Origin: Bacteroidota bacterium
Lineage (GTDB): Bacteria; Bacteroidota; Bacteroidia; B-17B0; Aurantibacillaceae
DNA length: 64,000 nt
Direction of reading: 5' to 3'
Assembly: GCA_030684395.1 (NCBI GenBank)
Contig: JAUXTT010000024.1
Location: forward strand, 1 to 64,000
Below are positions 1 through 64,000 of this stretch, one piece after another. Each line of letters starts with the position of its first letter. Position 1 is the stretch's first letter. The notes under the pieces were generated by a model that had not been told where the DNA came from, made no database searches, and worked only from the letters and a program-made list of their open reading frames with translations. The translations under genes were made by a program, and so were the position numbers.

Positions 1-75
1 ATCCCTTTACTGTATTGGTCCACAGCGGTTTTTACCAACTATTTTTTGCTATTATACCTTCAAATAACAACAACT

Positions 76-123
76 AAAAATTAAAATCATATTTGATCTT
101 AAAAAATCAGCGTGATCTGCGTT
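76..123. repeat. Intergenic repeat element at the 3' end of the pseudouridine synthase gene
   Basis: This stretch has a small inverted repeat around TTAAGATC/GATTTTAA, followed by an arm reading GAACGCAGATCACGCTGATT on the minus strand. The arm resembles those at 40681-40748, 43621-43705 and 63332-63411. It starts directly after the stop codon of the gene on the minus strand. No coding sequence was seen in bases 1-123. Confidence 0.5.
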
Positions 124-1971
124 CTATTTCACCATCTTTAAAAAGTTGATTTCTCTTTCGTTTAAGAAACGCCATTTGCTACGTGGGAGGTCTTTTTTAG
201 TAAGACCAGCAAACATAACTCTGTCGAGGCGAACAACATTGTATCCTAAATGTTCGAACATTCTTCTTACGATACGGTTTCTTCCTGAATGGATCTCAAT
301 TCCTATTTCTTTTCTGTTGGAACCTTCTCCAACGATCTCTACTTTATCCGCTTTAATGAAACCATCTTCCAGTTCAAATCCTGCTTTCAAAGTCTCAAGG
401 TCTTCCGGTCTTAGTCCTTTATCAATATCAACTGAATACATCTTTTGCACATTGTGTTTTGGATGCGTTAGTTTCATTGCCATATCACCGTCGTTGGTCA
501 TCAACAATAAACCTGTTGTGTTTCTATCTAATCTTCCAACCGGGTAGATGCGCTCTTTACCTGCATTCTTTACCAATTCCATTACTGTTTTACGTCCTTC
601 CGGATCGTCCAATGTAGTAATGTAATCCTTTGGTTTGTTCAATAACAAATATACTTTACGCTCACGTGCAATTGCTTGTCCACCGTAAGTTACAACGTCA
701 TCAGCATTTACTTTAAATCCTAATTCAGCAACAATTTTACCGTTTACAGTAACTGCTCCGCTTTCAATTAATTTATCTGCTTCTCTTCTTGAACAAACTC
801 CAGAGTTCGCAATGTATTTATTCAAACGGATCATTCCGTCGTTTTCAGGATTTGGTTTTGAGCCCCGATAGCTATCGGGGGATTTTTTCTCAATACGCGG
901 ACGTTTACTGCCTTTATCATCCCGATAGCTATCGGGAGAACGTTTTTCTGTTCCTTCTTCTTTGTCAATAAAATTACGTTTAGAAACACGGTGTTTTTTT
1001 CCGTCTGTACCTTCTGATGATCCGAATGATTTACGCTCACCGAAAGGTTTTTTGTCTCCGAAAGATTTACGTTCGCCGAATGGTTTTTTATCTCCGAATG
1101 GTTTCTTATCTCCGAATTCTCTTTTTGGTTTACGCTCAGAAGAAGATTCTGAACTATCATCACGTTTTTTGTTGTATGAATCTGAACCACCTTTTGAAAA
1201 AGGCTTTCTATCACTTGATCTGTCTGAAGAGTATGATTTTTTGGCTCCAAAAGATTTATCTCCGTAATCTTTTCTTGTTTTGTCTCCGTAATCCTTTTTT
1301 GGTTTATCTCCATAAGAAGAATCACCATCTCTTTTTACGAATTCTCTTTTCTCTCCGTCCCGATAGCTATCGGGAGATTTTTTATCACCGTAATCTTTTC
1401 TTGCTTTGTCGCCGTAATCTCTTTTTGGTTTGTCTCCGTAAGAAGAATCACCATCTCTTTTAGCGTATGGTTTTTTGTCACCGAAAGATTTATCTCCATA
1501 GTCTCTTTTTGGTTTGTCGCCGTAAGAAGAAGTTGATTTATCTGAATAAGATTTTTTCTCACCGAATTTTTCTCCGTAGTCTTTTCTTGGTTTCTTCTCA
1601 TAAGAAGACTCAGCATCATCGCCTCTTTTTTTGCTGCTGTATGAATCAGAACCACCTTTTGATTTAGGTTTACTATCGCTGCTATATTTATCTGAAGAAA
1701 ATGATTTTCTTCCTGAATTTTTATCTTCGTCGGAACTAAATGATGAACCTTCTCTTTTTTTAGAAGTAGACGGTCCTGCGTAGTCAGCACTCACATATGA
1801 GCGTCTTTTCGGTTTCCCATCTCCACCTGATTCTTCTTTTTTAACGAAGGATTTTCCTTCTTTACCTTTGTCTGAGAAAGATGGTTTTCCTTTTCCATAG
1901 GATTTATCTCCGTCTCTAGAACTGCTCTTTTTCCCAAAAGATTTTTTGTCACCGCCTGAATTGCTACGCAT
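124..1971 (-). CDS. rluB: 23S rRNA pseudouridine synthase (RsuA/RluB/RluE/RluF family) with a long repetitive basic N-terminal extension
   Basis: The C-terminal 236 residues (about 380-615) form a complete RsuA/RluB-type enzyme, which isomerises specific uridines in ribosomal RNA. They hold an S4 RNA-binding domain beginning MIRLNKYIANSG and a catalytic domain with the motif GRLDRNTTGLLL. The conserved catalytic aspartate is residue 482. Bacterial family members are usually about 240-300 residues. The first 379 residues are low-complexity, rich in Lys, Ser, Asp, Gly, Tyr and Arg, with many copies of units such as YGDKPKRDYGDK and FGDKKPFGERK. They contain no recognisable fold. Such basic disordered extensions are common on Bacteroidota RluB-like proteins and probably bind RNA; this is inference. 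Three in-frame copies of an 18-bp palindrome (863-880, 920-937, 1358-1375) each encode the peptide SPDSYR. The exact family member (RluB, E or F) cannot be settled by eye. The gene is divergent from lysS. Confidence 0.9.
   Translation of the reverse strand: MRSNSGGDKKSFGKKSSSRDGDKSYGKGKPSFSDKGKEGKSFVKKEESGGDGKPKRRSYVSADYAGPSTSKKREGSSFSSDEDKNSGRKSFSSDKYSSDSKPKSKGGSDSYSSKKRGDDAESSYEKKPRKDYGEKFGEKKSYSDKSTSSYGDKPKRDYGDKSFGDKKPYAKRDGDSSYGDKPKRDYGDKARKDYGDKKSPDSYRDGEKREFVKRDGDSSYGDKPKKDYGDKTRKDYGDKSFGAKKSYSSDRSSDRKPFSKGGSDSYNKKRDDSSESSSERKPKREFGDKKPFGDKKPFGERKSFGDKKPFGERKSFGSSEGTDGKKHRVSKRNFIDKEEGTEKRSPDSYRDDKGSKRPRIEKKSPDSYRGSKPNPENDGMIRLNKYIANSGVCSRREADKLIESGAVTVNGKIVAELGFKVNADDVVTYGGQAIARERKVYLLLNKPKDYITTLDDPEGRKTVMELVKNAGKERIYPVGRLDRNTTGLLLMTNDGDMAMKLTHPKHNVQKMYSVDIDKGLRPEDLETLKAGFELEDGFIKADKVEIVGEGSNRKEIGIEIHSGRNRIVRRMFEHLGYNVVRLDRVMFAGLTKKDLPRSKWRFLNEREINFLKMVK
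863..880. repeat. 18-bp palindrome, variant copy 1 (inside rluB)
   Basis: The sequence CCCCGATAGCTATCGGGG is a perfect palindrome. It is read in frame as Pro-Asp-Ser-Tyr-Arg in the pseudouridine synthase. It differs from the other copies only in the outermost base pair. Confidence 0.85.
920..937. repeat. 18-bp palindrome, copy 2 (inside rluB)
   Basis: TCCCGATAGCTATCGGGA is a perfect palindrome. It lies 57 bp (19 codons) from copy 1 and is read in the same frame, giving SPDSYR. Confidence 0.85.
1358..1375. repeat. 18-bp palindrome, copy 3 (inside rluB)
   Basis: TCCCGATAGCTATCGGGA is identical to copy 2. It is 495 bp (165 codons) from copy 1, again in the frame that gives SPDSYR. One of the three possible frames through this palindrome would contain a TAG stop. 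Confidence 0.85.
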
Positions 1972-2146
1972 TTGTAATTTTTTTGCAAAGATATGCTTTT
2001 AATTCCTGATTTTTGATGTTTGATTTCTGATTTGAAGGCAATTAAAAGGCTCTAAACACCCATTAATTGGTCGAAAATGTCGAAAACTATTCGTTTTTTA
2101 GTTTATTCCCCCATATCAGAAATCAAAAATCTACCGTCAAAAATAC

Positions 2147-2154
2147 TACCTTTG
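2147..2154 (+). promoter_or_regulatory. Probable -7 box of the lysS promoter
   Basis: TACCTTTG matches the Bacteroidota -7 consensus TAnnTTTG and lies 25 bases before the lysS start. I found no good TTTG box at the expected distance upstream, so only half of the promoter is supported. Confidence 0.45.
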
Positions 2155-2179
2155 CGCTGCAAAAATTTTAATATATCGT

Positions 2180-3715
2180 ATGCAAGCAACTGTAACACTA
2201 AGCGAACAAGAAACGCTTCGCCGTCAAAAACTGGAAGAATTAAGAAAAGCGGGTATCAATCCTTATCCAGCTGAAGAATTTTTGGTAAACGTTACTGCTG
2301 CCGATATAAAGGAAAACTACGAGAGAGACAAACTAAATTATAAAACCATCAGTATTGCGGGTCGTTTAATGAGCGTGCGTGATATGGGTAAAGCTGCTTT
2401 TGCAGAAATTCAGGATGCTACAGGTCGTATTCAGATCTACGTTAAACGTGATGAAATTTGCCCCGGAGAAGATAAAACCTTGTACGATCTTGTTTGGAAA
2501 AAGTGCTTAGACCTTGGAGATATCTTAGCCATTGAAGGATATGTGTTCACTACAAAAGTAGGTGAGATCTCAATCCATGTTACCACTTTCAAGATGTTGA
2601 GCAAATCATTGAAGCCCTTACCTGTTGTTAAAACAGATGATCAGGGAAATGCTTATGATGAAGTTTCTGATCCTGAGTTCCGTTACAGACAACGTTATGT
2701 GGACTTGATCATTAATCCTAAAGTAAAAAAGACATTCGAGCTTCGTACCAAATTAATGAACACTATACGTACTTTCTTAAATGAGAAAGGTGCTTTGGAA
2801 GTGGATACTCCGGTATTACAATCTATTCCGGGTGGAGCTACTGCTCGTCCGTTCATGACACATCACAATGCATTGGATATGCCTTTGTATTTACGTATTG
2901 CAAATGAATTATACTTAAAGCGTTTGATAGTTGGTGGTTTTGATTTTGTTTATGAGTTTGCGCGTAACTTCCGTAACGAAGGAATGGACAGAACACATAA
3001 TCCTGAATTTACCATTCTTGAATTTTATGCTGCTTACCGCGATTATTTCTGGATGATGAATACAACTGAGAAATTGCTGGAGAAAATTGCAATGGATCTT
3101 CATGGTACAACTGATGTGCAGGTTGGTGATAAAACCATCAGCTTTGCCGCACCTTTCAAACGTATCTCTATTTTCGGGGCTATTAAAGAGCATACTGGTT
3201 TTGATGTAAGCAAAATGAACGAAGATGAGTTACGTGATGTATGTAAAAAATTACACCTCGAAGTAGATGCATCGATGGGTAAAGGGAAACTGATAGACAC
3301 TTTGTTTGGAGAGAAATGTGAGCACACTTATATTCAACCAACTTTTATTATTGACTATCCGATTGAGATGAGCCCGCTTACCAAAAAGCACCGTACAGAA
3401 GAAGGATTGGTAGAGCGTTTTGAGTTAATGATCAACGGTAAAGAAATTGCAAATGCATACAGTGAGTTGAACGACCCAATTGACCAGCGCGAACGTTTTG
3501 AAGAGCAGGTAAAATTAATGGAGCGTGGTGATGACGAAGCTATGTTTATTGATTACGACTTTTTACGTGCATTGGAATACGGTATGCCACCAACAGCAGG
3601 TATTGGGATCGGGATCGATCGTTTGTGTATGTTGATGACCAACCAGCCTTCTATACAGGATGTGTTGTTCTTCCCTCAAATGCGCCCCGAAGTGAATAAT
3701 AATAACGCAGAATAA
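2180..3715 (+). CDS. lysS: Lysine--tRNA ligase (class II LysRS)
   Basis: This cytosolic enzyme charges tRNA-Lys with lysine using ATP. The 511-residue protein has the usual length and order. An N-terminal anticodon-binding OB-fold occupies about residues 55-160, followed by the class II catalytic core. Motif 2 is visible as FRNEGMDRTHNPEFT (starting at residue 264). Motif 3 is visible as GIGIGIDRLCML (about residues 475-486), followed by the LysRS hallmark DVLFFPQMRPE near the C-terminus. The ATG start is the first in frame and sits behind a -7-like box. The gene stands alone, divergent from the pseudouridine synthase gene and followed by an intergenic inverted repeat. Confidence 0.98.
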   Translation: MQATVTLSEQETLRRQKLEELRKAGINPYPAEEFLVNVTAADIKENYERDKLNYKTISIAGRLMSVRDMGKAAFAEIQDATGRIQIYVKRDEICPGEDKTLYDLVWKKCLDLGDILAIEGYVFTTKVGEISIHVTTFKMLSKSLKPLPVVKTDDQGNAYDEVSDPEFRYRQRYVDLIINPKVKKTFELRTKLMNTIRTFLNEKGALEVDTPVLQSIPGGATARPFMTHHNALDMPLYLRIANELYLKRLIVGGFDFVYEFARNFRNEGMDRTHNPEFTILEFYAAYRDYFWMMNTTEKLLEKIAMDLHGTTDVQVGDKTISFAAPFKRISIFGAIKEHTGFDVSKMNEDELRDVCKKLHLEVDASMGKGKLIDTLFGEKCEHTYIQPTFIIDYPIEMSPLTKKHRTEEGLVERFELMINGKEIANAYSELNDPIDQRERFEEQVKLMERGDDEAMFIDYDFLRALEYGMPPTAGIGIGIDRLCMLMTNQPSIQDVLFFPQMRPEVNNNNAE

Positions 3716-3727
3716 TTACAGCACAGA

Positions 3728-3902
3728 TTTTTTAACCACATAGATTCAAGAATAGTTTTATTTAGAAGAGATAGAAACCTTGTTTAACACATAGTATCTA
3801 TGTAAAAAGCACCCACCTGACCGATGGGTCTTTCGGGCAGGAAACTTTTTTATTAAAACTCTACCGCTACAAAAAACCTATGTATCTATGTGGTTAAAAA
3901 AA
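3728..3902. repeat. Long imperfect inverted repeat (AACCACATAGAT class)
   Basis: The left arm, TTTTTTAACCACATAGATTC, is mirrored by a right arm ending ATCTATGTGGTTAAAAAAA, about 175 bp apart end to end. The interior holds a second short hairpin (ACATAG/CTATGT) and a GC-rich block (CACCTGACCGATGGGTC). A related pair of arms lies at 53893-54026. It fills the gap between lysS and the next gene and has no coding potential. Confidence 0.7.
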
Positions 3903-3933
3903 GACAATGTTCACTAAGCAAATAATGTTTTTT

Positions 3934-4476
3934 ATGAAACCTTTATTCAGAAATATCTTTTTGTTTGCTACAGCAAGTGTTGTTTTATACGCTTGTTCAG
4001 GAGAGCCTGAAACTATTATACCTCCAAAAGAACAGGTGTTTAAAGGTTTTCATTATGCATTGGATTCTATTTTACAAAAGAAAGAGGGCATTGTTCACGG
4101 TGTTGAATTAAGTGAGCCTTTGAATGATGTAAAATCGAAAGAGAAAAAGAAACCGGATGAACTGGATGTAGACTATTGTTTATACAATTACAAAGTTGAT
4201 TCACTTACCTCCTACTCTATTGCTTATTCATTTGTAAATGATTCATTGGATGAAATGGAAGTGCAAATCAACAGCACGAGCCAGGATGAGGGAGCCACCA
4301 TTTTAGCGAACATCAAAAAATATTACACCGAAAAATATACCGCTCCTTTAATGGATAAAGGTATTTATGTTTTTAATTGTTTCGACTCCAAAAAGAAAAA
4401 CTTTAAGATCTCCTTAACGGACAATAGTACAACGGAGACGGGAGTAATTAATATGTTGGTTTATCGGGAGAAATAG
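3934..4476 (+). CDS. Predicted lipoprotein of unknown function
   Basis: The protein (about 180 residues from this start) begins with a basic residue and a hydrophobic stretch ending in the lipobox-like LYAC followed by SGEPE, so it is probably exported and lipid-anchored. An alternative upstream ATG at 3907 would add nine residues. I chose 3934 because MKPLFRN places the charged residues directly before the hydrophobic core. The mature part is rich in Lys, Asp and Ser. No domain or function is recognised. The gene is followed by a strong bidirectional terminator. Confidence 0.75.
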   Translation: MKPLFRNIFLFATASVVLYACSGEPETIIPPKEQVFKGFHYALDSILQKKEGIVHGVELSEPLNDVKSKEKKKPDELDVDYCLYNYKVDSLTSYSIAYSFVNDSLDEMEVQINSTSQDEGATILANIKKYYTEKYTAPLMDKGIYVFNCFDSKKKNFKISLTDNSTTETGVINMLVYREK

Positions 4477-4497
4477 AAATTCAGAATACTTTAAAAC

Positions 4498-4529
4498 AAA
4501 AATAGCAGGACAATTGTCCTGCTATTTTT
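4498..4529. terminator. Bidirectional intrinsic terminator
   Basis: A perfect 32-bp palindrome centred on CAATTG, with the stem AATAGCAGGAC, is flanked by A3 and T5 tracts. It lies between two convergent genes (ending at 4476 and 4554), so it can end transcripts from both sides. Confidence 0.9.
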
Positions 4530-4553
4530 GTTTTGTGACTATTATACCACTTT

Positions 4554-5573
4554 TTACTTTATCGGAATATAAATTTTAGTATTCCATTTAGCTGTATCCG
4601 CTTCTTTCATTGGATCGGTAATGTACTCTTCCCAACTGTTGCCAGCCACTTCCATTTTGTTCTCTCCAATGTGTTTGTACATAGCTTCATAAGAAGATTG
4701 CATTTTTGTATAATCACCAAAATAATCGTATACTAATACTTTCTGAGGTTCACATTTACAGAATTTTACTTTTTTATTCTTTGTTTGTTTCACAGCACCG
4801 CTCACTGGTATGCCCGGAGAAAACACAAGGAAATTTTTAGCTTCATCGTATCTTTCGTTTATAGAAAAAGGAGCTCCTGTATACTCAAGTTTTTGCGCTT
4901 TCATTTCCGCTTCTAACTCTGCGTAAATTTTTCCGTATTTTTCTCCTATTACTTTTGGATCAACCACACAAGAATCAGTCATACATAAACAATTCATTTC
5001 CTTTGATTCTTCCACTGTAAATTTCATTGCAGAAGAGCTTGCTGCGGGTTCGTTTACACCCAGCTTTTCAATACCTTCTAAACCACCTTCAAAATCAGGT
5101 GCCATCATACCATCCACAAATAATCCCATGATTCTCATATAAAATGGAAATTCCATTTTCATTGACCAAAACACTTCAGTTCCTTTGTCTTTTTCGAAAA
5201 ACTTAAAAACAACCGGGGTTGGATCATAATCTGCAAATACAAGATCCATATAAACAGAGTCGGTTCCAAATACTTCGGTAATAGTCATTTTTCCTTCGCC
5301 CATTTTATCGTTTCCTTTCCAACTATACCATGCGCCTTTTCCTTCAGCAGGCTCTCCGGAATAAGTATAAACAGCGTTAGTATCCAGCTTAGCCCAGGTC
5401 ATCCATTTTGGCCATTTTTGCAATACTGTTACTTTTTCAAATACTGTTTCTTTGGATATTGGCATTACGCGGGTTCTACTAACCACTACACTCCCCGGTA
5501 AAAAAGCGGAGACAATAAGTACCAATCCAACAAGTACTACTAAAAAGATTAAAATTTTCTTTAATATTCTCAT
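4554..5573 (-). CDS. Membrane-anchored SRPBCC / GyrI-like effector-binding protein
   Basis: This 339-residue protein has one N-terminal membrane segment (about residues 5-26). A SRPBCC (START/polyketide cyclase-like) domain follows at about residues 30-170, recognisable from the pattern around KETVFEKV, WPKWMTW and YSWKGN. The C-terminal half (about 185-339) resembles the GyrI-like/AraC effector-binding fold, with the terminal pattern WNTKIYIPIK typical of that fold. The combination is widespread in Bacteroidota. The ligand is unknown, and no DNA-binding domain is present, so a transcription-factor role is not supported. It converges on the lipoprotein gene. Confidence 0.75.
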   Translation of the reverse strand: MRILKKILIFLVVLVGLVLIVSAFLPGSVVVSRTRVMPISKETVFEKVTVLQKWPKWMTWAKLDTNAVYTYSGEPAEGKGAWYSWKGNDKMGEGKMTITEVFGTDSVYMDLVFADYDPTPVVFKFFEKDKGTEVFWSMKMEFPFYMRIMGLFVDGMMAPDFEGGLEGIEKLGVNEPAASSSAMKFTVEESKEMNCLCMTDSCVVDPKVIGEKYGKIYAELEAEMKAQKLEYTGAPFSINERYDEAKNFLVFSPGIPVSGAVKQTKNKKVKFCKCEPQKVLVYDYFGDYTKMQSSYEAMYKHIGENKMEVAGNSWEEYITDPMKEADTAKWNTKIYIPIK

Positions 5574-5651
5574 GTTTTATTTTTTTAATTTGAACGAAAG
5601 TACAACGAAAAAATGATATCCAATAAACGAATTTATTTTTCGTGCATACTA

Positions 5652-8600
5652 TTATTTTACGACGGTAATATGACCAACTTTCGTTATTTTATCACCCGAA
5701 TATGCCTCGGCACTTATTTTAAAAACATAAACATCTTCCTGCACGGGATCTCCTTTATAATTGCCATCCCAAAAAGAATCAAGGTCCTTTGCTTCAAACA
5801 ATTTTTGTCCCCACCTGTTGTATACATAAATCTGGATCTTTTTAATTCCAAATCCTTCAGGCTTCCAATATTCATTAGTAAAATCTCCATTCGGGCTAAA
5901 AGCAATAGGAACGTATAATGCAAATTCTTGTGAAACGAAAACAGTAACTGTATCTGAATTTTCACAACCATATTGATTTGTTCCCTGAAAAATATAGGTA
6001 GTGGTTACAGTTGGTGTTGCTATTGGTGCCATACAGCCGGTGCAATTTAACGTAGCAGTATTGCTCCAGAAAAAAGATGTAGCGTTTGTAAAACCATTAA
6101 TTACAGCAGCATCTTCTACATCTATGGTTGTATCCTGCCCCGCAAAAATAATCGGCAAGGGATTTACTACAACTCTTACCGTGTCCGTTTCAGGGCACAG
6201 TCCATTATAGGATGCAGTGTAAAGATAATTGGTAGTTACTAATGGAGTAGCAGTTGTAAATGAAGTATTAATTGATGACAGAGTACTTCCCGGAGCCCAC
6301 TCATGTGTTGCTCCACCAACACCAACCAAACCAACTGATTCGCCAATACAAATCGTATCATTTAGTCCTGCATCAGGAATTATTTTTGGAAGCACAGTTA
6401 CTGTTAAGGTATCAAAATCAGTACAACCATTTGTACTACCCGTAACAAAATACAAGTGTGTGCTGGTTGGATTAACCGTAACATTTGAATTTGTTGGCAG
6501 ATCATTTGAAACAAAATTAGTAGCATTATTTGCCCACACATAAGTATCTGCACCGGTAGCCTGTATGTTAACAGTTTCTCCTTCACAGATAGTTACATCA
6601 TTTGGTGTTAATTGAATGGTTGGAGCCGGTGTAACAGAAACCGCTACAGTCGCTGTTCCCGAACAGGTAGGAGTTGATCCTACAACAGTATAGGTAGTTG
6701 CAACTGTTGGCGAAGCAATTACGGTAGGACCACTTAATGTATTAAGAGAAGATGAAGCCGCCCATGTGTATGAAGTAGCTCCGGTCACAGTTATTGAAGT
6801 AGTTGTTCCAGTACACACTGCCGACGAAACCGAAGTTACCGTAAGTGTTAATGGTGGTAACAAACTTACTGTAATTGCGGCAGAAGCCGGACATCCTACC
6901 AATGTTCCGTTTACTGTATAAATGGTAGTTGCTGTTGGTGTTGCTATAACTGATGCTCCGGTGCTTACATTTAAACTTCCTGCAGGTGTCCAGGTATAAG
7001 TATCAGCACCACTTGCATCAAGTGTGCTTGTATATCCCGGACAAACAGAAGATGCTGAAGCAACTAAATTAATAACAGGATTGGTAACAGTAACAGTAAG
7101 TGTAGCAATTCCCACACCACAAGTATTCGCTTCAGTTACTTGCAAAACACCGTTTGCTACAGCAAAATCTACCGTAATAGAATTAGTAAGCGCGCCCGAT
7201 GAAATAGTTGCTCCTCCATTTGCAGTCCAGGTATATGTTGAGCCTGCATTGCTTGTTACACTGTAAGTTGTAGCTAATGTATTTGCACACAAAGCTGTAT
7301 TACCCACAATTGAAGGTGTTGCAGGAGCAAGATTAACGGTAACAGGAAATTGTACAGGCGTTCCCGAACCACAAGATGCTGTTTCAATAACCGTTACATT
7401 TCCGCTATTAGTTCCAAAATCAACGGTGATAACACTAGTTGTTTGCCCTGAAACAATTATAGCGCCGGCAGGAACAGTCCAATTATAAGTACTTCCAGCT
7501 GTATTGGTAACGGAATAAGTAATTGCTGTTGCTCCTGAACAAACAGGGCTTGTTCCTGTAATAGCAGAAGTTACAGGTGCTGCTATAAGTGTAACAGCAG
7601 TTGTTGCCTGAGGGCTTGCACCACAAGTACTTGATTCGATAACTCCAACATTTCCTGCTGTAGCACCAAGATTCACAACAATGCTATTTGTTCCCTGACC
7701 ACTAACAATTGTTGCTCCTGCGGGAACAGTCCACGCATATGTATTTGATCCGTTTAATGTAACTGAATAAGTTAATCCTGTTGTATTTGCACATGCGCTC
7801 GAAGGCCCTGTAATTGTTGGTAATACAGGCCCTGTTGTTGTAGAAACAATTGTAGTTACGGGAGTTCCTGATCCACAGGCAGAAGTTTCGGTTACACTTA
7901 TTGTTCCTGCCGTTGCTCCAAAATCTACTGTAATACTATTGGTATTTTGACCTGAAGTAATAGTTGCTCCTCCTGGAACAGTCCACAGGTAAGTACTTCC
8001 TGTTGTATTAACAACGCTGTAAATTTGTCCGCTTGCATTTACACAAACACTTACGGGTCCTGTAATGGCAGATGTTACAGGCGTAGAGCTTGTATTCACA
8101 ACTATATTTTCGGGAGTGCCTGTTCCGCAGGTAGAAGTTTCCGCTACACTTATAGTTCCCGCTGTAGCTCCAAAATCTACTGTAATGCTATTTGTGTTTT
8201 GTCCTGAAACAATTGTTACACCTGCAGGAACAGTCCAGTTATAAGTACTTCCAACCGTATTGGTAACCGAGTAGGTTATTGCAGTTGCATTCGGGCAAAC
8301 AGGTGTAGGCCCTGATATAGCTGATGTTACAGGTATACTGTTTATCGTAATGGCCAGCGAACCATTTCCTGATCCGCAGTTTGATGCTTCGGCAACATCA
8401 ATGTTTCCTCCGCTTGCACCAAAATCTACTGTGATACTATTTGTGCCTTGCCCTGAGGCAATAGTTGCACCTGCGGGTACCGACCAATTGTAAGTATTTC
8501 CGATTGTATTTGTAACCGAATAGGTAACAGCAGTTGCATTGGGACATACAGATGCAGCCCCTGAAACAATAGGAGTAAGTGTAACTGTGTTCGTAGAAAC

Positions 8601-11132
8601 AGCAAGCGATCCATTTCCTGATCCGCAACCTGAAGTTTCAGCAACATCAATGCTTCCACCACTGGCACCAAAATCTACGGTAATACTATTTGTGCCTTGC
8701 CCTGAAGCAATAGTTGCACCTGCGGGTACCGACCAATTGTAAGTATTCCCGATTGTATTGGTAACCGAATAAGTAACAGCAGTTGCATTCGGGCATACTG
8801 ATGCAGATCCTGAAATAACCGGGGTAAGTGTAACAGTATTAACAGAGACTGCAAATGTTGCTGAACCGCTACCACAACTTGCAGTCTCCGTTACGTCAAC
8901 ATTTCCACCACCTGCACCAAAATCAACTGTTATGCTATTTGTTCCTTGTCCAGAAACAATAGTTGCTCCTGCAGGTACCGACCAATTATAAGTATTGCCG
9001 ATTGTATTGGTAACCGAATAAGTGACGGATGTTGCATTTGGGCATACACTTGCCGATCCGGAAATAACAGGAGTAAGTACAACGGTATTAACAGACACTG
9101 CAAATGTTGCCGAACCGCTACCGCAACTTGCAGTCTCTGTTACATCAACGTTTCCTCCGCTTGCACCAAAATCAACCGTGATGCTATTTGTTCCTTGCCC
9201 CGAAGTAATAGTTGCTCCTGCAGGTACCGACCAATTATAGGTATTACCAATTGTATTTGTCACTGAATAGGTAACCGCTGTTGCGTTTGGACATACTGAT
9301 GCAGATCCTGAAATAACCGGAGTAAGTGTAGCTGTTGCAACAGTCACAGTTACTGTAGCAGTATTTGGGCCACCGCATCCGGGAGAAGTAACCGTGTATG
9401 TTGAAGTGCTTGCAGGAGTGACTGTTACAGGATTACTTGTTGAATTAAATCCTGATGGTCCTGTCCATGTGTAACTTGCAGCTCCTGATGCAGTAAGTGT
9501 TGAAGACCCGGCCGGACATATTGTTGTTGGACTTGCACTTGCAGTTATAGGAGTACCTGCCGGAAGAACTGTCACTACTTGAGTTTCGTTAGTTGAACAA
9601 CCTCCGCCAATTATGAAAAATACATTTAAATTCACATTGTAAGTTCCGGGTGTTGCAAAAATATGTACCGCATCTACATCAGTTGAAAAATTATCGACAC
9701 CTGATAGAGGATCACCAAAACTCCAGTTATGAATAAGATTAAAATTATCTAAAGGTGTTGTTCCACAACCAAAACCACCACAGTTACAAATAGAAAGTCC
9801 GGATCCAAATTGAGTACAAGGTATAGTAGATGTGTTAGTGAATGTTACTGATTGTCCTGCGCAAATTGTAACAGGACTTGTGAAGTGCGATTCGGGACCA
9901 TCATTCACTGTAACAGAAATAGTTGCGTTTGAATTACCACAAGTTCCGTTTCCAACTGTAACCGTATAATTGTAAGTACCGGCATTATTTTGAACGACAC
10001 TTATTGTTTGATTGGTATTTTGCCCTGCGGTACCAGGACCCGACCATGAATAAGACGTACCCGGGCTTGCTGTTAAGGCCATGGTTTGCCCTTTGCAAAT
10101 ACTATTATCACCACTAATACTTGCAGCTGCGGGTGACGTGTTAAATACATTTGTTTGTGGTGGACTTAAAGCATTGCCACAGTTATCAATTAAAGTATTA
10201 CCGTCTGTTCCCATTCCAACACTAACTGTCCATGGGCCAGCTCCGGATAAAGCAGTATTTAAGGTTAATTGGACTTCATTGGTGGCGTTACCACAATTTA
10301 ATCCTGCCGCCGCAGTAACGGTATATGGTCCGCCCGTACCAGTTACAGTAAACTCTGAGCCATCCGCTGAAATTGAACTGCACAATACTTGTTCAGAAAA
10401 TTTAACTGTGATGGTCGTAGCTCCGCAAGCTGCAAATGTTGATAAAACGGTTGGAGGCGTGACATCAAAAATACTTGCAGATGAAGGCGTGAAATCCAAT
10501 GTATATCCATTTTGTGATGAACTGTAATTAGATAAAACCAAAACATAAGATTGACCAACTGTAACCGGAAGAACCGTACTTTGATTGGGTCCGCTTGCCG
10601 GTTCACTTGCATTACTTCCACTTGCACTTAGTCCTGTAACTCCTCCGGTTGCCGAGAAATTACATCTGATTGGTGTAGTTGAACCATTCGAAATTCCCTG
10701 ACAACCCCCGTTTGTAATTTCGTACAAAGCAAAATCATAATCTTCTGAATTAACATCGGGTGTAATATTAAAAGCTAAATTTCCTGCAGCACTTACAGTA
10801 AAAACATACCAGACCGAATTTTTTTCATTTGATCCAAGACAGGAAGAGTTTGCAGGAATCTCATCGCTGTTTCCAACACCCGAATAGGACTGCTGTTGAT
10901 TGTATACATTTTGGCACACAGGAATCGCGCTATTACAATCCTGTTCAGGTTCTGCCATTATTTGATTGTGCCCGCTTCCATATCTATCTGCACTTTCAAA
11001 GCGAATACGGCTTTCTTTCACTTTTATTTTATCTTTTAACGAAAGAGAATTGTAATCAAAACTTACCTGAGCATTTAAACAATTAAAAAAGATGCTGAGA
11101 TTTAATGATAATAAGAGTAGTAATTTATTCAT
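5652..11132 (-). CDS. Giant secreted adhesin-like protein with PKD/Ig-like repeats and a type B type IX secretion domain
   Basis: The 1826-residue product starts with a signal peptide ending near LNAQ. A PPC-like or jelly-roll-like N-terminal region follows, with the motif NSVWYVFTVSAAGNLAFNI at about residues 100-120. Next come a PKD-like region (HNWSFGDPLSGV) and nine tandem units of about 83 residues. Each unit has the core VCPNATAVTYSV, a TYNWSVPAGAT strand and a conserved CGSG. Further Ig-like units with two cysteines each continue to the C-terminus. The last 90 residues (PIAFSPNGD, YNRWGQKLFE, GTYVYVFKI-like) are a CHU_C/type B T9SS sorting domain. The protein is therefore expected to cross the outer membrane by the type IX system and stay at the cell surface or be released. 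A role in adhesion or gliding is inference from such architectures. No catalytic domain is visible. Confidence 0.9.
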   Translation of the reverse strand: MNKLLLLLSLNLSIFFNCLNAQVSFDYNSLSLKDKIKVKESRIRFESADRYGSGHNQIMAEPEQDCNSAIPVCQNVYNQQQSYSGVGNSDEIPANSSCLGSNEKNSVWYVFTVSAAGNLAFNITPDVNSEDYDFALYEITNGGCQGISNGSTTPIRCNFSATGGVTGLSASGSNASEPASGPNQSTVLPVTVGQSYVLVLSNYSSSQNGYTLDFTPSSASIFDVTPPTVLSTFAACGATTITVKFSEQVLCSSISADGSEFTVTGTGGPYTVTAAAGLNCGNATNEVQLTLNTALSGAGPWTVSVGMGTDGNTLIDNCGNALSPPQTNVFNTSPAAASISGDNSICKGQTMALTASPGTSYSWSGPGTAGQNTNQTISVVQNNAGTYNYTVTVGNGTCGNSNATISVTVNDGPESHFTSPVTICAGQSVTFTNTSTIPCTQFGSGLSICNCGGFGCGTTPLDNFNLIHNWSFGDPLSGVDNFSTDVDAVHIFATPGTYNVNLNVFFIIGGGCSTNETQVVTVLPAGTPITASASPTTICPAGSSTLTASGAASYTWTGPSGFNSTSNPVTVTPASTSTYTVTSPGCGGPNTATVTVTVATATLTPVISGSASVCPNATAVTYSVTNTIGNTYNWSVPAGATITSGQGTNSITVDFGASGGNVDVTETASCGSGSATFAVSVNTVVLTPVISGSASVCPNATSVTYSVTNTIGNTYNWSVPAGATIVSGQGTNSITVDFGAGGGNVDVTETASCGSGSATFAVSVNTVTLTPVISGSASVCPNATAVTYSVTNTIGNTYNWSVPAGATIASGQGTNSITVDFGASGGSIDVAETSGCGSGNGSLAVSTNTVTLTPIVSGAASVCPNATAVTYSVTNTIGNTYNWSVPAGATIASGQGTNSITVDFGASGGNIDVAEASNCGSGNGSLAITINSIPVTSAISGPTPVCPNATAITYSVTNTVGSTYNWTVPAGVTIVSGQNTNSITVDFGATAGTISVAETSTCGTGTPENIVVNTSSTPVTSAITGPVSVCVNASGQIYSVVNTTGSTYLWTVPGGATITSGQNTNSITVDFGATAGTISVTETSACGSGTPVTTIVSTTTGPVLPTITGPSSACANTTGLTYSVTLNGSNTYAWTVPAGATIVSGQGTNSIVVNLGATAGNVGVIESSTCGASPQATTAVTLIAAPVTSAITGTSPVCSGATAITYSVTNTAGSTYNWTVPAGAIIVSGQTTSVITVDFGTNSGNVTVIETASCGSGTPVQFPVTVNLAPATPSIVGNTALCANTLATTYSVTSNAGSTYTWTANGGATISSGALTNSITVDFAVANGVLQVTEANTCGVGIATLTVTVTNPVINLVASASSVCPGYTSTLDASGADTYTWTPAGSLNVSTGASVIATPTATTIYTVNGTLVGCPASAAITVSLLPPLTLTVTSVSSAVCTGTTTSITVTGATSYTWAASSSLNTLSGPTVIASPTVATTYTVVGSTPTCSGTATVAVSVTPAPTIQLTPNDVTICEGETVNIQATGADTYVWANNATNFVSNDLPTNSNVTVNPTSTHLYFVTGSTNGCTDFDTLTVTVLPKIIPDAGLNDTICIGESVGLVGVGGATHEWAPGSTLSSINTSFTTATPLVTTNYLYTASYNGLCPETDTVRVVVNPLPIIFAGQDTTIDVEDAAVINGFTNATSFFWSNTATLNCTGCMAPIATPTVTTTYIFQGTNQYGCENSDTVTVFVSQEFALYVPIAFSPNGDFTNEYWKPEGFGIKKIQIYVYNRWGQKLFEAKDLDSFWDGNYKGDPVQEDVYVFKISAEAYSGDKITKVGHITVVK
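7083..9335 (-). repeat. Nine tandem repeats of about 250 bp inside the adhesin gene
   Basis: Nine consecutive units of roughly 250 bp encode the about 83-residue PKD-like modules. The four units nearest the 5' end of the gene (about 8345-9335) are nearly identical in protein sequence and very similar in DNA. The five downstream units are more diverged. This is the pattern expected from recent unit duplication at one end. Confidence 0.85.
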
Positions 11133-11226
11133 ACCGTGGGGTTTACAAACCCTCTAAGTTAGGACAAAGTAGCCTGAAAAAAAACTCTATTACAGTGTAT
11201 TTCTCAGTTAAGAAACCTACAACGGT

Positions 11227-11991
11227 TTAGCAGTACCCTCTTACCTTATAAACAAGGTATCCGGTGATTTCATGAATTATCAAAGTAAATTCCGATAATG
11301 CCTCCACACTTGGTATAAACAGGTGGTCGAACTCAAATTTTCTTGGCCCGCTGTATCTGTCGGTGCAAAAAGGGCGAATATTTTTAATTCCCACTTTTTC
11401 GAAACAGGCAATGCTTCTTCGCATATGAAAGGAAGAAGTAACAAATAGAACATTGGATTTAATTTGCAAACTATCCATTAACACTTTTGTGTTTGTAGCA
11501 TTCTCACGGGTGTTCTTAGATTCGTTTTCAATGATCACAAGCGAATCAGCGATACCTATTTTAAGTAAGTACTTTTTAAGGATAGCAGCTTCTTTGTATT
11601 CGGGATGTAATATACTGCCTGAGCCTCCCGTAATGATAATTTTTTTCACCTGCCCCGACTGCAGCAGCGGAAGTACTTGCCAAAGTCGATCTGCTGAACC
11701 TGAAAACTGAGCTTTATCTAAACGTGGATCGTAGCTAGACATTCCACCTAATACAACTGCATAATCGAATTGCTCTGTTTTCTTTAAATCTACACTTGTA
11801 TATTCCCATGCACGCATGCATTCATCAGCAATAAATGAATTAGTAAAGAAAAATAAAACACAAATGGAAGAGATGAACAGTTTTCTTTTTCTTGTTTCAA
11901 TTTTTGTTTTCCAGCTCCATAATAATAAAACAAACACCCATATTAAAGGCGTTAACAGAAAAACAATCAGTTTCGACAGATAGAAAAACAT
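11227..11991 (-). CDS. DUF218 (YdcF/SanA/ElyC-like) membrane protein
   Basis: This 254-residue protein carries two hydrophobic segments at its N-terminus (about residues 5-25 and 38-55). A DUF218 domain follows, identified by YAVVLGG at its start, the middle motif KKIIITGGSGS, and the later ENESKNTRENATNTK and VLFVTSSFHMRRS. Family members act on the cell envelope in E. coli (SanA, ElyC), but the reaction is not known. An insertion after the first motif (SSYDPRLDKAQFSGSADR) is common in Bacteroidota homologues. The gene follows the adhesin gene on the same strand direction but is separated from it by 94 bp with no visible signal. Confidence 0.85.
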   Translation of the reverse strand: MFFYLSKLIVFLLTPLIWVFVLLLWSWKTKIETRKRKLFISSICVLFFFTNSFIADECMRAWEYTSVDLKKTEQFDYAVVLGGMSSYDPRLDKAQFSGSADRLWQVLPLLQSGQVKKIIITGGSGSILHPEYKEAAILKKYLLKIGIADSLVIIENESKNTRENATNTKVLMDSLQIKSNVLFVTSSFHMRRSIACFEKVGIKNIRPFCTDRYSGPRKFEFDHLFIPSVEALSEFTLIIHEITGYLVYKVRGYC

Positions 11992-12327
11992 GGGGCAAAT
12001 ATAATTTTAATTCGGGAATTTCCTGTTACATAGAAAAATCGGAAACTTATGTGGTACATAAATACCTGCCGCAGATTATATAGATTCGTAGCTATATAAT
12101 CATTGGCAAATAAAATGTTTTCAATCCGCGAAATCCGCGGCTAAAAATAGTTTACCGTAATTATCATGCCTACCCCGTCCGTTCACGGGATTTGTCCGCC
12201 GATGGCAGACGGCATTTCGGGAATTAGTGTTTAAAACTTGGTTAGTTAAATAATGTTGTTTAGCCTATTCATCAGTATTGCTTATTATCTTTGTGAGGTT
12301 GCAGGTTAGAAATTTAAAACACATACC
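11992..12327. other. Intergenic region between divergent genes with several small palindromic repeats
   Basis: No open frame here looks like a gene. An inverted repeat, ATTATATAG/CTATATAAT, lies at 12075-12100. A repeat-like pair, ATCCGCGAAATCCGCGG, lies near 12127. A GC-rich block at about 12173-12220 has nested hairpins (CCCGT/ACGGG and CCGCCGATGGCAGACGG) of the kind dispersed in Bacteroidota genomes. The bshA -7 box is at its right end. Confidence 0.6.
12286..12293 (+). promoter_or_regulatory. Probable -7 box of the bshA promoter
   Basis: TATCTTTG fits TAnnTTTG and lies 34 bases before the start codon. I could not find a matching TTTG box at 19-21 bases upstream. Confidence 0.4.
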
Positions 12328-13491
12328 ATGAAGATAGGAATAGTTTGTTATCCAACATTTGGAGGTAGCGGTGTGGTAGCTACAGAACTTGGTAAAGCCC
12401 TTGCACAAAAAGGCCATCAAATTCACTTTATTGCATACTCACAACCTTTTCGTTTAAACTATTTCAGTGAAAATCTTTTTTATCATGAAGTAAGTGTATC
12501 TGATTATCCGCTTTTTGAATACCAACCCTACGAATCGGCACTGGCCAGTAAACTGGTTGATGTTGTGAAGTACGAAAACCTGGACCTGCTTCATGTACAC
12601 TATGCTATTCCACATGCATCAGCAGCATTGATGGCAAAACAAATATTAGCGAAACAAGGTTATAATATTCCATTCATTACAACTCTTCACGGAACAGATA
12701 TTACTTTGGTTGGAAAAGATGCTTCTTTTGAACCCGTGATCAAATATTCAATGGAAATGAGTGACGCTGTTACTGCGGTTTCCGAAAGCCTGCGAAGAGA
12801 CACTTACGAAATATTTAAATTGGATAAAGAAATTGAAGTAATCCCTAACTTCATTAATATTGAAGAATATAATGTGGTTTTTGAAAATCATAAATGCCAG
12901 AAAAATCATTACGCTCCCAATGGAGAAAAAATAATGATACACGTATCTAACTTCAGAGCCGTGAAACGTGTGGGAGATGTTTTAAGGGTTTTTGATAAAG
13001 TTCGTAAGGAAATTCCAACTAAACTTATTTTGGTTGGTGATGGTCCTGAAAGAGGAAATATTGAAAAACTATGCAGAGAGTTAGACACCTGCAATGATAT
13101 ACACTCATTAGGAAAAATCATTGACCCAAAGGAGATTTTAAGTATTGGTGATTTGTTTGTCCTTACATCTGAAACCGAAAGCTTCGGTTTATCAGCTTTA
13201 GAAGCTATGGCAATGAAAATGCCGGTTATTAGCACAAACACAGGAGGTTTACCCGAGGTAAACGAACATGGGATTACAGGTTTTTTGAGTAATGTGGGTG
13301 ATATTGACGATATGGCCAAAAATGCTCTTAAATTATTCAGTAATCCTGAATTATTGAATCAATTCAAAAAACAAGCTTATGAAAAAGCAGTGAGCTTTGA
13401 TATTCAAAATATTTTACCACTGTATGAAATACTTTATAATAAGGTTTTAAGAAAACAAACCGCAATTAGCATTGATACCATTAAAAATTAA
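12328..13491 (+). CDS. bshA: N-acetyl-alpha-D-glucosaminyl L-malate synthase BshA (bacillithiol biosynthesis)
   Basis: This is a GT4-family glycosyltransferase of 387 residues. The N-terminus MKIGIVCYPTFGGSGVVATE is characteristic of BshA, which joins GlcNAc from UDP-GlcNAc to L-malate in the first step of bacillithiol synthesis. Other visible features are HVHYAIPHA and TTLHGTDITLVG in the acceptor half. In the donor-binding half are LVGDGPERG and the E-x7-E segment ESFGLSALEAMAMKMPVI. The length matches the family. The later bsh genes are not in this window. The M23 peptidase gene follows after 42 bp in the same direction and may be co-transcribed, without an obvious functional link. Confidence 0.93.
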   Translation: MKIGIVCYPTFGGSGVVATELGKALAQKGHQIHFIAYSQPFRLNYFSENLFYHEVSVSDYPLFEYQPYESALASKLVDVVKYENLDLLHVHYAIPHASAALMAKQILAKQGYNIPFITTLHGTDITLVGKDASFEPVIKYSMEMSDAVTAVSESLRRDTYEIFKLDKEIEVIPNFINIEEYNVVFENHKCQKNHYAPNGEKIMIHVSNFRAVKRVGDVLRVFDKVRKEIPTKLILVGDGPERGNIEKLCRELDTCNDIHSLGKIIDPKEILSIGDLFVLTSETESFGLSALEAMAMKMPVISTNTGGLPEVNEHGITGFLSNVGDIDDMAKNALKLFSNPELLNQFKKQAYEKAVSFDIQNILPLYEILYNKVLRKQTAISIDTIKN

Positions 13492-13533
13492 CCAATAAAC
13501 ACTACATAAATTAATTTCAGGATTTAACAGGCA

Positions 13534-15225
13534 ATGCGTTTACAGCGATCACATATCTTTTCCTTATTTCTACTCCTAAGTTTCTTTTGTTTTTCGCAAG
13601 CAGATTTCAGATTACCTCTTGATAAAATAACCGTTACCGGAAATTTTTGTGAGATCAGGCCCAATCACTTTCATGCAGGGCTTGATTTAAGAACGGATGC
13701 TTCCAAAAATCTTCCTATCTACAGTATTGGAGATGGCTATGTTTCAAGGATCAAGATCTCAACTTATGGTTACGGGCATGTAATCTACATTACACATCCT
13801 GGAGGCTACGTAAGTGTGTATGCACATCAACATCATTTTACCGACAAGCTGGAAAAGCATATGCGTAAAAAACAAAAGGAAAGCGAAACTTTTGAATTAG
13901 AATTATTTCCGGCTAAAGATGAATTACCTGTAAAAAAAGGTGAAATAATTGGATATACAGGAAACACAGGTAGTTCGCAAGCACCCCATTTACATTTTGA
14001 GATAAGGGATGAAAAAACAGAGGCTGCATTGAATCCTTTTAAATTTTTTAATCTTACGGATTCCGTTGCACCAACTATTGACGGAATTTATTTTTACGAC
14101 ACTAATGACCTCAATAATGCTTTTGTAATTGATAAAAAGAAAATAACAGAGTCAAGTAAAACAGATAAAACAAAATCAGGAGAACCTAAGTCTGAGCAGC
14201 TTACTTTACGTGATACGTTTTTATTACCTGAGTGTTTTGGATTCGGATTCTCAGCATTTGACAGACACATAAAAAACGGAAATCAAAATCAGATCCTCTC
14301 AGCGGAGTTGTATTTGGATGAGAATATTTTCTACAAACATTCGTATGACACCATGGCTTTTGATAAATCGAAGTACATCAATTGTTTTACTGACCTCAGC
14401 AAAGAATACAAGAAAGAGAAAATTCAAAAATGTTTTTTAAGCAAGAATGAATTCCTTGGTATTTTCAGTGATGTTTCTCACACAGGAGAAATTTTTTTGA
14501 AAGATACATTGGCTCACAAGATCAAACTCATTTGTAAGGATGTATTGGGAAACAAACAGACTCTTACGTTTAATGTAAAACGTCAGAAAATAATTATTCT
14601 TGCTGAAACAAAAAAATACAAATACGATTGTCTGAAAGAACTTGTATTCGAAGACCCCACTATGAAATTAATCTTTCCTGAAAAATGTTTTTTCAACGAC
14701 TACAATCTTTTCTACACTAAAAGTAAAAAACCTACTGATAGGAATTCCGTACACGTTTTCGGAGTCCGCACAGCGATGTATTTGCCCTGCTCTATCTACA
14801 TGAAAAATAACTTACCAAAAATTGATACTTCCAAACTCTGCATCATAGAAGTTACTTCCGGAAATTATTGTGGTGGTAAAATGGTTGATGGTTTTGTTTT
14901 TGGAACTTCACGCTATTTGGGCAGTTTTATGGTTGGTTGCGATACTACCGCTCCTACCATTAAACCTCTTCAAAAGATCAGCAAAACAAAGAGCATTTCG
15001 AGTCTGAAAAAACTGGAGTTTAAAATTGCTGATAATTTGAGTGGCATAGGTAACTTCAAGGTATTTATTAATGGCAAATGGTATTACAGTACACACGAAA
15101 GCAAGGATCATAAAATCACCTATGCTTTTGATGAAGATACACCCAAAGGCGAGCTCAACTTTGTCCTTAAACTCTGGGACAAAAAGGGCAATTTATGTGA
15201 ATACAAAGAACAATTTACCCGTTAA
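13534..15225 (+). CDS. M23 family metallopeptidase (LytM-like), secreted
   Basis: The 563-residue product has an N-terminal signal peptide (residues 1-21, ending FCFSQ). A peptidase M23 domain follows at about residues 30-175. The zinc ligands are visible as H47 and D51 (HAGLD) and as H152/H154 in APHLHFE. It should cleave peptidoglycan cross-links or other glycine-containing peptides in the periplasm. The core is interrupted by an insertion (about residues 108-130, KKQKESETFELEL). The C-terminal about 380 residues are a Bacteroidota-specific extension with a likely Ig-like region near the end (FKIADNLSGIGNFKVFING). The gene lies 42 bp after bshA. Confidence 0.88.
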   Translation: MRLQRSHIFSLFLLLSFFCFSQADFRLPLDKITVTGNFCEIRPNHFHAGLDLRTDASKNLPIYSIGDGYVSRIKISTYGYGHVIYITHPGGYVSVYAHQHHFTDKLEKHMRKKQKESETFELELFPAKDELPVKKGEIIGYTGNTGSSQAPHLHFEIRDEKTEAALNPFKFFNLTDSVAPTIDGIYFYDTNDLNNAFVIDKKKITESSKTDKTKSGEPKSEQLTLRDTFLLPECFGFGFSAFDRHIKNGNQNQILSAELYLDENIFYKHSYDTMAFDKSKYINCFTDLSKEYKKEKIQKCFLSKNEFLGIFSDVSHTGEIFLKDTLAHKIKLICKDVLGNKQTLTFNVKRQKIIILAETKKYKYDCLKELVFEDPTMKLIFPEKCFFNDYNLFYTKSKKPTDRNSVHVFGVRTAMYLPCSIYMKNNLPKIDTSKLCIIEVTSGNYCGGKMVDGFVFGTSRYLGSFMVGCDTTAPTIKPLQKISKTKSISSLKKLEFKIADNLSGIGNFKVFINGKWYYSTHESKDHKITYAFDEDTPKGELNFVLKLWDKKGNLCEYKEQFTR

Positions 15226-15289
15226 CCTCAAATCTGAAATTTGTTTGGTTTATAGGATGCTTTTTACTTACTTAGCAGCCAATTAAAAA

Positions 15290-16774
15290 ATGCCAAACAT
15301 GCAAAGATCAATACTTTCTGTATTAGTTGCTTTAACACTATCATTAGCAGTAAAAGCACAAACCTATACATCAACAACAATGGTTACAGGATTAAACTAT
15401 CCGGTAGCATTTGATGTAGCTGATGACGGAAGATTTTTTATCACACAAAAAGGTGGTAACTCATCAGGATCTTGTGCAAACGGATTTATCAGAGTATTCT
15501 CTTCTGCAGGAACCTCTTTGGGTACATTCTATAATCTTACAGATTCAGTACAATGTGACTTTGAGAGAGGTTTGTTAGGAATTGAATTGGATCCTGATTT
15601 TACCAATAACCATTATGTTTATGTTTATTACAATCATTATTACGCTGGTGATGAAAGAATCAGAATTGTACGATTTACTGAAGTGGCGAATGTAGGTACA
15701 AATCCTACAATTATATTTGATCTTGATATCCCTAATAACATAAACGGAAATCATGTTGGAGGTAACCTTCATTTCAGACCATCTGACCCCAACCATCTTT
15801 ATTTCACTATTGGAGATCTAGCATATGCACTTTCTAACCAAACATTAAACTATGCTAATAAACTCACTAATCCATATGGCAAAATTCACCGCATCAATTT
15901 AGATGGTTCAGCTCCAACTGATAATCCATTTTATGACGATGGAAATCCACTTGTTGGAAATTGTGATTGGATCTGGAGCTACGGACATCGTAACTCATTT
16001 GATTTTTGTTTCAACCCTGTTACCGACTCTATGTATTGCTCTGAAAATGGGCAAAATACATATGATGAAGTAAACATAATACATCGTGGCGGGTTTTATG
16101 GATGGGCGGCATGTGAAGGCAATTTCGATGCTGACACATTAAGCTTGCCTTGCCACACAACAGGCGATATTCGTCCAATTTCTGTTTGGGGACCCGGTGG
16201 TCTGCCCGCCGTGACAGGGATTGTATTTTACACCGGTACTGTATGGGCCGCGATTGAGAACCATTTAATTGTTGCTGATAATGATTTCGGAAGAATTTAT
16301 GATTGTACGATGGGAAATGCACCCGCTTATGACGTTGTAACAACAAGAGTGCAAATGGGTGATTTAACCACTAGTGGTGGATTAACTACACTGCGCCAAA
16401 GTGTTGATGGTTGTGTTTTTGCCATGAAAGGTGGTTATACCACAAATGGTCAGATCTACAAAGTTTGTCCTCTGGGTATTGGTATTGCAGAAAACAACAC
16501 CGCTCTTAATTCGTTAGTTGTATACCCAAACCCTGCCAGCGGTGTACTTAATATTGAAAGTACTTTCCTTTCGAATACTGACCTGAATGCAGAGTTAATT
16601 GATTTCAGCGGAAGATTGATACATAGTTGTGAAGCCAATACAGTAAAAGGGAATAAATGTACTTACAGCATTGATCTACTAAGAAATAAAATAGCTAAAG
16701 GAATTTATTTCGTTCAGATCAAAAACACTCTTACTAAAGAAGTAATGGCTACTACTAAAGTAGTGGTGGATTAA
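15290..16774 (+). CDS. Secreted PQQ-dependent sugar (sorbosone/glucose) dehydrogenase-like beta-propeller with T9SS type A sorting domain
   Basis: This 494-residue protein has a signal peptide (ending AVKAQ) and a GSDH-type six-bladed propeller over about residues 25-400. Typical blade motifs are GLNYPVAFDVADDGRFFI, ERGLLGIELDPDF, GGNLHFRPSDPNHLYFTIGD, IWSYGHRNSFDF and GGFYGWAACEG. Related enzymes oxidise sugars with PQQ, but many Bacteroidota members have no proven activity. The last about 75 residues (VVYPNPASGVLNIES to KGIYFVQI and VVVD) form a type A T9SS C-terminal sorting domain. The product is therefore exported across the outer membrane. An internal start at the fourth codon is equally possible. 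Confidence 0.88.
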   Translation: MPNMQRSILSVLVALTLSLAVKAQTYTSTTMVTGLNYPVAFDVADDGRFFITQKGGNSSGSCANGFIRVFSSAGTSLGTFYNLTDSVQCDFERGLLGIELDPDFTNNHYVYVYYNHYYAGDERIRIVRFTEVANVGTNPTIIFDLDIPNNINGNHVGGNLHFRPSDPNHLYFTIGDLAYALSNQTLNYANKLTNPYGKIHRINLDGSAPTDNPFYDDGNPLVGNCDWIWSYGHRNSFDFCFNPVTDSMYCSENGQNTYDEVNIIHRGGFYGWAACEGNFDADTLSLPCHTTGDIRPISVWGPGGLPAVTGIVFYTGTVWAAIENHLIVADNDFGRIYDCTMGNAPAYDVVTTRVQMGDLTTSGGLTTLRQSVDGCVFAMKGGYTTNGQIYKVCPLGIGIAENNTALNSLVVYPNPASGVLNIESTFLSNTDLNAELIDFSGRLIHSCEANTVKGNKCTYSIDLLRNKIAKGIYFVQIKNTLTKEVMATTKVVVD

Positions 16775-16792
16775 AATTATTCCTCCGACTCT

Positions 16793-16930
16793 TTAACACA
16801 GAGGGCACTAAGGAGACAGAGGCTCACTGAGTTTTACTATGCAATGGCCTTATTGCGGATAAAATTACTGGTGTTAAATTATTATTAAAATCTCTGTGTA
16901 ACTCTTGCCAACTCCGTGTGCTCTGTGTTA
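16793..16930. repeat. Long imperfect inverted repeat (CACAGAGGGCAC class)
   Basis: The left arm starts TTAACACAGAGGGCACTAAG and ends in ACAGAGG near 16822. The right arm runs from CTCTGTGTAACTC at 16892 to GTGCTCTGTGTTA at 16930. The arms are built of short degenerate units and can pair imperfectly. The element sits between a plus-strand gene and the 3' end of the SUF operon. Confidence 0.65.
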
Positions 16931-16939
16931 GATTTTTTT

Positions 16940-17269
16940 TTACATAAACCCTAATTCTACCTGAGCTACTTCGCTCATCATTTCTTTTGTCCAGGTTGGT
17001 TCAAAGGTAAGTTCCAGTTTAACGGATTTTAATTCAGTGATCTCCCTTATTTTTGCTTCCATTTCAGCGGGTAAAGTTTCTACTGCAGGGCAATTAGGAG
17101 AAGTAAGTGTGAACTTTACCAACAGATCCAAATCATCATTCAGATTGATCTCATAAATAAGACCCAGTTCCCAAACATCCACAGGGATCTCCGGATCATA
17201 ACATGTTTTCAATTGATCTATTACCCTTTGAGTAAGCTCTGTGTTTTTCGCTATTATAATTGCAGACAT
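16940..17269 (-). CDS. sufT: SufT-type iron-sulfur assembly protein (DUF59/MIP18 family)
   Basis: A 109-residue MIP18/DUF59 protein. It is recognised by CYDPEIPVDVWELGLIY (residues 23-39) and TSPNCPAVETLP with the conserved Cys60. Proteins of this family help mature Fe-S proteins and are often encoded at the end of SUF clusters, as here. The gene is one base downstream of sufE and clearly belongs to the operon. The PaaD branch of the family has an extra C-terminal domain that is absent here, which favours SufT. Confidence 0.88.
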   Translation of the reverse strand: MSAIIIAKNTELTQRVIDQLKTCYDPEIPVDVWELGLIYEINLNDDLDLLVKFTLTSPNCPAVETLPAEMEAKIREITELKSVKLELTFEPTWTKEMMSEVAQVELGFM

Positions 17270-17270
17270 C

Positions 17271-17696
17271 TTAATTCGATAATTTTATTTTTAATGCCAT
17301 AGCATCCAATTTCATTTGTTTTACCATACTCAACAATCCGTTTGCACGTGTTGGAGAGAGATGCGATTTTAAACCTATCGTATCTATAAAATCCACTTTT
17401 GCATTTATGATCTCTTCAGGATCGTGATCACTTAATGTTCTTATCATTAATGCAACCAATCCTTTTGTTATGATCGCATCGCTGTCGGCAGTATATATTA
17501 CTCTCCCATCCTTCACAGCACTATGCAACCAAACTCTGCTTTGACAACCTTTTATTAATCTGTCATCGGTTTTCAATTCTTCAGCCATTGGTTTCAGGTC
17601 TTTCCCCATATCGATAACATATTGGTACTTATCTTCCCAATTATCGAACATGGCAAACTCATCTATAATTTCTTGTTCTATCTCTTCTATTGTCAT
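17271..17696 (-). CDS. sufE: Sulfur acceptor protein SufE
   Basis: This 141-residue cytosolic protein accepts persulfide sulfur from SufS and passes it to the SufBCD scaffold. The family signature LIKGCQSRVWL contains the acceptor Cys51. Length and the C-terminal helical pattern (GLKSHLSPTRANGLLSMVKQ) are typical. Its start overlaps the sufS stop by four bases, indicating translational coupling. Confidence 0.95.
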   Translation of the reverse strand: MTIEEIEQEIIDEFAMFDNWEDKYQYVIDMGKDLKPMAEELKTDDRLIKGCQSRVWLHSAVKDGRVIYTADSDAIITKGLVALMIRTLSDHDPEEIINAKVDFIDTIGLKSHLSPTRANGLLSMVKQMKLDAMALKIKLSN

Positions 17697-18910
17697 AACA
17701 ACATTTTAACGGCTTTTTTTACACCATTAATAAAAATATCAATTTCTTCTTTCGTGTTATACACTGCAAAACTCGCTCTTACTGTTCCTGGAATTCCCAA
17801 ATGCCTCATTAATGGCTGCGTACAATGATGTCCGGTTCTTACAGCAATTCCCATATTATCCAGCAAGGTGCCGGTATCAAAAGGATGCGTTTTTTTAATG
17901 TTGAAAGAAATTACACCTGCCTTATTCTTTATGTTTCCATAAACTTCAACCTCCTCTATCATTCCCAATTGATCTGAACAATAAGTTAAGAGTTCATGTT
18001 CGTAAGCGGCGATATTTCCCATCCCTACTTCGTTCACAAAATGTAACGCGGCTTTCGTTGCCGGACCACCTTCTATATTTGGTGTTCCTGCTTCAAATTT
18101 ATTTGGAAGATCTGCCCATTCTGTTTTTTCAATAGTTACTGACTTAATAATCCCTCCACCGTATTGATAAGGTGGCATTGCTTCCAGTAATTCTTCTTTC
18201 GCAAACAATACTCCCATTCCGGTAGGGCCATAAAGTTTATGCATACTGAATACATAAAAATCAGCACCTAACTTTTGCACATCAACTCTTAAATGTGGAA
18301 CGGCCTGAGCTCCGTCTATTAATACTTTCGCTCCGTGTTTTTTTGCTTCAGATATTATTTCTTCAAGAGGATTAACCAAACCCAAACTATTACTTACATG
18401 AGCAATGGCAACCAGCTTCGTTTTTGGAGACAACAATTTCTTGTAAGCCTCCATATTCAATTCACCCTCTTTTGTGAGAGGAATAACTTTCATACTAATT
18501 CCTTTTTCGTCACGCAGGTTTTGCCATGGAAGGAAATTAGAGTGATGCTCCATTTCAGAAACAATGATCTCGTCGCCCGGTTTCAAAAATGCCCTTGAAA
18601 AAGAACTTGCTACCAGGTTTATTGAATCAGTAGTTCCCTTTGTAAAAACGATCTCGTGTGCATAAGTAGCATTTATGAATTTCTGAACTGCTATGCGTGC
18701 GTTCTCATATTCAATAGTCATTTCACGGCTTAATGTGTGAACGCCACGATGAATGTTACTATTCAGTTCCGAATAATAATTAACAATAGAATCAATTACA
18801 CGTTTTGGTTTTTGAGTGGTTGCTCCATTATCAAAATAAACCAAAGGATTTCCGTTTACTTTTCTGTTCAGTATCGGAAATTGTTGTCTAATGTAATTTA
18901 CATCTATCAT
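17693..18910 (-). CDS. sufS: Cysteine desulfurase SufS (class II NifS-like, PLP enzyme)
   Basis: The 405-residue enzyme converts cysteine to alanine and a protein persulfide. The PLP-binding lysine is K225 in MHKLYGPTGMG, and the catalytic cysteine is C363 in RTGHHCTQPLM. The start DVNYIRQQFPIL and the motif YFDNGATTQKP are typical of the SufS/CsdA group rather than IscS. It lies five bases after sufD and overlaps sufE. Confidence 0.97.
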   Translation of the reverse strand: MIDVNYIRQQFPILNRKVNGNPLVYFDNGATTQKPKRVIDSIVNYYSELNSNIHRGVHTLSREMTIEYENARIAVQKFINATYAHEIVFTKGTTDSINLVASSFSRAFLKPGDEIIVSEMEHHSNFLPWQNLRDEKGISMKVIPLTKEGELNMEAYKKLLSPKTKLVAIAHVSNSLGLVNPLEEIISEAKKHGAKVLIDGAQAVPHLRVDVQKLGADFYVFSMHKLYGPTGMGVLFAKEELLEAMPPYQYGGGIIKSVTIEKTEWADLPNKFEAGTPNIEGGPATKAALHFVNEVGMGNIAAYEHELLTYCSDQLGMIEEVEVYGNIKNKAGVISFNIKKTHPFDTGTLLDNMGIAVRTGHHCTQPLMRHLGIPGTVRASFAVYNTKEEIDIFINGVKKAVKMLL

Positions 18911-18915
18911 AAATC

Positions 18916-20196
18916 TTATTTCAATGATTCTTCAAATAATTCTAAAACCTTATCATGCAAAGAAGGAATTTCGATCTTATCGATCAGTTCCTGAGCAAAT
19001 GCCTGTAACAATAATTTACGTGCAGACTCATCTCCAATTCCACGGGCTTTCAAGTAGAATAAAGCATCTTCATCCACTTTTCCGGTAGATGTTCCGTGAG
19101 AACATTTTACATCATCAGCATAGATCTCTAATTGTGGTTTGGTGTAAATGCTCGCATCATCGCTCATCAAAATATTTTTACTGCTTTGATAAGCATTTGT
19201 CTTTTGAGCATCTCTCCGAACCATGATCTTACCATTAAAAACCAATGATGATTTCTCGTAGGCAATTCCTTTGTACAACTCATTCGTGTTGCAATTCGGC
19301 ATTGCATGATCAATGTATGTGTGGTTATCTATCAAAGCATTATGTCTTCCAATGATCAGCCCGTTTAAATGGGCTTCAATATTTTGACCAAACAAACGAA
19401 CATGGTGATTGTTCCTTACTAAACTCCCACTGAAAATAAATGTGGCAGCATCGTAAACACTGTTCGAAGACTGAACAACTTCAGTGGTAATTACACCAAA
19501 AGCGTTATCCCCTTCGTTTTGAATTTTATAATGTTTCACCTGAGCATTTTCCCCTACTACAATTTCTGAAGTATGTGTAGAGAAAAAATTAGCTCCCTTT
19601 GAATAATAGTCATCAATGATCTGCACATTGCTTCCTGCCCCACATACAATCAATGTTCTTGGATTAATTACTGAAACAGAAATCGGATCAGTAAGATAAT
19701 GGATATAAACAGGCTTGTCGATTTTTGCGTTTTTCTCAACATACACAAACAGCCCTTTCTGGCAATAAGCTGTATTTAATGCGACAAAAACACTTGAAGT
19801 AGGTTTAGCATGTGCTCCCAGGTTTTTTTCTACCACTTCCTTATGCGTTTTTTGCGCTGCTACCAGGTCACAAATCACCAATCCTTCTGCTTTACCTGAT
19901 ACACTCTCAAACCTTCCATTAATAATGTAAACATTAATTGCATCAACAACAACCGGAGGCATATTAATTTCAGAGAAGGAATTATTTATCTCTTTGAATT
20001 CCTTTCTAAAAACCGCGTCTACATTACAATACTTGAATTCTTCATGTTTATTGGTAGGCAATCCTTCTATTTCAACAAACTGAAGTGCTTCCCCGATCAT
20101 ATCGAATCCGAACACATTATTTTTGTCTCCAACTCTGCTTAATGCAGCTGTAAGGTTTTGAGCAGTACTTATTTTATTTTCTAATGAGATCGACAT
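18916..20196 (-). CDS. sufD: Fe-S cluster assembly protein SufD
   Basis: The 426-residue protein is the SufB paralogue of the SufBC2D scaffold. It is recognised by its beta-helix core, and the C-terminal motif KCSHGTSTGKVDEDALFYL followed by GIGDESARKLLLQAFA is characteristic of SufD. It is placed between sufC and sufS with gaps of two and five bases. Confidence 0.96.
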   Translation of the reverse strand: MSISLENKISTAQNLTAALSRVGDKNNVFGFDMIGEALQFVEIEGLPTNKHEEFKYCNVDAVFRKEFKEINNSFSEINMPPVVVDAINVYIINGRFESVSGKAEGLVICDLVAAQKTHKEVVEKNLGAHAKPTSSVFVALNTAYCQKGLFVYVEKNAKIDKPVYIHYLTDPISVSVINPRTLIVCGAGSNVQIIDDYYSKGANFFSTHTSEIVVGENAQVKHYKIQNEGDNAFGVITTEVVQSSNSVYDAATFIFSGSLVRNNHHVRLFGQNIEAHLNGLIIGRHNALIDNHTYIDHAMPNCNTNELYKGIAYEKSSLVFNGKIMVRRDAQKTNAYQSSKNILMSDDASIYTKPQLEIYADDVKCSHGTSTGKVDEDALFYLKARGIGDESARKLLLQAFAQELIDKIEIPSLHDKVLELFEESLK

Positions 20197-20198
20197 TC

Positions 20199-20954
20199 TT
20201 AAACTGTTTCAAACTGTTTTTTAATTTCATCATATCCTTTTTCTTCCAACTCAAGCGCTAATTCTTTTCCGCCCGATTTTACGATTTTTCCGTTATATAA
20301 AACATGAACAAAATCAGGAATGATGTAATCTAATAAACGTTGGTAGTGAGTAATCACTAAAAAAGCATTGTCTTTAGTACGTAATTTATTCACTCCGCTC
20401 GCTACAATTTTCAAAGCATCTATATCCAAACCTGAATCCGTTTCATCCAAAATAGAAAAAGATGGGTTCAACATTGCCATTTGAAAAATCTCATTACGTT
20501 TTTTCTCACCACCACTGAAACCTTCGTTTACACTACGGTTTGCCAATTTACCATCCAGCTCAACCAAATGCTGTTTTTCTTTCACAAGAGCTAAAAAGTC
20601 TTTTGCTTCCATTGGAGCTTGCCCTTTGTATTCTCTTGTTTCGTTAATTGCGGTTTTCAAAAAATTGATATTGCTCACCCCCGGAATTTCTACCGGATAT
20701 TGAAACGCCAAAAACACACCTTCACGTGCGCGGTCTTCCGGAGCAAGTTCCAATAGATTTTTCCCGTTAAAAGTTACTTCACCTTCTGTTACTTCGTAAT
20801 CTGCTCTGCCTGCCAAAACATTTGATAAGGTTGATTTCCCTGAACCATTTGGTCCCATGATAGCGTGAACTTCACCTGCTTTTATTTCCAGATCAATTCC
20901 CTTTAATATTTCTTTTCCTTCTACTGAAGCTCTGAGATTTTTTATTGTGATCAT
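20199..20954 (-). CDS. sufC: Fe-S cluster assembly ATPase SufC
   Basis: This 251-residue ABC-type ATPase powers the SufBC2D scaffold in the cytosol. Walker A is GPNGSGKST (residues 34-42), the signature is GFSGGEKKRNEI, and Walker B ends in SILDETDSGLD, where SufC proteins carry DETDSGLD. The length is typical. It is 41 bp after sufB. Confidence 0.97.
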   Translation of the reverse strand: MITIKNLRASVEGKEILKGIDLEIKAGEVHAIMGPNGSGKSTLSNVLAGRADYEVTEGEVTFNGKNLLELAPEDRAREGVFLAFQYPVEIPGVSNINFLKTAINETREYKGQAPMEAKDFLALVKEKQHLVELDGKLANRSVNEGFSGGEKKRNEIFQMAMLNPSFSILDETDSGLDIDALKIVASGVNKLRTKDNAFLVITHYQRLLDYIIPDFVHVLYNGKIVKSGGKELALELEEKGYDEIKKQFETV

Positions 20955-20995
20955 TTATATAAATTCAAAAATTGATAATTAAAAATTCAAAATTA

Positions 20996-22450
20996 TTACC
21001 CTACACTTCCTTCAAGGCTTATCGCTAAAAGCTTTTGTGCCTCTATTGCAAACTCCATTGGAAGTTTATTCAACACTTCTCTGCAATATCCGTTAACGAT
21101 CAATCCAATTGCTTTCTCTGTACTGATACCTCTTTGATTACAATAAAACAATTGGTCTTCCCCGATTTTAGAAGTAGTTGCCTCATGCTCTACCACAGCA
21201 GTTTTATCTTTTATTTCAATGTATGGAAAAGTGTGTGCACCACATTTATCTCCCATCAACAAACTATCGCACTGAGAAAAATTACGTGCATTGACAGCGC
21301 CCTTTTTAATTTGAACCAATCCTCTGTATGAGTTATTACTAACACCTGCAGAAATACCTTTCGATATAATGGTTGATTTTGTATTCTTACCAAGATGGAT
21401 CATCTTAGTTCCGGTATCAGCTTGCTGGTGATTGTTTGTAAGTGCAACCGAATAAAATTCACCTACACTGTTATCTCCTTTTAAAATTACCGAAGGATAT
21501 TTCCATGTGATCGCAGAACCTGTTTCAACTTGGGTCCAGCTGATTTTACTGTAGTCACCTACACACAAACCACGCTTAGTTACAAAGTTGAAAATTCCAC
21601 CAACACCATTTTTATCTCCGGGATACCAATTCTGAACTGTGCTGTATTTTACTTCTGCATTTTTATGTGCAATAATTTCTACAATAGCAGCGTGTAATTG
21701 ATTCTCGTCACGTTGTGGCGCTGTACATCCTTCCAGGTAACTCACATACGATTCTTCATCAGCAACAATCAGGGTACGTTCAAACTGCCCGGTACCTGAA
21801 GAGTTGATTCGGAAATAAGTAGAAAGTTCCATTGGGCAACGAACACCTTTTGGAATATAACAGAATGATCCATCACTAAATACTGCTCCGTTTAATGCAG
21901 CGTAATAATTATCAGTATAAGGAACAACCATTCCCATATATTTTTTGATCAAGTCAGGGTGTTCCTGAACTGCTTCACTAAAGGAACAAAATATAATTCC
22001 TTTTTCAGCAAGTGTTTCTCTGAAAGTTGTTTTAACAGAAATACTGTCGAACACCGCATCAACAGCAATGTTAGAAGACACACCTGTCAAACGTTTTTGC
22101 TCTTCTAAAGAGATCCCAAGTTTTTCGAACGTTTTTAAAAGTTCAGGATCTACTTCATCCAAACTCGCTAATTCCGGTTTTACTTTAGGTGCAGAATAGT
22201 AAGAAATCTCCTGAAAATCAATTTTCGGATATGGGAAATATGCCCAGTTACTTGGCTCCTTCATGGTAAGCCAGTACCTGTATGATTTCAAACGAAACTC
22301 AAGCATCCACTCCGGTTCGTTCTTTTTGTGAGATAACAAGCGAATAACATCTTCGTTCAAACCTTTTTTAAAAGTGTCTGATTCAATATCGGTGGTAAAT
22401 CCCCACTTATATTCGCTGTTAATATGCTCTTCTAAAATTTCGTTAGCCAT
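20996..22450 (-). CDS. sufB: Fe-S cluster assembly protein SufB
   Basis: The 484-residue scaffold subunit on which the cluster is built. Conserved features include [56 protein letters not shown] and the C-terminal [17 protein letters not shown]. The conserved cysteine in SQCDSLL is present. It is the second gene of the operon, 72 bp after the A-type carrier gene. Confidence 0.97.
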
Positions 22451-22522
22451 TGATATTTTTGATTTAAGACGTACTATTTCTGAACGAACAGAAATACCAT
22501 CTCCTCATTTTATTAATTTAGA

Positions 22523-22849
22523 TTAAACTGAAAAAGATTCTCCGCATCCACAAGTTCTGGAAGCATTTGGGTTCTGAAAAATGAAGCCTTTACCATTGAT
22601 ACCGCCACTGTATTCCAACTGCGTACCGATCAAATAAAGAAAACTCTTTTTGTCGCAAACAATCTTCACACCTTTGTCTTCAAAAACTTGATCACCTTCT
22701 TTTGCGATGTGATCAAATTCCAATTTATAGCTGAGCCCGGAGCAACCTCCTCCTTCAACTCCTACACGAATAAACGTTCCCTCAGGTTTATTTTCATCCT
22801 GTATCAACTTCAACGCATAATCGCGTGCTGAATCTGTTACTGTAATCAT
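22523..22849 (-). CDS. sufA: A-type iron-sulfur carrier (SufA/IscA/HesB family)
   Basis: A 108-residue protein with the three conserved cysteines of A-type carriers: C36 in GGCSGL and C100 and C102 in TCGCGESF. It receives clusters from the SUF scaffold and transfers them to apo-proteins. It is the promoter-proximal gene of the seven-gene operon. The start codon lies 31 bases from a palindromic operator. The SufA name reflects context; the sequence alone would also allow IscA or ErpA. Confidence 0.92.
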   Translation of the reverse strand: MITVTDSARDYALKLIQDENKPEGTFIRVGVEGGGCSGLSYKLEFDHIAKEGDQVFEDKGVKIVCDKKSFLYLIGTQLEYSGGINGKGFIFQNPNASRTCGCGESFSV

Positions 22850-22879
22850 GATAATATGTATTTTTTGCCGTTAAACTTA

Positions 22880-22896
22880 TTTAGATTAAGTCTAAA
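22880..22896. promoter_or_regulatory. Palindromic operator at the SUF operon transcription start
   Basis: TTTAGATTAAGTCTAAA has perfect six-base arms TTTAGA/TCTAAA around a five-base spacer. It begins eight bases downstream of the -7 box, on or just after the expected transcription start, where a bound repressor would block the polymerase. The regulator is not identified. An iron- or Fe-S-responsive repressor is inferred only from the operon it controls. Confidence 0.65.
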
Positions 22897-22903
22897 CATA
22901 CTG

Positions 22904-22935
22904 CAAAAATACCACAAATGCGGTATATAGCCAAA
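22904..22935 (-). promoter_or_regulatory. Promoter of the SUF operon
   Basis: On the minus strand TTTG (22935-22932), a 20-base spacer and TATTTTTG (22911-22904) match the Bacteroidota housekeeping promoter TTTG-N19/20-TAnnTTTG. The sufA start is 55 bases downstream. Confidence 0.75.
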
Positions 22936-22986
22936 TACAATTAGCATGAAATCGACAAAAATTGATAAAGAGGGGTAAAAAGCTAT

Positions 22987-23163
22987 TTATCCTCCGATTG
23001 GGATGCCCATTTTAATCCTAATACAGAAAAAAGGATAGTTTTTATGACCTGTTGTAAGTCCACTTTCATAAGAATGCCCGTTTTGTGGATTCAAATACGC
23101 CAGGTATTTCCTGTCGTGGATTCTATAATTAGAATCATCGGGGAAATGGTTTGCGTTTCCTTT
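22987..23163 (-). pseudogene. Remnant of an unknown gene (C-terminal fragment without a start codon)
   Basis: The minus strand has an open frame of 58 codons running from a TGA at 23166-23164 to a TAA at 22989-22987, with no usable start in its first 45 codons. The encoded text is protein-like and unlike random translation. It holds YRIHDRKYLAYLNPQNGHSY and ends NYPFFCIRIKMGIPIGG. It lies upstream of the SUF promoter and downstream of nothing on that strand. I read it as the tail of a lost gene. I do not recognise the family. Confidence 0.4.
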
Positions 23164-23296
23164 TCATGTTAAAACCTTGACACTAGACTAAAGACTTTTT
23201 CTAATCCACAAACCTTACTATTTTCAAGATACACAAAACACGATTGGATCTTAAATCCAATAATTTTTAGGTATTTTCGCACCCATTCTTATTTGT

Positions 23297-24787
23297 ATGA
23301 AAAAGCTTTATTTAACAATATTAATTATTCTGACAGCACTGTTAAGTAATGCTCAAAAAACAGAACTTACTGATGGGGCAAAACTTGGTAAAGTGACTAG
23401 TTTTTTTGAAAAGGGCCGAATTGGAAATGATGCTGACAATGTTTATTATCTGACCTATAATAATCTTAAGCCACTTGGGTCCTGGGAAGGATTAAAAATA
23501 GAAAAATATTCTTTTTCTACAACTCTTTTAGTCTTTGAAACAAACCTTCAACCGAAAACAATTGATGGAGTCGAATCAGTATATAACAGATCATTTCTGG
23601 CAGGTGATTTCATTTACATTATTTCAACAACCTTTAATAAAGAAATAAATAAATACAGTCTTTACTTGGAAAAGCTGAATAGAAAAACCGGCGAATCAAT
23701 TTCTGATCCTGAATTGATATATAGTACTATAGTAAAAAACGAAAATTCCAAAGGACGATTTACTTCCCAGTTTAATCCGAATATACACAAAATGATGTTT
23801 TGTTACACTCCTTCAGGTGAAACAGATACTTTTTTCTATGAGATAAGAGATCAGTCCGCAAAAGTCATCTGGAGTAATAATCTAAAATTCCCATACACCA
23901 ACGAAAAGTTTGAATTGATAAATAGAGAGGTGGATGATATGGGAAATATCTATATACTTCTAAGAAAAGAAGAAAAGGAAAGGAAAAAAAACAAACACGC
24001 CAAACGATATGATCTCTTAACATATGATGCGGTTACAAAAGTATTGCAACAAAAAGAACTTAATCTCGCAAATGAGTATCTTACAGTTCCTTTTTTGGAG
24101 TTAGAAGAGGAAAAAATTGTCATTGGTGGTTACTGTTGTTCTTTTTCATCTGAAGACCTTGCCGGCGCATTTTTTACAAAACTTGGCAAGAAAGAGAAGA
24201 ATGTTCTTTCTTCCTCTTATGTTGACTTTCCTGAAGAAATTACAAAGAAACCTAAAACACCGGGTGAAATAAACTTTCTGGATCAACTTGGCGATTTTCA
24301 CTTTATTGGTTCACATCTTAAAAAAGACGGCGGGTATTATTTTATGGCTGAACAATTTCTTAAAGGGGAATTGAATTATCACTATGATGAAATACTCGTT
24401 GCAAATGTAGATGTAAGTGGTAATATCACCTGGATCAAAAAAGTTCCCAAACGCACAGAAATGTCAGTCCATTCACTAATTACAACAGTATGGTTTACCG
24501 TAAATGATAACCTTGTGTTTTTATATAACGATTTTCGGAGAAACATTATTCCTGACTCCGTTGAGCTAACTAAAAAAGAAGCTAAACGATTAATGACCGA
24601 ACAAATTGTTGTAATGGCAGCAGTTGATGCAAGTGGAGTGGTTGAGAAAAAAGAGTTAATTCGTTACGAAGACAGCTATTTGATAATCCCTTTTCTTTCT
24701 TGCAAAATAAATCCAACTGAAGTGTGGCTATATGGCATTTTATACAAAGACTATACATATAGGTCAACAAAACTAAAGTTTAAATAA
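23297..24787 (+). CDS. Secreted protein of unknown function
   Basis: The 496-residue product starts with a clear signal peptide (residues 1-19, ending LLSNAQ). The rest is rich in beta-strand patterns and charged residues (KKEERKKNKHAKR near residue 230), with repeating strand-turn units such as YDAVTKVLQQKELNL and ANVDVSGNITWIKKV. These units suggest a beta-propeller-like fold. No catalytic motif, lipobox or sorting domain is seen. The gene converges on truB, with no overlap and one base between stops. Confidence 0.75.
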   Translation: MKKLYLTILIILTALLSNAQKTELTDGAKLGKVTSFFEKGRIGNDADNVYYLTYNNLKPLGSWEGLKIEKYSFSTTLLVFETNLQPKTIDGVESVYNRSFLAGDFIYIISTTFNKEINKYSLYLEKLNRKTGESISDPELIYSTIVKNENSKGRFTSQFNPNIHKMMFCYTPSGETDTFFYEIRDQSAKVIWSNNLKFPYTNEKFELINREVDDMGNIYILLRKEEKERKKNKHAKRYDLLTYDAVTKVLQQKELNLANEYLTVPFLELEEEKIVIGGYCCSFSSEDLAGAFFTKLGKKEKNVLSSSYVDFPEEITKKPKTPGEINFLDQLGDFHFIGSHLKKDGGYYFMAEQFLKGELNYHYDEILVANVDVSGNITWIKKVPKRTEMSVHSLITTVWFTVNDNLVFLYNDFRRNIIPDSVELTKKEAKRLMTEQIVVMAAVDASGVVEKKELIRYEDSYLIIPFLSCKINPTEVWLYGILYKDYTYRSTKLKFK

Positions 24788-24788
24788 A

Positions 24789-25496
24789 TTATAAAAGACT
24801 CAAGCTGTCCTTCACATCAAACTCTCCTATTCTTTCTCTTCTTAAAGAAGTAAGATGAGCCCCGCTATTCAACTCCAATCCAAAATCACGGGCAATAGAA
24901 CGAATATAAGTTCCTTTACTGCATACTATTCGAAAACTGATCTCAGGCATATTGATCTTTTCTATTACAAATGATCTGATGTCGATTTCCCTTGATTTTA
25001 ATTCTACTTCCTGGCCGGCACGGGCCATATCATATGAACGTTTTCCGCCTACTTTGATAGCTGAGAATACAGGTGGTGTTTGTTGTTGAAGCCCTGTGAA
25101 TTTTTTTGCAGCTTCCAAAATCATTTCTTCAGTGATGTGTTCAGTTGGAAATGTTTGATCAACTTCTTTTTCAAGATCGAAACAAGGAGTAGTTGCACCT
25201 AACATAAATGTTCCGGTGTATTCCTTCTCCATTCCCATATAAGATTCTATTTGCTTGGTCATTTTACCGGTGCAAATAATGAGAAGGCCTGTAGCTAACG
25301 GATCTAAAGTTCCTGCATGGCCAACTCTTGCTTTTAGCTTTACTCCGTCTTTTACAAATGAAGGATGGTTTTTTATAGAATGCTTGATTTTATTTACAGC
25401 ATTAAAAGATGTCCAGGTTAAAGGCTTATCAATTAACAGAGTTACTCCGCTTGCGAAGTCGAGATCGGGTGTGTTTAAATATTCGGAGAAGAGCAT
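24789..25496 (-). CDS. truB: tRNA pseudouridine(55) synthase TruB
   Basis: This enzyme makes pseudouridine 55 in the T-loop of tRNA. The 235-residue protein from the ATG at 25496 has LLIDKPLTWTSFNAVNKIK and the catalytic motif GHAGTLDPLATG with D65. A longer frame extends upstream to 25571. The chosen start removes a cysteine- and tyrosine-rich stretch that is really the 3' end of uppP read in another frame, and it leaves two bases between the uppP stop and this ATG. The C-terminal PUA-like part is short, as in other Bacteroidota. Confidence 0.95.
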   Translation of the reverse strand: MLFSEYLNTPDLDFASGVTLLIDKPLTWTSFNAVNKIKHSIKNHPSFVKDGVKLKARVGHAGTLDPLATGLLIICTGKMTKQIESYMGMEKEYTGTFMLGATTPCFDLEKEVDQTFPTEHITEEMILEAAKKFTGLQQQTPPVFSAIKVGGKRSYDMARAGQEVELKSREIDIRSFVIEKINMPEISFRIVCSKGTYIRSIARDFGLELNSGAHLTSLRRERIGEFDVKDSLSLL

Positions 25497-25498
25497 GA

Positions 25499-26293
25499 TC
25501 AGATCACTTGCAGATTTTGACCACTTAGATAAAGAATAATAATAACAGCACCAACAGCTATACGATACCAACCAAATACTTTGAAACCATATTTATTTAA
25601 GAACCCAATGAAACTTTTAATCGCTAATAGGGCAACAATAAACGCAACTACGTTTCCTATAGCAAGCAATTGTATTTGTTCGCCTGTTGGCATTCCCGAT
25701 TCTTTCATGAACTTATACATTTTATAGGCAGTTGCCGCAAACATAGTGGGAACAGCTAAAAAGAAAGAAAACTCTGCGGCGGCTTTACGTGTTAGTTTTT
25801 GTGACATACCACCCACAATAGTTGCTCCGCTTCTGGAAACACCCGGTATCATAGCAATACACTGAAACAATCCGATTTTGAAAGCGGTAAGTTTATCAAC
25901 CTTATCTGTATCATCCACTTCATCTTTGGAAAACAAACGATCAGCAAACAATAAAATAATTCCTCCCAAAAACAAAGAAATAGCAACCCCAAGCGGAGTC
26001 TCAAGTAATTCATCAATATAATCGCTCAATAATTTTCCTAAAATGGCAGATGGAATAAATGCAATAACGAGTTTCACATAAAAATCAACCGACTTCACAA
26101 ATCTTTTGAAATACAATACAAGAACCGAAAGTATGGCCCCCAATTGAATTGCAATTGTAAAGAGTTTCACAAACTTATCAGATGCAATTCCCATAGCGGA
26201 AGAGGCAATGATCATGTGTCCGGTAGAAGAAACGGGAAGAAATTCGGTAAGCCCTTCAATAATGGCTAAAACAATAGCTTGAAAAACGTTCAT
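25499..26293 (-). CDS. uppP: Undecaprenyl-diphosphatase UppP (BacA)
   Basis: This integral membrane enzyme dephosphorylates undecaprenyl diphosphate to recycle the lipid carrier for cell-wall synthesis. The 264-residue protein has several hydrophobic segments and the family motifs [16 protein letters not shown] (residues 13-28) and [13 protein letters not shown] in the second half. Its ATG overlaps the stop of the DUF3098 gene (TAATG), and truB follows after two bases, so the three genes form a tight operon. Confidence 0.96.
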
Positions 26294-26544
26294 TATTCTG
26301 CGTTTTCTGCTTTGTTTTTAGGTTTGCGCATAATAGCAACAATAACAACCACAAATCCTAAAAGACAAGTAACGGGTGCTACAACTATACGTTGCGTATT
26401 GAAGATCTCAGGATTAAATACAGCAGGATCATCGCTACCGCCACCGATCATAAGAATATAACCTAAAGCAATAAGTGCAATACCAGCCAAAAGAATTTTA
26501 TAATTCTCTTTTGCTATTCCGAAACCAAGTTGTGAGTTGCTCAT
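26293..26544 (-). CDS. DUF3098 small membrane protein
   Basis: An 83-residue protein with two transmembrane segments (about 17-38 and 52-72) separated by [19 protein letters not shown], the DUF3098 pattern. In many Bacteroidota this gene sits between ftsX and uppP. Here uppP and truB follow, but no ftsX precedes it; dsbD lies upstream instead. The function is unknown, and a role with the divisome or envelope is suggested only by the neighbourhood. Confidence 0.88.
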
Positions 26545-26623
26545 TGTAATTTTTAATAGGGTAGCAAATATAGGAAAATTTCTGATTTTTGACGGATGAT
26601 TTTTGATTCTTAGTCCTTAAAAA

Positions 26624-28705
26624 CTATTTTTTCAATGCTTTGAATTTATTTACTGCCTCATCCATCCATTTTATATAATCCGGAATATTTGGATCGTATC
26701 CTCTGGGTGTGCTTAATAGTTTCTCATTATGATCCAATAAAACATAAAGCGGCTGAGTGCTTTGCTTATATAGAGTTTCCTCCATATACTTGAATTTATC
26801 ACCAATATCTGTTATTTCACGCTCTTTCCCGTACCAATTAACTTTCATATAATCTTTTGGATCGAGTTCCCTCTTATCATCCACATAAAGAGAAACCAAT
26901 ACAACGTCATTGTTTAATCTTTTGGTTACTTCAGCATCGGGCCAAACGTAATCCTCTGTTTTCCTACAATTTGCGCAAGCATGACCTGTAAAATCAACCA
27001 TCAAAGGTTTTCCTACTTTCTTTGCATAAGCCAATGCTTTATCATATTCATTTTTAAAATGAACAACTCCATTTTTATTTACTTCAATATACTTTGCAAA
27101 CTCTTCGTCAACTTTCACAGAAGAAGTGATGCTATTTTTATTATCCTGATTTCCGCCAAAACCGTGAGGAGATTCTGAATATTCCAATGGTGGCAATACA
27201 CCTGAAAACAATTTCAATGGTGCCCCAAACAATCCGGGAATTAAATAAATAGTGATAGAGAAAGATATAATTATAAAAAAGATCCTTGTTACCGAAAGAT
27301 TCTTTACATCACTATCATGTGCGGTTTTAAATCCACCCATCAAATATATTGTCATTAAAGCGAAGATAACCACCCATAAAGTAATAAATACCTCACGCGT
27401 TAAAATTCCAAGTTGATATACCAGATCAACATTTGACGCAAACTTTAATGCTAAGGCAAGTTCAAGAAATCCTAAAACAACTTTTACTGTATTTAACCAG
27501 CCGCCACTTTTTGGCATTGAATTCAACAAACTCGGGAAGAAAGCGAAAAATCCGAATGGCAATGCTAATCCTGATGAAAAACCAAACATTGCCCAGAAAG
27601 CTCCTGTTTTATTCCCCGATGTAGAAGCTGCCACCAATGCATTACCGATCATCGGACCCGTGCAGGAAAAAGAAATCACTACCAGTGCGAGTGCCATGAA
27701 AAATATTCCAATATAACCTCCCCTGTCACTTTGCTTATCAATTTTATTTACGAAACTCGAAGGCAATACGATCTCAAAGGCCCCTAAAAATGATGCTGCA
27801 AAAACAAGTAGCATTGCGAATATAACAAGGTTAAACCCAGCACTGGTTGAAAATGTATGAAGCGCTCCTCCCCCCCAAATCAATGCAATTCCAAGACCCA
27901 ATGAAACAAAAATCACAATGATCGATAAAGCATAGACGATCGCGTTAACTTTTCCTTTTGTTTTTGTTTGACTGCGTTTCAAAAAGAAACTCATATTCAT
28001 TGGAATTAATGGAAAAACGCAAGGGGTGAATAATGCTAAAAAACCCCAAACAAAACCCGATAAGAAAATCAGCCACCATGCCTTCCCTTGAATGGAAGAT
28101 TCCGAATCTGTTAATGTCTCAGCTGCAATTGGTAAAGCTGAGGTTTTTGAAGAAGTATCAACTACAGCCATTGCCTGAGCTGTAGAATCCACTATTGCAA
28201 CAGAATCTGAATTAGTACTTACTAGGGCTGATTGATTGGTAGCACAAGTACTTTCTAAATTAACCGTAAACTTCTCTGCGGGAGGAAACTCGCACATTGC
28301 ATCTGTACACACCTGGTATTCATATTTACCTGCAATAGATATTTTTCCCGGTTTAAGAGCCTTTACACGTTGAGTAAAAGTTGCTTCTCCTTCAAAATAT
28401 TTTACCAGTACTTCAAATACTTTATCCTGCTCTTCTTTTGGTTTGCTTTCCTTTAATTTTCCCACTAATTCGTAATCCGGGCTTTTTGTAAATTTAATGG
28501 CAGTAGGATTAGGTCCGTCGTCTAATGGGATAATACTATACAAATGCCAGGTAGGGTCGATCTTTACAGAAAAAACAATATCGTATTCACAATCGCTTAC
28601 TTTTTTTGATTTGATATCCCAATGCGCATGTAATTGTTGTGCATTAGCATTCACAAAGAGAAAAACACTTGAAACTAGCAGGATTAGTTTTCTGAAAATA
28701 CTCAT
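26624..28705 (-). CDS. dsbD: Thiol:disulfide interchange protein DsbD-like
   Basis: This inner-membrane protein carries reducing power from cytosolic thioredoxin to the periplasm. The 693-residue protein has a signal peptide (ending NANAQ). An N-terminal domain follows, with a cysteine pair C133/C138 in VCTDAMCEFPP. The central membrane domain has about eight helices and contains FTPCVFPLIPMN and SCTGPM. The C-terminal thioredoxin-like domain has C577-A-N-C580 in GHACANCRK. I chose the ATG at 28705 because it begins a proper signal peptide. An upstream ATG at 28741 would add twelve unlikely residues. Confidence 0.93.
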   Translation of the reverse strand: MSIFRKLILLVSSVFLFVNANAQQLHAHWDIKSKKVSDCEYDIVFSVKIDPTWHLYSIIPLDDGPNPTAIKFTKSPDYELVGKLKESKPKEEQDKVFEVLVKYFEGEATFTQRVKALKPGKISIAGKYEYQVCTDAMCEFPPAEKFTVNLESTCATNQSALVSTNSDSVAIVDSTAQAMAVVDTSSKTSALPIAAETLTDSESSIQGKAWWLIFLSGFVWGFLALFTPCVFPLIPMNMSFFLKRSQTKTKGKVNAIVYALSIIVIFVSLGLGIALIWGGGALHTFSTSAGFNLVIFAMLLVFAASFLGAFEIVLPSSFVNKIDKQSDRGGYIGIFFMALALVVISFSCTGPMIGNALVAASTSGNKTGAFWAMFGFSSGLALPFGFFAFFPSLLNSMPKSGGWLNTVKVVLGFLELALALKFASNVDLVYQLGILTREVFITLWVVIFALMTIYLMGGFKTAHDSDVKNLSVTRIFFIIISFSITIYLIPGLFGAPLKLFSGVLPPLEYSESPHGFGGNQDNKNSITSSVKVDEEFAKYIEVNKNGVVHFKNEYDKALAYAKKVGKPLMVDFTGHACANCRKTEDYVWPDAEVTKRLNNDVVLVSLYVDDKRELDPKDYMKVNWYGKEREITDIGDKFKYMEETLYKQSTQPLYVLLDHNEKLLSTPRGYDPNIPDYIKWMDEAVNKFKALKK

Positions 28706-28802
28706 ATTTGATAAAGGTTTACAAGGTGTCAAAGATAACAAATAGCCTTCGTCAATCCTTTCTCAATTTCATAAAAAAACGTAATTATTAGCTTTTGGTA
28801 AA

Positions 28803-29348
28803 TTACTTGATGGCTTTCATAGATGCTACAATTTTATCCAACACATCCTTATATTGTTGCATCATATATGGTTTTGCCCATATAAACATTGTAAAATAAG
28901 TACTCCCGAAATGTGAATCGTACTTATAAGCTATAAAACCCTTAAACCTATTATCTGACGATCCGTAAGGCTTAAGTTTTGAAGTATGCTTTTCCCAAAC
29001 CAAATAATCTGTTTTTACCGTGTCTACCTTTTCTGTCGGAACAAATTTATACTGCCAAACTCCCTGCCTCTTTTCAGCATTGGCTCCACGTCTGTCGCTG
29101 GGATAAACCGACAAATAGATATAATCAAAATCTCCACCGCCCGGAACTTTGAATGAATTAATAACACCGGCACATTGGCAAAGATTGTTTCCTCCCGGTG
29201 TTTCCCAATCGACTTTAAAAAAGGATTTTGTTTCCCAATTAGAAGGTAACTCATATTCAATGTTCAATTCGGGAAACGACAATTTGTTTTGCGAAAAACA
29301 CAAAGAAAAACTGAATAAAAATAATATGGAGAGTTGCTTTAAAAACAT
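28803..29348 (-). CDS. Secreted protein of unknown function
   Basis: The 181-residue product has a signal peptide (residues 1-19, ending LCFSQ). A compact domain follows, starting LSFPELNIEYELPSNWETK and ending in a helix (DVLDKIVASMKAIK). That layout resembles the PsbP-like/MOG1 fold of small exported proteins that begin with a description of a polypeptide such as LPxxWE, but I cannot assign it with confidence. It lies four bases after arfB on the same strand and may be co-transcribed. Confidence 0.7.
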   Translation of the reverse strand: MFLKQLSILFLFSFSLCFSQNKLSFPELNIEYELPSNWETKSFFKVDWETPGGNNLCQCAGVINSFKVPGGGDFDYIYLSVYPSDRRGANAEKRQGVWQYKFVPTEKVDTVKTDYLVWEKHTSKLKPYGSSDNRFKGFIAYKYDSHFGSTYFTMFIWAKPYMMQQYKDVLDKIVASMKAIK

Positions 29349-29351
29349 GCT

Positions 29352-29768
29352 TTATAGTTTAATCTTTTTACGGTTTGATTTTACTTCGCCCCTTTTCACT
29401 TTTGACTCAATTCGCTTTACCTTTGATGCTTTACTTGGTTTACTTGGCTTTCGGGGTTTGGGTTTTTCAAAAGCCTTCTCTAAAAGTTCTGTGAATTTTA
29501 GTATCGCAAGTTGTTTATTCTTAAGCTGGGAACGATCACGATCTTCGCTCAAATGCAGAACACCTTCTTCATTTATTTTATTCTTCAGCTTTTTTGAAAC
29601 CAGCTCCTTCTCTTCGTCCGTTAAACACAATGAATTAGTTACATCAAAAAACAATTCGATTTTGGTAGCAACTTTGTTTACGTTCTGTCCACCCTTTCCT
29701 CCACTTCTTGCCGCGGTAAACCATAGTTCTTTTACAATACCTTTTGTTAGCAATTGTTTTTGGCTCAT
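29352..29768 (-). CDS. arfB: Alternative ribosome-rescue factor ArfB (YaeJ)
   Basis: This 138-residue protein hydrolyses peptidyl-tRNA on stalled ribosomes. It has the catalytic GGQ loop (residues 26-28 in SGGKGGQNVNK) but lacks the codon-recognition domains of release factors. Its C-terminus is strongly basic (KPRKPSKPSKASKVKR and following), as needed to insert into the empty mRNA channel. The length is standard for ArfB. Confidence 0.95.
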   Translation of the reverse strand: MSQKQLLTKGIVKELWFTAARSGGKGGQNVNKVATKIELFFDVTNSLCLTDEEKELVSKKLKNKINEEGVLHLSEDRDRSQLKNKQLAILKFTELLEKAFEKPKPRKPSKPSKASKVKRIESKVKRGEVKSNRKKIKL

Positions 29769-29808
29769 TGTTTGCGATTTTTAAATCTCAACTAAATTAG
29801 CAAAGATT

Positions 29809-31113
29809 ATGCTAAAATTGAAATTACAGCTTTTGGTGATATTATTGGCCCTTTTAACCAACTCCTGGGGGCAGGCAAAATCTGTGCTTTTTCAAAAACG
29901 CTTCGATAATTACCTCAATTTTAACGGCTCTCTATCACCTTATGTTTCAATTACCGATAAAGATGTCAGGATTTACAAAAACAGTAATGACAAAAACAAT
30001 GATCTTCCTGAGTTGATGGTAGATTTTTCGGAGATCAGGATCTTTGAATACTTATTAAAATATGCACCACAAGATAGTATTGATGCAATTTTAAAAAGAA
30101 AAGGGGCAAAAAAATGGGGGAAGAGAAAAATTGCAGAGATGCAAATTTTATACGAAGAAGAGCCGCATTATTATAAAGTAATAAAACCTCTGGATGGAAA
30201 AAAGATAGTGATTGATCCCGGGCATATTGCAGGAAATGCTGAAATGGCTTTTATAGAACAAAAATACCTGCGTTTTGTAAAAGATTCATTCCCTCAACTG
30301 CCTGTTGATTCAGTTAAGTTACAGGAAGGTGTACTTACATACACAACTGCCGCTATCCTCAAAAAACAATTGGAAGAACAAGGTGCGATAGTGGTTTTAA
30401 CGCGGGGCGAAAACAAAACCGTATTTGGTATTAGCTACCAGGAATGGATAGTTAAAAGAAAAAAAACTGTCTTAGACTCCCTTAAGAACAATGGTGAAAT
30501 GGATGCTGTTAAATACAAACGTTTATTGGGGCTTGATCAAAAAACTCTTTTCTGGGAATTTTTCCGCGACTATGAATTGGGTGCGCGGGCAAGATTTATT
30601 AATAAACAAAATCCTGACCTTAGTATCATCATTCACTACAATGTGGATGAAAAAAATGCCCCGTGGAGTAAGCCAAGCAACAAAAACTATAGCATGGTTT
30701 TTATGCCCGGCGCTTTTAATGCAGAAACCATAAAAAGCATAAACGGTAAAGCAAATTTCCTGAGATTGTTACTCACAGAAGATTTGCCCCTTTCGGAGAA
30801 AATATCAGACCTAACTGTGAAAGAATTTTCAAAAACACTCAATGTTCCAATTGCAAACAAATTGGACGCCGATTATTTGAAAGAAAATTGCATCTCGTCA
30901 AATTGCGATGGAGTTTATTGCAGAAACCTCGCCTTGTGCAGGAATGTAAAAGCTCCACTGGTTTATGGAGAATGCTTGTATCAGGATAATCACAAAGAAT
31001 ACATGGAGCTTTTAAAAAAAGATAAAACCTATTTTGGCATTCAAACGAATGCACGGGTAAAGGCTGTATCAGATGCTTATTTCAACGCAATTATGCAATT
31101 CTACAAAAAATAG
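29809..31113 (+). CDS. Secreted N-acetylmuramoyl-L-alanine amidase-like protein
   Basis: The 434-residue product has a signal peptide (ending SWGQ). An Amidase_3-type zinc hydrolase domain runs from about residue 130. H139 in KKIVIDPGH, E173 in KLQEGVLTY and H276 in DLSIIIHYN occupy the positions of the zinc ligands, and LTRGENKT resembles the family LTR motif. It probably cleaves the amide bond between MurNAc and the peptide stem in the periplasm. A long insertion lies between E173 and H276. The N-terminal about 110 residues have no recognised domain. Confidence 0.8.
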   Translation: MLKLKLQLLVILLALLTNSWGQAKSVLFQKRFDNYLNFNGSLSPYVSITDKDVRIYKNSNDKNNDLPELMVDFSEIRIFEYLLKYAPQDSIDAILKRKGAKKWGKRKIAEMQILYEEEPHYYKVIKPLDGKKIVIDPGHIAGNAEMAFIEQKYLRFVKDSFPQLPVDSVKLQEGVLTYTTAAILKKQLEEQGAIVVLTRGENKTVFGISYQEWIVKRKKTVLDSLKNNGEMDAVKYKRLLGLDQKTLFWEFFRDYELGARARFINKQNPDLSIIIHYNVDEKNAPWSKPSNKNYSMVFMPGAFNAETIKSINGKANFLRLLLTEDLPLSEKISDLTVKEFSKTLNVPIANKLDADYLKENCISSNCDGVYCRNLALCRNVKAPLVYGECLYQDNHKEYMELLKKDKTYFGIQTNARVKAVSDAYFNAIMQFYKK

Positions 31114-31121
31114 TACTTTTG
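31114..31121 (+). promoter_or_regulatory. Probable -7 box before the response regulator gene
   Basis: TACTTTTG fits TAnnTTTG. It starts directly after the amidase stop codon and lies seven bases before the response-regulator ATG, so the transcript would have almost no leader. No clear TTTG partner was seen upstream. Confidence 0.35.
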
Positions 31122-31127
31122 TTACAG

Positions 31128-31766
31128 ATGGATATTATCAGGCTTCATATTGTAGATGATCATCAAATGATGATTGATGGTCTACGAGCCTTGCTTGGTG
31201 ACGAAGCTCCCTTCAAAATAATTGCCGAATCAAATAATGGAAAAGTTGCCTTAGCCAAAATTGAGCTGGAACAACCGGATGTATTGCTAACCGACATCAG
31301 CATGCCCGAAATGAACGGGCTTGAATTGACAAAAGCTGTAAAGGAGAAATTCCCAAACATCAAAGTAATTGCCCTTTCTATGTTTGGAGAACGGAATACT
31401 ATTTCTGAAATGTTGTTGGCGGGTATTAGCGGGTACATCGTAAAAAACACCGGTAAACAGGAATTGGTTCAGGCAATTAATAAAGTTGCTTCGGGTGGAA
31501 TGTTTTTTAGCGACGAAGTAAGTGCAGAAATGATGAAAGCCATTTCTAATCCACCCGCCAAGGAAGAAATCATCAGTTTAACTCCACGCGAAATTGAAAT
31601 CGTGAAGCTAATAGCAAAAGAATACAGCAACCTGAAAATTGCCGATGCACTTTTTATTAGTGAGCGAACAGTAGAAACTCATCGCAAAAACATTTTCCGA
31701 AAAACCAATACAAAGTCAGTGGTTGGTTTAATCAAGTACGCAATAGAGAAAAAAATGCTGGATTAA
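31128..31766 (+). CDS. NarL/FixJ-type response regulator with LuxR DNA-binding domain
   Basis: A 212-residue transcription factor. It has an N-terminal receiver domain with the phosphorylated aspartate D56 in LLTDISMPEMNG and the KNT segment near residue 104. The C-terminal LuxR helix-turn-helix (about 147-205) reads LTPREIEIVKLIAKEYSN and ISERTVETHRKNIFRKT. The ATG at 31128 gives the usual receiver start (HIVDDHQMMIDGL). A TTG three codons upstream is less likely. No cognate kinase is adjacent; the nearest is the hybrid kinase at 34.3 kb. Confidence 0.93.
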   Translation: MDIIRLHIVDDHQMMIDGLRALLGDEAPFKIIAESNNGKVALAKIELEQPDVLLTDISMPEMNGLELTKAVKEKFPNIKVIALSMFGERNTISEMLLAGISGYIVKNTGKQELVQAINKVASGGMFFSDEVSAEMMKAISNPPAKEEIISLTPREIEIVKLIAKEYSNLKIADALFISERTVETHRKNIFRKTNTKSVVGLIKYAIEKKMLD

Positions 31767-31796
31767 TTGTTCCGGATTTTTTTGTTTCAAGAATTT

Positions 31797-32483
31797 TTAG
31801 TCCTGCCACATGTTTTTTTCTTTATTCTTTTTCTCATCTGGATTAGTGGATTTTAATAATGAGGTTTTGGTTAAATAACCGTGAAACATTCTTCCTGAAA
31901 AATATTGTTTCAAACTAACAGGAGCAGCCTGATTTTTAGCATTGATAAGTTTTTGATCATCACGATTAAGTGCGATTACATCTTCGTACTTAAACACCGG
32001 TCCGAGTACATCCCAAATCATATCACCTTTCTCCCTCACAAAAACAAGGCGAACATAATTAATATCATAAACTTCTTTAGACATAGTTTTATCGAAACGT
32101 TTTTGCTGAATGATTTCGAAACTATGCTTAAATTGTTCTAACACAGCTTCGTCTCCTCCTTCGCAAAAACTGGTCGGGCATTGGATATTGGAAAACTCAT
32201 CTGCACTTGGTTTTGGCTGTGTTTTGCCGTAAGCGAACTGTTTCATGAAATTATGGTAACTACAAGCGCTATCTATATTGTTTGGATAATATGCTTTTAT
32301 CGTTCCTTCACAATATGCTTTCAATAGGATCTCAGGTAATTTTCTTGCGGGTAAATTAAACTTCTCAATCAACGGAATCTTCATTATCTCACCTTGTTGA
32401 TAAGTACTTCCGCTTTTAACCTGAGCGGTTAGCAATTGAGAAAAAACAAGAGCCAAAATTAATATTAGATTTTTATTTTGCAT
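31797..32483 (-). CDS. Secreted protein of unknown function, possibly GldN-like
   Basis: The 228-residue product has a signal peptide (residues 1-20, ending LLTAQ). The segment IPLIEKFNLPARKLPEILLK followed by GTIKAYYPN recalls the arrangement in GldN gliding/type IX secretion proteins. However, the neighbouring gldK-L-M genes are absent and the similarity is weak. The C-terminal part is charged (NPDEKKNKEKNMWQD). It probably forms an operon with the secreted protein gene upstream (22-bp gap). Confidence 0.65.
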   Translation of the reverse strand: MQNKNLILILALVFSQLLTAQVKSGSTYQQGEIMKIPLIEKFNLPARKLPEILLKAYCEGTIKAYYPNNIDSACSYHNFMKQFAYGKTQPKPSADEFSNIQCPTSFCEGGDEAVLEQFKHSFEIIQQKRFDKTMSKEVYDINYVRLVFVREKGDMIWDVLGPVFKYEDVIALNRDDQKLINAKNQAAPVSLKQYFSGRMFHGYLTKTSLLKSTNPDEKKNKEKNMWQD

Positions 32484-32505
32484 AATGGTAATTTTAGTAT
32501 TTCAA

Positions 32506-33540
32506 TTATTTGTTATTAATCTTTGCCACGCTTGCCAATTCCTCTTTTGTTTTAGGTTTGATCGGTTGTTTCTCCAAAATAAATTTTTGCTTGGTTCCTT
32601 TCATCAATTTAATATTAGATTTATCCAATGAACCCTCTTTAAGTGTAGCGTAACTTCCATCTTTTAATTTAGTAAACATTTTTATGCCTTTTGTATTTAA
32701 GAGGACAAATTTTTCAGGGAAATCACCCGGGTAATAATACACTACCGTATTCTTTTTTGCGTACGCAACAAAAATCCTGTCGCTAATTGGCTCACCTGTA
32801 TTTACAACAAATTCAGGAATCATTTGAACTGCGTCCTTATTATCCAAAACTCCATCGTAATTAAAAATTCCCAGTTGATTAATGTTCATTCCTTTAAAAA
32901 AACCGTCAGGCATTTGCTTATCATCAAAACCGTACATACTTTCCATAGTAACAACATAAGGCTCGCCTGTTTCCGGATCAATTAACTCCTGTTCAATAGA
33001 ATCCCCTCTACCCGAAGGAACATCATTACTTCCCCATAAAGCATCGTCTTTTTTAGGGTTTTTTTGGTCATACGAAAAATCATATACTTTTCCATAATCA
33101 GTCCAACGACTTTGTTTTTCGTCATAAATAAATGCTTCCAGGTTCGGTAAATTTCTTCTGCAATTCATTCTTACCTGAATAGAAACTCCATCTGTCATTT
33201 TCATTGGCTTACCATTACATTCAACACGGATTTCAAACATACCTGCTGACTCGAGTATGTGATCTTTTCCATTACGCTTCAACAGCATATTAAGACCTGA
33301 AACAACCATATCCGTTTGAGAATGCAATTCACGGTATTTCACTTTTATTGCTCCTTTGCACTCACTTCCATCTTCCATTACGAAGGCATTGGCAGGAATA
33401 AAGATCAGGGATCCCGAACCATACTTAAAACCATTACAGGTATTATTTTGGTAGGTATATTCCATAAAGTTCACGTCAGGAATTTGTGCTTTTATGCCCA
33501 TAAACGTGAGGAGAAGAAGAATTGTGCTTAATATTTTCAT
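32506..33540 (-). CDS. Secreted Bacteroidota protein of unknown function
   Basis: The 344-residue product has a signal peptide (ending GIKAQ). Its first half contains IFIPANAFVMEDGSECKG, KVKYRELHSQTDMVVSG and a pattern of beta strands that recurs in many Bacteroidota exported proteins of unknown role. The middle has acidic, proline-containing linkers (DPETGEPYVV). No catalytic motif or sorting signal is seen. It is the first gene of a two-gene unit with the 228-residue secreted protein. Confidence 0.72.
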   Translation of the reverse strand: MKILSTILLLLTFMGIKAQIPDVNFMEYTYQNNTCNGFKYGSGSLIFIPANAFVMEDGSECKGAIKVKYRELHSQTDMVVSGLNMLLKRNGKDHILESAGMFEIRVECNGKPMKMTDGVSIQVRMNCRRNLPNLEAFIYDEKQSRWTDYGKVYDFSYDQKNPKKDDALWGSNDVPSGRGDSIEQELIDPETGEPYVVTMESMYGFDDKQMPDGFFKGMNINQLGIFNYDGVLDNKDAVQMIPEFVVNTGEPISDRIFVAYAKKNTVVYYYPGDFPEKFVLLNTKGIKMFTKLKDGSYATLKEGSLDKSNIKLMKGTKQKFILEKQPIKPKTKEELASVAKINNK

Positions 33541-33878
33541 AAATTTTTTAGAGTTTAATGCTAAAATAGCGGAAAAAAAGTTAAAAGATACTTTATTCCT
33601 AAAATAGATTTGGTTTGAGGAAAAAAACTGACTAAATTAGACATAGTTTTTTGACATTTAAAAGATAGTATTTATTAATTCGTCGATAATTGAGATGTTT
33701 TTCCGGGTAATAAATTCCCCAATATGTGGAAGTCTCTCTCAAAACAATCGCATTAGCAACTGTCGACTAATTTTTAAAGTTCACTGATTAACAGCTTGTT
33801 TGTTCCGACCAATTGAAGTGATAAAAAATTGGCACGTTATTTTACTTAATATAGACAACAGCATAATAAAAATAGTTC
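33541..33878. other. AT-rich intergenic region without a recognised gene
   Basis: Neither strand shows an open frame with protein-like composition here. No hairpin followed by a T tract was found. It contains the upstream regions of the minus-strand secreted-protein gene and of the candidate RNA to its right. Confidence 0.5.
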
Positions 33879-33910
33879 TTTGATATTAGCTGATAAGGGT
33901 AGTATAAATA
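33879..33910 (+). promoter_or_regulatory. Promoter of the candidate small RNA
   Basis: TTTG (33879-33882), a 20-base spacer and TATAAATA (33903-33910) follow the same layout as the SUF promoter, although the second box matches only part of TAnnTTTG. Transcription would begin at about 33913-33918, at the foot of the stem described next. Confidence 0.45.
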
Positions 33911-33912
33911 TT

Positions 33913-34019
33913 ACGGAAACCCTGCTCATAGGTATTAAAATTTACGCCTTTCTCATACAGTAAAAATTTCATACTAATGTTCGTTTTGTTTGTTAAAGCA
34001 GGGTTTCCGTTTTATTTTT
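33913..34019 (+). ncRNA. Candidate small RNA or structured leader closed by a 14-bp stem
   Basis: A perfect 14-base inverted repeat, ACGGAAACCCTGCT (33913-33926) and AGCAGGGTTTCCGT (33997-34010), encloses 70 bases of AT-rich sequence. A T-rich tract follows (TTTATTTTTTTT), so the right arm also looks like an intrinsic terminator. A promoter-like sequence ends three bases before the left arm. No open frame fits inside. It may be an independent small RNA of about 105 bases, or an attenuator for the genes starting at 34081. I do not recognise an Rfam family. Confidence 0.5.
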
Positions 34020-34080
34020 TTCCTACATCAACCCCGGCTAATAATGTATTTACCTAATCAACCTAAAAACTTTCCCCACA

Positions 34081-34281
34081 ATGCAATCCGATAGAAAAAT
34101 ACCCGATCAATCACTCACAGAAAATTCCTGCGATGTAAGGCATTTTGCTTCCGGAGTAAAGTTAGCTCTTCCCTACAGGGAAAAGTTCAAGATCATAGTA
34201 CGCAGATACAGATACGTTTTAAAATCCTCTAACAATATAACCATAATTGACCTAAAGCCTTATATCGATAATAGAAAATGA
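34081..34281 (+). CDS. Small protein of unknown function upstream of the hybrid kinase
   Basis: A 66-codon frame with an ATG, ending 30 bases before the hybrid kinase start. The C-terminal half (EKFKIIVRRYRYVLKSSNN and ITIIDLKPYIDNRK) has an alternating basic/hydrophobic beta pattern that could form a small domain. Nothing similar is recognised. The position between the candidate RNA and the kinase suggests co-transcription, but coding is not proven. Confidence 0.4.
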   Translation: MQSDRKIPDQSLTENSCDVRHFASGVKLALPYREKFKIIVRRYRYVLKSSNNITIIDLKPYIDNRK

Positions 34282-34311
34282 GAATTGTAATTTGCAGTAA
34301 TTATAACAGCT

Positions 34312-36804
34312 ATGTTTTTCAACACAAAAATAAAAGTGGTGATAGGGTTCACGATAGCTGTTTTAATTATCGGGGTTGCAGGGATTTTTAGTTACAGAAG
34401 CATACACCGCATTACTCAATCCCTTGAGGATGTTTCTCAGGAAAACCCTCGTTTAGATTTATTGGAACAATTTGTTGCAAACGCCACCCGCTCTGATGAG
34501 TTGGTGAGAGCTTATGTTTACGACAAACGTCAGGAGATGCTAGATACCCTAAACGAGCTCTCCAAAAACACCAACTCGCTTATCTACAAACTGGAAAATG
34601 ATAAAAACATTTCTCCCGAACAGAAAAAAAGAGTTGATGAGTTATCTGACCTGTTTGTTGATTACCGGGATCTCCATTTCAGTCATATCCTCTTAGCCAA
34701 TACCAGTAACAACCAGTCCATATTCAATAAACTTTCCTCTTCCATTAATACTATTAATGAAAAGAAAAACAGGAATGACAATGCCAGCAAAGACGCACTA
34801 AAAAAAAGGATAATGGAAAAATTATTTCCTTCCAAAACAGATGATAAATCAAAAAGTACCGCAGAACCCAATTATACTGATGATATTCAGAAAGCCATTG
34901 ATGAGATTCAATCAGAACAAATAAAGCACGATCAGTCGGTAAGTGAAGCTGAGTTGGAAATTCTCACCAAACAGTCGGAACTAAAACAAAAAATGGGGGG
35001 CATTATTCACGACTTTATTAAGACGGAGCAATTGTATACGCAAACAAGTATTGCCAATTCAAAAGCTGTTGCAAACAATTCTATTTATATTATTGGTTTG
35101 ATCATTTTTTTAGGAATATTTGCCTTCTCTATTTTTGTGTATTACATCCTTTCCGATCTTTCGCTTAATGCCAAGCTTCGTAAAGAGCTGGTAGTTTCGC
35201 AAAGAGAAGCTTTAAAACTGGCAAAGACCAAAGAAAAATTTCTCGCCAATATGAGCCATGAGATCCGAACACCGTTAAATGCTATCGTTGGTTTCTCCGA
35301 ACAGTTGTCGCAAGCAGCCAACAAGGATGAAGTGAAAAAATACTCAAAAGCCATCAATACTTCATCTGAGCATTTATTGAATCTGGTTAACGATATACTT
35401 GACTATTCCAAATTAGATCTTGGAAAGGTAAACCTGGAGAATATTCCATTCGATCCAAACGAAACCCTGCAAGAAATCTATGACATTCTTAAACCTTCAG
35501 GAACAAAAAAGAATATTTCAGTTGAACTGGATCTGAAAAAAGGATGCCCTCAGCTTTTTGGTGACTCTTACCGGTTAAAACAAATCACTCTTAATTTATT
35601 GAGTAATGCAATTAAGTTTACCGAAAAAGGGAAAGTAGTATTAAGCTCCGACTATATTATGACTGGCGAAGACTCGCCTGTTAGTCAGGCAGGAAAAGTG
35701 ATGTTCAATATTAAAATCACCGATACCGGTATTGGAATTAACGAAGAAAATATTGACAAAATTTTCAGCAGTTTTAATCAGGCGCACGAAAGTATTACAA
35801 GAAAATACGGAGGGACGGGTCTTGGCTTAGCCATTTGTAAAAAATTAATAGAAATGCAGAATGGTAACATTGCTGTTAAGAGCGAACCCGGAAAAGGAAC
35901 GGAATTTAACGTGTTTATTCCTTATAATATTTCGTTCGAAAACCTGAAGGAAGCCAAAGTAGTGGCGCTAAATCAAAACAAAAAACAACAAGTTAATGCA
36001 AAAAACCTCCATGTGCTTATTGTTGACGACGACTCTATGAACGTTTTTTTGATGGAAACAATCCTCGGGAAAAATCAATTCAGTTACAGTGTGGCGCAAA
36101 ACGGCAGAGAAGCTTTGTTTAAATTCAACAACGAAAAAGTTGATATTGTATTAACCGACATCAACATGCCGGTAATGAGCGGCGAAGAACTCCTTAAAGA
36201 AATAAGGAAATATCCGGATGAATACAAAAAGAACATTCCCGTAATAGCATTAAGTGCTGATGTGCATAAAGCAACAACTGATAACTGTCAGAATCATGGC
36301 TTTACTGCCTGCTTATTAAAACCTTTTAAGGAAGAAACTCTTTTATCAATCATAAATACTCATTGCGGGCAAACAAAAGTAAAAAGCAAGCGCTCAAAAG
36401 CACAAGGTACTGTAATTGAACCGTCAAATGGCAAAGAGGCTGACTACGAGTTAAGTGAAATAGAAAAGCTTTCAGAAGGCAATTCTTCTTTTGTTGCTAA
36501 AATGCTGGACACTTTTGTTAACAACGCAAGAGAAAATAACCGGATCATGCTGGAAAGCATTAAGAACAAAGATTACGAAAGCTTGAGTAAGATCGCCCAC
36601 AAAAGTATTCCGTCGTTCTCTTTTGTGGGACTAAGCAGATTTATTCCCCTGCTAAAGGAGATCGAGAACAATGCTTTTTCAGAAGAGCATAGGAAAACCG
36701 TTATTGAAAATGTAAACAAAATCACTAATCACATAAAAAAAATAATTCCTCAATTGGAAACGCATTCCAGGAGTTTGAAAGAAAAAGATACTTCAACTGC
36801 TTAA
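34312..36804 (+). CDS. Hybrid sensor histidine kinase with receiver and HPt domains
   Basis: This 830-residue membrane protein has two transmembrane segments (about residues 8-27 and 255-278) enclosing a helical, coiled-coil-rich periplasmic sensor region. A HisKA domain with H316 in MSHEIRTPLNAIVGF follows. The ATPase domain carries the N box NLLSNAIKF, DTGIGI and GGTGLGLAI. A receiver domain (about 560-685) has the phospho-acceptor D616 in VLTDINMPVMSG. The C-terminal HPt domain has H763 in AHKSIPSFSFVGL. All residues for a full His-Asp-His relay are present. Its output is probably the stand-alone receiver encoded 30 bp downstream or an unlinked regulator. The signal is unknown. Confidence 0.94.
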   Translation: MFFNTKIKVVIGFTIAVLIIGVAGIFSYRSIHRITQSLEDVSQENPRLDLLEQFVANATRSDELVRAYVYDKRQEMLDTLNELSKNTNSLIYKLENDKNISPEQKKRVDELSDLFVDYRDLHFSHILLANTSNNQSIFNKLSSSINTINEKKNRNDNASKDALKKRIMEKLFPSKTDDKSKSTAEPNYTDDIQKAIDEIQSEQIKHDQSVSEAELEILTKQSELKQKMGGIIHDFIKTEQLYTQTSIANSKAVANNSIYIIGLIIFLGIFAFSIFVYYILSDLSLNAKLRKELVVSQREALKLAKTKEKFLANMSHEIRTPLNAIVGFSEQLSQAANKDEVKKYSKAINTSSEHLLNLVNDILDYSKLDLGKVNLENIPFDPNETLQEIYDILKPSGTKKNISVELDLKKGCPQLFGDSYRLKQITLNLLSNAIKFTEKGKVVLSSDYIMTGEDSPVSQAGKVMFNIKITDTGIGINEENIDKIFSSFNQAHESITRKYGGTGLGLAICKKLIEMQNGNIAVKSEPGKGTEFNVFIPYNISFENLKEAKVVALNQNKKQQVNAKNLHVLIVDDDSMNVFLMETILGKNQFSYSVAQNGREALFKFNNEKVDIVLTDINMPVMSGEELLKEIRKYPDEYKKNIPVIALSADVHKATTDNCQNHGFTACLLKPFKEETLLSIINTHCGQTKVKSKRSKAQGTVIEPSNGKEADYELSEIEKLSEGNSSFVAKMLDTFVNNARENNRIMLESIKNKDYESLSKIAHKSIPSFSFVGLSRFIPLLKEIENNAFSEEHRKTVIENVNKITNHIKKIIPQLETHSRSLKEKDTSTA

Positions 36805-36834
36805 CTACAAAATATAAAATTAAACCATTACATA

Positions 36835-37224
36835 ATGAAAACAGCACACCCCACAAAAGTTCTGATCGTAGACGATGACGAACTTATTTTGATGGCTCTC
36901 CGCCAAAAACTGGAGAAAGAAGGAATGCAAGTGTTTACTTCATCTAACATCTACGATGCTTATTTTAAAGTGAACCAGATCGAGCCGGATCTGATTTTAC
37001 TTGACATTGTACTTCCTGATATGAATGGGCTTTCATTTATGAACATGATTAACTCAAATGTATTGGATACCCGCATTCCGGTTATTCTTATGTCATCCTT
37101 AGCAACTGATGACATCATTGAGAAATCGTATGAAATGGGTGCAAGCGGTTATATCACAAAACCTTTTGATATGAACTCAATCACAGGCATTATCAAACAG
37201 CATACTCATCGGGCGATGCATTGA
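36835..37224 (+). CDS. Stand-alone response regulator receiver protein
   Basis: A 129-residue single CheY-like domain. D57 in LILLDIVLPDMNG is the phosphorylation site, the acidic pocket DDDE is near the N-terminus, and the conserved lysine is in YITKPFDM. There is no output domain, so it probably acts by protein contact or as a phosphate carrier. It lies 30 bp after the hybrid kinase gene, in what looks like one operon. Confidence 0.92.
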   Translation: MKTAHPTKVLIVDDDELILMALRQKLEKEGMQVFTSSNIYDAYFKVNQIEPDLILLDIVLPDMNGLSFMNMINSNVLDTRIPVILMSSLATDDIIEKSYEMGASGYITKPFDMNSITGIIKQHTHRAMH

Positions 37225-37295
37225 TTTAAATTAAAACCCGCTTACCAGACGGGCCGGAAAGAAACAAGGCGAGTTAATTGCTTCTTTTTATAATA

Positions 37296-37928
37296 TTATA
37301 CTGCTCTTCTATCCTCAAACATCTCCACTTCGGCCAATGGGTTGAAAAGGTAGATTTTGCCTGTTCGAACTTCTTTACAGGTAAAACGGGTCCTGATCTT
37401 CTGACCCTTTTCGTATAAATTCCCCTGAAAAACAAACACTGCATTCAAAGGCAATTTTTCGAGATAAATTCCCGCATTCGAATCTTCATCATACAAACGC
37501 AAAGCACGATACAAATTTTTATCTGTACAACTGGAAGCTGCAGGATTGTTAAGGTATTTACGAATAGCATACAATAATTCAACGGGGAAAATTTCGGTAT
37601 CTAAAAAAGGTTGCATCATTACTCTGAATTCCTGCTTCCACTCTGCCCCGTGCGGCATCACCGAATTTTTGAATTTATTGTGTGTAGTTAAATGGGCGAT
37701 TTCGTGAATAAGTGTTACTAAAAATGCGTACTTATTAAGGTTGTAATTAATAGTGATCTGATGATTGCTTCCATTGAACGGTGCACGGTAATCACCTAAT
37801 TTTGTACTGCGTTCTTTTTTGATTTTTAATTTAAAATCATATTCGGTGATCCATTGAACGATCAACGGAACAGCCTTTTCGGGCATGTATTTACAAAGTA
37901 CAGATGCGTTTCTATGTTGCTGTTCCAT
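37296..37928 (-). CDS. SprT-like zinc metalloprotein
   Basis: The 210-residue protein has the zinc-binding motif H75-E-I-A-H79 in TLIHEIAHLTTH. The approach ITINYNLNKYAFL is typical of SprT-like domains related to the protease core of Spartan. The C-terminal half lacks the usual zinc-ribbon cysteines; a single Cys-rich position (FTCKEV) remains. Its activity in bacteria is unproven. It is oriented with rnhB upstream on the same strand. Confidence 0.83.
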   Translation of the reverse strand: MEQQHRNASVLCKYMPEKAVPLIVQWITEYDFKLKIKKERSTKLGDYRAPFNGSNHQITINYNLNKYAFLVTLIHEIAHLTTHNKFKNSVMPHGAEWKQEFRVMMQPFLDTEIFPVELLYAIRKYLNNPAASSCTDKNLYRALRLYDEDSNAGIYLEKLPLNAVFVFQGNLYEKGQKIRTRFTCKEVRTGKIYLFNPLAEVEMFEDRRAV

Positions 37929-38004
37929 TACAGTAAAAATAATTCAAATTCAGGGTGAAGAAACGGGTTCATTGTGAAGATATCAAACTTCCTATGTGAA
38001 AAAA

Positions 38005-38607
38005 TCATAGATCCAGTTCCAGCTGATTAGGAAGCAAAGTAAATGTCATACGGTGAACAGCAGTTGGCCCGAACTGCTCAATACCTGCACGGTGTGCTTT
38101 GGTTGGATAACCTTTGTTTTGATCCCATTTATAATGTGGATATTTTTCATGCAATTCCATCATAATATCATCCCGATAGGTTTTTGCCAAAATGGATGCA
38201 GCTGCAATACTCAGGAATTTGCCGTCACCTTTGATGATGCATTCGTGCCTGATCTCTTTATATTTTTTGAATCTATTACCGTCGATCAACAACAATTCAG
38301 GTAGTGTTTTGAGCTTGTCCACTGCATGGTGCATAGCCAGAAAAGAAGCATTCAAAATATTGATCTCATCTATCTTTGCGTGATCAACAATTGCATAAGC
38401 CCAATCAATAGCATCCTTTTCAATTTGTTCCCGCAAAGCATACCGTTGCTTTTCGCTTAGCTTTTTGGAATCGTCTAAATCTTTATTTTTATAATTTTTT
38501 GGCAAAATAACCGCGGCAGCAACCACCGGGCCTGCCAAACAACCCCTGCCTGCTTCGTCGCAACCTGCTTCCACCAATTTTTTATCAAAAAAAGAAAGTA
38601 ATGCCAT
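38005..38607 (-). CDS. rnhB: Ribonuclease HII
   Basis: This cytosolic enzyme removes RNA from RNA-DNA hybrids and single ribonucleotides from DNA. The 200-residue protein has the family start EAGCDEAGRGCLAGPV, with catalytic D17 and E18. LDDSKKLSEKQR, a third acidic residue in LLLIDGN and AAASILAKTYRD are also present. The length is standard. Confidence 0.96.
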   Translation of the reverse strand: MALLSFFDKKLVEAGCDEAGRGCLAGPVVAAAVILPKNYKNKDLDDSKKLSEKQRYALREQIEKDAIDWAYAIVDHAKIDEINILNASFLAMHHAVDKLKTLPELLLIDGNRFKKYKEIRHECIIKGDGKFLSIAAASILAKTYRDDIMMELHEKYPHYKWDQNKGYPTKAHRAGIEQFGPTAVHRMTFTLLPNQLELDL

Positions 38608-38724
38608 AATTTAAAAACCTCGCAAAGGTAGTTCAATTAGCACTTTTATAAGACGAATAAGAATGAACAAAATTTGCCTTTTTTCCAACATCTTCCTATT
38701 CCTAAGTTTTAGTATCTTTACATC

Positions 38725-39558
38725 ATGAGTAAAAAGAAAATTCAATTAGGTGACATCACCATTGGTTCAGATGAATTATTTTTAATTTCCGGACCTTGTG
38801 TAATAGAAGAAGAAAGTATTATGATGAAGACTGCCGAGAAACTGAAAGAAGTTTCTGAACGCATGAAAATCAAAATCATTTATAAATCATCTTTTCAAAA
38901 AGATAACCGCAGTAGTTTAAAATACTATGACGGGCCGGGCTTATCAAAGGGAGTTGCCTTGTTGGGAAAAATAAAAGAGCAATTTGGTTTTTCGGTGCTA
39001 ACCGACATTCATTATCCTGATCAGGCAGCCGCAGCTGCAGAAGTTGTGGATGTATTGCAAATTCCGGCTTATCTGTGTATGCAATCAACTTTATTGGTTG
39101 CTGCAGCTAAAACAGGAAAGATTGTAAACATTAAACACGGGCAGTTTCTTGCACCGGACAATATGAAACATCCATTGCAAAAATGCATTGATGCCGGGAA
39201 TGATAACGTGATTTTAACCGAGCGTGGATACACTTTCGGATACAATGATCTTATTGTTGACCCAAGAAGTTTTTATCATTTAAATGCATTGGGTTATCCT
39301 GTGGTATTTGATATTACACATTGTGTGCGTAAATATGGAATTCCCAGTTCGGACGCTAAAGGCGGGATGAGAGAATTTTTACCGGTACTTTCCAGAGCAG
39401 GCGTAGCAAGTGGGGTAGACGGTGTATTTATTGAAACGCATCCTGAACCGGAAAAAGCTTTATGTGATGCTGCATCACAGTTGTGTGTATATGATCTGGA
39501 AGAATTTTTGAAACCATTGATAGAAATCCATAACTTAGAAGTATCATATAGAAAATAA
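38725..39558 (+). CDS. kdsA: 3-deoxy-8-phosphooctulonate synthase KdsA
   Basis: This cytosolic enzyme condenses arabinose 5-phosphate and phosphoenolpyruvate to KDO 8-phosphate for lipid A synthesis, indicating a Gram-negative envelope. The 277-residue protein has FLISGPCVIEE, YKSSFQKDNRSS, LTDIHYPDQ, VNIKHGQFLAPDNM, TERGYTFGYNDLIVDPRS and the C-terminal GVDGVFIETHPEPEKALCDA, all typical. The motif near residue 45, where metal-dependent enzymes carry a cysteine, was not checked further. Confidence 0.96.
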   Translation: MSKKKIQLGDITIGSDELFLISGPCVIEEESIMMKTAEKLKEVSERMKIKIIYKSSFQKDNRSSLKYYDGPGLSKGVALLGKIKEQFGFSVLTDIHYPDQAAAAAEVVDVLQIPAYLCMQSTLLVAAAKTGKIVNIKHGQFLAPDNMKHPLQKCIDAGNDNVILTERGYTFGYNDLIVDPRSFYHLNALGYPVVFDITHCVRKYGIPSSDAKGGMREFLPVLSRAGVASGVDGVFIETHPEPEKALCDAASQLCVYDLEEFLKPLIEIHNLEVSYRK

Positions 39559-39561
39559 ATA

Positions 39562-39648
39562 ATACGAATCTATAAGTTGTTATTACAAATGAATATACAA
39601 ATCGTAATTTATTAAGTTCTAATTTGTATATTCGTTACAGATTCGTAT
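39562..39648. repeat. Long imperfect inverted repeat (ATACGAATCT class)
   Basis: The left arm begins ATACGAATCT and continues to GAATATACAAAT near 39602. The right arm (39622-39648) is ATTTGTATATTCGT followed by TACAGATTCGTAT. The arms can pair over most of their length. It lies between kdsA and the repeat protein gene and has no open frame. Confidence 0.7.
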
Positions 39649-39679
39649 CAATTAGTATTTACATTTAAACCAACAAAAC

Positions 39680-40084
39680 ATGAAAACAATTCTACTAGCG
39701 ATCATCGGGCTTCTTATCAGTTATTCAGTTTCTGCACAAAGCCTTTACATTAAAGGAAGTAAAAAAGGTGAAATAGAAAGCGACGGCGATGTTTACATCA
39801 ATGGAAGTAAAAAAGGAAATATTGAAAGCGACGGAGACGTTTATGTTAACGGTTCTAAAAAAGGTCAAATAGAAAGTGATGGAGATATTTATGTAAATGG
39901 AAGTAAAGTTGGTCAGGTTGAAAGTGATGGAGATGTGTACAAAAACGGAAGCAAGATAGGGCAAGTAGAAAGTGACGGGGACATTTATAAGGACGGAAGT
40001 AAAATAGGAGATTGCAAAGGTGCCAGAAAAGATTGGACTGCAGCTGTTGTATTTTTCTTCTTTATAGAAGATCTGGCTTATTAA
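39680..40084 (+). CDS. Small secreted protein made of six 16-residue repeats
   Basis: The 134-residue product has a signal peptide (residues 1-20, ending SVSAQ). Six consecutive 16-residue units follow (residues 23-118), with consensus Y-x-N-G-S-K-x-G-x-x-E-S-D-G-D-V. The last unit is degenerate. A hydrophobic C-terminus (WTAAVVFFFFIEDLAY) follows, which may anchor it. The regular Gly and Asp spacing suggests a beta-helix or beta-roll-like stack with exposed acidic turns, but no known family is identified. A strong terminator ends the unit 24 bases after the stop. Confidence 0.75.
   Translation: MKTILLAIIGLLISYSVSAQSLYIKGSKKGEIESDGDVYINGSKKGNIESDGDVYVNGSKKGQIESDGDIYVNGSKVGQVESDGDVYKNGSKIGQVESDGDIYKDGSKIGDCKGARKDWTAAVVFFFFIEDLAY
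39746..40033 (+). repeat. Six tandem 48-bp units coding for 16-residue repeats
   Basis: The units are exactly 48 bp each with no frame shift, so unit number can change without breaking the frame. The central units are most similar; the last lacks the ESDGD part. Confidence 0.8.
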
Positions 40085-40107
40085 TAAATATTCAAACAAA
40101 GGAAGAG

Positions 40108-40133
40108 GCAACGGTAATTCGTTGCTTTTTTTA
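40108..40133 (+). terminator. Intrinsic terminator after the repeat protein gene
   Basis: A perfect six-base-pair stem GCAACG/CGTTGC with a six-base loop (40108-40125) is followed by TTTTTTTAT. Confidence 0.85.
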
Positions 40134-40147
40134 TTTAATATTGTTGC

Positions 40148-40633
40148 ATGAAAAAAACGCTATTAGCATTAATACTATTCAGTTTAAGTATGCAGATACA
40201 ATCGCAAAACACCGAAAACACCTTTGATTTCTGGCTAGGCAAATGGGATGCATATTGGAGCGATTCACTGAGGGGAACAAACATCATTCAAAAGATTTTG
40301 AAAAATAAAATTGTGGAAGAGAATTTCTCCTTTAATGATAAAACGTTTATAGGAAAAAGCTGGACTGTGTTCGATGCAAATACAAAAACATGGAAACAAA
40401 CCTGGGTGGATGATGCAGGTGCATACTTATTACTTACAGGCGGACAGGAAGGTAAAGATGTTATCCTAACTATGACGGACACGCAAATACAAAAAGGTAA
40501 AACAGTTTATATGCGAATGATCTTTTATAACATTGAAAAAGATAGTTTCGACTGGGACTGGCAAAGTTCGGAAGACAAAGAAAAATGGACTACCGTTTGG
40601 GGCATCAAGTATAAAAGAAACAAGAAAAAATAA
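40148..40633 (+). CDS. Secreted DUF1579-like protein
   Basis: The 161-residue product has a signal peptide (ending QIQSQ). A small beta-barrel-like domain follows, starting FDFWLGKWDAYW and with later strands ending DWDWQSSEDKEKWTTVW. That is the pattern of DUF1579-related proteins of unknown function. It has a strongly basic C-terminus (KYKRNKKK). It starts 15 bases after the preceding terminator, so it probably has its own promoter, which I could not define. Confidence 0.7.
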   Translation: MKKTLLALILFSLSMQIQSQNTENTFDFWLGKWDAYWSDSLRGTNIIQKILKNKIVEENFSFNDKTFIGKSWTVFDANTKTWKQTWVDDAGAYLLLTGGQEGKDVILTMTDTQIQKGKTVYMRMIFYNIEKDSFDWDWQSSEDKEKWTTVWGIKYKRNKKK

Positions 40634-40680
40634 ATCTTGTTGTAGGAAAAGGTTGAAAAAACAATAGAACACAATTCGTC

Positions 40681-40748
40681 GCGGCGGAACGCAGGTTTAA
40701 CGGATCAACACTGATTAAGGCATTCGAAATCCACGTTATCAGCGTTCC
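40681..40748. repeat. Imperfect inverted repeat (GGAACGC class)
   Basis: The left arm GGAACGCAGGTTTAACGGAT is matched by a right arm ending ATCAGCGTTCC. The block starts with GCGGCGG. It resembles the elements at 43621-43705 and 63332-63411. Confidence 0.5.
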
Positions 40749-40789
40749 ATTAACCAATCATTATTTGTACAGGAAAATATTAAGAAATT

Positions 40790-41761
40790 CTAATTAGCAC
40801 TTGCTACTCCGTTGATACCAACTTTGCTATTCATCTCTAGCATAGCAGCTAATGCTAATTGAGAATAGTTTTGAGAATTGTATCTGAAACCTTTAGCCTC
40901 AGTGTGCCAAAGTTTTTTGATCAGATCGATTCCTCCTTCTGTTGGATTGATTGCAGTAAGGGCAGCTTTTACGTTACCTACTCCGGCGTGGTATGAATGC
41001 ATTACCAGTAAACGAAACCACACATCCTGCTCGTTGTATTTTATCCCCAACGAATCAAGCATCATTTTTGTTTGAGGTATACAAATTTTTTTCATTAAAC
41101 AAGAAGCGGCATAAGCGGAACGGTCAAAATCGGCACGCTCATCTATTTTTTTATTCACTTTTAATCCAAACATGCGGGCAACCGGTTTCATTAATTGGAA
41201 CGAACCGTAAGCACCTACATTTGATTTCTGCAATTTATTGGGGCTTTCGATCAATAAGATCGCTTGAGCATACCAAGGATCTACTCCGTTTGCCATAAAT
41301 CCCTGAATTCCTCTGTGCAGGTTTCCGTAAGCACGATCGAAATCGTAGAAGAAATTTTTTCCAACAGTAACCAAAACACGAGCAGTATCTGCTAAACCGT
41401 GTTGCTGACGAACATTATTTCTGAATGCTGTTTTTGCGCTATCCGATTGGCGGTCCCAATCAGAATTACTCATTTTTGCAACTATGGTACGATTACTTGC
41501 AATGTTTATTAAACAAGAATCTTTGGAAAGCTTCATAATCTGTTGCCAAAATTTAACCTGAGGCAAAGTATCACAACCCAGAGAATAAATCTGTCTGTCG
41601 AAAACATAATCTCTTGCTTCGTTACCTTCTTTGCACACCCCAACAATATCTCTACAGTGATCAACGCATGACGTGTTCACTGTATCAGGATTGGTAGCAG
41701 ATTTCCCTGAAGTCGGGTTCCCTAACATTAATGGGAATAATATTTTAACAAATAACATCAT
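40790..41761 (-). CDS. Lytic transglycosylase-like protein (SLT domain)
   Basis: The 323-residue product has a short hydrophobic N-terminus but no confident signal-peptide cleavage site. The SLT domain starts near residue 155, with the catalytic glutamate E172 in QAILLIESPNKL. GAYGSFQLMKPVARMFGL and YHAGVGNVKAALTA follow, in the order expected for the MltD/Slt group that cleaves the glycan strands of peptidoglycan. The N-terminal about 150 residues, with six cysteines, are unassigned. The gene is bounded by two intergenic repeats. Confidence 0.83.
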   Translation of the reverse strand: MMLFVKILFPLMLGNPTSGKSATNPDTVNTSCVDHCRDIVGVCKEGNEARDYVFDRQIYSLGCDTLPQVKFWQQIMKLSKDSCLINIASNRTIVAKMSNSDWDRQSDSAKTAFRNNVRQQHGLADTARVLVTVGKNFFYDFDRAYGNLHRGIQGFMANGVDPWYAQAILLIESPNKLQKSNVGAYGSFQLMKPVARMFGLKVNKKIDERADFDRSAYAASCLMKKICIPQTKMMLDSLGIKYNEQDVWFRLLVMHSYHAGVGNVKAALTAINPTEGGIDLIKKLWHTEAKGFRYNSQNYSQLALAAMLEMNSKVGINGVASAN

Positions 41762-41872
41762 TTATGTTGGACAAGATATGTGATTTAACGCAAAAAGAAA
41801 AAAAATGTTGCAGGATTTATTAACGATCCCCTTTTGAAAACCTAAGAATATAAATCCAACTAATCCTAAAGA

Positions 41873-41978
41873 GTCCACAAAGCACATTTATACCATAGTC
41901 TCACATTGGGCGCAAAGAGTTAATAAACACTTAGTTAAACTCTGTGAACTTTGTGCTTTCTTTGTGTTCTTTGTGGTT
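41873..41978. repeat. Imperfect inverted repeat (CACAAAG class) extending into the VanZ-like gene
   Basis: The left arm includes GTCCACAAAGCACA near 41873 and CGCAAAGAGT near 41911. The right arm (41938-41978) reads, on the minus strand, ACCACAAAGAACACAAAG followed by further CACAAAG- and CACAGAG-like units. The right arm contains the last codons and stop of the VanZ-like gene. Confidence 0.65.
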
Positions 41979-42365
41979 AAAGCATTTTGGAAATTTGCGT
42001 GAAAGGAAGCCAAATAAACACAAAGCCGCAATGCAACCAGTAGAATTTGCAATAAAATCGAGCCAATCGCCACTACGTTCGGAGAATAAAACGCTCTGCA
42101 TTATTTCCAATGCGCCACCATACAAAACGCAGAAAAAAGTAACGATCACTTTAGCATGTTTTTTAAGTGAACCATAATTCGATTGCAAATTAAATCCTCT
42201 CAGATAAAGAACCTCTAAAACAAAGAAAATAGAAGCGTGTACAAACTTATCGAAAGAAAGTAATTCGAGCCAACTGATATGAGGAATGGATTTTCCAGGC
42301 ATACTGCATAAAGCAAATATTACCAGGGTCCAAAGAAATGCCAGCCAATTATACCTTAAAAACAT
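41931..42365 (-). CDS. VanZ-like membrane protein with a repeat-derived C-terminal tail
   Basis: This 144-residue protein (from the ATG at 42365) has four hydrophobic segments. The VanZ-family motifs are DKFVHASIFFVLEVLYL and EIMQSVLFSERSGDWLDFIANSTG. VanZ itself lowers teicoplanin binding; most homologues have no known role. The final 15 residues, starting NHKEHKES, are encoded by an intergenic repeat and are not part of the family domain. An upstream ATG at 42413 would add 16 residues with no support. Confidence 0.82.
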   Translation of the reverse strand: MFLRYNWLAFLWTLVIFALCSMPGKSIPHISWLELLSFDKFVHASIFFVLEVLYLRGFNLQSNYGSLKKHAKVIVTFFCVLYGGALEIMQSVLFSERSGDWLDFIANSTGCIAALCLFGFLSRKFPKCFNHKEHKESTKFTEFN

Positions 42366-42449
42366 AGTGCAAAAATACTCTTCTTTCTTAATACCCACAC
42401 TACAAAACAACAAAATCCATATATTCGTTCAGCTATTTAAACAAACATC

Positions 42450-43586
42450 ATGATCTCATTTCTATTGATCTTTTTCATGCTTCTTTTTGGACTTGTTTAT
42501 TTTTTCCCATTGAGATCAAAGACGGAGGATATTCAACATGCAAAACTCAAAAAGGTATTCCTGACCTTGTCTCTTTCACACTTTAGTCTCTTTATTGTTT
42601 TCCTTCTGTTACATATATATACAGACCTGATATTTAGTTTTAGTCAGCTCGAATTGCAAAATTACCTGGCAGTATTGATAGCTGTAGTTTTATCCATTCA
42701 GTTTACCTTTTTCAGGAACAGGCTCAGAAATTCAGTCAGGAAAATTCTTACATTTTTAGTAACTGTTTTTAGTATACATATTTTAGCAGTCATCTGTTTC
42801 TGCTTATTTACATTTTTCACAATGGAAATCGACAAAAATTCGTTTACAGAAACACCTTATGTTTTAGGACATGGAGGAATGGGTTCTAATTTTAAATACC
42901 CGAAGGATTCTGAAAGATCTTTTCAACAACTAATAGCTTTGGGTTGTGAAGGAAGTGAAATAGATGTGCAGATGACCAAAGACAGTGTGCTGGTTCTTTA
43001 TCACGATGAAACCCTGGAAACACTTACCAATGGAACAGGCTTGGTTTCTAATCATAACTGGGCGGAACTAAAAGATCTGAACTATTTTTCTCCATTCGAT
43101 GGAGAAATGAAAATCCTGAAACTGGAAGAACTTTTTCAGATGACTTCTGGTAATCCTTCATTTATCTTTTCGCTGGATATTAAATTTTTTGGAGAGAACT
43201 CTTTGAAGCCTTCCTTCTACAGAATTTTTTCTTCTCAATTAAAATCCATGATCAGTCGATTTCATCTTGAGAACACCGCATTTATTGAATGTAAACTGGA
43301 ATATCCGGGATTCCCCGAAATTATTCATGAATATTTTCCTTCTCCAAATAAAGTGTTTATCACCGGCTTTTACGACAAGGAAGCCTTACTTGTTGAAGCA
43401 GAAAAATTCAAGTCGTTTGGAATAGGTTTTTCCTTAAATGATGCCAACCAAAATTTTATCGACAAGGCGCATTCAAAAAACATGAAAGTAATGTTGTGGG
43501 ATGTTTACACCAAAAGCGACATCAAAAAGCTAGAAAAACTTTCTCCCGAATACATTCAATCCGATCTTCTCTTCTACTCCAATTAA
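42450..43586 (+). CDS. Membrane glycerophosphodiester phosphodiesterase family protein
   Basis: The 378-residue product has an N-terminal membrane module with about four hydrophobic segments (residues 2-20, 36-62, 70-88, 98-124). A GDPD catalytic domain follows. H141 in GHGGMGSN, E170/D172 in EGSEIDVQMTKD and H185 in VLYHDETL are the residues expected for metal binding and catalysis. The end of the domain has IGFSLNDANQ and KVMLWDVYTKSDI. Substrate specificity within the family is not predictable. Confidence 0.88.
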   Translation: MISFLLIFFMLLFGLVYFFPLRSKTEDIQHAKLKKVFLTLSLSHFSLFIVFLLLHIYTDLIFSFSQLELQNYLAVLIAVVLSIQFTFFRNRLRNSVRKILTFLVTVFSIHILAVICFCLFTFFTMEIDKNSFTETPYVLGHGGMGSNFKYPKDSERSFQQLIALGCEGSEIDVQMTKDSVLVLYHDETLETLTNGTGLVSNHNWAELKDLNYFSPFDGEMKILKLEELFQMTSGNPSFIFSLDIKFFGENSLKPSFYRIFSSQLKSMISRFHLENTAFIECKLEYPGFPEIIHEYFPSPNKVFITGFYDKEALLVEAEKFKSFGIGFSLNDANQNFIDKAHSKNMKVMLWDVYTKSDIKKLEKLSPEYIQSDLLFYSN

Positions 43587-43592
43587 AATCAG

Positions 43593-43607
43593 TCTGCCGA
43601 CGGCAGA
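43593..43607. repeat. Small palindrome TCTGCCGACGGCAGA
   Basis: A 15-base palindrome with a single central base, seven bases after the GDPD stop. It belongs with the other short GC-rich palindromes of the window (60120-60133 and the 18-bp family). Confidence 0.6.
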
Positions 43608-43620
43608 GAAATCAGGTTTT

Positions 43621-43705
43621 GACACAGATTGCACTGATTACGCAGATCTATAAATTTCACAGATAATTAAGTTTCAATATCCACGAAATCTGTGCAATCT
43701 GTGTC
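43621..43705. repeat. Imperfect inverted repeat (GACACAGATTGCAC class)
   Basis: The left arm, starting GACACAGATTGCACTGATTA, and the right arm AATCTGTGCAATCTGTGTC (43687-43705) pair with few mismatches. It lies between convergent genes. Confidence 0.7.
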
Positions 43706-43723
43706 CGGTATTTAGGAATGTTC

Positions 43724-45886
43724 TTATTTAGCTTTTGTATGCAGGAAAATATAATCCGTGATCTTATCATACAAATTAGCCCTGTCCTTGCCTAACACAT
43801 TGTGCTCGTGCCCCGGGTAAACATAGTAATCTATCAACTTGCTTTTATCTACACACGACTTTAGGAAAAGTAAACTATGCTGCCAAACAACCACAGGGTC
43901 TTCCGTTCCGTGGATTATTAATAAACGTCCTTTTAAATTTTGTGCAAAGCTTGTAAGGTCCGAATTTTTGTATCCTTCCGGATTTGTTTTAGGTGTATCC
44001 ATGTAACGCTCGGTGTACATAATCTCATAATATTTCCAATCAATTACCGGTCCGCCGGCAATAGCTACTTTAAACAGATCGGGGTGTTTTACCATCATGT
44101 GTGTGGTCATAAATCCACCGAAGCTCCAGCCATAAATAATCATGTTATCCTTATCAACCCATGGTTTGCTGTGCAAATAGTTTACACCAACCAATTGATC
44201 TTTTGTTTCAGCAACCCCTAAGTTTCTGAAAGTTGCCTGTTCAAATACTTTTCCTCTGTTCTCACTTCCACGACTATCCAAAGTAAATACAACATATCCA
44301 TTCTCCGCCATGTATTGAAACCAAAGATCTCCTCCACCATTCCAGGTATTGTTTACCATTTGTGCATTTGGCCCTCCATACAAATAAACAAGCGTTGGAT
44401 ATTTTTTTGTAGAATCAAAATTCACCGGTAAAAACTGACGACAATATAATGGTGTTCCATCTTCTGCTTTAATAGTGAAGATCGAAAGCTTTCCTAATGC
44501 GTACTCTTTCAATGGGTTTTCCGCATTCTTTAATATGAAAATTTTCTTTTTGTCTTTGCAGGTATAAACACTTTGTTCGCGCGGAACATCCAGGCTTTGC
44601 AAATGATCCAACAAATAGGCTCCATCCGCAGAAACCCATGAAGTATGTGTTCCTGTTCCTGAAGTAATTTGCTCCACTTTTCCTGATTTTAAATTTACTT
44701 TACATAAGTGACGGGTTACCGGGCTTTCGATAGTGGAAGTGAAAAATAAATTTTCTCCTTTGGTATCAAAACCACTTACACCGGTTACCAGCCAATTTCC
44801 TTTGGTAAGTTGTTTTATCATCTTACCTGTGATATCATATAAATAAATATGTTTGAATCCATCTCTCTCACTTTGCCAGATAAACTGATTTGGCTTATTA
44901 GGAACAAACTCCATTGGGTTCATTGGCTGAACGTATTTTTCATCTTTCTCCTCAAACAATGTTTTTTCAAATTCTCCGGTAGTAGCATTGTACCGGTTAA
45001 ATTTCAAATGATTCTGATCGCGGTTTAAAACAGCTATGTAAACGCTTTTCTCATCAGGGCTCCATGCAATATTGGTAAGGTATTGTTCTCTTGGTGTTCC
45101 GGTTTTTAAATATACAGTTGCGTTTGTTTTAGGATTAAAAATTCCAACCGTTACAAAATGACTGCTGTCTCCTGCCATCGGATATTTGATCATTCGTGCT
45201 GTTGCAGGGCGATCTCCGATTTCCATAATTGGGTACGCAGTTACTTTAATCTGATCCATTCTGTAGAAAGCCAATAGGTTTCCTGCAGGTGACCAAAACG
45301 TTCCTTTCATAATTCCAAACTCTTCGCGGTGAACTGATTTTCCATAAACCAGATCAAAGCTTCCGTCCTTACTTACCTGTAAGTTTTGATTATTAGAGTA
45401 AACATAAAGATTCTCATCAACCGTGTAAGCAATATTTCCGTTACTAGCTTTGTCCATGTTTTCCGCATTCTCAGAAATAGCAGGTAATTCTACAACAGAT
45501 GAAATAGTTTTTGCAGTCAGGTCCAGGGTTACCAGTTTATTTTCTTTCTCAAAAGTTCCTACTGCAGCTGATACCCATTTTATATAAGGAAAATCTTTTG
45601 CGTCTTTTAAATTCTTTTCTTTCAATAATGCATTCAACTCAGTTATAGTTAACGTTACTTTTGGTTGATTTAACTTTGCGTCTGAAGTAAACAAGGTAGA
45701 AATGTTATCCTTCATATCTATGTATGCATAATAATTTGTGGAACCCATCCAGGAAAGTTGATTCAGTTTTTCGGGAGCCAAAGTGTTTCTTTGTTTTAAA
45801 ACAGCATCGGAAACCGTAAGCATTTTTTGTGCATAATTGAACGCACAAACAGACATCATGTAAAGAAATAAGATCGTTTTACGCAT
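43724..45886 (-). CDS. S9 family prolyl oligopeptidase (dipeptidyl peptidase IV-like)
   Basis: The 720-residue exported peptidase begins with a signal peptide (ending FNYAQ). A seven- or eight-bladed propeller domain (about residues 40-470) contains FYRMDQIKVTAYPIMEIG, SPDEKSVYIAVLNRDQN and WQSERDGFKHIYLYD. The alpha/beta hydrolase domain follows. S588 in IYGWSFGGFM is the nucleophile, the aspartate lies in GTEDPVVVWQHS, and the histidine is in YPGHEHNVLG. This order is typical of DPP IV, which releases dipeptides with proline at the second position. The location is periplasmic or the outer membrane. Confidence 0.95.
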   Translation of the reverse strand: MRKTILFLYMMSVCAFNYAQKMLTVSDAVLKQRNTLAPEKLNQLSWMGSTNYYAYIDMKDNISTLFTSDAKLNQPKVTLTITELNALLKEKNLKDAKDFPYIKWVSAAVGTFEKENKLVTLDLTAKTISSVVELPAISENAENMDKASNGNIAYTVDENLYVYSNNQNLQVSKDGSFDLVYGKSVHREEFGIMKGTFWSPAGNLLAFYRMDQIKVTAYPIMEIGDRPATARMIKYPMAGDSSHFVTVGIFNPKTNATVYLKTGTPREQYLTNIAWSPDEKSVYIAVLNRDQNHLKFNRYNATTGEFEKTLFEEKDEKYVQPMNPMEFVPNKPNQFIWQSERDGFKHIYLYDITGKMIKQLTKGNWLVTGVSGFDTKGENLFFTSTIESPVTRHLCKVNLKSGKVEQITSGTGTHTSWVSADGAYLLDHLQSLDVPREQSVYTCKDKKKIFILKNAENPLKEYALGKLSIFTIKAEDGTPLYCRQFLPVNFDSTKKYPTLVYLYGGPNAQMVNNTWNGGGDLWFQYMAENGYVVFTLDSRGSENRGKVFEQATFRNLGVAETKDQLVGVNYLHSKPWVDKDNMIIYGWSFGGFMTTHMMVKHPDLFKVAIAGGPVIDWKYYEIMYTERYMDTPKTNPEGYKNSDLTSFAQNLKGRLLIIHGTEDPVVVWQHSLLFLKSCVDKSKLIDYYVYPGHEHNVLGKDRANLYDKITDYIFLHTKAK

Positions 45887-46082
45887 AATATTTTTGTTAA
45901 AGAGCCACGAAATTAAGATTTTACCTGTTCAAAACCCCGAAAAAATGACAGGCGGTATTTCATGAACCCCGCATAATCAGTCGGTTTACCTCAATTTTCG
46001 ATGAATTGTTAAAAATAAACGTTAAAATTCTTTATGATAACGATAAATTAACGTAAATTCAGTCTTATTAATAATTTATATC

Positions 46083-46406
46083 ATGGACATACGAATTTCG
46101 AAAATGATAAGTAAAACATTGCTGCTGATGTTTCTTATTGCAGGGTTTGCTGCGCAGGCGCAGGATAAAGATAAATTTAACTTAGGTGAGAATGAGCGCA
46201 CAGAAACCGGACCTCTGTTAATTTGGTCAGGCGTAGGCTTTGTAGTTGCTTTCACGCTTTTACTGATCTTTAAGATCAGATACGACAAAAAGAAGAAAAT
46301 AGAAATGCAGGAGCAAATGAAAGCAATGTCGAGCAGACCAAGAACACCTCACACACCGGGTCAAGGGCGTGCAACTACATCAAGAACCCGCGGTGCGACT
46401 TCTTAG
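46083..46406 (+). CDS. Small single-pass membrane protein of unknown function
   Basis: A 107-residue protein with a signal peptide (ending AAQAQ) and a second hydrophobic segment (about residues 43-62, LLIWSGVGFVVAFTLLLIFK). A strongly basic cytosolic tail with KKKKIEMQEQMKAM and an Arg/Thr/Pro-rich end follows. The topology places a short stretch (DKDKFNLGENERTE) outside. Its 3' end overlaps the rlmB 3' end by 27 bases on the other strand. No family is recognised. Confidence 0.65.
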   Translation: MDIRISKMISKTLLLMFLIAGFAAQAQDKDKFNLGENERTETGPLLIWSGVGFVVAFTLLLIFKIRYDKKKKIEMQEQMKAMSSRPRTPHTPGQGRATTSRTRGATS

Positions 46407-47156
46407 TATTTCAAACAAAACTATCCCTGTAGCTACCGAAACATTCAATGATGAAATGCTTCCGGCCATTGGGATCTTAATTTGATCATCACTACGCTTT
46501 AAATATTCACCGGAGATTCCGTTCTCTTCGGACCCCATTATTACTGCCAAAGGTTCAGAGTAATCAACGGTATAAATGGTATTCTCCGTTTTTTCATGAC
46601 AAGCAAAAATCTTCAATCCTGAAGATTTCAAATAATCAATAGTATCTTTCAAATTATCTTCTCTGCAAACCGGAATTCTGTGTAACGCACCTGCAGAGGT
46701 TTTGATGGCATCAGCATTTATCTGAGCGGCACCACGTGAAGGAATAATTATAAAATCAACACCTGCACATTCAGCACTTCTGGCAATTGCACCAAAATTA
46801 CGTACATCGGTCACTCTGTCTAAAATAAGTACAAATGGAATCTTACCTTTCTCAAAAACATCCTGTAAAAGATCTTCTGCTTTATAATAAGTAACGTTTG
46901 CTAAGTATGCTATCACACCCTGATGGTTTGCATTGCTTACACGGCGCAGTTTTTCGGGTGGAACAAACTGATAGGGAATTTCTTTTCCAACCAATTCTTT
47001 TCTTAATTGCCCGAAAAGATCATTGGACAAACCTCTTTGTAAAAGTATTTTATCAATTTCCTTTCCGGCTTTAATAGCTTCTATTACGGCACGAATGCCA
47101 TAGATGCAATTCTCTTCTTTTTCTTCGCCCTTTTCTCTTTCCTGACTGTAATGCAT
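46380..47156 (-). CDS. rlmB: 23S rRNA (guanosine-2'-O-)-methyltransferase RlmB (TrmH/SpoU family)
   Basis: This SAM-dependent enzyme adds a 2'-O-methyl group to a guanosine of 23S rRNA. The 258-residue protein has the N-terminal substrate-binding domain (IYGIRAVIEAI, NHQGVIAYL). The knotted SPOUT domain follows, with RNFGAIARSAECAGVDF, IMGSEENGIS and IPMAGSISSLNVSVATGIVLFE. The start ATG overlaps the stop of the preceding PHB depolymerase-like gene (TAATG), so the two are coupled. Confidence 0.94.
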   Translation of the reverse strand: MHYSQEREKGEEKEENCIYGIRAVIEAIKAGKEIDKILLQRGLSNDLFGQLRKELVGKEIPYQFVPPEKLRRVSNANHQGVIAYLANVTYYKAEDLLQDVFEKGKIPFVLILDRVTDVRNFGAIARSAECAGVDFIIIPSRGAAQINADAIKTSAGALHRIPVCREDNLKDTIDYLKSSGLKIFACHEKTENTIYTVDYSEPLAVIMGSEENGISGEYLKRSDDQIKIPMAGSISSLNVSVATGIVLFEILRSRTAGS

Positions 47157-48622
47157 TACCTGATGATGATTTTTTTGTTTAGCAATTTTGTAGCTCCGGA
47201 AACCTCTACCACATATACTCCCGCACTTATTGATTCCGGCAGCTGCAAAGATACACTTTCATCGGAAGTAATTTGCCTAAACATCTCATTTCCGAGCAGA
47301 TCGTAAATTCGGATAGAAGTATTTTGCTCTGTAATTCCTTTAATAACAAGGTTTCTATATTCGGTAGAGTAAATAGAAGAAACCGCACTACCGCTCATTT
47401 CCTCTATTCCGACACAGGTACAGAGATTTACCCACAACTCTTCCGGGCCATTAAGACATCCTGCTGGAGTAATTTCATGTACTGCAACATACCCGGGATT
47501 GGTTCCAAAATTCGCCAATATTGAGCTGCTACCCTGCCCGCTCGCAACCATACCGGCAACAGGCACTTTCCAGTCATAAGTACTTCCCACATTTGATTGA
47601 GTTGAATATGGAATAGATGTTGCACCGGCAGCAACTCCGCTTGATCCACTGATCACGAGGGTGTTTGCATCAGCATCTATCAATCCAAAAAACTTAGCAG
47701 CGTGGTAGGTAGAATGAAAATTAATATCATAAGAATACGTTGCAGTTTGACCACCTTGTTGAGGGCAAGAACCTGTATCAACAGCAATGGCATGACCAAA
47801 ACCACTTATTATGTAGCTTCTCACCACTTCTGTGCCGGGCCCTGTGTGAAACGAATTCATTACAACCTGCGTATTGCCGGCATAATCAGTTAACAAACCA
47901 TCATAAGTATCATCGGTATTATGAAGTGCAGTCCATTGTTTAATTGACTCTGTTAGATTATTTATATTAACTACAGGATCCATGGTTCCGTGAAAAAGCA
48001 CCATTTTTGGATAAGCGCCCGTGTAAGTAGGATTTTGTGCTGTAACCAAAGCTGCCCATTGAGCAGGAGTTTTTGTAGTGAAACCATTCATTGCAGCAGA
48101 AGCTTCGAAAGCAGTTGTTGCCGCTTTATACGGACCACCTGCCATAACTGCCCCGCCCGAATATACTTCGGGATAGGTAGCGCAAACCACTTCGGTCATA
48201 GCTGCCCCGGCTGAAAGACCTGTTGCAAATACTTTTGAATTATCAATTGTATAATCCGTTTTCATTTGATCTACCATTTGTTTGATAGATAAATTCTCGC
48301 CCTGATCTTTATCCTGATCAGCAGTTAGAAACCAGTTGAAACATGTTTGAGCATTGTTAGCAGATTTTTGCTCGGGATATACTACATAAAATTTATAAAG
48401 ATCAGCCAGTTTATTCCAACCCGTTTGATCGGCAGCCTGTTGAGCAGTTTGCGTGCAACCGTGCATTACCACCACCAATGGAGCCGTACCCACAATACCC
48501 GAAGGAACATATTTGTACATATTTAAATTACCGGGGTTGCTACCGAAAGATGCAACGGATGTTAGTTGGGCCTTGGTGGCGAGAGAGAGTAATAGTATAA
48601 TGAGAGTAAAAGTGTTTTTCAT
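47156..48622 (-). CDS. Secreted PHB depolymerase-family esterase with PKD-like module and T9SS type A domain
   Basis: The 488-residue product has a signal peptide (ending ATKAQ). An alpha/beta hydrolase of the esterase PHB depolymerase family occupies about residues 30-320, with MHGCTQTAQQAADQTGW and the nucleophile S137 in GLSAGAAM. A PKD-like module of about 85 residues follows (STYDWKVPVAG). It is of the same type as the units of the giant adhesin at 5.6-11.1 kb. The C-terminal about 75 residues (VIKGITEQNTS to GVYVVEVSG) are a type A T9SS sorting domain. The real substrate may be a polyester, a feruloyl ester or another ester. Confidence 0.9.
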   Translation of the reverse strand: MKNTFTLIILLLSLATKAQLTSVASFGSNPGNLNMYKYVPSGIVGTAPLVVVMHGCTQTAQQAADQTGWNKLADLYKFYVVYPEQKSANNAQTCFNWFLTADQDKDQGENLSIKQMVDQMKTDYTIDNSKVFATGLSAGAAMTEVVCATYPEVYSGGAVMAGGPYKAATTAFEASAAMNGFTTKTPAQWAALVTAQNPTYTGAYPKMVLFHGTMDPVVNINNLTESIKQWTALHNTDDTYDGLLTDYAGNTQVVMNSFHTGPGTEVVRSYIISGFGHAIAVDTGSCPQQGGQTATYSYDINFHSTYHAAKFFGLIDADANTLVISGSSGVAAGATSIPYSTQSNVGSTYDWKVPVAGMVASGQGSSSILANFGTNPGYVAVHEITPAGCLNGPEELWVNLCTCVGIEEMSGSAVSSIYSTEYRNLVIKGITEQNTSIRIYDLLGNEMFRQITSDESVSLQLPESISAGVYVVEVSGATKLLNKKIIIR

Positions 48623-48803
48623 CTGGTGAAGGTTGAAGAGTAAAGATACGAATTTCGAAAGAAGTGAAAGGCGGAGATATGAAGAATAAAATAGTAAATT
48701 AGCGTTTATAAAATTTAAGTGAACTTTGAGAATTCAACATAAAATTTTGATAAACGAAATATACCTTCAAGTATGTATTCATTAGTTTAAGAATAAAAAG
48801 AAT

Positions 48804-49520
48804 ATGATAGTAGATAAACCATGGATTTCAGGGCCCAGAGAATTACTTGTTCATGGATTACAGCACCTTAGTTTAAACACAGGATTTGATTACCGAATTG
48901 CAATGATTTCGATTGATAATTCTGTTGAGTTGATGATAAAAACCTATTTAGGTTTACCTAAGAGAATTACAAAAATTGATGGTATTACAAGAAAAAAGTA
49001 CGAGGAAATAACATCGACATTCCCAAATCTATTAGATGGATTAGAAGAATTCGCGCTGGATAGATTGGACGGAATAGATTTAGGAGATATTGAGTGGTTT
49101 CATCGCCTAAGAAATCAATTATATCATGATGGCAATGGAATAACAGTAGAGAAAGAAAAAGTTGAAGCCTATGCAGAAATAGCTAAAATTCTTTTTGCGA
49201 GTTTATTTAGTGTTGAGATTGAAGACACTGGAAGTGAAACTCTTCATCATAGTTTGGTTGGTGAATTTATTAAAGAATGGGCAAACTTAGAAAAACAAAC
49301 TCCTCTTGCTAGTGGAAAACTTCTGATTCCAATGTACAGACTAAAGGAGATGTTATCTAATGGTGAGTTGTCAAATATACAAGCAACAAAGTTTGATGAA
49401 ATAAGGAAATTTAGAAATGACTTAGTTCATGGAATGAGTTCACCATCTAAGATGGAACTGGAAAAGTACTTATTAGAATTAAGAGAAATTAGAAAAACAC
49501 TAAACAAAAACATTAATTAA
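48804..49520 (+). CDS. Double HEPN-domain protein
   Basis: A 238-residue, mostly helical protein with two copies of the HEPN motif R-x4-H. The first is R103-NQLY-H108 in RLRNQLYHDGNG, and the second is R204-NDLV-H209 in IRKFRNDLVHG. HEPN domains with this motif are often metal-independent RNases used in toxin-antitoxin and defence systems, although others only bind nucleotides. Here neither activity is proven. The N-terminal part (SGPRELLVHGLQH, MISIDNSVELMIKTYLG, LGDIEWFH) appears in a widespread uncharacterised family. The gene is 20 bp before a DUF4145 gene and lies in DNA that looks more AT-rich than the surroundings. Confidence 0.75.
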   Translation: MIVDKPWISGPRELLVHGLQHLSLNTGFDYRIAMISIDNSVELMIKTYLGLPKRITKIDGITRKKYEEITSTFPNLLDGLEEFALDRLDGIDLGDIEWFHRLRNQLYHDGNGITVEKEKVEAYAEIAKILFASLFSVEIEDTGSETLHHSLVGEFIKEWANLEKQTPLASGKLLIPMYRLKEMLSNGELSNIQATKFDEIRKFRNDLVHGMSSPSKMELEKYLLELREIRKTLNKNIN

Positions 49521-49540
49521 AACTAAGAAAGGTCTGTCTC

Positions 49541-50170
49541 ATGAAAAACATAAAATTATCAGGAAATTTCTCAAGTGGGCAAGGACCAGTAATAAACTTA
49601 AGGTGTCCAATTTGTGGGCATAACGGAACCTTTGAAAGAATAGGAGATACCGATCTTTGTGACATAAATATTGCTATTTGGTTTGGACAAAGAAAGTGCC
49701 CTAACTCAAATTGTAGAGGACATATTTTTTATATACAAAAGCAAGATAAAACACTCTATACGTATCCACCTGAAATTATTAACTTTAATAAAGATGGAAT
49801 TCCAGACAATGTCTTATTTGCATTTGACGAGGCTGTGAAATGTCATTCAAATTCTTGTTTTATCGCGTCAGCGATTATGATTCGAAAAACTCTTGAAGAA
49901 ATATGTGTAGACCGTGGTTCAAAAGGAGATAATCTAAAAAAAAGACTTCAAGATTTAGGCGCAAAGATTTTAATTCCAAAGGAATTAATTGAAGGGATGG
50001 ATGAATTAAGGCTCTTGGGAAATGATGCAGCACATATTGAATCACATACTTTTGAGGAAATTGGAAAAGAGGAAATAGAAATATCTATAGAATTCACAAA
50101 GGAAATATTAAAAGGCGTTTATCAATATGAAGGACTTCTTTCCAAACTAAGAGGACTCAAGAAATCATAA
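49541..50170 (+). CDS. DUF4145 (HEPN-like) protein with an N-terminal zinc ribbon
   Basis: The 209-residue protein starts with four cysteines in two pairs (C22-x2-C25 in RCPICGHNG and C53-x4-C58 in KCPNSNC), a likely zinc ribbon. A DUF4145 domain ends in the motif LRLLGNDAAHIE (residues 156-167), with R157 and H165. DUF4145 is a HEPN-superfamily domain often found in or near restriction and other defence genes. It is probably translated with the upstream double-HEPN gene. Its stop is only ten bases from the stop of a truncated EamA remnant on the other strand. Confidence 0.8.
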   Translation: MKNIKLSGNFSSGQGPVINLRCPICGHNGTFERIGDTDLCDINIAIWFGQRKCPNSNCRGHIFYIQKQDKTLYTYPPEIINFNKDGIPDNVLFAFDEAVKCHSNSCFIASAIMIRKTLEEICVDRGSKGDNLKKRLQDLGAKILIPKELIEGMDELRLLGNDAAHIESHTFEEIGKEEIEISIEFTKEILKGVYQYEGLLSKLRGLKKS

Positions 50171-50180
50171 CAGCCAAACC

Positions 50181-50257
50181 CTACCCCCTCACCTTCCCAA
50201 ACTTCATATTTTTTAACTTCGTTTTGAACACCGTGTTCAACACGATCACAAAAAGAC
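50181..50257 (-). pseudogene. Decayed second copy of the 3' end of the EamA transporter gene
   Basis: On the minus strand this stretch encodes VIVLNTVFKTKLKNMKFGK followed by VRG and a stop. This is almost the same as the end of the intact EamA protein (NAVFKTKLKNMKFGKVKG, 51295 onward), with the stop codon at the equivalent position. By eye the DNA is about 80 percent identical over 70 bases, and most differences are synonymous. Similarity stops abruptly at about 50257. It marks the left boundary of the toxin-antitoxin insert. Confidence 0.8.
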
Positions 50258-50292
50258 TATTTTTTTGTAAATCTTTAGAAAATTCCTTTCGA

Positions 50293-50309
50293 AACATTTT
50301 GAAAATGTT
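50293..50309. promoter_or_regulatory. Operator palindrome of the higBA promoter
   Basis: AACATTTTGAAAATGTT has perfect eight-base arms around one central base. It covers the TTTG box of the promoter. This is the usual position for autorepression by the antitoxin or the complex. Confidence 0.65.
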
Positions 50310-50328
50310 ACCTAATTAGCTAACTTTG
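50298..50328 (+). promoter_or_regulatory. Promoter of the higBA operon
   Basis: TTTG (50298-50301), 19 bases and TAACTTTG (50321-50328) match the Bacteroidota consensus. The toxin start GTG lies only five bases after the -7 box, so the mRNA is expected to be leaderless or nearly so, unless a different start is used. Confidence 0.7.
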
Positions 50329-50332
50329 CTTT

Positions 50333-50710
50333 GTGGAGAAAAGTACTACCCGAGAAATATTTTATTACAAGAACTATTATCTTGACTTCTTTAAAAAACT
50401 AAAGCCGGAAGTTAAGAAAAAGTTCAACTGGACATTGCAACTAATTTCTGTAATTGAAAGAGTCCCCGAAAAATATTTTAAGCACTTAACAGGAACAAGC
50501 GGGCTTTACGAAGTTAGGGTTGAAGTGGGATCCGATATTTACAGAGTGTTTTGCTTCTTTGATAAAGGTCAATTAATAATATTGGTTAACGGCTTTCAAA
50601 AGAAAACACAAAAGACACCTGCGAACGAAATAGAACTCGCAGAGAAGTTAAAAAAACAATACTTCAATGAACTAGCCGAAAGCGAATCAAGAGTACAAAA
50701 AAAGAAATAA
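50333..50710 (+). CDS. higB: HigB-like toxin (RelE/Gp49 superfamily)
   Basis: A 125-residue protein of the phage-derived Gp49/HigB type within the RelE superfamily; relatives cleave mRNA on the ribosome. Its features are the N-terminal FYYKNYYLDFFKKLK and the core GLYEVRVEVGSDIYRVFCFF, followed by LVNGFQKKTQKTP with the conserved FxKKTxKTP. The start GTG is the only candidate start before the conserved region. The antitoxin gene follows three bases after the stop, toxin first as in higBA. Confidence 0.88.
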   Translation: MEKSTTREIFYYKNYYLDFFKKLKPEVKKKFNWTLQLISVIERVPEKYFKHLTGTSGLYEVRVEVGSDIYRVFCFFDKGQLIILVNGFQKKTQKTPANEIELAEKLKKQYFNELAESESRVQKKK

Positions 50711-50713
50711 GTC

Positions 50714-51022
50714 ATGAGCAAAAAAATAAATAAAAACCTTACCTCATTTGCTGAACATATAGAGCAGCAATACGGCAAACGCGGCACAAAAAAACGTGAA
50801 GAATACGAAGAAGGATTTGAAGCTTTTAAACTAGGGGCTATGCTACAGGAACTTCGTAAAGGACAAGGTATGACACAAGAGCAACTTGCAGACAAGTGCG
50901 GCACAACCAAAACTTACATTTCCCGCATTGAAAATAATGCGAGTGACATTCGGCTTTCTACACTTATGAGAATTATTAGCGAAGGGCTTGGTGGGCACTT
51001 AAAGTTAAGTGTTGATATGTAA
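50714..51022 (+). CDS. higA: HigA-like antitoxin (XRE helix-turn-helix)
   Basis: The 102-residue protein has an N-terminal helical region that presumably binds the toxin. A Cro/cI-type helix-turn-helix follows at about residues 41-95, with MTQEQLADKCGTTKTYISRIE. It should neutralise the HigB-like toxin and repress the shared promoter at the palindrome upstream. It lies in tight operon with higB. Confidence 0.88.
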   Translation: MSKKINKNLTSFAEHIEQQYGKRGTKKREEYEEGFEAFKLGAMLQELRKGQGMTQEQLADKCGTTKTYISRIENNASDIRLSTLMRIISEGLGGHLKLSVDM

Positions 51023-51065
51023 TTAAAGGTCTTTTTGTAATTTAAGTAATAACAACACAATCAAA

Positions 51066-51293
51066 ATGGCACGAATAGCTGGCATACAATTCATATATAA
51101 CGAAGAAGGTGTTCGAACGCATGTAATCGTAGATCTTAAAAAGTATGGTGAAAAAATCAAACCATACTTGCAAGAAATTGGCGCAGTTGATGAAGATGAG
51201 TTTGAAAAAAAATGGGCAAAAGGTGGATTAACAGTAGAAAAGCTAAGAAAATCAGTACATAAAACTATTCGCAAAGTTCCGAAAAAACAATAA
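51066..51293 (+). CDS. Small protein, orphan antitoxin-like, of unknown function
   Basis: The 75-residue protein begins MARIAGIQFIYNEEGVRTH with VIVDLKKYGEKIK, a layout resembling small antitoxins (a strand, a basic turn and an acidic helix, then helix EDEFEKKWAKGG). No toxin gene follows; its stop is one base from the stop of the EamA gene on the other strand. It is 43 bp after higA and may belong to the same transcript. The family is not identified with confidence. Confidence 0.6.
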   Translation: MARIAGIQFIYNEEGVRTHVIVDLKKYGEKIKPYLQEIGAVDEDEFEKKWAKGGLTVEKLRKSVHKTIRKVPKKQ

Positions 51294-51294
51294 G

Positions 51295-52197
51295 CTACCC
51301 CTTCACCTTCCCGAATTTCATATTCTTCAACTTAGTCTTAAACACTGCATTCAAAACGATGACAACAAGAATAATTACCGTTGCAATGTAAAACTCTGTG
51401 GTCATTTGTTCGCTTTGTTTCCAAAGCAGGTATGCGAAGATGATACCGTACACTGTTTCTAGGTTAACAGTAAGTGTAATGGTAAACGGGCTGAGTTTTT
51501 TTAAGAGATTGGTGCTTGCCAAAAAAGGGAAGGCGGTTCCTACAATCGCAAAGATGATGAGAAAGGTCCAGTCAGTTCCCGAGATGTTGAAGAAGGCTGC
51601 ATCCAGAGCTCCGGTAAACAAAAGGTAAAGGCTCAAACAAATAAAACCTCCTGCTAATTCCACCAAAGTAATAACCGGAGAAGGAATGTCGCGCACCAAT
51701 AATCCGTTCCAAACAGTAAAGAGAGAAGATGTGAAAGCCGCCAGTACACCAAATAAAATTCCCAGTTTGTATTGTGTCTCGATCTGGAAGATCATAGCAA
51801 TTGCCAAAATGATAATAAAACCAAATACCATTTCGTACCAAAGCACTTTTCGTTTGTAAAAAATGGGTTCGATAATGGAAGTAAACAAAGTTCCGGTTGC
51901 AAAAGCAGCAAGGGTTACCGATACATTGGAAACCTTAATAGCATGGTAAAAACAAAACCAGTGAAAAGCAATAACAGCGCCTGTTCCAAAGAGCATAGTG
52001 AACTGTTTCGCGGAGAGTTTGATCTTTTGTTTGATGTAAATATTATAGATGATAATAGCGATGACAGTGATTCCAATGCGGTACCATACAAGTTGTAAAG
52101 CTTGTAAGGAAATTTGTTTTCCAAGGATTGGTGACCAGCCCCAAATGAAGACGATTAGATGTAATAATAAGTGATGCTTTGTAATGGATTTAAACAC
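51295..52197 (-). CDS. EamA/DMT-family transporter
   Basis: A 300-residue integral membrane protein with about ten transmembrane segments in two EamA halves (each about 125-130 residues). Visible motifs include FIWGWSPILGKQISLQAL at the start and VELAGGFICLSLYLL and YGIIFAYLLW later. It probably exports or imports a small metabolite; the substrate is unknown. Its last 70 bases are duplicated at 50181-50257, so this gene carries the regenerated 3' end of an insertion site. Confidence 0.9.
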   Translation of the reverse strand: MFKSITKHHLLLHLIVFIWGWSPILGKQISLQALQLVWYRIGITVIAIIIYNIYIKQKIKLSAKQFTMLFGTGAVIAFHWFCFYHAIKVSNVSVTLAAFATGTLFTSIIEPIFYKRKVLWYEMVFGFIIILAIAMIFQIETQYKLGILFGVLAAFTSSLFTVWNGLLVRDIPSPVITLVELAGGFICLSLYLLFTGALDAAFFNISGTDWTFLIIFAIVGTAFPFLASTNLLKKLSPFTITLTVNLETVYGIIFAYLLWKQSEQMTTEFYIATVIILVVIVLNAVFKTKLKNMKFGKVKG

Positions 52198-52239
52198 GGG
52201 AACAAAGATGCGGAATTTTCGCTTATCTCAGAATCCAAT

Positions 52240-52701
52240 TTAGTTTAATCTTAGCGATAGCTTTTCTTTGTCGGTTTCTTCCGCTGATAACAAACCCTTG
52301 CCAAATTCCTTGAGGCGGGCAGCGTAACGGGATTTAACACGGTCGGAGATGGGAATAGGATTTCCTTCCTCATCGATGCGGACAAATTTTACGTTGGTGT
52401 GAGTTACTATTTCCCGTTCGCCGGTATACACATTGTGTTTACGAACTTCTATATAGAGTTCGATGGAAGAAGTTCCGAATTTGATAACACGTCCGTAGAT
52501 CTTCAGAATATTTCCAACCTTCACCGGCTTTTTAAAGATCAGCTCATCAAACTTAATAGTAACCAAATGCGGTGTATCACACAATTGTGAAGCGTAAGAA
52601 GCCGCCGCATCATCAATGAGTGAAATAAGTGTGCCTCCAAACATATTGTTGTGCACGCCAATATCAAAAGCTTTGCAGATATAAGTTGTGATCAGTTCCA
52701 T
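52240..52701 (-). CDS. Acyl-CoA thioesterase (hotdog fold, 4HBT/YciA-like)
   Basis: The 153-residue protein has the hotdog motif HNNMFGGTLISLIDDAAAS at about residues 18-36, followed by VTIKFDELIFKKPVKVGNIL and a charged C-terminus (GKGLLSAEETDKEKLSLRL). The N-terminal catalytic Asp/Asn position is present. It should hydrolyse an acyl-CoA thioester in the cytosol. It abuts the metZ-type gene stop without a gap and is translated with it. Confidence 0.88.
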   Translation of the reverse strand: MELITTYICKAFDIGVHNNMFGGTLISLIDDAAASYASQLCDTPHLVTIKFDELIFKKPVKVGNILKIYGRVIKFGTSSIELYIEVRKHNVYTGEREIVTHTNVKFVRIDEEGNPIPISDRVKSRYAARLKEFGKGLLSAEETDKEKLSLRLN

Positions 52702-53868
52702 TTAATTCAATGCATTTAAAATATCCTTCAAAATATCGTCTTTGTTTTCCAGTCCTATTGAAACACGAATGAGTCCGGGCAAAATACCAACAGCCAAACG
52801 TTCTTCTTCACTCAGCTTGCAATGCGTGGAAGATGCAGGATGCGTGGCAATGGTACGTGCATCACCCAAATTGGGAGAGATCTTAATGAATTGCAGTTTG
52901 TCCATAAATTTAGTTGCAGCTTCGTAACCCCCTTTAACTGAAAAAGTAATAATACCTCCGCCTTGTTTCATTTGCTTTTTTGCAATGGCATATTGAGGAT
53001 GTGAAGGAAGAAAAGGGTACTTCACAAAATCGAGTGCTGCATTTTTTTCCAATTCAGTCGCTACATGCAAAGCATTTTCCGAATGGCGATCCATACGCAA
53101 AGCAAGTGTTTCCAAACTTTTGCTTAATGTCCATGCATTAAATGGAGATAAACTCGGGCCGGTAATTCTCCCGAACAAATAAATTTCACGGATCAGTTCT
53201 TTTTTTCCTACCACTACTCCACCCAACACTCTTCCTTGTCCGTCGATGTATTTGGTTGCAGAGTGAACTACCAAATCAGCTCCGTATTTTATTGGTTGCT
53301 GAATGTAAGGTGTAGCAAAACAATTGTCAACGATCAAAATAAGATTGTGTTTCTTCGCCAGCTTTCCCAATACTTCCAGATCAATGATCTCAATACCCGG
53401 ATTGGTAGGAGTTTCCACAAAAATTATTTTGGAATTCGGTTTCACTAATTGATCAATAGCTTCCGGATTCGTTGCTTCGAAATACGAATGTTCAATATTC
53501 CATTTCGGAAAATACTTACTAAAAATAGTATGTGTTGCGCCAAAAATAGAAGAACAAGCAATTACATGATCACCTGACTTCAACAAAGCAGCCAGACTCG
53601 TATAAATAGCAGCCATTCCCGAAGCCGTTGCCACACCTGACTCAGCGCCTTCCAATAAACACATTTTATCTACAAACTCCGAAGTGTTTGGGTTAGTGTA
53701 ACGCGAATAAATATAAGGATCGGTCTCCTCCGCAAAAGCAGCACGCATGTCTTCAGCGCTGTCAAATACAAAACTGGAAGTTAAGTACAGTGGAACTGAA
53801 TGCTCGTTGTTTTCGCTGCGGGGTAATTGCGCGCGGATTGCTTGTGTTTCGAATTGCTTGGTGTTCAT
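52702..53868 (-). CDS. metZ: O-acetyl/O-succinylhomoserine sulfhydrylase (MetZ/MetY-like, Cys/Met PLP family)
   Basis: A PLP enzyme that makes homocysteine from an activated homoserine and sulfide. The 388-residue protein has SSFVFDSAEDM, YSRYTNPN, the PLP lysine K206 in VHSATKYIDGQG, and VETPTNPG and ATHPASSTH in the C-terminal domain. Cystathionine gamma-synthase and gamma-lyase are close relatives; the metX and hom genes nearby favour the direct sulfhydrylation role. I chose the ATG at 53868; a frame open to 53937 adds 23 unlikely residues. Confidence 0.88.
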   Translation of the reverse strand: MNTKQFETQAIRAQLPRSENNEHSVPLYLTSSFVFDSAEDMRAAFAEETDPYIYSRYTNPNTSEFVDKMCLLEGAESGVATASGMAAIYTSLAALLKSGDHVIACSSIFGATHTIFSKYFPKWNIEHSYFEATNPEAIDQLVKPNSKIIFVETPTNPGIEIIDLEVLGKLAKKHNLILIVDNCFATPYIQQPIKYGADLVVHSATKYIDGQGRVLGGVVVGKKELIREIYLFGRITGPSLSPFNAWTLSKSLETLALRMDRHSENALHVATELEKNAALDFVKYPFLPSHPQYAIAKKQMKQGGGIITFSVKGGYEAATKFMDKLQFIKISPNLGDARTIATHPASSTHCKLSEEERLAVGILPGLIRVSIGLENKDDILKDILNALN

Positions 53869-53892
53869 GACTTCTATAAAATTATACTCCGA

Positions 53893-54026
53893 TTTTTTTT
53901 TAACCACATAGGCACATAGTTTTTTATTTTTCAGCAAGCCAAATGCTAGTTGTATAAAAACTTACATAGTTGAAGCCTTGCCTCAATACACATGAAAATT
54001 TTCCTATGTCTCTATGTGGTTAGAAA
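53893..54026. repeat. Imperfect inverted repeat (AACCACATAGGCACATAG class)
   Basis: The left arm TTTAACCACATAGGCACATAG-like segment (53899-53919) is mirrored at 54003-54026 by CCTATGTCTCTATGTGGTTAG. It is the same class as 3728-3902. It separates metZ from the metX-hom-prx genes. Confidence 0.65.
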
Positions 54027-54040
54027 GAGTTGTGATTATA

Positions 54041-54676
54041 TTAAATGTTTGGTTGCGGTGTTGTTCTTAAATAAGGTTTGATCTCTTTAAATCCTTTCGG
54101 GAATTTTGCAGGAATGTCTTCTGTTTTAATTGCAGGGATCACTACTACGTCTTCGCCTTGCTTCCAGTTGGCAGGTGTTGCTACGCTGTAATTGGCTGTT
54201 AGTTGTAATGAATCAATCACACGCAGGATCTCGTCAAAGTTTCTACCTGTTGATGCAGGATAAGTGATCAGTAATTTTACCTTTTTATCAGGACCAATTA
54301 TTACTACCGAACGAACTGTGAATTTATCGGAAGCATTCGGGTGTACAAAGCCATACAACTTAGAAACTTCAAAAACAGGATCGGCAATGATCGGATAATT
54401 TACAATCGTATTTTGCGTTTCGTTAATGTCTTTGATCCATTCCAAATGTGATTGAACGGAATCCACACTCAATGCAATTACTTTTACATTTCTTTTTTCG
54501 AATTCAGGTTTTAGTTTTGCAACCGTTCCCAATTCGGTAGTACACACCGGCGTAAAATCCGCAGGGTGACTGAATAAAATTCCCCATTTATCACCAAGGT
54601 ACTGATGAAAGTTAATTGTTCCTTCGCTGCTTTCTGCTGTGAAGTCGGGTGCTACATCTCCTAATCTGATTGACAT
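54041..54676 (-). CDS. Peroxiredoxin (1-Cys Prx6-type)
   Basis: The 211-residue cytosolic peroxidase has the peroxidatic C45 in HPADFTPVCTTELG, followed by the Prx6-like VITYPASTGRNFDEILRVIDSLQLT and a C-terminal extension with PAKFPKGFKEIKPYLR. No second resolving cysteine is obvious. It reduces hydrogen peroxide and lipid peroxides. It lies 16 bases after hom and appears to be in the same operon as metX and hom. Confidence 0.92.
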   Translation of the reverse strand: MSIRLGDVAPDFTAESSEGTINFHQYLGDKWGILFSHPADFTPVCTTELGTVAKLKPEFEKRNVKVIALSVDSVQSHLEWIKDINETQNTIVNYPIIADPVFEVSKLYGFVHPNASDKFTVRSVVIIGPDKKVKLLITYPASTGRNFDEILRVIDSLQLTANYSVATPANWKQGEDVVVIPAIKTEDIPAKFPKGFKEIKPYLRTTPQPNI

Positions 54677-54692
54677 AATTTTTATTTAAAGG

Positions 54693-55940
54693 TTAAACTA
54701 ATTCTAATTCTTTACTTACTATTTGTTTATTTACTTTTTGATCCAACTCAACTGTTTCATCTACCAAAGAAAGAAATAAATTGTTTTTTAGAATAAACTC
54801 TCTGTTATTCAGGATCTGTTGAAGATTCAATTTTCCTACCACATAATTGTATTCAGTGCCTGTGTATTTTTCGTTGACCTCAGCAAGCTCAAAACGTTTT
54901 AATTCTTCCACTTTATTGTATCTGAAATATACGTGTAATAGTACTTCATTCGTAAATTCAGGAGATTTCTTTTGCGCATATTTTTTGAATTCGTATTTGC
55001 AACCATGGGAAAGTGCTGAGATGTCTGATAACACAGCAGCTCCCGTTGGGTAACTTCCTGCACCTTTTCCTTGCAGGAACTGCTCTCCTGAGAATTTACC
55101 TTCTACTATTACACCGTTAAATTCATTATCTACATTAAACAAATGGTTATTGGCTTTTACAAAACGTGGGGCAACAAATACTGAGATCTTGTTTTCTTCC
55201 ACCCGTTGAATGATAGGCGTGAGTTTTATTTTATAGCCTTTTTCGGATGCGTACTTAATATCGTTCTCATGCAAAGTAGTAACTCCTAAGTTAAGTACCT
55301 GCTCCGGTTTGATGATCAAACCAAAAGCATGCAATGCAATAATGATTGCTTTGAATTTAGGGTCAAAACCTTCTACATCATTCGTAGGATCCGTTTCTGC
55401 AAAACCCTTATCCTGCGCCTGTTTCAAAGCTTCACCGTAGGTCAGTTTTTCGGAAATGGTTTTGGTAAGGATGTAATTACTTGTTCCGTTAAAGATACCC
55501 GAAACTTTCACCAACTCTTCGTTATCAAAATATTCTTCCAATGTTCTTATGATCGGAATACTTCCGCAAGCGGATGCTTCATACAATAAAGACACATTAT
55601 TTTCCTGCTGCAATTTGTAAAGCTCTTCTAAATGTTCTGCTAGCAATTTTTTATTGGCGGTAACAACATGCTTCCCTCTTTTTAGTGCTTCGCTAACAAT
55701 ATTAAATGCCTCATCTGCATCGTCTATCAATTCTACTACTACATCAATTTCAGGATTATTTAATATTTCCCATTTGTCGTAGGTAATAAGATCAGCGGCA
55801 ACTGTACGTTTCTTTTCTCTGTTCTTCACTGCGATCTTTACTATGTCGGCTTTAAAACCGGTGCTGTTATTCAATACATAATGTAAACCCTGACCTACGC
55901 AGCCAAATCCGAATAATCCTATTTTTAATTTCTTGCTCAT
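54693..55940 (-). CDS. hom: Homoserine dehydrogenase
   Basis: This enzyme reduces aspartate semialdehyde to homoserine for methionine and threonine. The 415-residue protein has the NAD(P)-binding GFGCVGQGLHYVL (residues 10-22), VVTANKKLLAEH, SGIFNGTSNYILT and ETDPTNDVEGFDPKFKA, all typical. It is four bases after metX. The C-terminal regulatory region is short and I do not see a clear ACT domain. Confidence 0.95.
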   Translation of the reverse strand: MSKKLKIGLFGFGCVGQGLHYVLNNSTGFKADIVKIAVKNREKKRTVAADLITYDKWEILNNPEIDVVVELIDDADEAFNIVSEALKRGKHVVTANKKLLAEHLEELYKLQQENNVSLLYEASACGSIPIIRTLEEYFDNEELVKVSGIFNGTSNYILTKTISEKLTYGEALKQAQDKGFAETDPTNDVEGFDPKFKAIIIALHAFGLIIKPEQVLNLGVTTLHENDIKYASEKGYKIKLTPIIQRVEENKISVFVAPRFVKANNHLFNVDNEFNGVIVEGKFSGEQFLQGKGAGSYPTGAAVLSDISALSHGCKYEFKKYAQKKSPEFTNEVLLHVYFRYNKVEELKRFELAEVNEKYTGTEYNYVVGKLNLQQILNNREFILKNNLFLSLVDETVELDQKVNKQIVSKELELV

Positions 55941-55944
55941 TTGT

Positions 55945-57009
55945 TTAGTTGTTTGTTCTCAAGTCCTGAGAGATTAATACTTCCTTATTTTTTTCGATAC
56001 CAATAAATTTGCTGATGACGTTCGTTAACTTTTCTGTTTCTATTAAAAAGCCATCATGTCCATACGAAGAATGAATACTTTCAAACTCCGCGTTTAATAT
56101 GTTCTCTGTAAGAAACCATTGTTCGCTCACCGGAAAAAGGATATCGTTCTTAATTCCGATCACCAGTGTTCTTGCTGTGATTCCCTGCAATGCTTCTGCA
56201 ATACTTGAACGATCACGTGCAACATTGTGACTGTCCATTGCCAGAGAAAGTGTTACGTATGAATATGCATTGAAACGTTTCACTAATTTTTGTCCCTGAT
56301 AACGCTGATACGAACCGGCTTTGAAATCATTTAGCTTTTCATTGTCCTCATCCGTTTGTGCACCTTCATAAGCTTCGTAACCTCTGTAACTCAATAATGC
56401 AATTGCTCTTGCTGCCTGCAAACCTTTGCTTCCACCCTGAGGCAGATTTGCATAATAAGTTCTGTCAGCTTTAATTGCCAGGCGTTGTGCCTCGTTAAAT
56501 GCAATTCCCCATGCCGAGTGTTTTGCGTTTGTTGCAACCACAATGCTGTTCTCAAATAATTCAGGCTTTAAAATATTCCATTCTATCACTTGTTGTCCAC
56601 CTTGTGAACCACCTATGATGGTATTTATTTTTTCGATCCCTAAATGCTGACGCAACAACTCATGTGCATTCACCATATCGCGAATAGTTACTTCCGGAAA
56701 GTATGCAAACCAGGGCTGTTGAATATCATCGTTGATGGTAAGCGGTCCGGTAGTTCCATAACAAGAACCTAAATTATTTGCACACACAATGAAATGATCT
56801 TTTGGATTAAACAGATCGTTCTCTCCGAACAAACCTTTCCACCAATCGAACACATCGCTGTTAGCAGTAAGTGCGTGGCATACCCAGATCACATTCGACT
56901 TGTCTTTGTTTAATGTACCATAAGTGTTGTATGCTATCTCCAATGAAGGCAGGATACCGCCACCTTCTAAATGAAACGCTTTGTTGTAAGTATAATTTTG
57001 TAAGCTCAT
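55945..57009 (-). CDS. metX: Homoserine O-acetyltransferase MetX
   Basis: This alpha/beta hydrolase-fold enzyme activates homoserine with an acyl-CoA, starting the methionine branch. The 354-residue protein has HALTANSDVFDWW, NNLGSCYGTTGP and the nucleophile S135 in IIGGSQGGQQ, where many MetX proteins have GGSMGGMQ. The histidine motif SSYGHDGFLIE is near the C-terminus. Acetyl versus succinyl specificity cannot be read by eye. It is followed closely by hom. Confidence 0.95.
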   Translation of the reverse strand: MSLQNYTYNKAFHLEGGGILPSLEIAYNTYGTLNKDKSNVIWVCHALTANSDVFDWWKGLFGENDLFNPKDHFIVCANNLGSCYGTTGPLTINDDIQQPWFAYFPEVTIRDMVNAHELLRQHLGIEKINTIIGGSQGGQQVIEWNILKPELFENSIVVATNAKHSAWGIAFNEAQRLAIKADRTYYANLPQGGSKGLQAARAIALLSYRGYEAYEGAQTDEDNEKLNDFKAGSYQRYQGQKLVKRFNAYSYVTLSLAMDSHNVARDRSSIAEALQGITARTLVIGIKNDILFPVSEQWFLTENILNAEFESIHSSYGHDGFLIETEKLTNVISKFIGIEKNKEVLISQDLRTNN

Positions 57010-57077
57010 AATGATTTTTGAATGTTTATTATTGATTTATTGGTTAAGTAATTATATGGTTCAATGCTAATCATGGT

Positions 57078-57311
57078 TTAGTTTTTACCGATATAGTTTT
57101 CGAAAACGATCACGTTTAATTCATTTGTGCCAAGTATGTTCACATCACTTGTGATGCGCTGTAGGTGCGTATTGTTAACGAAAGGAAGTTTTGCTCCTCC
57201 GCGCTGCGCAATGCCATAGGCTTGTTGAACTCTCAAAAAAGATTGAAAGGTTGGATCATTTATAAGATTGGTTGTTGCAAACTGTGTTTGCACATTTTTA
57301 TTTGGTTGCAT
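57078..57311 (-). CDS. Small protein of unknown function between the SAM riboswitch and metX
   Basis: A 77-codon frame with an ATG, placed 68 bases before metX and downstream of the SAM-I riboswitch, so it would be controlled by SAM. The sequence is mixed and globular-looking (FQSFLRVQQAYGIAQRGGAK, DVNILGTNELNVIVFENYIG), without signal peptide or membrane segment. I do not recognise it. Coding is plausible from composition and placement, but not proven. Confidence 0.5.
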   Translation of the reverse strand: MQPNKNVQTQFATTNLINDPTFQSFLRVQQAYGIAQRGGAKLPFVNNTHLQRITSDVNILGTNELNVIVFENYIGKN

Positions 57312-57576
57312 GATAAATTTGGTGTTTGAAGATTAAAAAATCAAATAGCAGTTTTGCTCTTAGTATTGCCAATCCCGATAGCTATCGGGACCGCTTAATT
57401 ATTCTCCTGAATAATTTTTTCGCTTAGCATAGAGGACAGCATGTGCTGTCACAGCAACACATGGGGCTAAGCATAACACTAAAAGAAATAGAAATTGAAT
57501 TAGAAGAAGCATTTGCTTTTCCTGACACTGACTCATTACGAGTTAAACTGTTTTGTTTTTTCATTTTTTGTAATTT
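57312..57576 (-). other. Long untranslated leader between riboswitch and the first gene
   Basis: No convincing gene lies here. The minus strand has a nested hairpin around TGCTGTGACAGCA with outer arms GCTTAGC/GCTAAGC (about 57433-57474) and then the 18-bp palindrome (57373-57390). On the plus strand an AT-rich hairpin ATTATTC/GAATAAT with a T run lies near 57399-57421. I could not identify a terminator in the minus direction, so the mode of riboswitch control is open. Confidence 0.45.
57373..57390. repeat. 18-bp palindrome, copy 4 (methionine leader)
   Basis: TCCCGATAGCTATCGGGA is identical to copies 2 and 3 in the pseudouridine synthase gene 56 kb away. Here it sits in non-coding leader RNA, where it would form a nine-base-pair hairpin. 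Confidence 0.85.
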
Positions 57577-57708
57577 AATTCATCTCTCTCTGCTTTTCAT
57601 CAGAGTAGGAATTAGCACCGGTTTTCCAATACTGACTATAACATCAGTACTTGTAGTTGGTTGCCAGCGGGTCAGTGAGCCTATTCTCTCGCCGCTTCTT
57701 GATAAATT
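57577..57708 (-). promoter_or_regulatory. SAM-I riboswitch controlling the metX operon
   Basis: Read on the minus strand, the segment has the SAM-I landmarks in order. The 5' strand of P1 is AATTTATCAAG. GGCAACC (plus 57665-57659) is followed by a P3/P4 region and GGTGCTAATTCCTAC (plus 57619-57605). The 3' part is AGAGAGATGAATT, whose GATGAATT pairs with AATTTATC to close P1 over eight base pairs. The element binds S-adenosylmethionine and lowers expression of methionine genes, consistent with metX and hom downstream. Length 132 bases. Confidence 0.92.
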
Positions 57709-57740
57709 AATTACACACGAGGTGGGTAACTAATTCGGGG

Positions 57741-57773
57741 CAAATATATGAACACAAAACAATATTTTCCAAA
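57741..57773 (-). promoter_or_regulatory. Promoter of the SAM-riboswitch/metX operon
   Basis: On the minus strand TTTG (57773-57770), 21 bases and TATATTTG (57748-57741) fit the Bacteroidota promoter. Transcription would start near 57734, about 25 bases before the riboswitch. Confidence 0.6.
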
Positions 57774-57888
57774 TATTTTTTCAAATATTTTACTTTTCAC
57801 AGGTTTAACAGCACTTTCAGGTCAGTTTGTTTTCACAATTATTGTGACATTTTACATGAACGGTGGGAATGCCGATAAAACTTATGGT

Positions 57889-57896
57889 TACTTTTG
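57889..57896 (+). promoter_or_regulatory. Probable -7 box of the ABC export operon
   Basis: TACTTTTG fits TAnnTTTG and lies 17 bases before the GTG start of the ATPase gene. No clear TTTG partner is seen. The box supports the GTG as the start and argues against an ATG at 57748. Confidence 0.4.
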
Positions 57897-57912
57897 CTTG
57901 AGACCTAAAAAC

Positions 57913-58602
57913 GTGATAAAACTAAAGAACATACAAAAAAGCTACACCATTGGAGACTCCCGTTTTCCGGTGCTGAAAGGAATTGATATTCACATCAAAG
58001 AAGGAGAATTTGTTTCCATCATGGGTTCTTCAGGATCAGGAAAATCAACTTTATTGAATGTATTAGGTTTGCTCGATAATTACGATGAAGGAGAATATTA
58101 CCTGAACGGCCTTTTAATGAAGAACCTGAGCCAGACAAAAGCTGCTCAACTTAGAAATAAATTTTTAGGATTCGTTTTTCAATCATTCAATTTATTGTCG
58201 TTTAAAAATGCAATGGAAAATGTTGCCCTTCCTTTGTATTATCAAAAAGTATCGCGCAAAGAAAGAAACAAATTAGCACTTGAGTATTTAGATAAAGTTG
58301 GATTAAAAGATTGGGCAAACCATCTGCCATCAGAAATGAGTGGGGGACAAAAACAACGTGTCGCCATAGCAAGAGCCTTGATAGCAAAACCAAAAGTGAT
58401 CTTTGCCGATGAACCAACAGGAGCACTCGATTCACACACTTCAGAAGAAGTAATGAAATTATTTAAAGAAGCAAATGAACAAGGAATTACAATAGTATTG
58501 GTAACACACGAAAATGATATTGCCGCAATGACAGATAGAGTAATTCGTTTAAAAGACGGATTGATCACAAATGATAATGAGCAGTTGCATCTTCAGAATT
58601 AA
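57913..58602 (+). CDS. ABC transporter ATP-binding protein (MacB/LolD family)
   Basis: A 229-residue ATPase with Walker A GSSGSGKST (residues 38-46), the Q-loop region FVFQSFNLL, signature MSGGQKQRVAIARAL and Walker B VIFADEPTGALD. It drives the two permeases encoded downstream. A frame continues upstream to an ATG at 57748, but that extension has no family similarity and overlaps the metX promoter, whereas the GTG gives the normal LolD/MacB length and start (IKLKNIQKSY). The operon continues after a 138-bp spacer carrying a repeat. Confidence 0.92.
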   Translation: MIKLKNIQKSYTIGDSRFPVLKGIDIHIKEGEFVSIMGSSGSGKSTLLNVLGLLDNYDEGEYYLNGLLMKNLSQTKAAQLRNKFLGFVFQSFNLLSFKNAMENVALPLYYQKVSRKERNKLALEYLDKVGLKDWANHLPSEMSGGQKQRVAIARALIAKPKVIFADEPTGALDSHTSEEVMKLFKEANEQGITIVLVTHENDIAAMTDRVIRLKDGLITNDNEQLHLQN

Positions 58603-58630
58603 ATTCCGGGGAAGGGACGCAAGACTATTA

Positions 58631-58647
58631 GACATAAGATGTAAGAC
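58631..58647 (+). repeat. Spacer repeat 1 of the ABC operon (GACATAAGAT)
   Basis: GACATAAGATGTAAGAC lies between the ATPase and first permease genes. It recurs in modified form in the next two spacers. Confidence 0.55.
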
Positions 58648-58740
58648 TAATTACGATAGAGTAAAAGCTCTTGGAAAATATATTACATGCGGAAAGCAGA
58701 CTTACGACTAAATAACTAATTAACTAACGACTAGATAAAA

Positions 58741-59970
58741 GTGTTCGACAGAGATAACTGGCAGGAAATAGTTGAAACCATTAAGAAGAATAAGCTTCGA
58801 ACAGGGCTTACCGCTTTTAGCGTGGCCTGGGGTATTTTTATTTTGATTGTGTTATTGGGAGCAGGAACAGGTTTACGAAACGGGGCTCAATCGCAATTCG
58901 GTAATGATGCTGCAAACAGTATCTGGATAGAAGGAGGAACCACCAGCTTGCCTTACAAAGGGATGAAACCCGGAAGAAACATTCAGCTTACGAATACCGA
59001 TTTTAATACGCTTCACACAGATGTTAAGGATATTGAATATGCATCGGCCGTTTATAACAGAAGACAAAACGAAAATATTACTTACAAAAACGAAAAAGGA
59101 ACATTTATAATTCGTTCGTGCATGCCTGAGCATGTGATGCTGGAAAAAGCAAACATCATCAAAGGGCGTTTCATTAATAAATATGATATTCAGGAATGTA
59201 GAAAAGTTTGTGCAATTGGATTACCTGTAAAAGAAACGCTTTTTAAAGATGAAGACCCAATCGGGAAATTTATTAATGCTGGCGGAACCCAATACAAGGT
59301 GGTGGGCTACTTTCATGATCCGGGAAGAGGAGACAATGACCGCATTTATGTTCCTGTTTCTACGGCACAAAAAGTTTATAACGGGAAAGATCATGTAGGT
59401 AATATCTGGTTGAGTACAAAAACAACTGAACCCGAACGTACCACTCAAATGGAGGCTGAGATCCGCAACACACTTTCACACAAATACAATTTCGATCCGA
59501 AGGATCTGAATGCAGTTGGTGTATTCAACAACACGATTGAATATGAACGTGTGATGAACATGCTTACCGGAATAAAAATATTTGTGCTCATCATTGGCAT
59601 TCTTACTTTGATCGCAGGAATGGTTGGCGTAAGTAATATTATGATGATCATCGTTAAAGAACGTACAAAAGAAATTGGAGTAAGAAAAGCAATTGGAGCA
59701 ACTCCTGCATCTATTGTTGGACAAATAATTCAGGAAGCAGTATTCATTACTTCATTATCAGGTTATATTGGATTGGTTGCAGGCATCGGACTTATTGAGC
59801 TTGTAAAAATGATAGGACTGGAAGGAGACTTTTTTAAAAACCCGGATGTAGATTTTGGAATGGCAATTTGGGCTATTGTGATTTTAGTTATAGTAGGTGC
59901 AGTTGCAGGATTAATTCCGGCAGTAAAAGCAGCAAGGGTGGAACCGGTGGAAGCTTTGAGAACTGATTAA
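58741..59970 (+). CDS. ABC transporter permease (MacB/FtsX-type), first subunit
   Basis: The 409-residue inner-membrane protein has one transmembrane segment near the N-terminus (about residues 20-42) and a large periplasmic MacB-type domain (about 45-275). Three C-terminal segments follow (about 280-300, 330-355, 375-395) with the FtsX motif VKERTKEIGVRKAIGATP. The start is GTG (GTGTTCGACAGA); the second permease begins with the parallel text MFDKDNWQEI, which confirms it. It pairs with the next permease to form an export channel for an unknown substrate. Confidence 0.92.
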   Translation: MFDRDNWQEIVETIKKNKLRTGLTAFSVAWGIFILIVLLGAGTGLRNGAQSQFGNDAANSIWIEGGTTSLPYKGMKPGRNIQLTNTDFNTLHTDVKDIEYASAVYNRRQNENITYKNEKGTFIIRSCMPEHVMLEKANIIKGRFINKYDIQECRKVCAIGLPVKETLFKDEDPIGKFINAGGTQYKVVGYFHDPGRGDNDRIYVPVSTAQKVYNGKDHVGNIWLSTKTTEPERTTQMEAEIRNTLSHKYNFDPKDLNAVGVFNNTIEYERVMNMLTGIKIFVLIIGILTLIAGMVGVSNIMMIIVKERTKEIGVRKAIGATPASIVGQIIQEAVFITSLSGYIGLVAGIGLIELVKMIGLEGDFFKNPDVDFGMAIWAIVILVIVGAVAGLIPAVKAARVEPVEALRTD

Positions 59971-59987
59971 GACAAACGCAAGATTAT

Positions 59988-60023
59988 AAGACATAAGATT
60001 CAAGACAGATCACGTAAACATAA
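59988..60023 (+). repeat. Spacer repeat 2 of the ABC operon
   Basis: AAGACATAAGATTCAAGAC (59988-60006) is followed by ACGTAAACATAA (60012-60023). The same pair of blocks occurs at 61420-61455. Confidence 0.6.
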
Positions 60024-60119
60024 TAAACAAAGAAGACAAACAGATTAAATAATTGATGAAGTTAAATATTGATTTGATAAAAATTAATTTCATTGTACTT
60101 TAACCAGAAACTAGAAATA

Positions 60120-60133
60120 TCCGCCGCGGCGGA
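60120..60133. repeat. Small palindrome TCCGCCGCGGCGGA
   Basis: A perfect 14-bp GC-rich palindrome in the otherwise AT-rich spacer before the second permease gene. A partial match, GTCGCGGCGGAAC, lies at 40679-40690. Confidence 0.6.
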
Positions 60134-60149
60134 AAACCAGAAATAAACA

Positions 60150-61403
60150 ATGTTCGATAAAGATAACTGGCAGGAAATATTCGCTACTATTCGCAAAAAC
60201 AAATTGCGGACAGCACTCACTATGCTTGGTGTGTTATGGGGAATTTTTATGCTTGTTATAATGTTAGGATGTGGAAATGGTTTAAGAAATGGCGTTACCA
60301 GTAGTTTTGGCGGAACCGCAACCAATAGTTTTTTCTGTTGGACACAAACTACTACCAAACCTTACAAAGGAATGAAACCGGGAAGAAATTTTTCTTATGA
60401 CAATTCGGACATGGAGGCTTTAAAACAATTAAAGGAATTAAAAGTTGTTTGTCCGATGAACCAATTAGGAGGACACGATGGTGCCAACAATGTTATGCGT
60501 GGTTTAAAAACAGCAGCAGCAGAAGTGCAAGGAACTTATCCAAACACCATGGAGATCCAAAAAGTGTTTATAGAAAAAGGAAGATTTATAAATGAGAATG
60601 ATATTAAAGAAAGCAGAAAAGTTTGCGTGATAGGTAACCGTGTTTTTGAAATGCTTTTCAAATCACATGAAAATCCTATCGGGCAATACATTCAGATCAA
60701 CGGTGTTTATTTTAAGGTGATAGGGATGTCAAAACCGCTTGTTGGAGGAAATGACGGGAGAGATCAGGCACAACGCATTGTAATTCCATTTACATCATTT
60801 CAAAAAGCATTTAATTTCGGAGACATAGTAGGTTGGTTCGCTATTAATTCACAAGATAATGTTCCTGCAAGTGTTGCAGAACAAAAGGTAATTTCTGTTT
60901 TAAAGGAACGCCACAAAGTTGCGCCCGAAGATCTAAGAGCAATAGGACATTGGAACATGGCTGAAGAATTTGGTAAAATGCAGGGACTTTTTACGGGAAT
61001 TGAAATATTGATCTGGATAGTTGGAGGAGGAACTTTGTTTGCCGGGGTTATCGGTATCAGTAACATCATGCTGATAGTTGTGAAAGAGCGTACAAAAGAA
61101 ATCGGTGTAAAACGTGCATTGGGAGCAACACCTTCGCAAATTGTTTTTCAAATTATGCTGGAGTCCTTATTTTTGACGGCCATTGCAGGCTATATGGGAT
61201 TATGTTTTGGCATAGGCATTTTAGAAATGATCAATACTTATTTAGTTGGAGATGGTGGAGAAATGTTTAAGAACCCGACAGTAGATCTTAGCATAGCAAT
61301 AAAAGCATTGACAATATTGATTGTTTCGGGAGCAATAGCAGGAACGATTCCGGCGAGAAAAGCGGTTGCTATTTTACCGGTGGAAGCGTTGAGGGCGGAG
61401 TAA
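60150..61403 (+). CDS. ABC transporter permease (MacB/FtsX-type), second subunit
   Basis: The 417-residue paralogue of the preceding permease has the same start (MFDKDNWQEI), an N-terminal transmembrane segment (about 20-42), a periplasmic domain and three C-terminal segments with VKERTKEIGVKRALGATP. It likely forms a heterodimer with the first permease. The spacer before it contains a short palindrome and a spacer repeat. Confidence 0.92.
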   Translation: MFDKDNWQEIFATIRKNKLRTALTMLGVLWGIFMLVIMLGCGNGLRNGVTSSFGGTATNSFFCWTQTTTKPYKGMKPGRNFSYDNSDMEALKQLKELKVVCPMNQLGGHDGANNVMRGLKTAAAEVQGTYPNTMEIQKVFIEKGRFINENDIKESRKVCVIGNRVFEMLFKSHENPIGQYIQINGVYFKVIGMSKPLVGGNDGRDQAQRIVIPFTSFQKAFNFGDIVGWFAINSQDNVPASVAEQKVISVLKERHKVAPEDLRAIGHWNMAEEFGKMQGLFTGIEILIWIVGGGTLFAGVIGISNIMLIVVKERTKEIGVKRALGATPSQIVFQIMLESLFLTAIAGYMGLCFGIGILEMINTYLVGDGGEMFKNPTVDLSIAIKALTILIVSGAIAGTIPARKAVAILPVEALRAE

Positions 61404-61419
61404 ATAGAGCCAAGACAGC

Positions 61420-61455
61420 AAGACATAAGATGCAAGACACTTTACGTAAACATAA
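61420..61455 (+). repeat. Spacer repeat 3 of the ABC operon
   Basis: AAGACATAAGATGCAAGAC (61420-61438) is followed by ACGTAAACATAA (61444-61455), the same arrangement as spacer 2. Confidence 0.6.
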
Positions 61456-61544
61456 GAAATAACAGAGACAAAAGGACAAAATTATAGATAACAAAGAAAC
61501 AGACTGGCGGCTAAAAAACTGAATAACTAACGACTAATTATATT

Positions 61545-62651
61545 ATGATCAAGAAAATTTTTAAATACATTTTACTTACTGCATTTGTAGGGTTATTTAT
61601 ATGGACACTTTATTTTCTGTGGAGTAAATCTCAAACACCTCCGGTAGTGTTTCAAACATTAACTGCCTTTGATACCAGTATTGTAAAAAAAACAGTTGCA
61701 ACCGGTTCTATCATTCCGCGTAAGGAAGTTAACATGAAATCGCAGGTAAGCGGGATCATTGAAAAGCTTTATATAGTTGCCGGGCAAGAGATCAAAGCAG
61801 GTGATATACTTGCTAAGATCAAGATCATTCCTAATATGGCTAATCTTGCAAATGCGGAGAATAGAATTAGTGTAGCACAACTAAACTTCGATAATGCTAA
61901 AATTGATTTTGAACGTAACGATAATTTATTGAAACAAAATGTGATCTCTAAATCAGAGTGGCTTCCTTACGATCTCAAATTAAAATCAGCCGATCAGGAA
62001 TTAAAAGCTGCGGAAGATAATCTTACTTTGGTAAAAGAAGGTGTTACAAAAGCGGCAGGAAGTGCTACCAACACATTGGTAAAAGCAACAATCAGCGGAA
62101 TGGTATTGGATGTTCCGGTAAAAGAAGGATCACAGGTAATTGAGAGTAATACTTTCAATGAAGGAACTACCATTGCTAGTGTTGCCAACATGGGTGAAAT
62201 GATCTTCGAGGGAAAGCTGGATGAAAGTGAAGTAGGAAAAGTAATTCCGGGAATGGATATATTACTTACTATCGGGGCTATCGACATAGAAAAATTTGCA
62301 GCTAAACTGGAATACATTTCTCCGAAAGGCGCAACAGAGAACGGGGCAATACAGTTTTTAATTCGTGCTGCCATCACCAAACAAACAGGAACTTTTTTAC
62401 GCGCAGGTTACAGTGCTAATGCGGATATTATTTTATCCAAGAAAGATAAAGTGCTTTCTGTTCCTGAAAGTGTATTACAATTTGATAAAGACAAGACCTT
62501 TGTTGAATTGGAAACAGGCACTCAAAAATTTGAAAAGAAATATATTAAAACAGGGATCAGTGATGGAATTAATATTGAAGTATTGGATGGATTAACAAAA
62601 AAAGATAAGATCAAGATCCCAACATTAGCACCGCCACCTGAGCAGCATTAA
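61545..62651 (+). CDS. Periplasmic membrane-fusion protein (HlyD/MacA family)
   Basis: The 368-residue protein has an N-terminal membrane anchor (about residues 6-28). A biotinyl-lipoyl-like half-motif follows (IIEKLYIVAGQEIKAGDILAKI), then a coiled-coil hairpin (about 105-165) and the returning lipoyl half and barrel domain (ATISGMVLDVPVKEGSQV). It links the inner-membrane ABC unit to an outer-membrane channel, as MacA does for MacB. No TolC gene is in this window, so the channel is encoded elsewhere. The substrate (antibiotic, lipoprotein or peptide) is unknown. Confidence 0.93.
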   Translation: MIKKIFKYILLTAFVGLFIWTLYFLWSKSQTPPVVFQTLTAFDTSIVKKTVATGSIIPRKEVNMKSQVSGIIEKLYIVAGQEIKAGDILAKIKIIPNMANLANAENRISVAQLNFDNAKIDFERNDNLLKQNVISKSEWLPYDLKLKSADQELKAAEDNLTLVKEGVTKAAGSATNTLVKATISGMVLDVPVKEGSQVIESNTFNEGTTIASVANMGEMIFEGKLDESEVGKVIPGMDILLTIGAIDIEKFAAKLEYISPKGATENGAIQFLIRAAITKQTGTFLRAGYSANADIILSKKDKVLSVPESVLQFDKDKTFVELETGTQKFEKKYIKTGISDGINIEVLDGLTKKDKIKIPTLAPPPEQH

Positions 62652-62669
62652 TTTTAAATTCATTTCTAA

Positions 62670-63332
62670 ATGAAAATACATTGGCATGTTAAAACGATTT
62701 CAATTCTCCTGATTATCTTGACTCTTTACGCTTGTGGTGGACCAAAGAAACAAGAATACAAACAGAGCGAACTAAACATTGGCTCTGCAAGTAAAAAGAT
62801 CGAGCTGGATCTTTTAGGAAACAATCTGCGGTCTTTTATTAATATTAAATTATTAAGTGACTCCAGCAGAAATCTTATTTCGCAGCTAGGTGCTTATAAA
62901 TTTTCCACTTCTATTGATCCCGAAAATCAAGACGATAACAGAAACAATCCGGATGCAATTATTTATTATGAGTATGAAGGAATTACATTAAAATACATTT
63001 TTAAAGGAGCCGGTCATTACATTGATCATAAAACAGGATATGTTGAGCAGCCAAATAGAGAACAACTACAAAAGACACTGAACGAATTTAAAAATGCATA
63101 TCTGGAAGAGATTCTAATAGAACCAAGACTATATAAAGGAAATTTACCTTTCACGTTAAGTTCATCTTCAAAACCAAATGACGTAATAAAAGTATTTGGG
63201 AAGCAGGATTCATTATTCAATTCAACCTCCGAAAAGATACGTTACAAGTATCCTGAAAAGGGTGTTTCTTTTGTTTTTGACTACGACAGTACTATGAGCT
63301 ATATTAGTCTAAGCGATACTTTGCGAAAATAG
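62670..63332 (+). CDS. Predicted lipoprotein of unknown function
   Basis: The 220-residue product begins with a basic stretch, a hydrophobic segment and the lipobox LYAC followed by GGPKK (cysteine at about residue 22), so it is lipid-anchored. The rest contains a possible repeat of strand-helix units (IKLLSDSSRNLISQLG, VIKVFGKQDSLFNS). It starts 18 bases after the MFP stop and probably belongs to the export operon. No function is known. Confidence 0.72.
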   Translation: MKIHWHVKTISILLIILTLYACGGPKKQEYKQSELNIGSASKKIELDLLGNNLRSFINIKLLSDSSRNLISQLGAYKFSTSIDPENQDDNRNNPDAIIYYEYEGITLKYIFKGAGHYIDHKTGYVEQPNREQLQKTLNEFKNAYLEEILIEPRLYKGNLPFTLSSSSKPNDVIKVFGKQDSLFNSTSEKIRYKYPEKGVSFVFDYDSTMSYISLSDTLRK

Positions 63333-63411
63333 AACACGGATCAAGCAGATTTAAACGGATAAGATTTTCCTTTATCAGTGTTGATCCGTCAAATCAGTGT
63401 CATCTGTGTTC
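63332..63411. repeat. Imperfect inverted repeat (GAACACGGATC class)
   Basis: The left arm begins GAACACGGATC with GCAGATTTAAACGGAT. The right arm ends CAAATCAGTGTCATCTG and TGTTCC at 63411. It starts on the last base of the lipoprotein stop codon. Confidence 0.65.
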
Positions 63412-63435
63412 CATTATGAGGAGATGATGATTTTA

Positions 63436-63954
63436 TTACTTTGCAATCTCTTTCAAAGCCTTCTTACATCTATGTACTATGGCCGGAGACGTTTCGTGTT
63501 TGACCAGATCAGATAAAACCAGTTTTAACTCATCCTGAAGTTCAGGATACAGTTTTGAAATATTCTGCAATACAGTAATCGAAAAAGCTTTAACAGCAAT
63601 TGGTTCATCCATCGACAGGAGAAACTTCATACAGGCATCATATAGTTTTCCTTGTGATTTTTCCGGGATCTCAATGAATTGAAAAATCCTTAGTGAATTA
63701 CGTTTTACCGCATCGTGTTGATTCGGTTTATCTAAAAGATTGACAATTTTATTTATGTAAGGTTTTATTAAATGCGGATGATTTTCAACACAATAACTAA
63801 CTGCCCAGGCTGCTCTTTGAGTAACTCTATATTCAGAGCCCAGAAACAGTTCCATCAATTCTTTAAAACGATCTTTATCGTCGCCAACATAATTAACGAC
63901 TTTATCCCTTTGAGTTTTGGAATGGTCAACTAATATAACTTCACGAATATTCAT
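63436..63954 (-). CDS. HEAT-repeat-like protein
   Basis: The 172-residue protein is nearly all helical, with repeated pairs of about 35-40 residues such as RVTQRAAWAVSYCVENHPHL, DAVKRNSLRIFQFIEIPEKS and AVKAFSITVLQNISKLYPEL. This is the HEAT/ARM pattern of protein-binding scaffolds. No enzyme motif is present. The partner is unknown. It starts close to the right edge of the window, so its upstream context is not visible. Confidence 0.75.
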   Translation of the reverse strand: MNIREVILVDHSKTQRDKVVNYVGDDKDRFKELMELFLGSEYRVTQRAAWAVSYCVENHPHLIKPYINKIVNLLDKPNQHDAVKRNSLRIFQFIEIPEKSQGKLYDACMKFLLSMDEPIAVKAFSITVLQNISKLYPELQDELKLVLSDLVKHETSPAIVHRCKKALKEIAK

Positions 63955-64000
63955 TCAAATTAGAAATCTAAAATCATAAATCAACAATACTAATGGTAGC

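Follow-up and report, generated by a model that had tools for sequence, protein, structure and literature searches.

Few effectors are used as widely in bacterial immunity as HEPN RNases. These RNases work as dimers with composite sites (PMC13405049). Integron-borne HEPN proteins with a proposed dormancy role were already described in 2013, when Anantharaman et al. proposed the integron cassette HEPN family, represented by PDB ID: 3jrt, to consist of dormancy-inducing RNases (PMC3710099). Integrons in archaea and transfer between the domains have been reported (PMC9668308), and small anti-phage systems are stored in integron cassettes (PMC12409362).

The 2 genes considered here, A and B, lie in a stretch of 64,000 nucleotides from contig JAUXTT010000024.1 of a Bacteroidota bacterium, which we call the window; their features are collected in Table 1. 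Gene A shares with the 3jrt family the carriage of HEPN on integron cassettes, and differs from it in its 2 HEPN halves and in its occurrence in many phyla and in archaeal bins. A profile of A has no match to 3jrt among all PDB chain sequences at E up to 1, and 3jrt is absent from the structural matches of A, an absence that excludes nothing. Four other described groups are also close to one gene or the other. Gene B is a member of DUF4145 (PF13643). The C half of A is distantly related to this family, but scores under the curated cut-off and carries R-x4-H instead of R-x-x-G-N-x-x-x-H; the N half of A is not matched by it. The HEPN parts of the CRISPR-associated RNases Csm6/Csx1 are the closest PADLOC matches of A (E = 2e-5 to 7e-5), but A has no CARF sensor domain, its 2 HEPN-type halves filling the whole protein. 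The N domain of A has the same fold as the HEPN-MNT toxin-antitoxin proteins (MntA-HepT, Z ~11), although no nucleotidyltransferase adjoins A in the window. The anti-phage protein PD-T7-4 in PADLOC is matched by B at E = 2.9e-10 and 38 bits over 110 residues, covering profile positions 50-154 of 211.

Our reading, to which we give a probability of roughly 55%, is that A is a self-contained double-HEPN RNase, serving as a conditional effector of defense or dormancy and traveling as a mobile accessory gene, with B as an optional HEPN companion. The original prediction had placed 2 adjacent HEPN-type proteins at 48863-50039. Two adjacent genes are indeed found, both of them intact ORFs, with both ends of that interval trimmed relative to the reading frames at 48804-49520 and 49541-50170. 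The HEPN assignment holds for both products, for B by its DUF4145 match and for the C half of A mainly by profile.

Table 1. Features of genes A and B and of the adjoining repeat, in window coordinates
Feature	Position	Strand	Basis or remark
Gene A, double-HEPN protein, uncatalogued family	48804..49520	+	ORF, 238 aa
N-terminal HEPN domain of A, residues 1-138	48804..49217	+	Alignment, predicted structure, structural matches
R103-N-Q-L-Y-H108 motif of A, core-helix end	49110..49127	+	Alignment, predicted structure
C-terminal HEPN-like domain of A, residues 140-238	49221..49517	+	Profile matches, predicted four-helix fold
R204-N-D-L-V-H209 motif of A, R/N/H invariant	49413..49430	+	Alignment, predicted structure
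Gene B, zinc ribbon + DUF4145 (HEPN clan)	49541..50170	+	ORF, 209 aa; Pfam, PHROG, PADLOC matches
Zinc-ribbon cysteines of B: C22, C25, C53, C58	49604..49714	+	Sequence
R157-LLGNDAA-H165 of B, standard DUF4145 signature	50009..50035	+	Comparison of collected DUF4145 proteins
82-nt degenerate (80%) direct-repeat copy of EamA-type transporter 3' end (51295-51376)	50181..50262	.	Just past B

Whole A matches no Pfam, NCBIfam, or PADLOC family at a meaningful score. The Pfam HEPN models all fall under their cut-offs and align to the C half, NCBIfam returns nothing, and the N domain alone has no relevant Pfam match in any of 18 members; a PDB sequence search with A gives chance matches only. A scan of 84,980 genomes yielded 22 candidate loci. 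Full-length relatives make up 19 of them; of the others, one has the C domain alone in common (L023) and 2 are truncated (L021 and L022). Further homologues are on 4 Leptospira plasmids, in one more genome, and on 2 viral contigs; phage records contain no A. Homologues occur in archaea as well as in Bacteroidota, Proteobacteria, Nitrospirota, and Planctomycetota; those from archaea are in metagenome bins, in which misbinned contigs are possible. Almost identical A proteins are encoded in L006 and L007, assigned to different archaeal phyla, and the gammaproteobacterial copies are scattered over separate parts of a tree whose forks are mostly moderately supported. The tree and the near-identity of the L006 and L007 proteins fit horizontal spread.

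Some individual relatives have surroundings or architectures of their own. In the Methanosarcinales bin L007, a HEPN and nucleotidyltransferase-like gene pair, called by eye and by a weak DUF4145 match, adjoins the A homologue on the opposite strand (3704-4559). On the 2 contigs classed as viral (L031 and L032), one homologue is close to tail-fibre-like genes, and the other is in a serine-recombinase element, adjoining a 404-aa protein that is HEPN-like by eye and has no Pfam match. L056 encodes at 1483-2124 a diverged relative of the N domain (E ~1e-20) with a different C-terminus that has no R-x4-H. The N domain of A may belong to a wider family.

The AlphaFold2 model of whole A has a mean pLDDT of 82.8, mostly above 85 in the N half, and a pTM of 0.60, with the relative placement of the 2 halves uncertain. 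For residues 1-138, nearly all VIA-align rows with Z of at least 8 are HEPN structures, in a range of Z 8-13 with a maximum of 13.1, and they include AF0298, HI0074, MntA-HepT, Csm6, and AbiV; unrelated chains mostly score Z ~6. In the predicted structure the R103-H108 segment closes the core helix 93-108, and an invariant acidic residue, D38, is within the predicted helix 27-50. Modeled alone, the C half is a four-helix bundle with a pLDDT of 79, in which R-N-x-x-x-H ends the third helix. Its structural matches are led by the HEPN-type entries 1wwp and 1wty at Z = 8.6 and 8.1, with others near 7, a score that unrelated bundles also reach. When a small set was searched with a profile of the C domain, the DUF4145 proteins L081, L028, and the L003 neighbor matched at 3e-6 to 1e-5. 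Foldseek gives weak E-values for both halves, and a comparison of the N and C domain profiles gave nothing convincing as an internal repeat. Non-HEPN folds, the outcome that would count against the original prediction, are not what these models suggest: the N half is a clearly predicted HEPN fold, and the C half is probably HEPN as well, by its sequence profile and with moderate fold support.

The genes around the A homologues mostly run in one direction, have unrelated functions, and are separated by gaps of 100-200 nt. We looked for cassettes by the criterion of a GTTRRRY-type box before the gene and the complementary box where the gene ends. Of 20 homologue loci, 13 have the integron R' core, a GTTRNRY box, directly upstream of A, versus ~1.4 expected by estimate, and a complementary box is at the end of A in 8 loci (shuffle p of 0.005 or less). 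Exact 10-nt box pairs enclose A in L008, L009, L014, and L016, and such pairs delimit further cassettes in L002 and L004, in the latter as a row. Altogether 27 exact pairs were observed versus 6.1 in shuffled sequence; the reverse-strand control of this test is identical by construction. A search for paired boxes inside a single inter-gene site found none, but is an unsuited test, as the 2 boxes of one site belong to different cassettes. Of 25 source records, 8 have a match to integron integrase models above the curated cut-off; in L002 an integrase-like gene ends ~0.8 kb upstream of A. Rfam has no match on the A homologue loci. Most A homologues are in cassette-like settings without a fixed partner, and A is usually a single-gene unit.

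Gene B scores 62.8 bits against DUF4145, where the cut-off is 23.1 (E = 3.2e-17), and also matches PHROG 1305 (E = 6.5e-20). Its closest solved relative is the DUF4145 protein in entry 9y9c (E = 0.007 to 0.0005), and no B was found in viral contigs. The zinc ribbon that had been claimed for it, and an R157/H165 pair 7 residues apart, are seen in the sequence; the cysteines are spaced C22-x2-C25 and C53-x4-C58, and paired CxxC are also found in the DUF4145 neighbors of L003 and L013. The 7-residue spacing had been taken as the mark of a sensing or inhibitory partner to a catalytic A, and this part of the original prediction has to be given up. R-x-x-G-N-x-x-x-H, which is R-x7-H, is the norm for the family: of the 19 DUF4145 proteins collected with the GN..H core, 17 show it and two have K for R. 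In this pattern the G of GN sits at the canonical R position and the R lies one helical turn ahead of it, so the spacing characterizes the family and is no sign of lost activity; we rule it out as an indication of decay or of sensing. Since R-x7-H is usual in DUF4145, and the catalytic motif of that family is given as mostly conserved (PMC3710099), the contrast between a catalytic and a sensing member of the pair is unfounded. Displaced residues still build an active site in other HEPN RNases, as in retron type IX (PMC13405049).

In the window itself, no recombination box pair around A or A plus B was found in 46000-52500, so this copy is not a visible cassette. Its nearest kin in the tree are the Flavobacteriaceae cassette copies of L002, L003, and L004. 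Gene A is absent from all same-family genomes among 100 relatives. In the sister species G002, the interval from the EamA-type transporter to the TrmH-type methyltransferase is ~300 nt and is without A, B, and the Gp49/HTH pair. The GC content of A and B is ~32% versus 37-43% in the flanking genes. Because of the family relatives that have no A, the gap in G002, and the low GC, we conclude that A and B are a horizontally acquired accessory block in the window.

Around A the window has genes of PHB-depolymerase-like, DUF4145, Gp49-like, and HTH type. In G002 the PHB-depolymerase-like gene, the only gene in the ~300 nt there, is cut down to a signal peptide and a sorting domain (contig C11, ~5048-5345, L097). 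The Gp49-like and HTH genes are in a second accessory module, at 50333-51293 of the window, consisting of a Gp49-like toxin (50333-50710), an HTH antitoxin-like protein (50714-51022), and a 75-aa ORF (51066-51293). This module is flanked by the stray copy of the transporter end at 50181-50262 and by the intact end at 51295-51376; the stray copy was imported or has decayed, because it is the intact end that is closer to the sister species.

It is possible, if on the unlikely side, that A and B are unrelated cargo sharing a variable chromosomal site by accident, as the site also carries the toxin-antitoxin-like Gp49/HTH pair and is empty in the sister species, and A is usually alone. That account has difficulty with the operon-like spacing of the 2 genes, and with the recurrence of a DUF4145 neighbor in 2 distant genomes. 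The recurrence is a zinc-ribbon DUF4145 gene adjoining A downstream in L003 and upstream in L013, each being the sole DUF4145 match of its genome. DUF4145 is above the cut-off in 8 of 24 searched source records and present in 18 of 148 Bacteroidota genomes, and 2 adjacent cases among ~46 neighbor positions are therefore far above expectation, where the baseline is the genome-wide frequency and not the frequency among integron cassettes. Because the neighbor recurs in L003 and L013, a functional link between A and B is possible; because A is without a DUF4145 neighbor in most loci, B is an optional companion of A at best.

A closer bond, which we regard as doubtful, would be a 2-component HEPN system, with B recognizing nucleic acid or regulating, A cutting RNA, and both required in this organism. 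The placement of A and B on one strand with a 20-nt gap is what such a system would look like, and so is the zinc-ribbon DUF4145 gene beside A in L003 and L013, given how infrequent the family is in Bacteroidota. However, the other A loci have no such neighbor, the partners in L003 and L013 are separate genes on opposite sides of A at ~100-160 nt, and the 3 B-like proteins are 26-28% identical over their full length.

The 2 R-x4-H motifs of A had been claimed at residues 103-108 (RNQLYH) and 204-209 (RNDLVH) and are exact in the sequence. R103, N104, H108, R204, N205, and H209 are invariant in an alignment of 18 homologues, and both R-x4-H motifs are present in 22 of 23 full-length homologues, the 23 being these 18 with L008, L026, L031, L032, and L019 added. 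Across homologues, the identity to window A is 57-88% in the N domain and 14-56% in the C domain. Because 22 of 23 keep both motifs despite C-domain identity as low as 14%, the motifs are, as judged from the alignment, under selection and not there by chance; a lack of conservation in homologues, which would have spoken against the claim, did not occur. The sole member of the 23 without the C-terminal motif is L019, with REKIVL in its place. This Anaerolineaceae homologue (4995-6011, 338 aa) continues after the loss of the C-terminal R/H into a coiled coil and then a CPLCGQP...H zinc-hook-like segment. A third R-x4-H match in A, RELLVH at residues 12-17, was dropped as a motif, since its R varies among homologues; its H17 is invariant. 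It is improbable that A is a HEPN protein without catalysis that binds RNA or acts as a scaffold: binding without cutting has been described for some HEPN families (PMC3710099), but R and H of both motifs are invariant across bacteria and archaea, which is hard to square with a mere binder.

Very improbable is a classical type II toxin-antitoxin system with A as the toxin and B as its protein antitoxin, for although 2 short genes are side by side and HEPN toxins are known in such pairs, including among the structural matches of A, A is a stand-alone cassette without a conserved partner in most homologue loci, a DUF4145 neighbor is found beyond the window in L003 and L013 only, the gene order differs in L013, and B belongs to a HEPN family with a mostly conserved catalytic motif (PMC3710099). 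The original prediction of a toxin-antitoxin-like or defense arrangement keeps its second half, as a defense or mobile context is likely, and loses the strict pair, because A is normally encoded alone and usually as a single-gene cassette.

We return to the reading of A as a self-contained RNase, and outline how it might work. The 2 HEPN halves would pack within one chain, forming a composite active site from the R/H of each. The enzyme would be silent until triggered by infection or stress, and would then cut RNA, either tRNA or mRNA, with the result that growth or phage production stops. Because A is used as a one-gene cassette, either its inhibition would be built in or its trigger would be external; no trigger domain is recognizable in A. 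The conserved N half would probably be the fixed part, concerned with substrate and core fold, and the fast-evolving C half, which retains its own R-x4-H, would be the likelier sensing or regulatory part. As a separate zinc-ribbon DUF4145 HEPN protein, B may cooperate with A, possibly by contact, and would be dispensable in most genomes.

A bolder extension, which we offer as speculation and think rather unlikely in full, is that A founds a family, as yet without a name, of double-HEPN RNases that are encoded by single genes and pair with themselves. Integron cassettes would carry this family between bacteria and archaea, and it would serve as a portable switch for dormancy or against phages. 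Its members would act alone or with separately mobile zinc-ribbon DUF4145 genes tuning the trigger, and the pair in the window would be one such combination frozen into an operon.

Gene A is under 1 kb, has no obvious obligatory partner, and is found in distant bacteria and, in bins, archaea. If our reading is true, it would be a compact model for asking how a HEPN enzyme of one chain is silenced and switched on, and the near-frozen N half against the fast-changing C half would offer a testable split between core and regulation.
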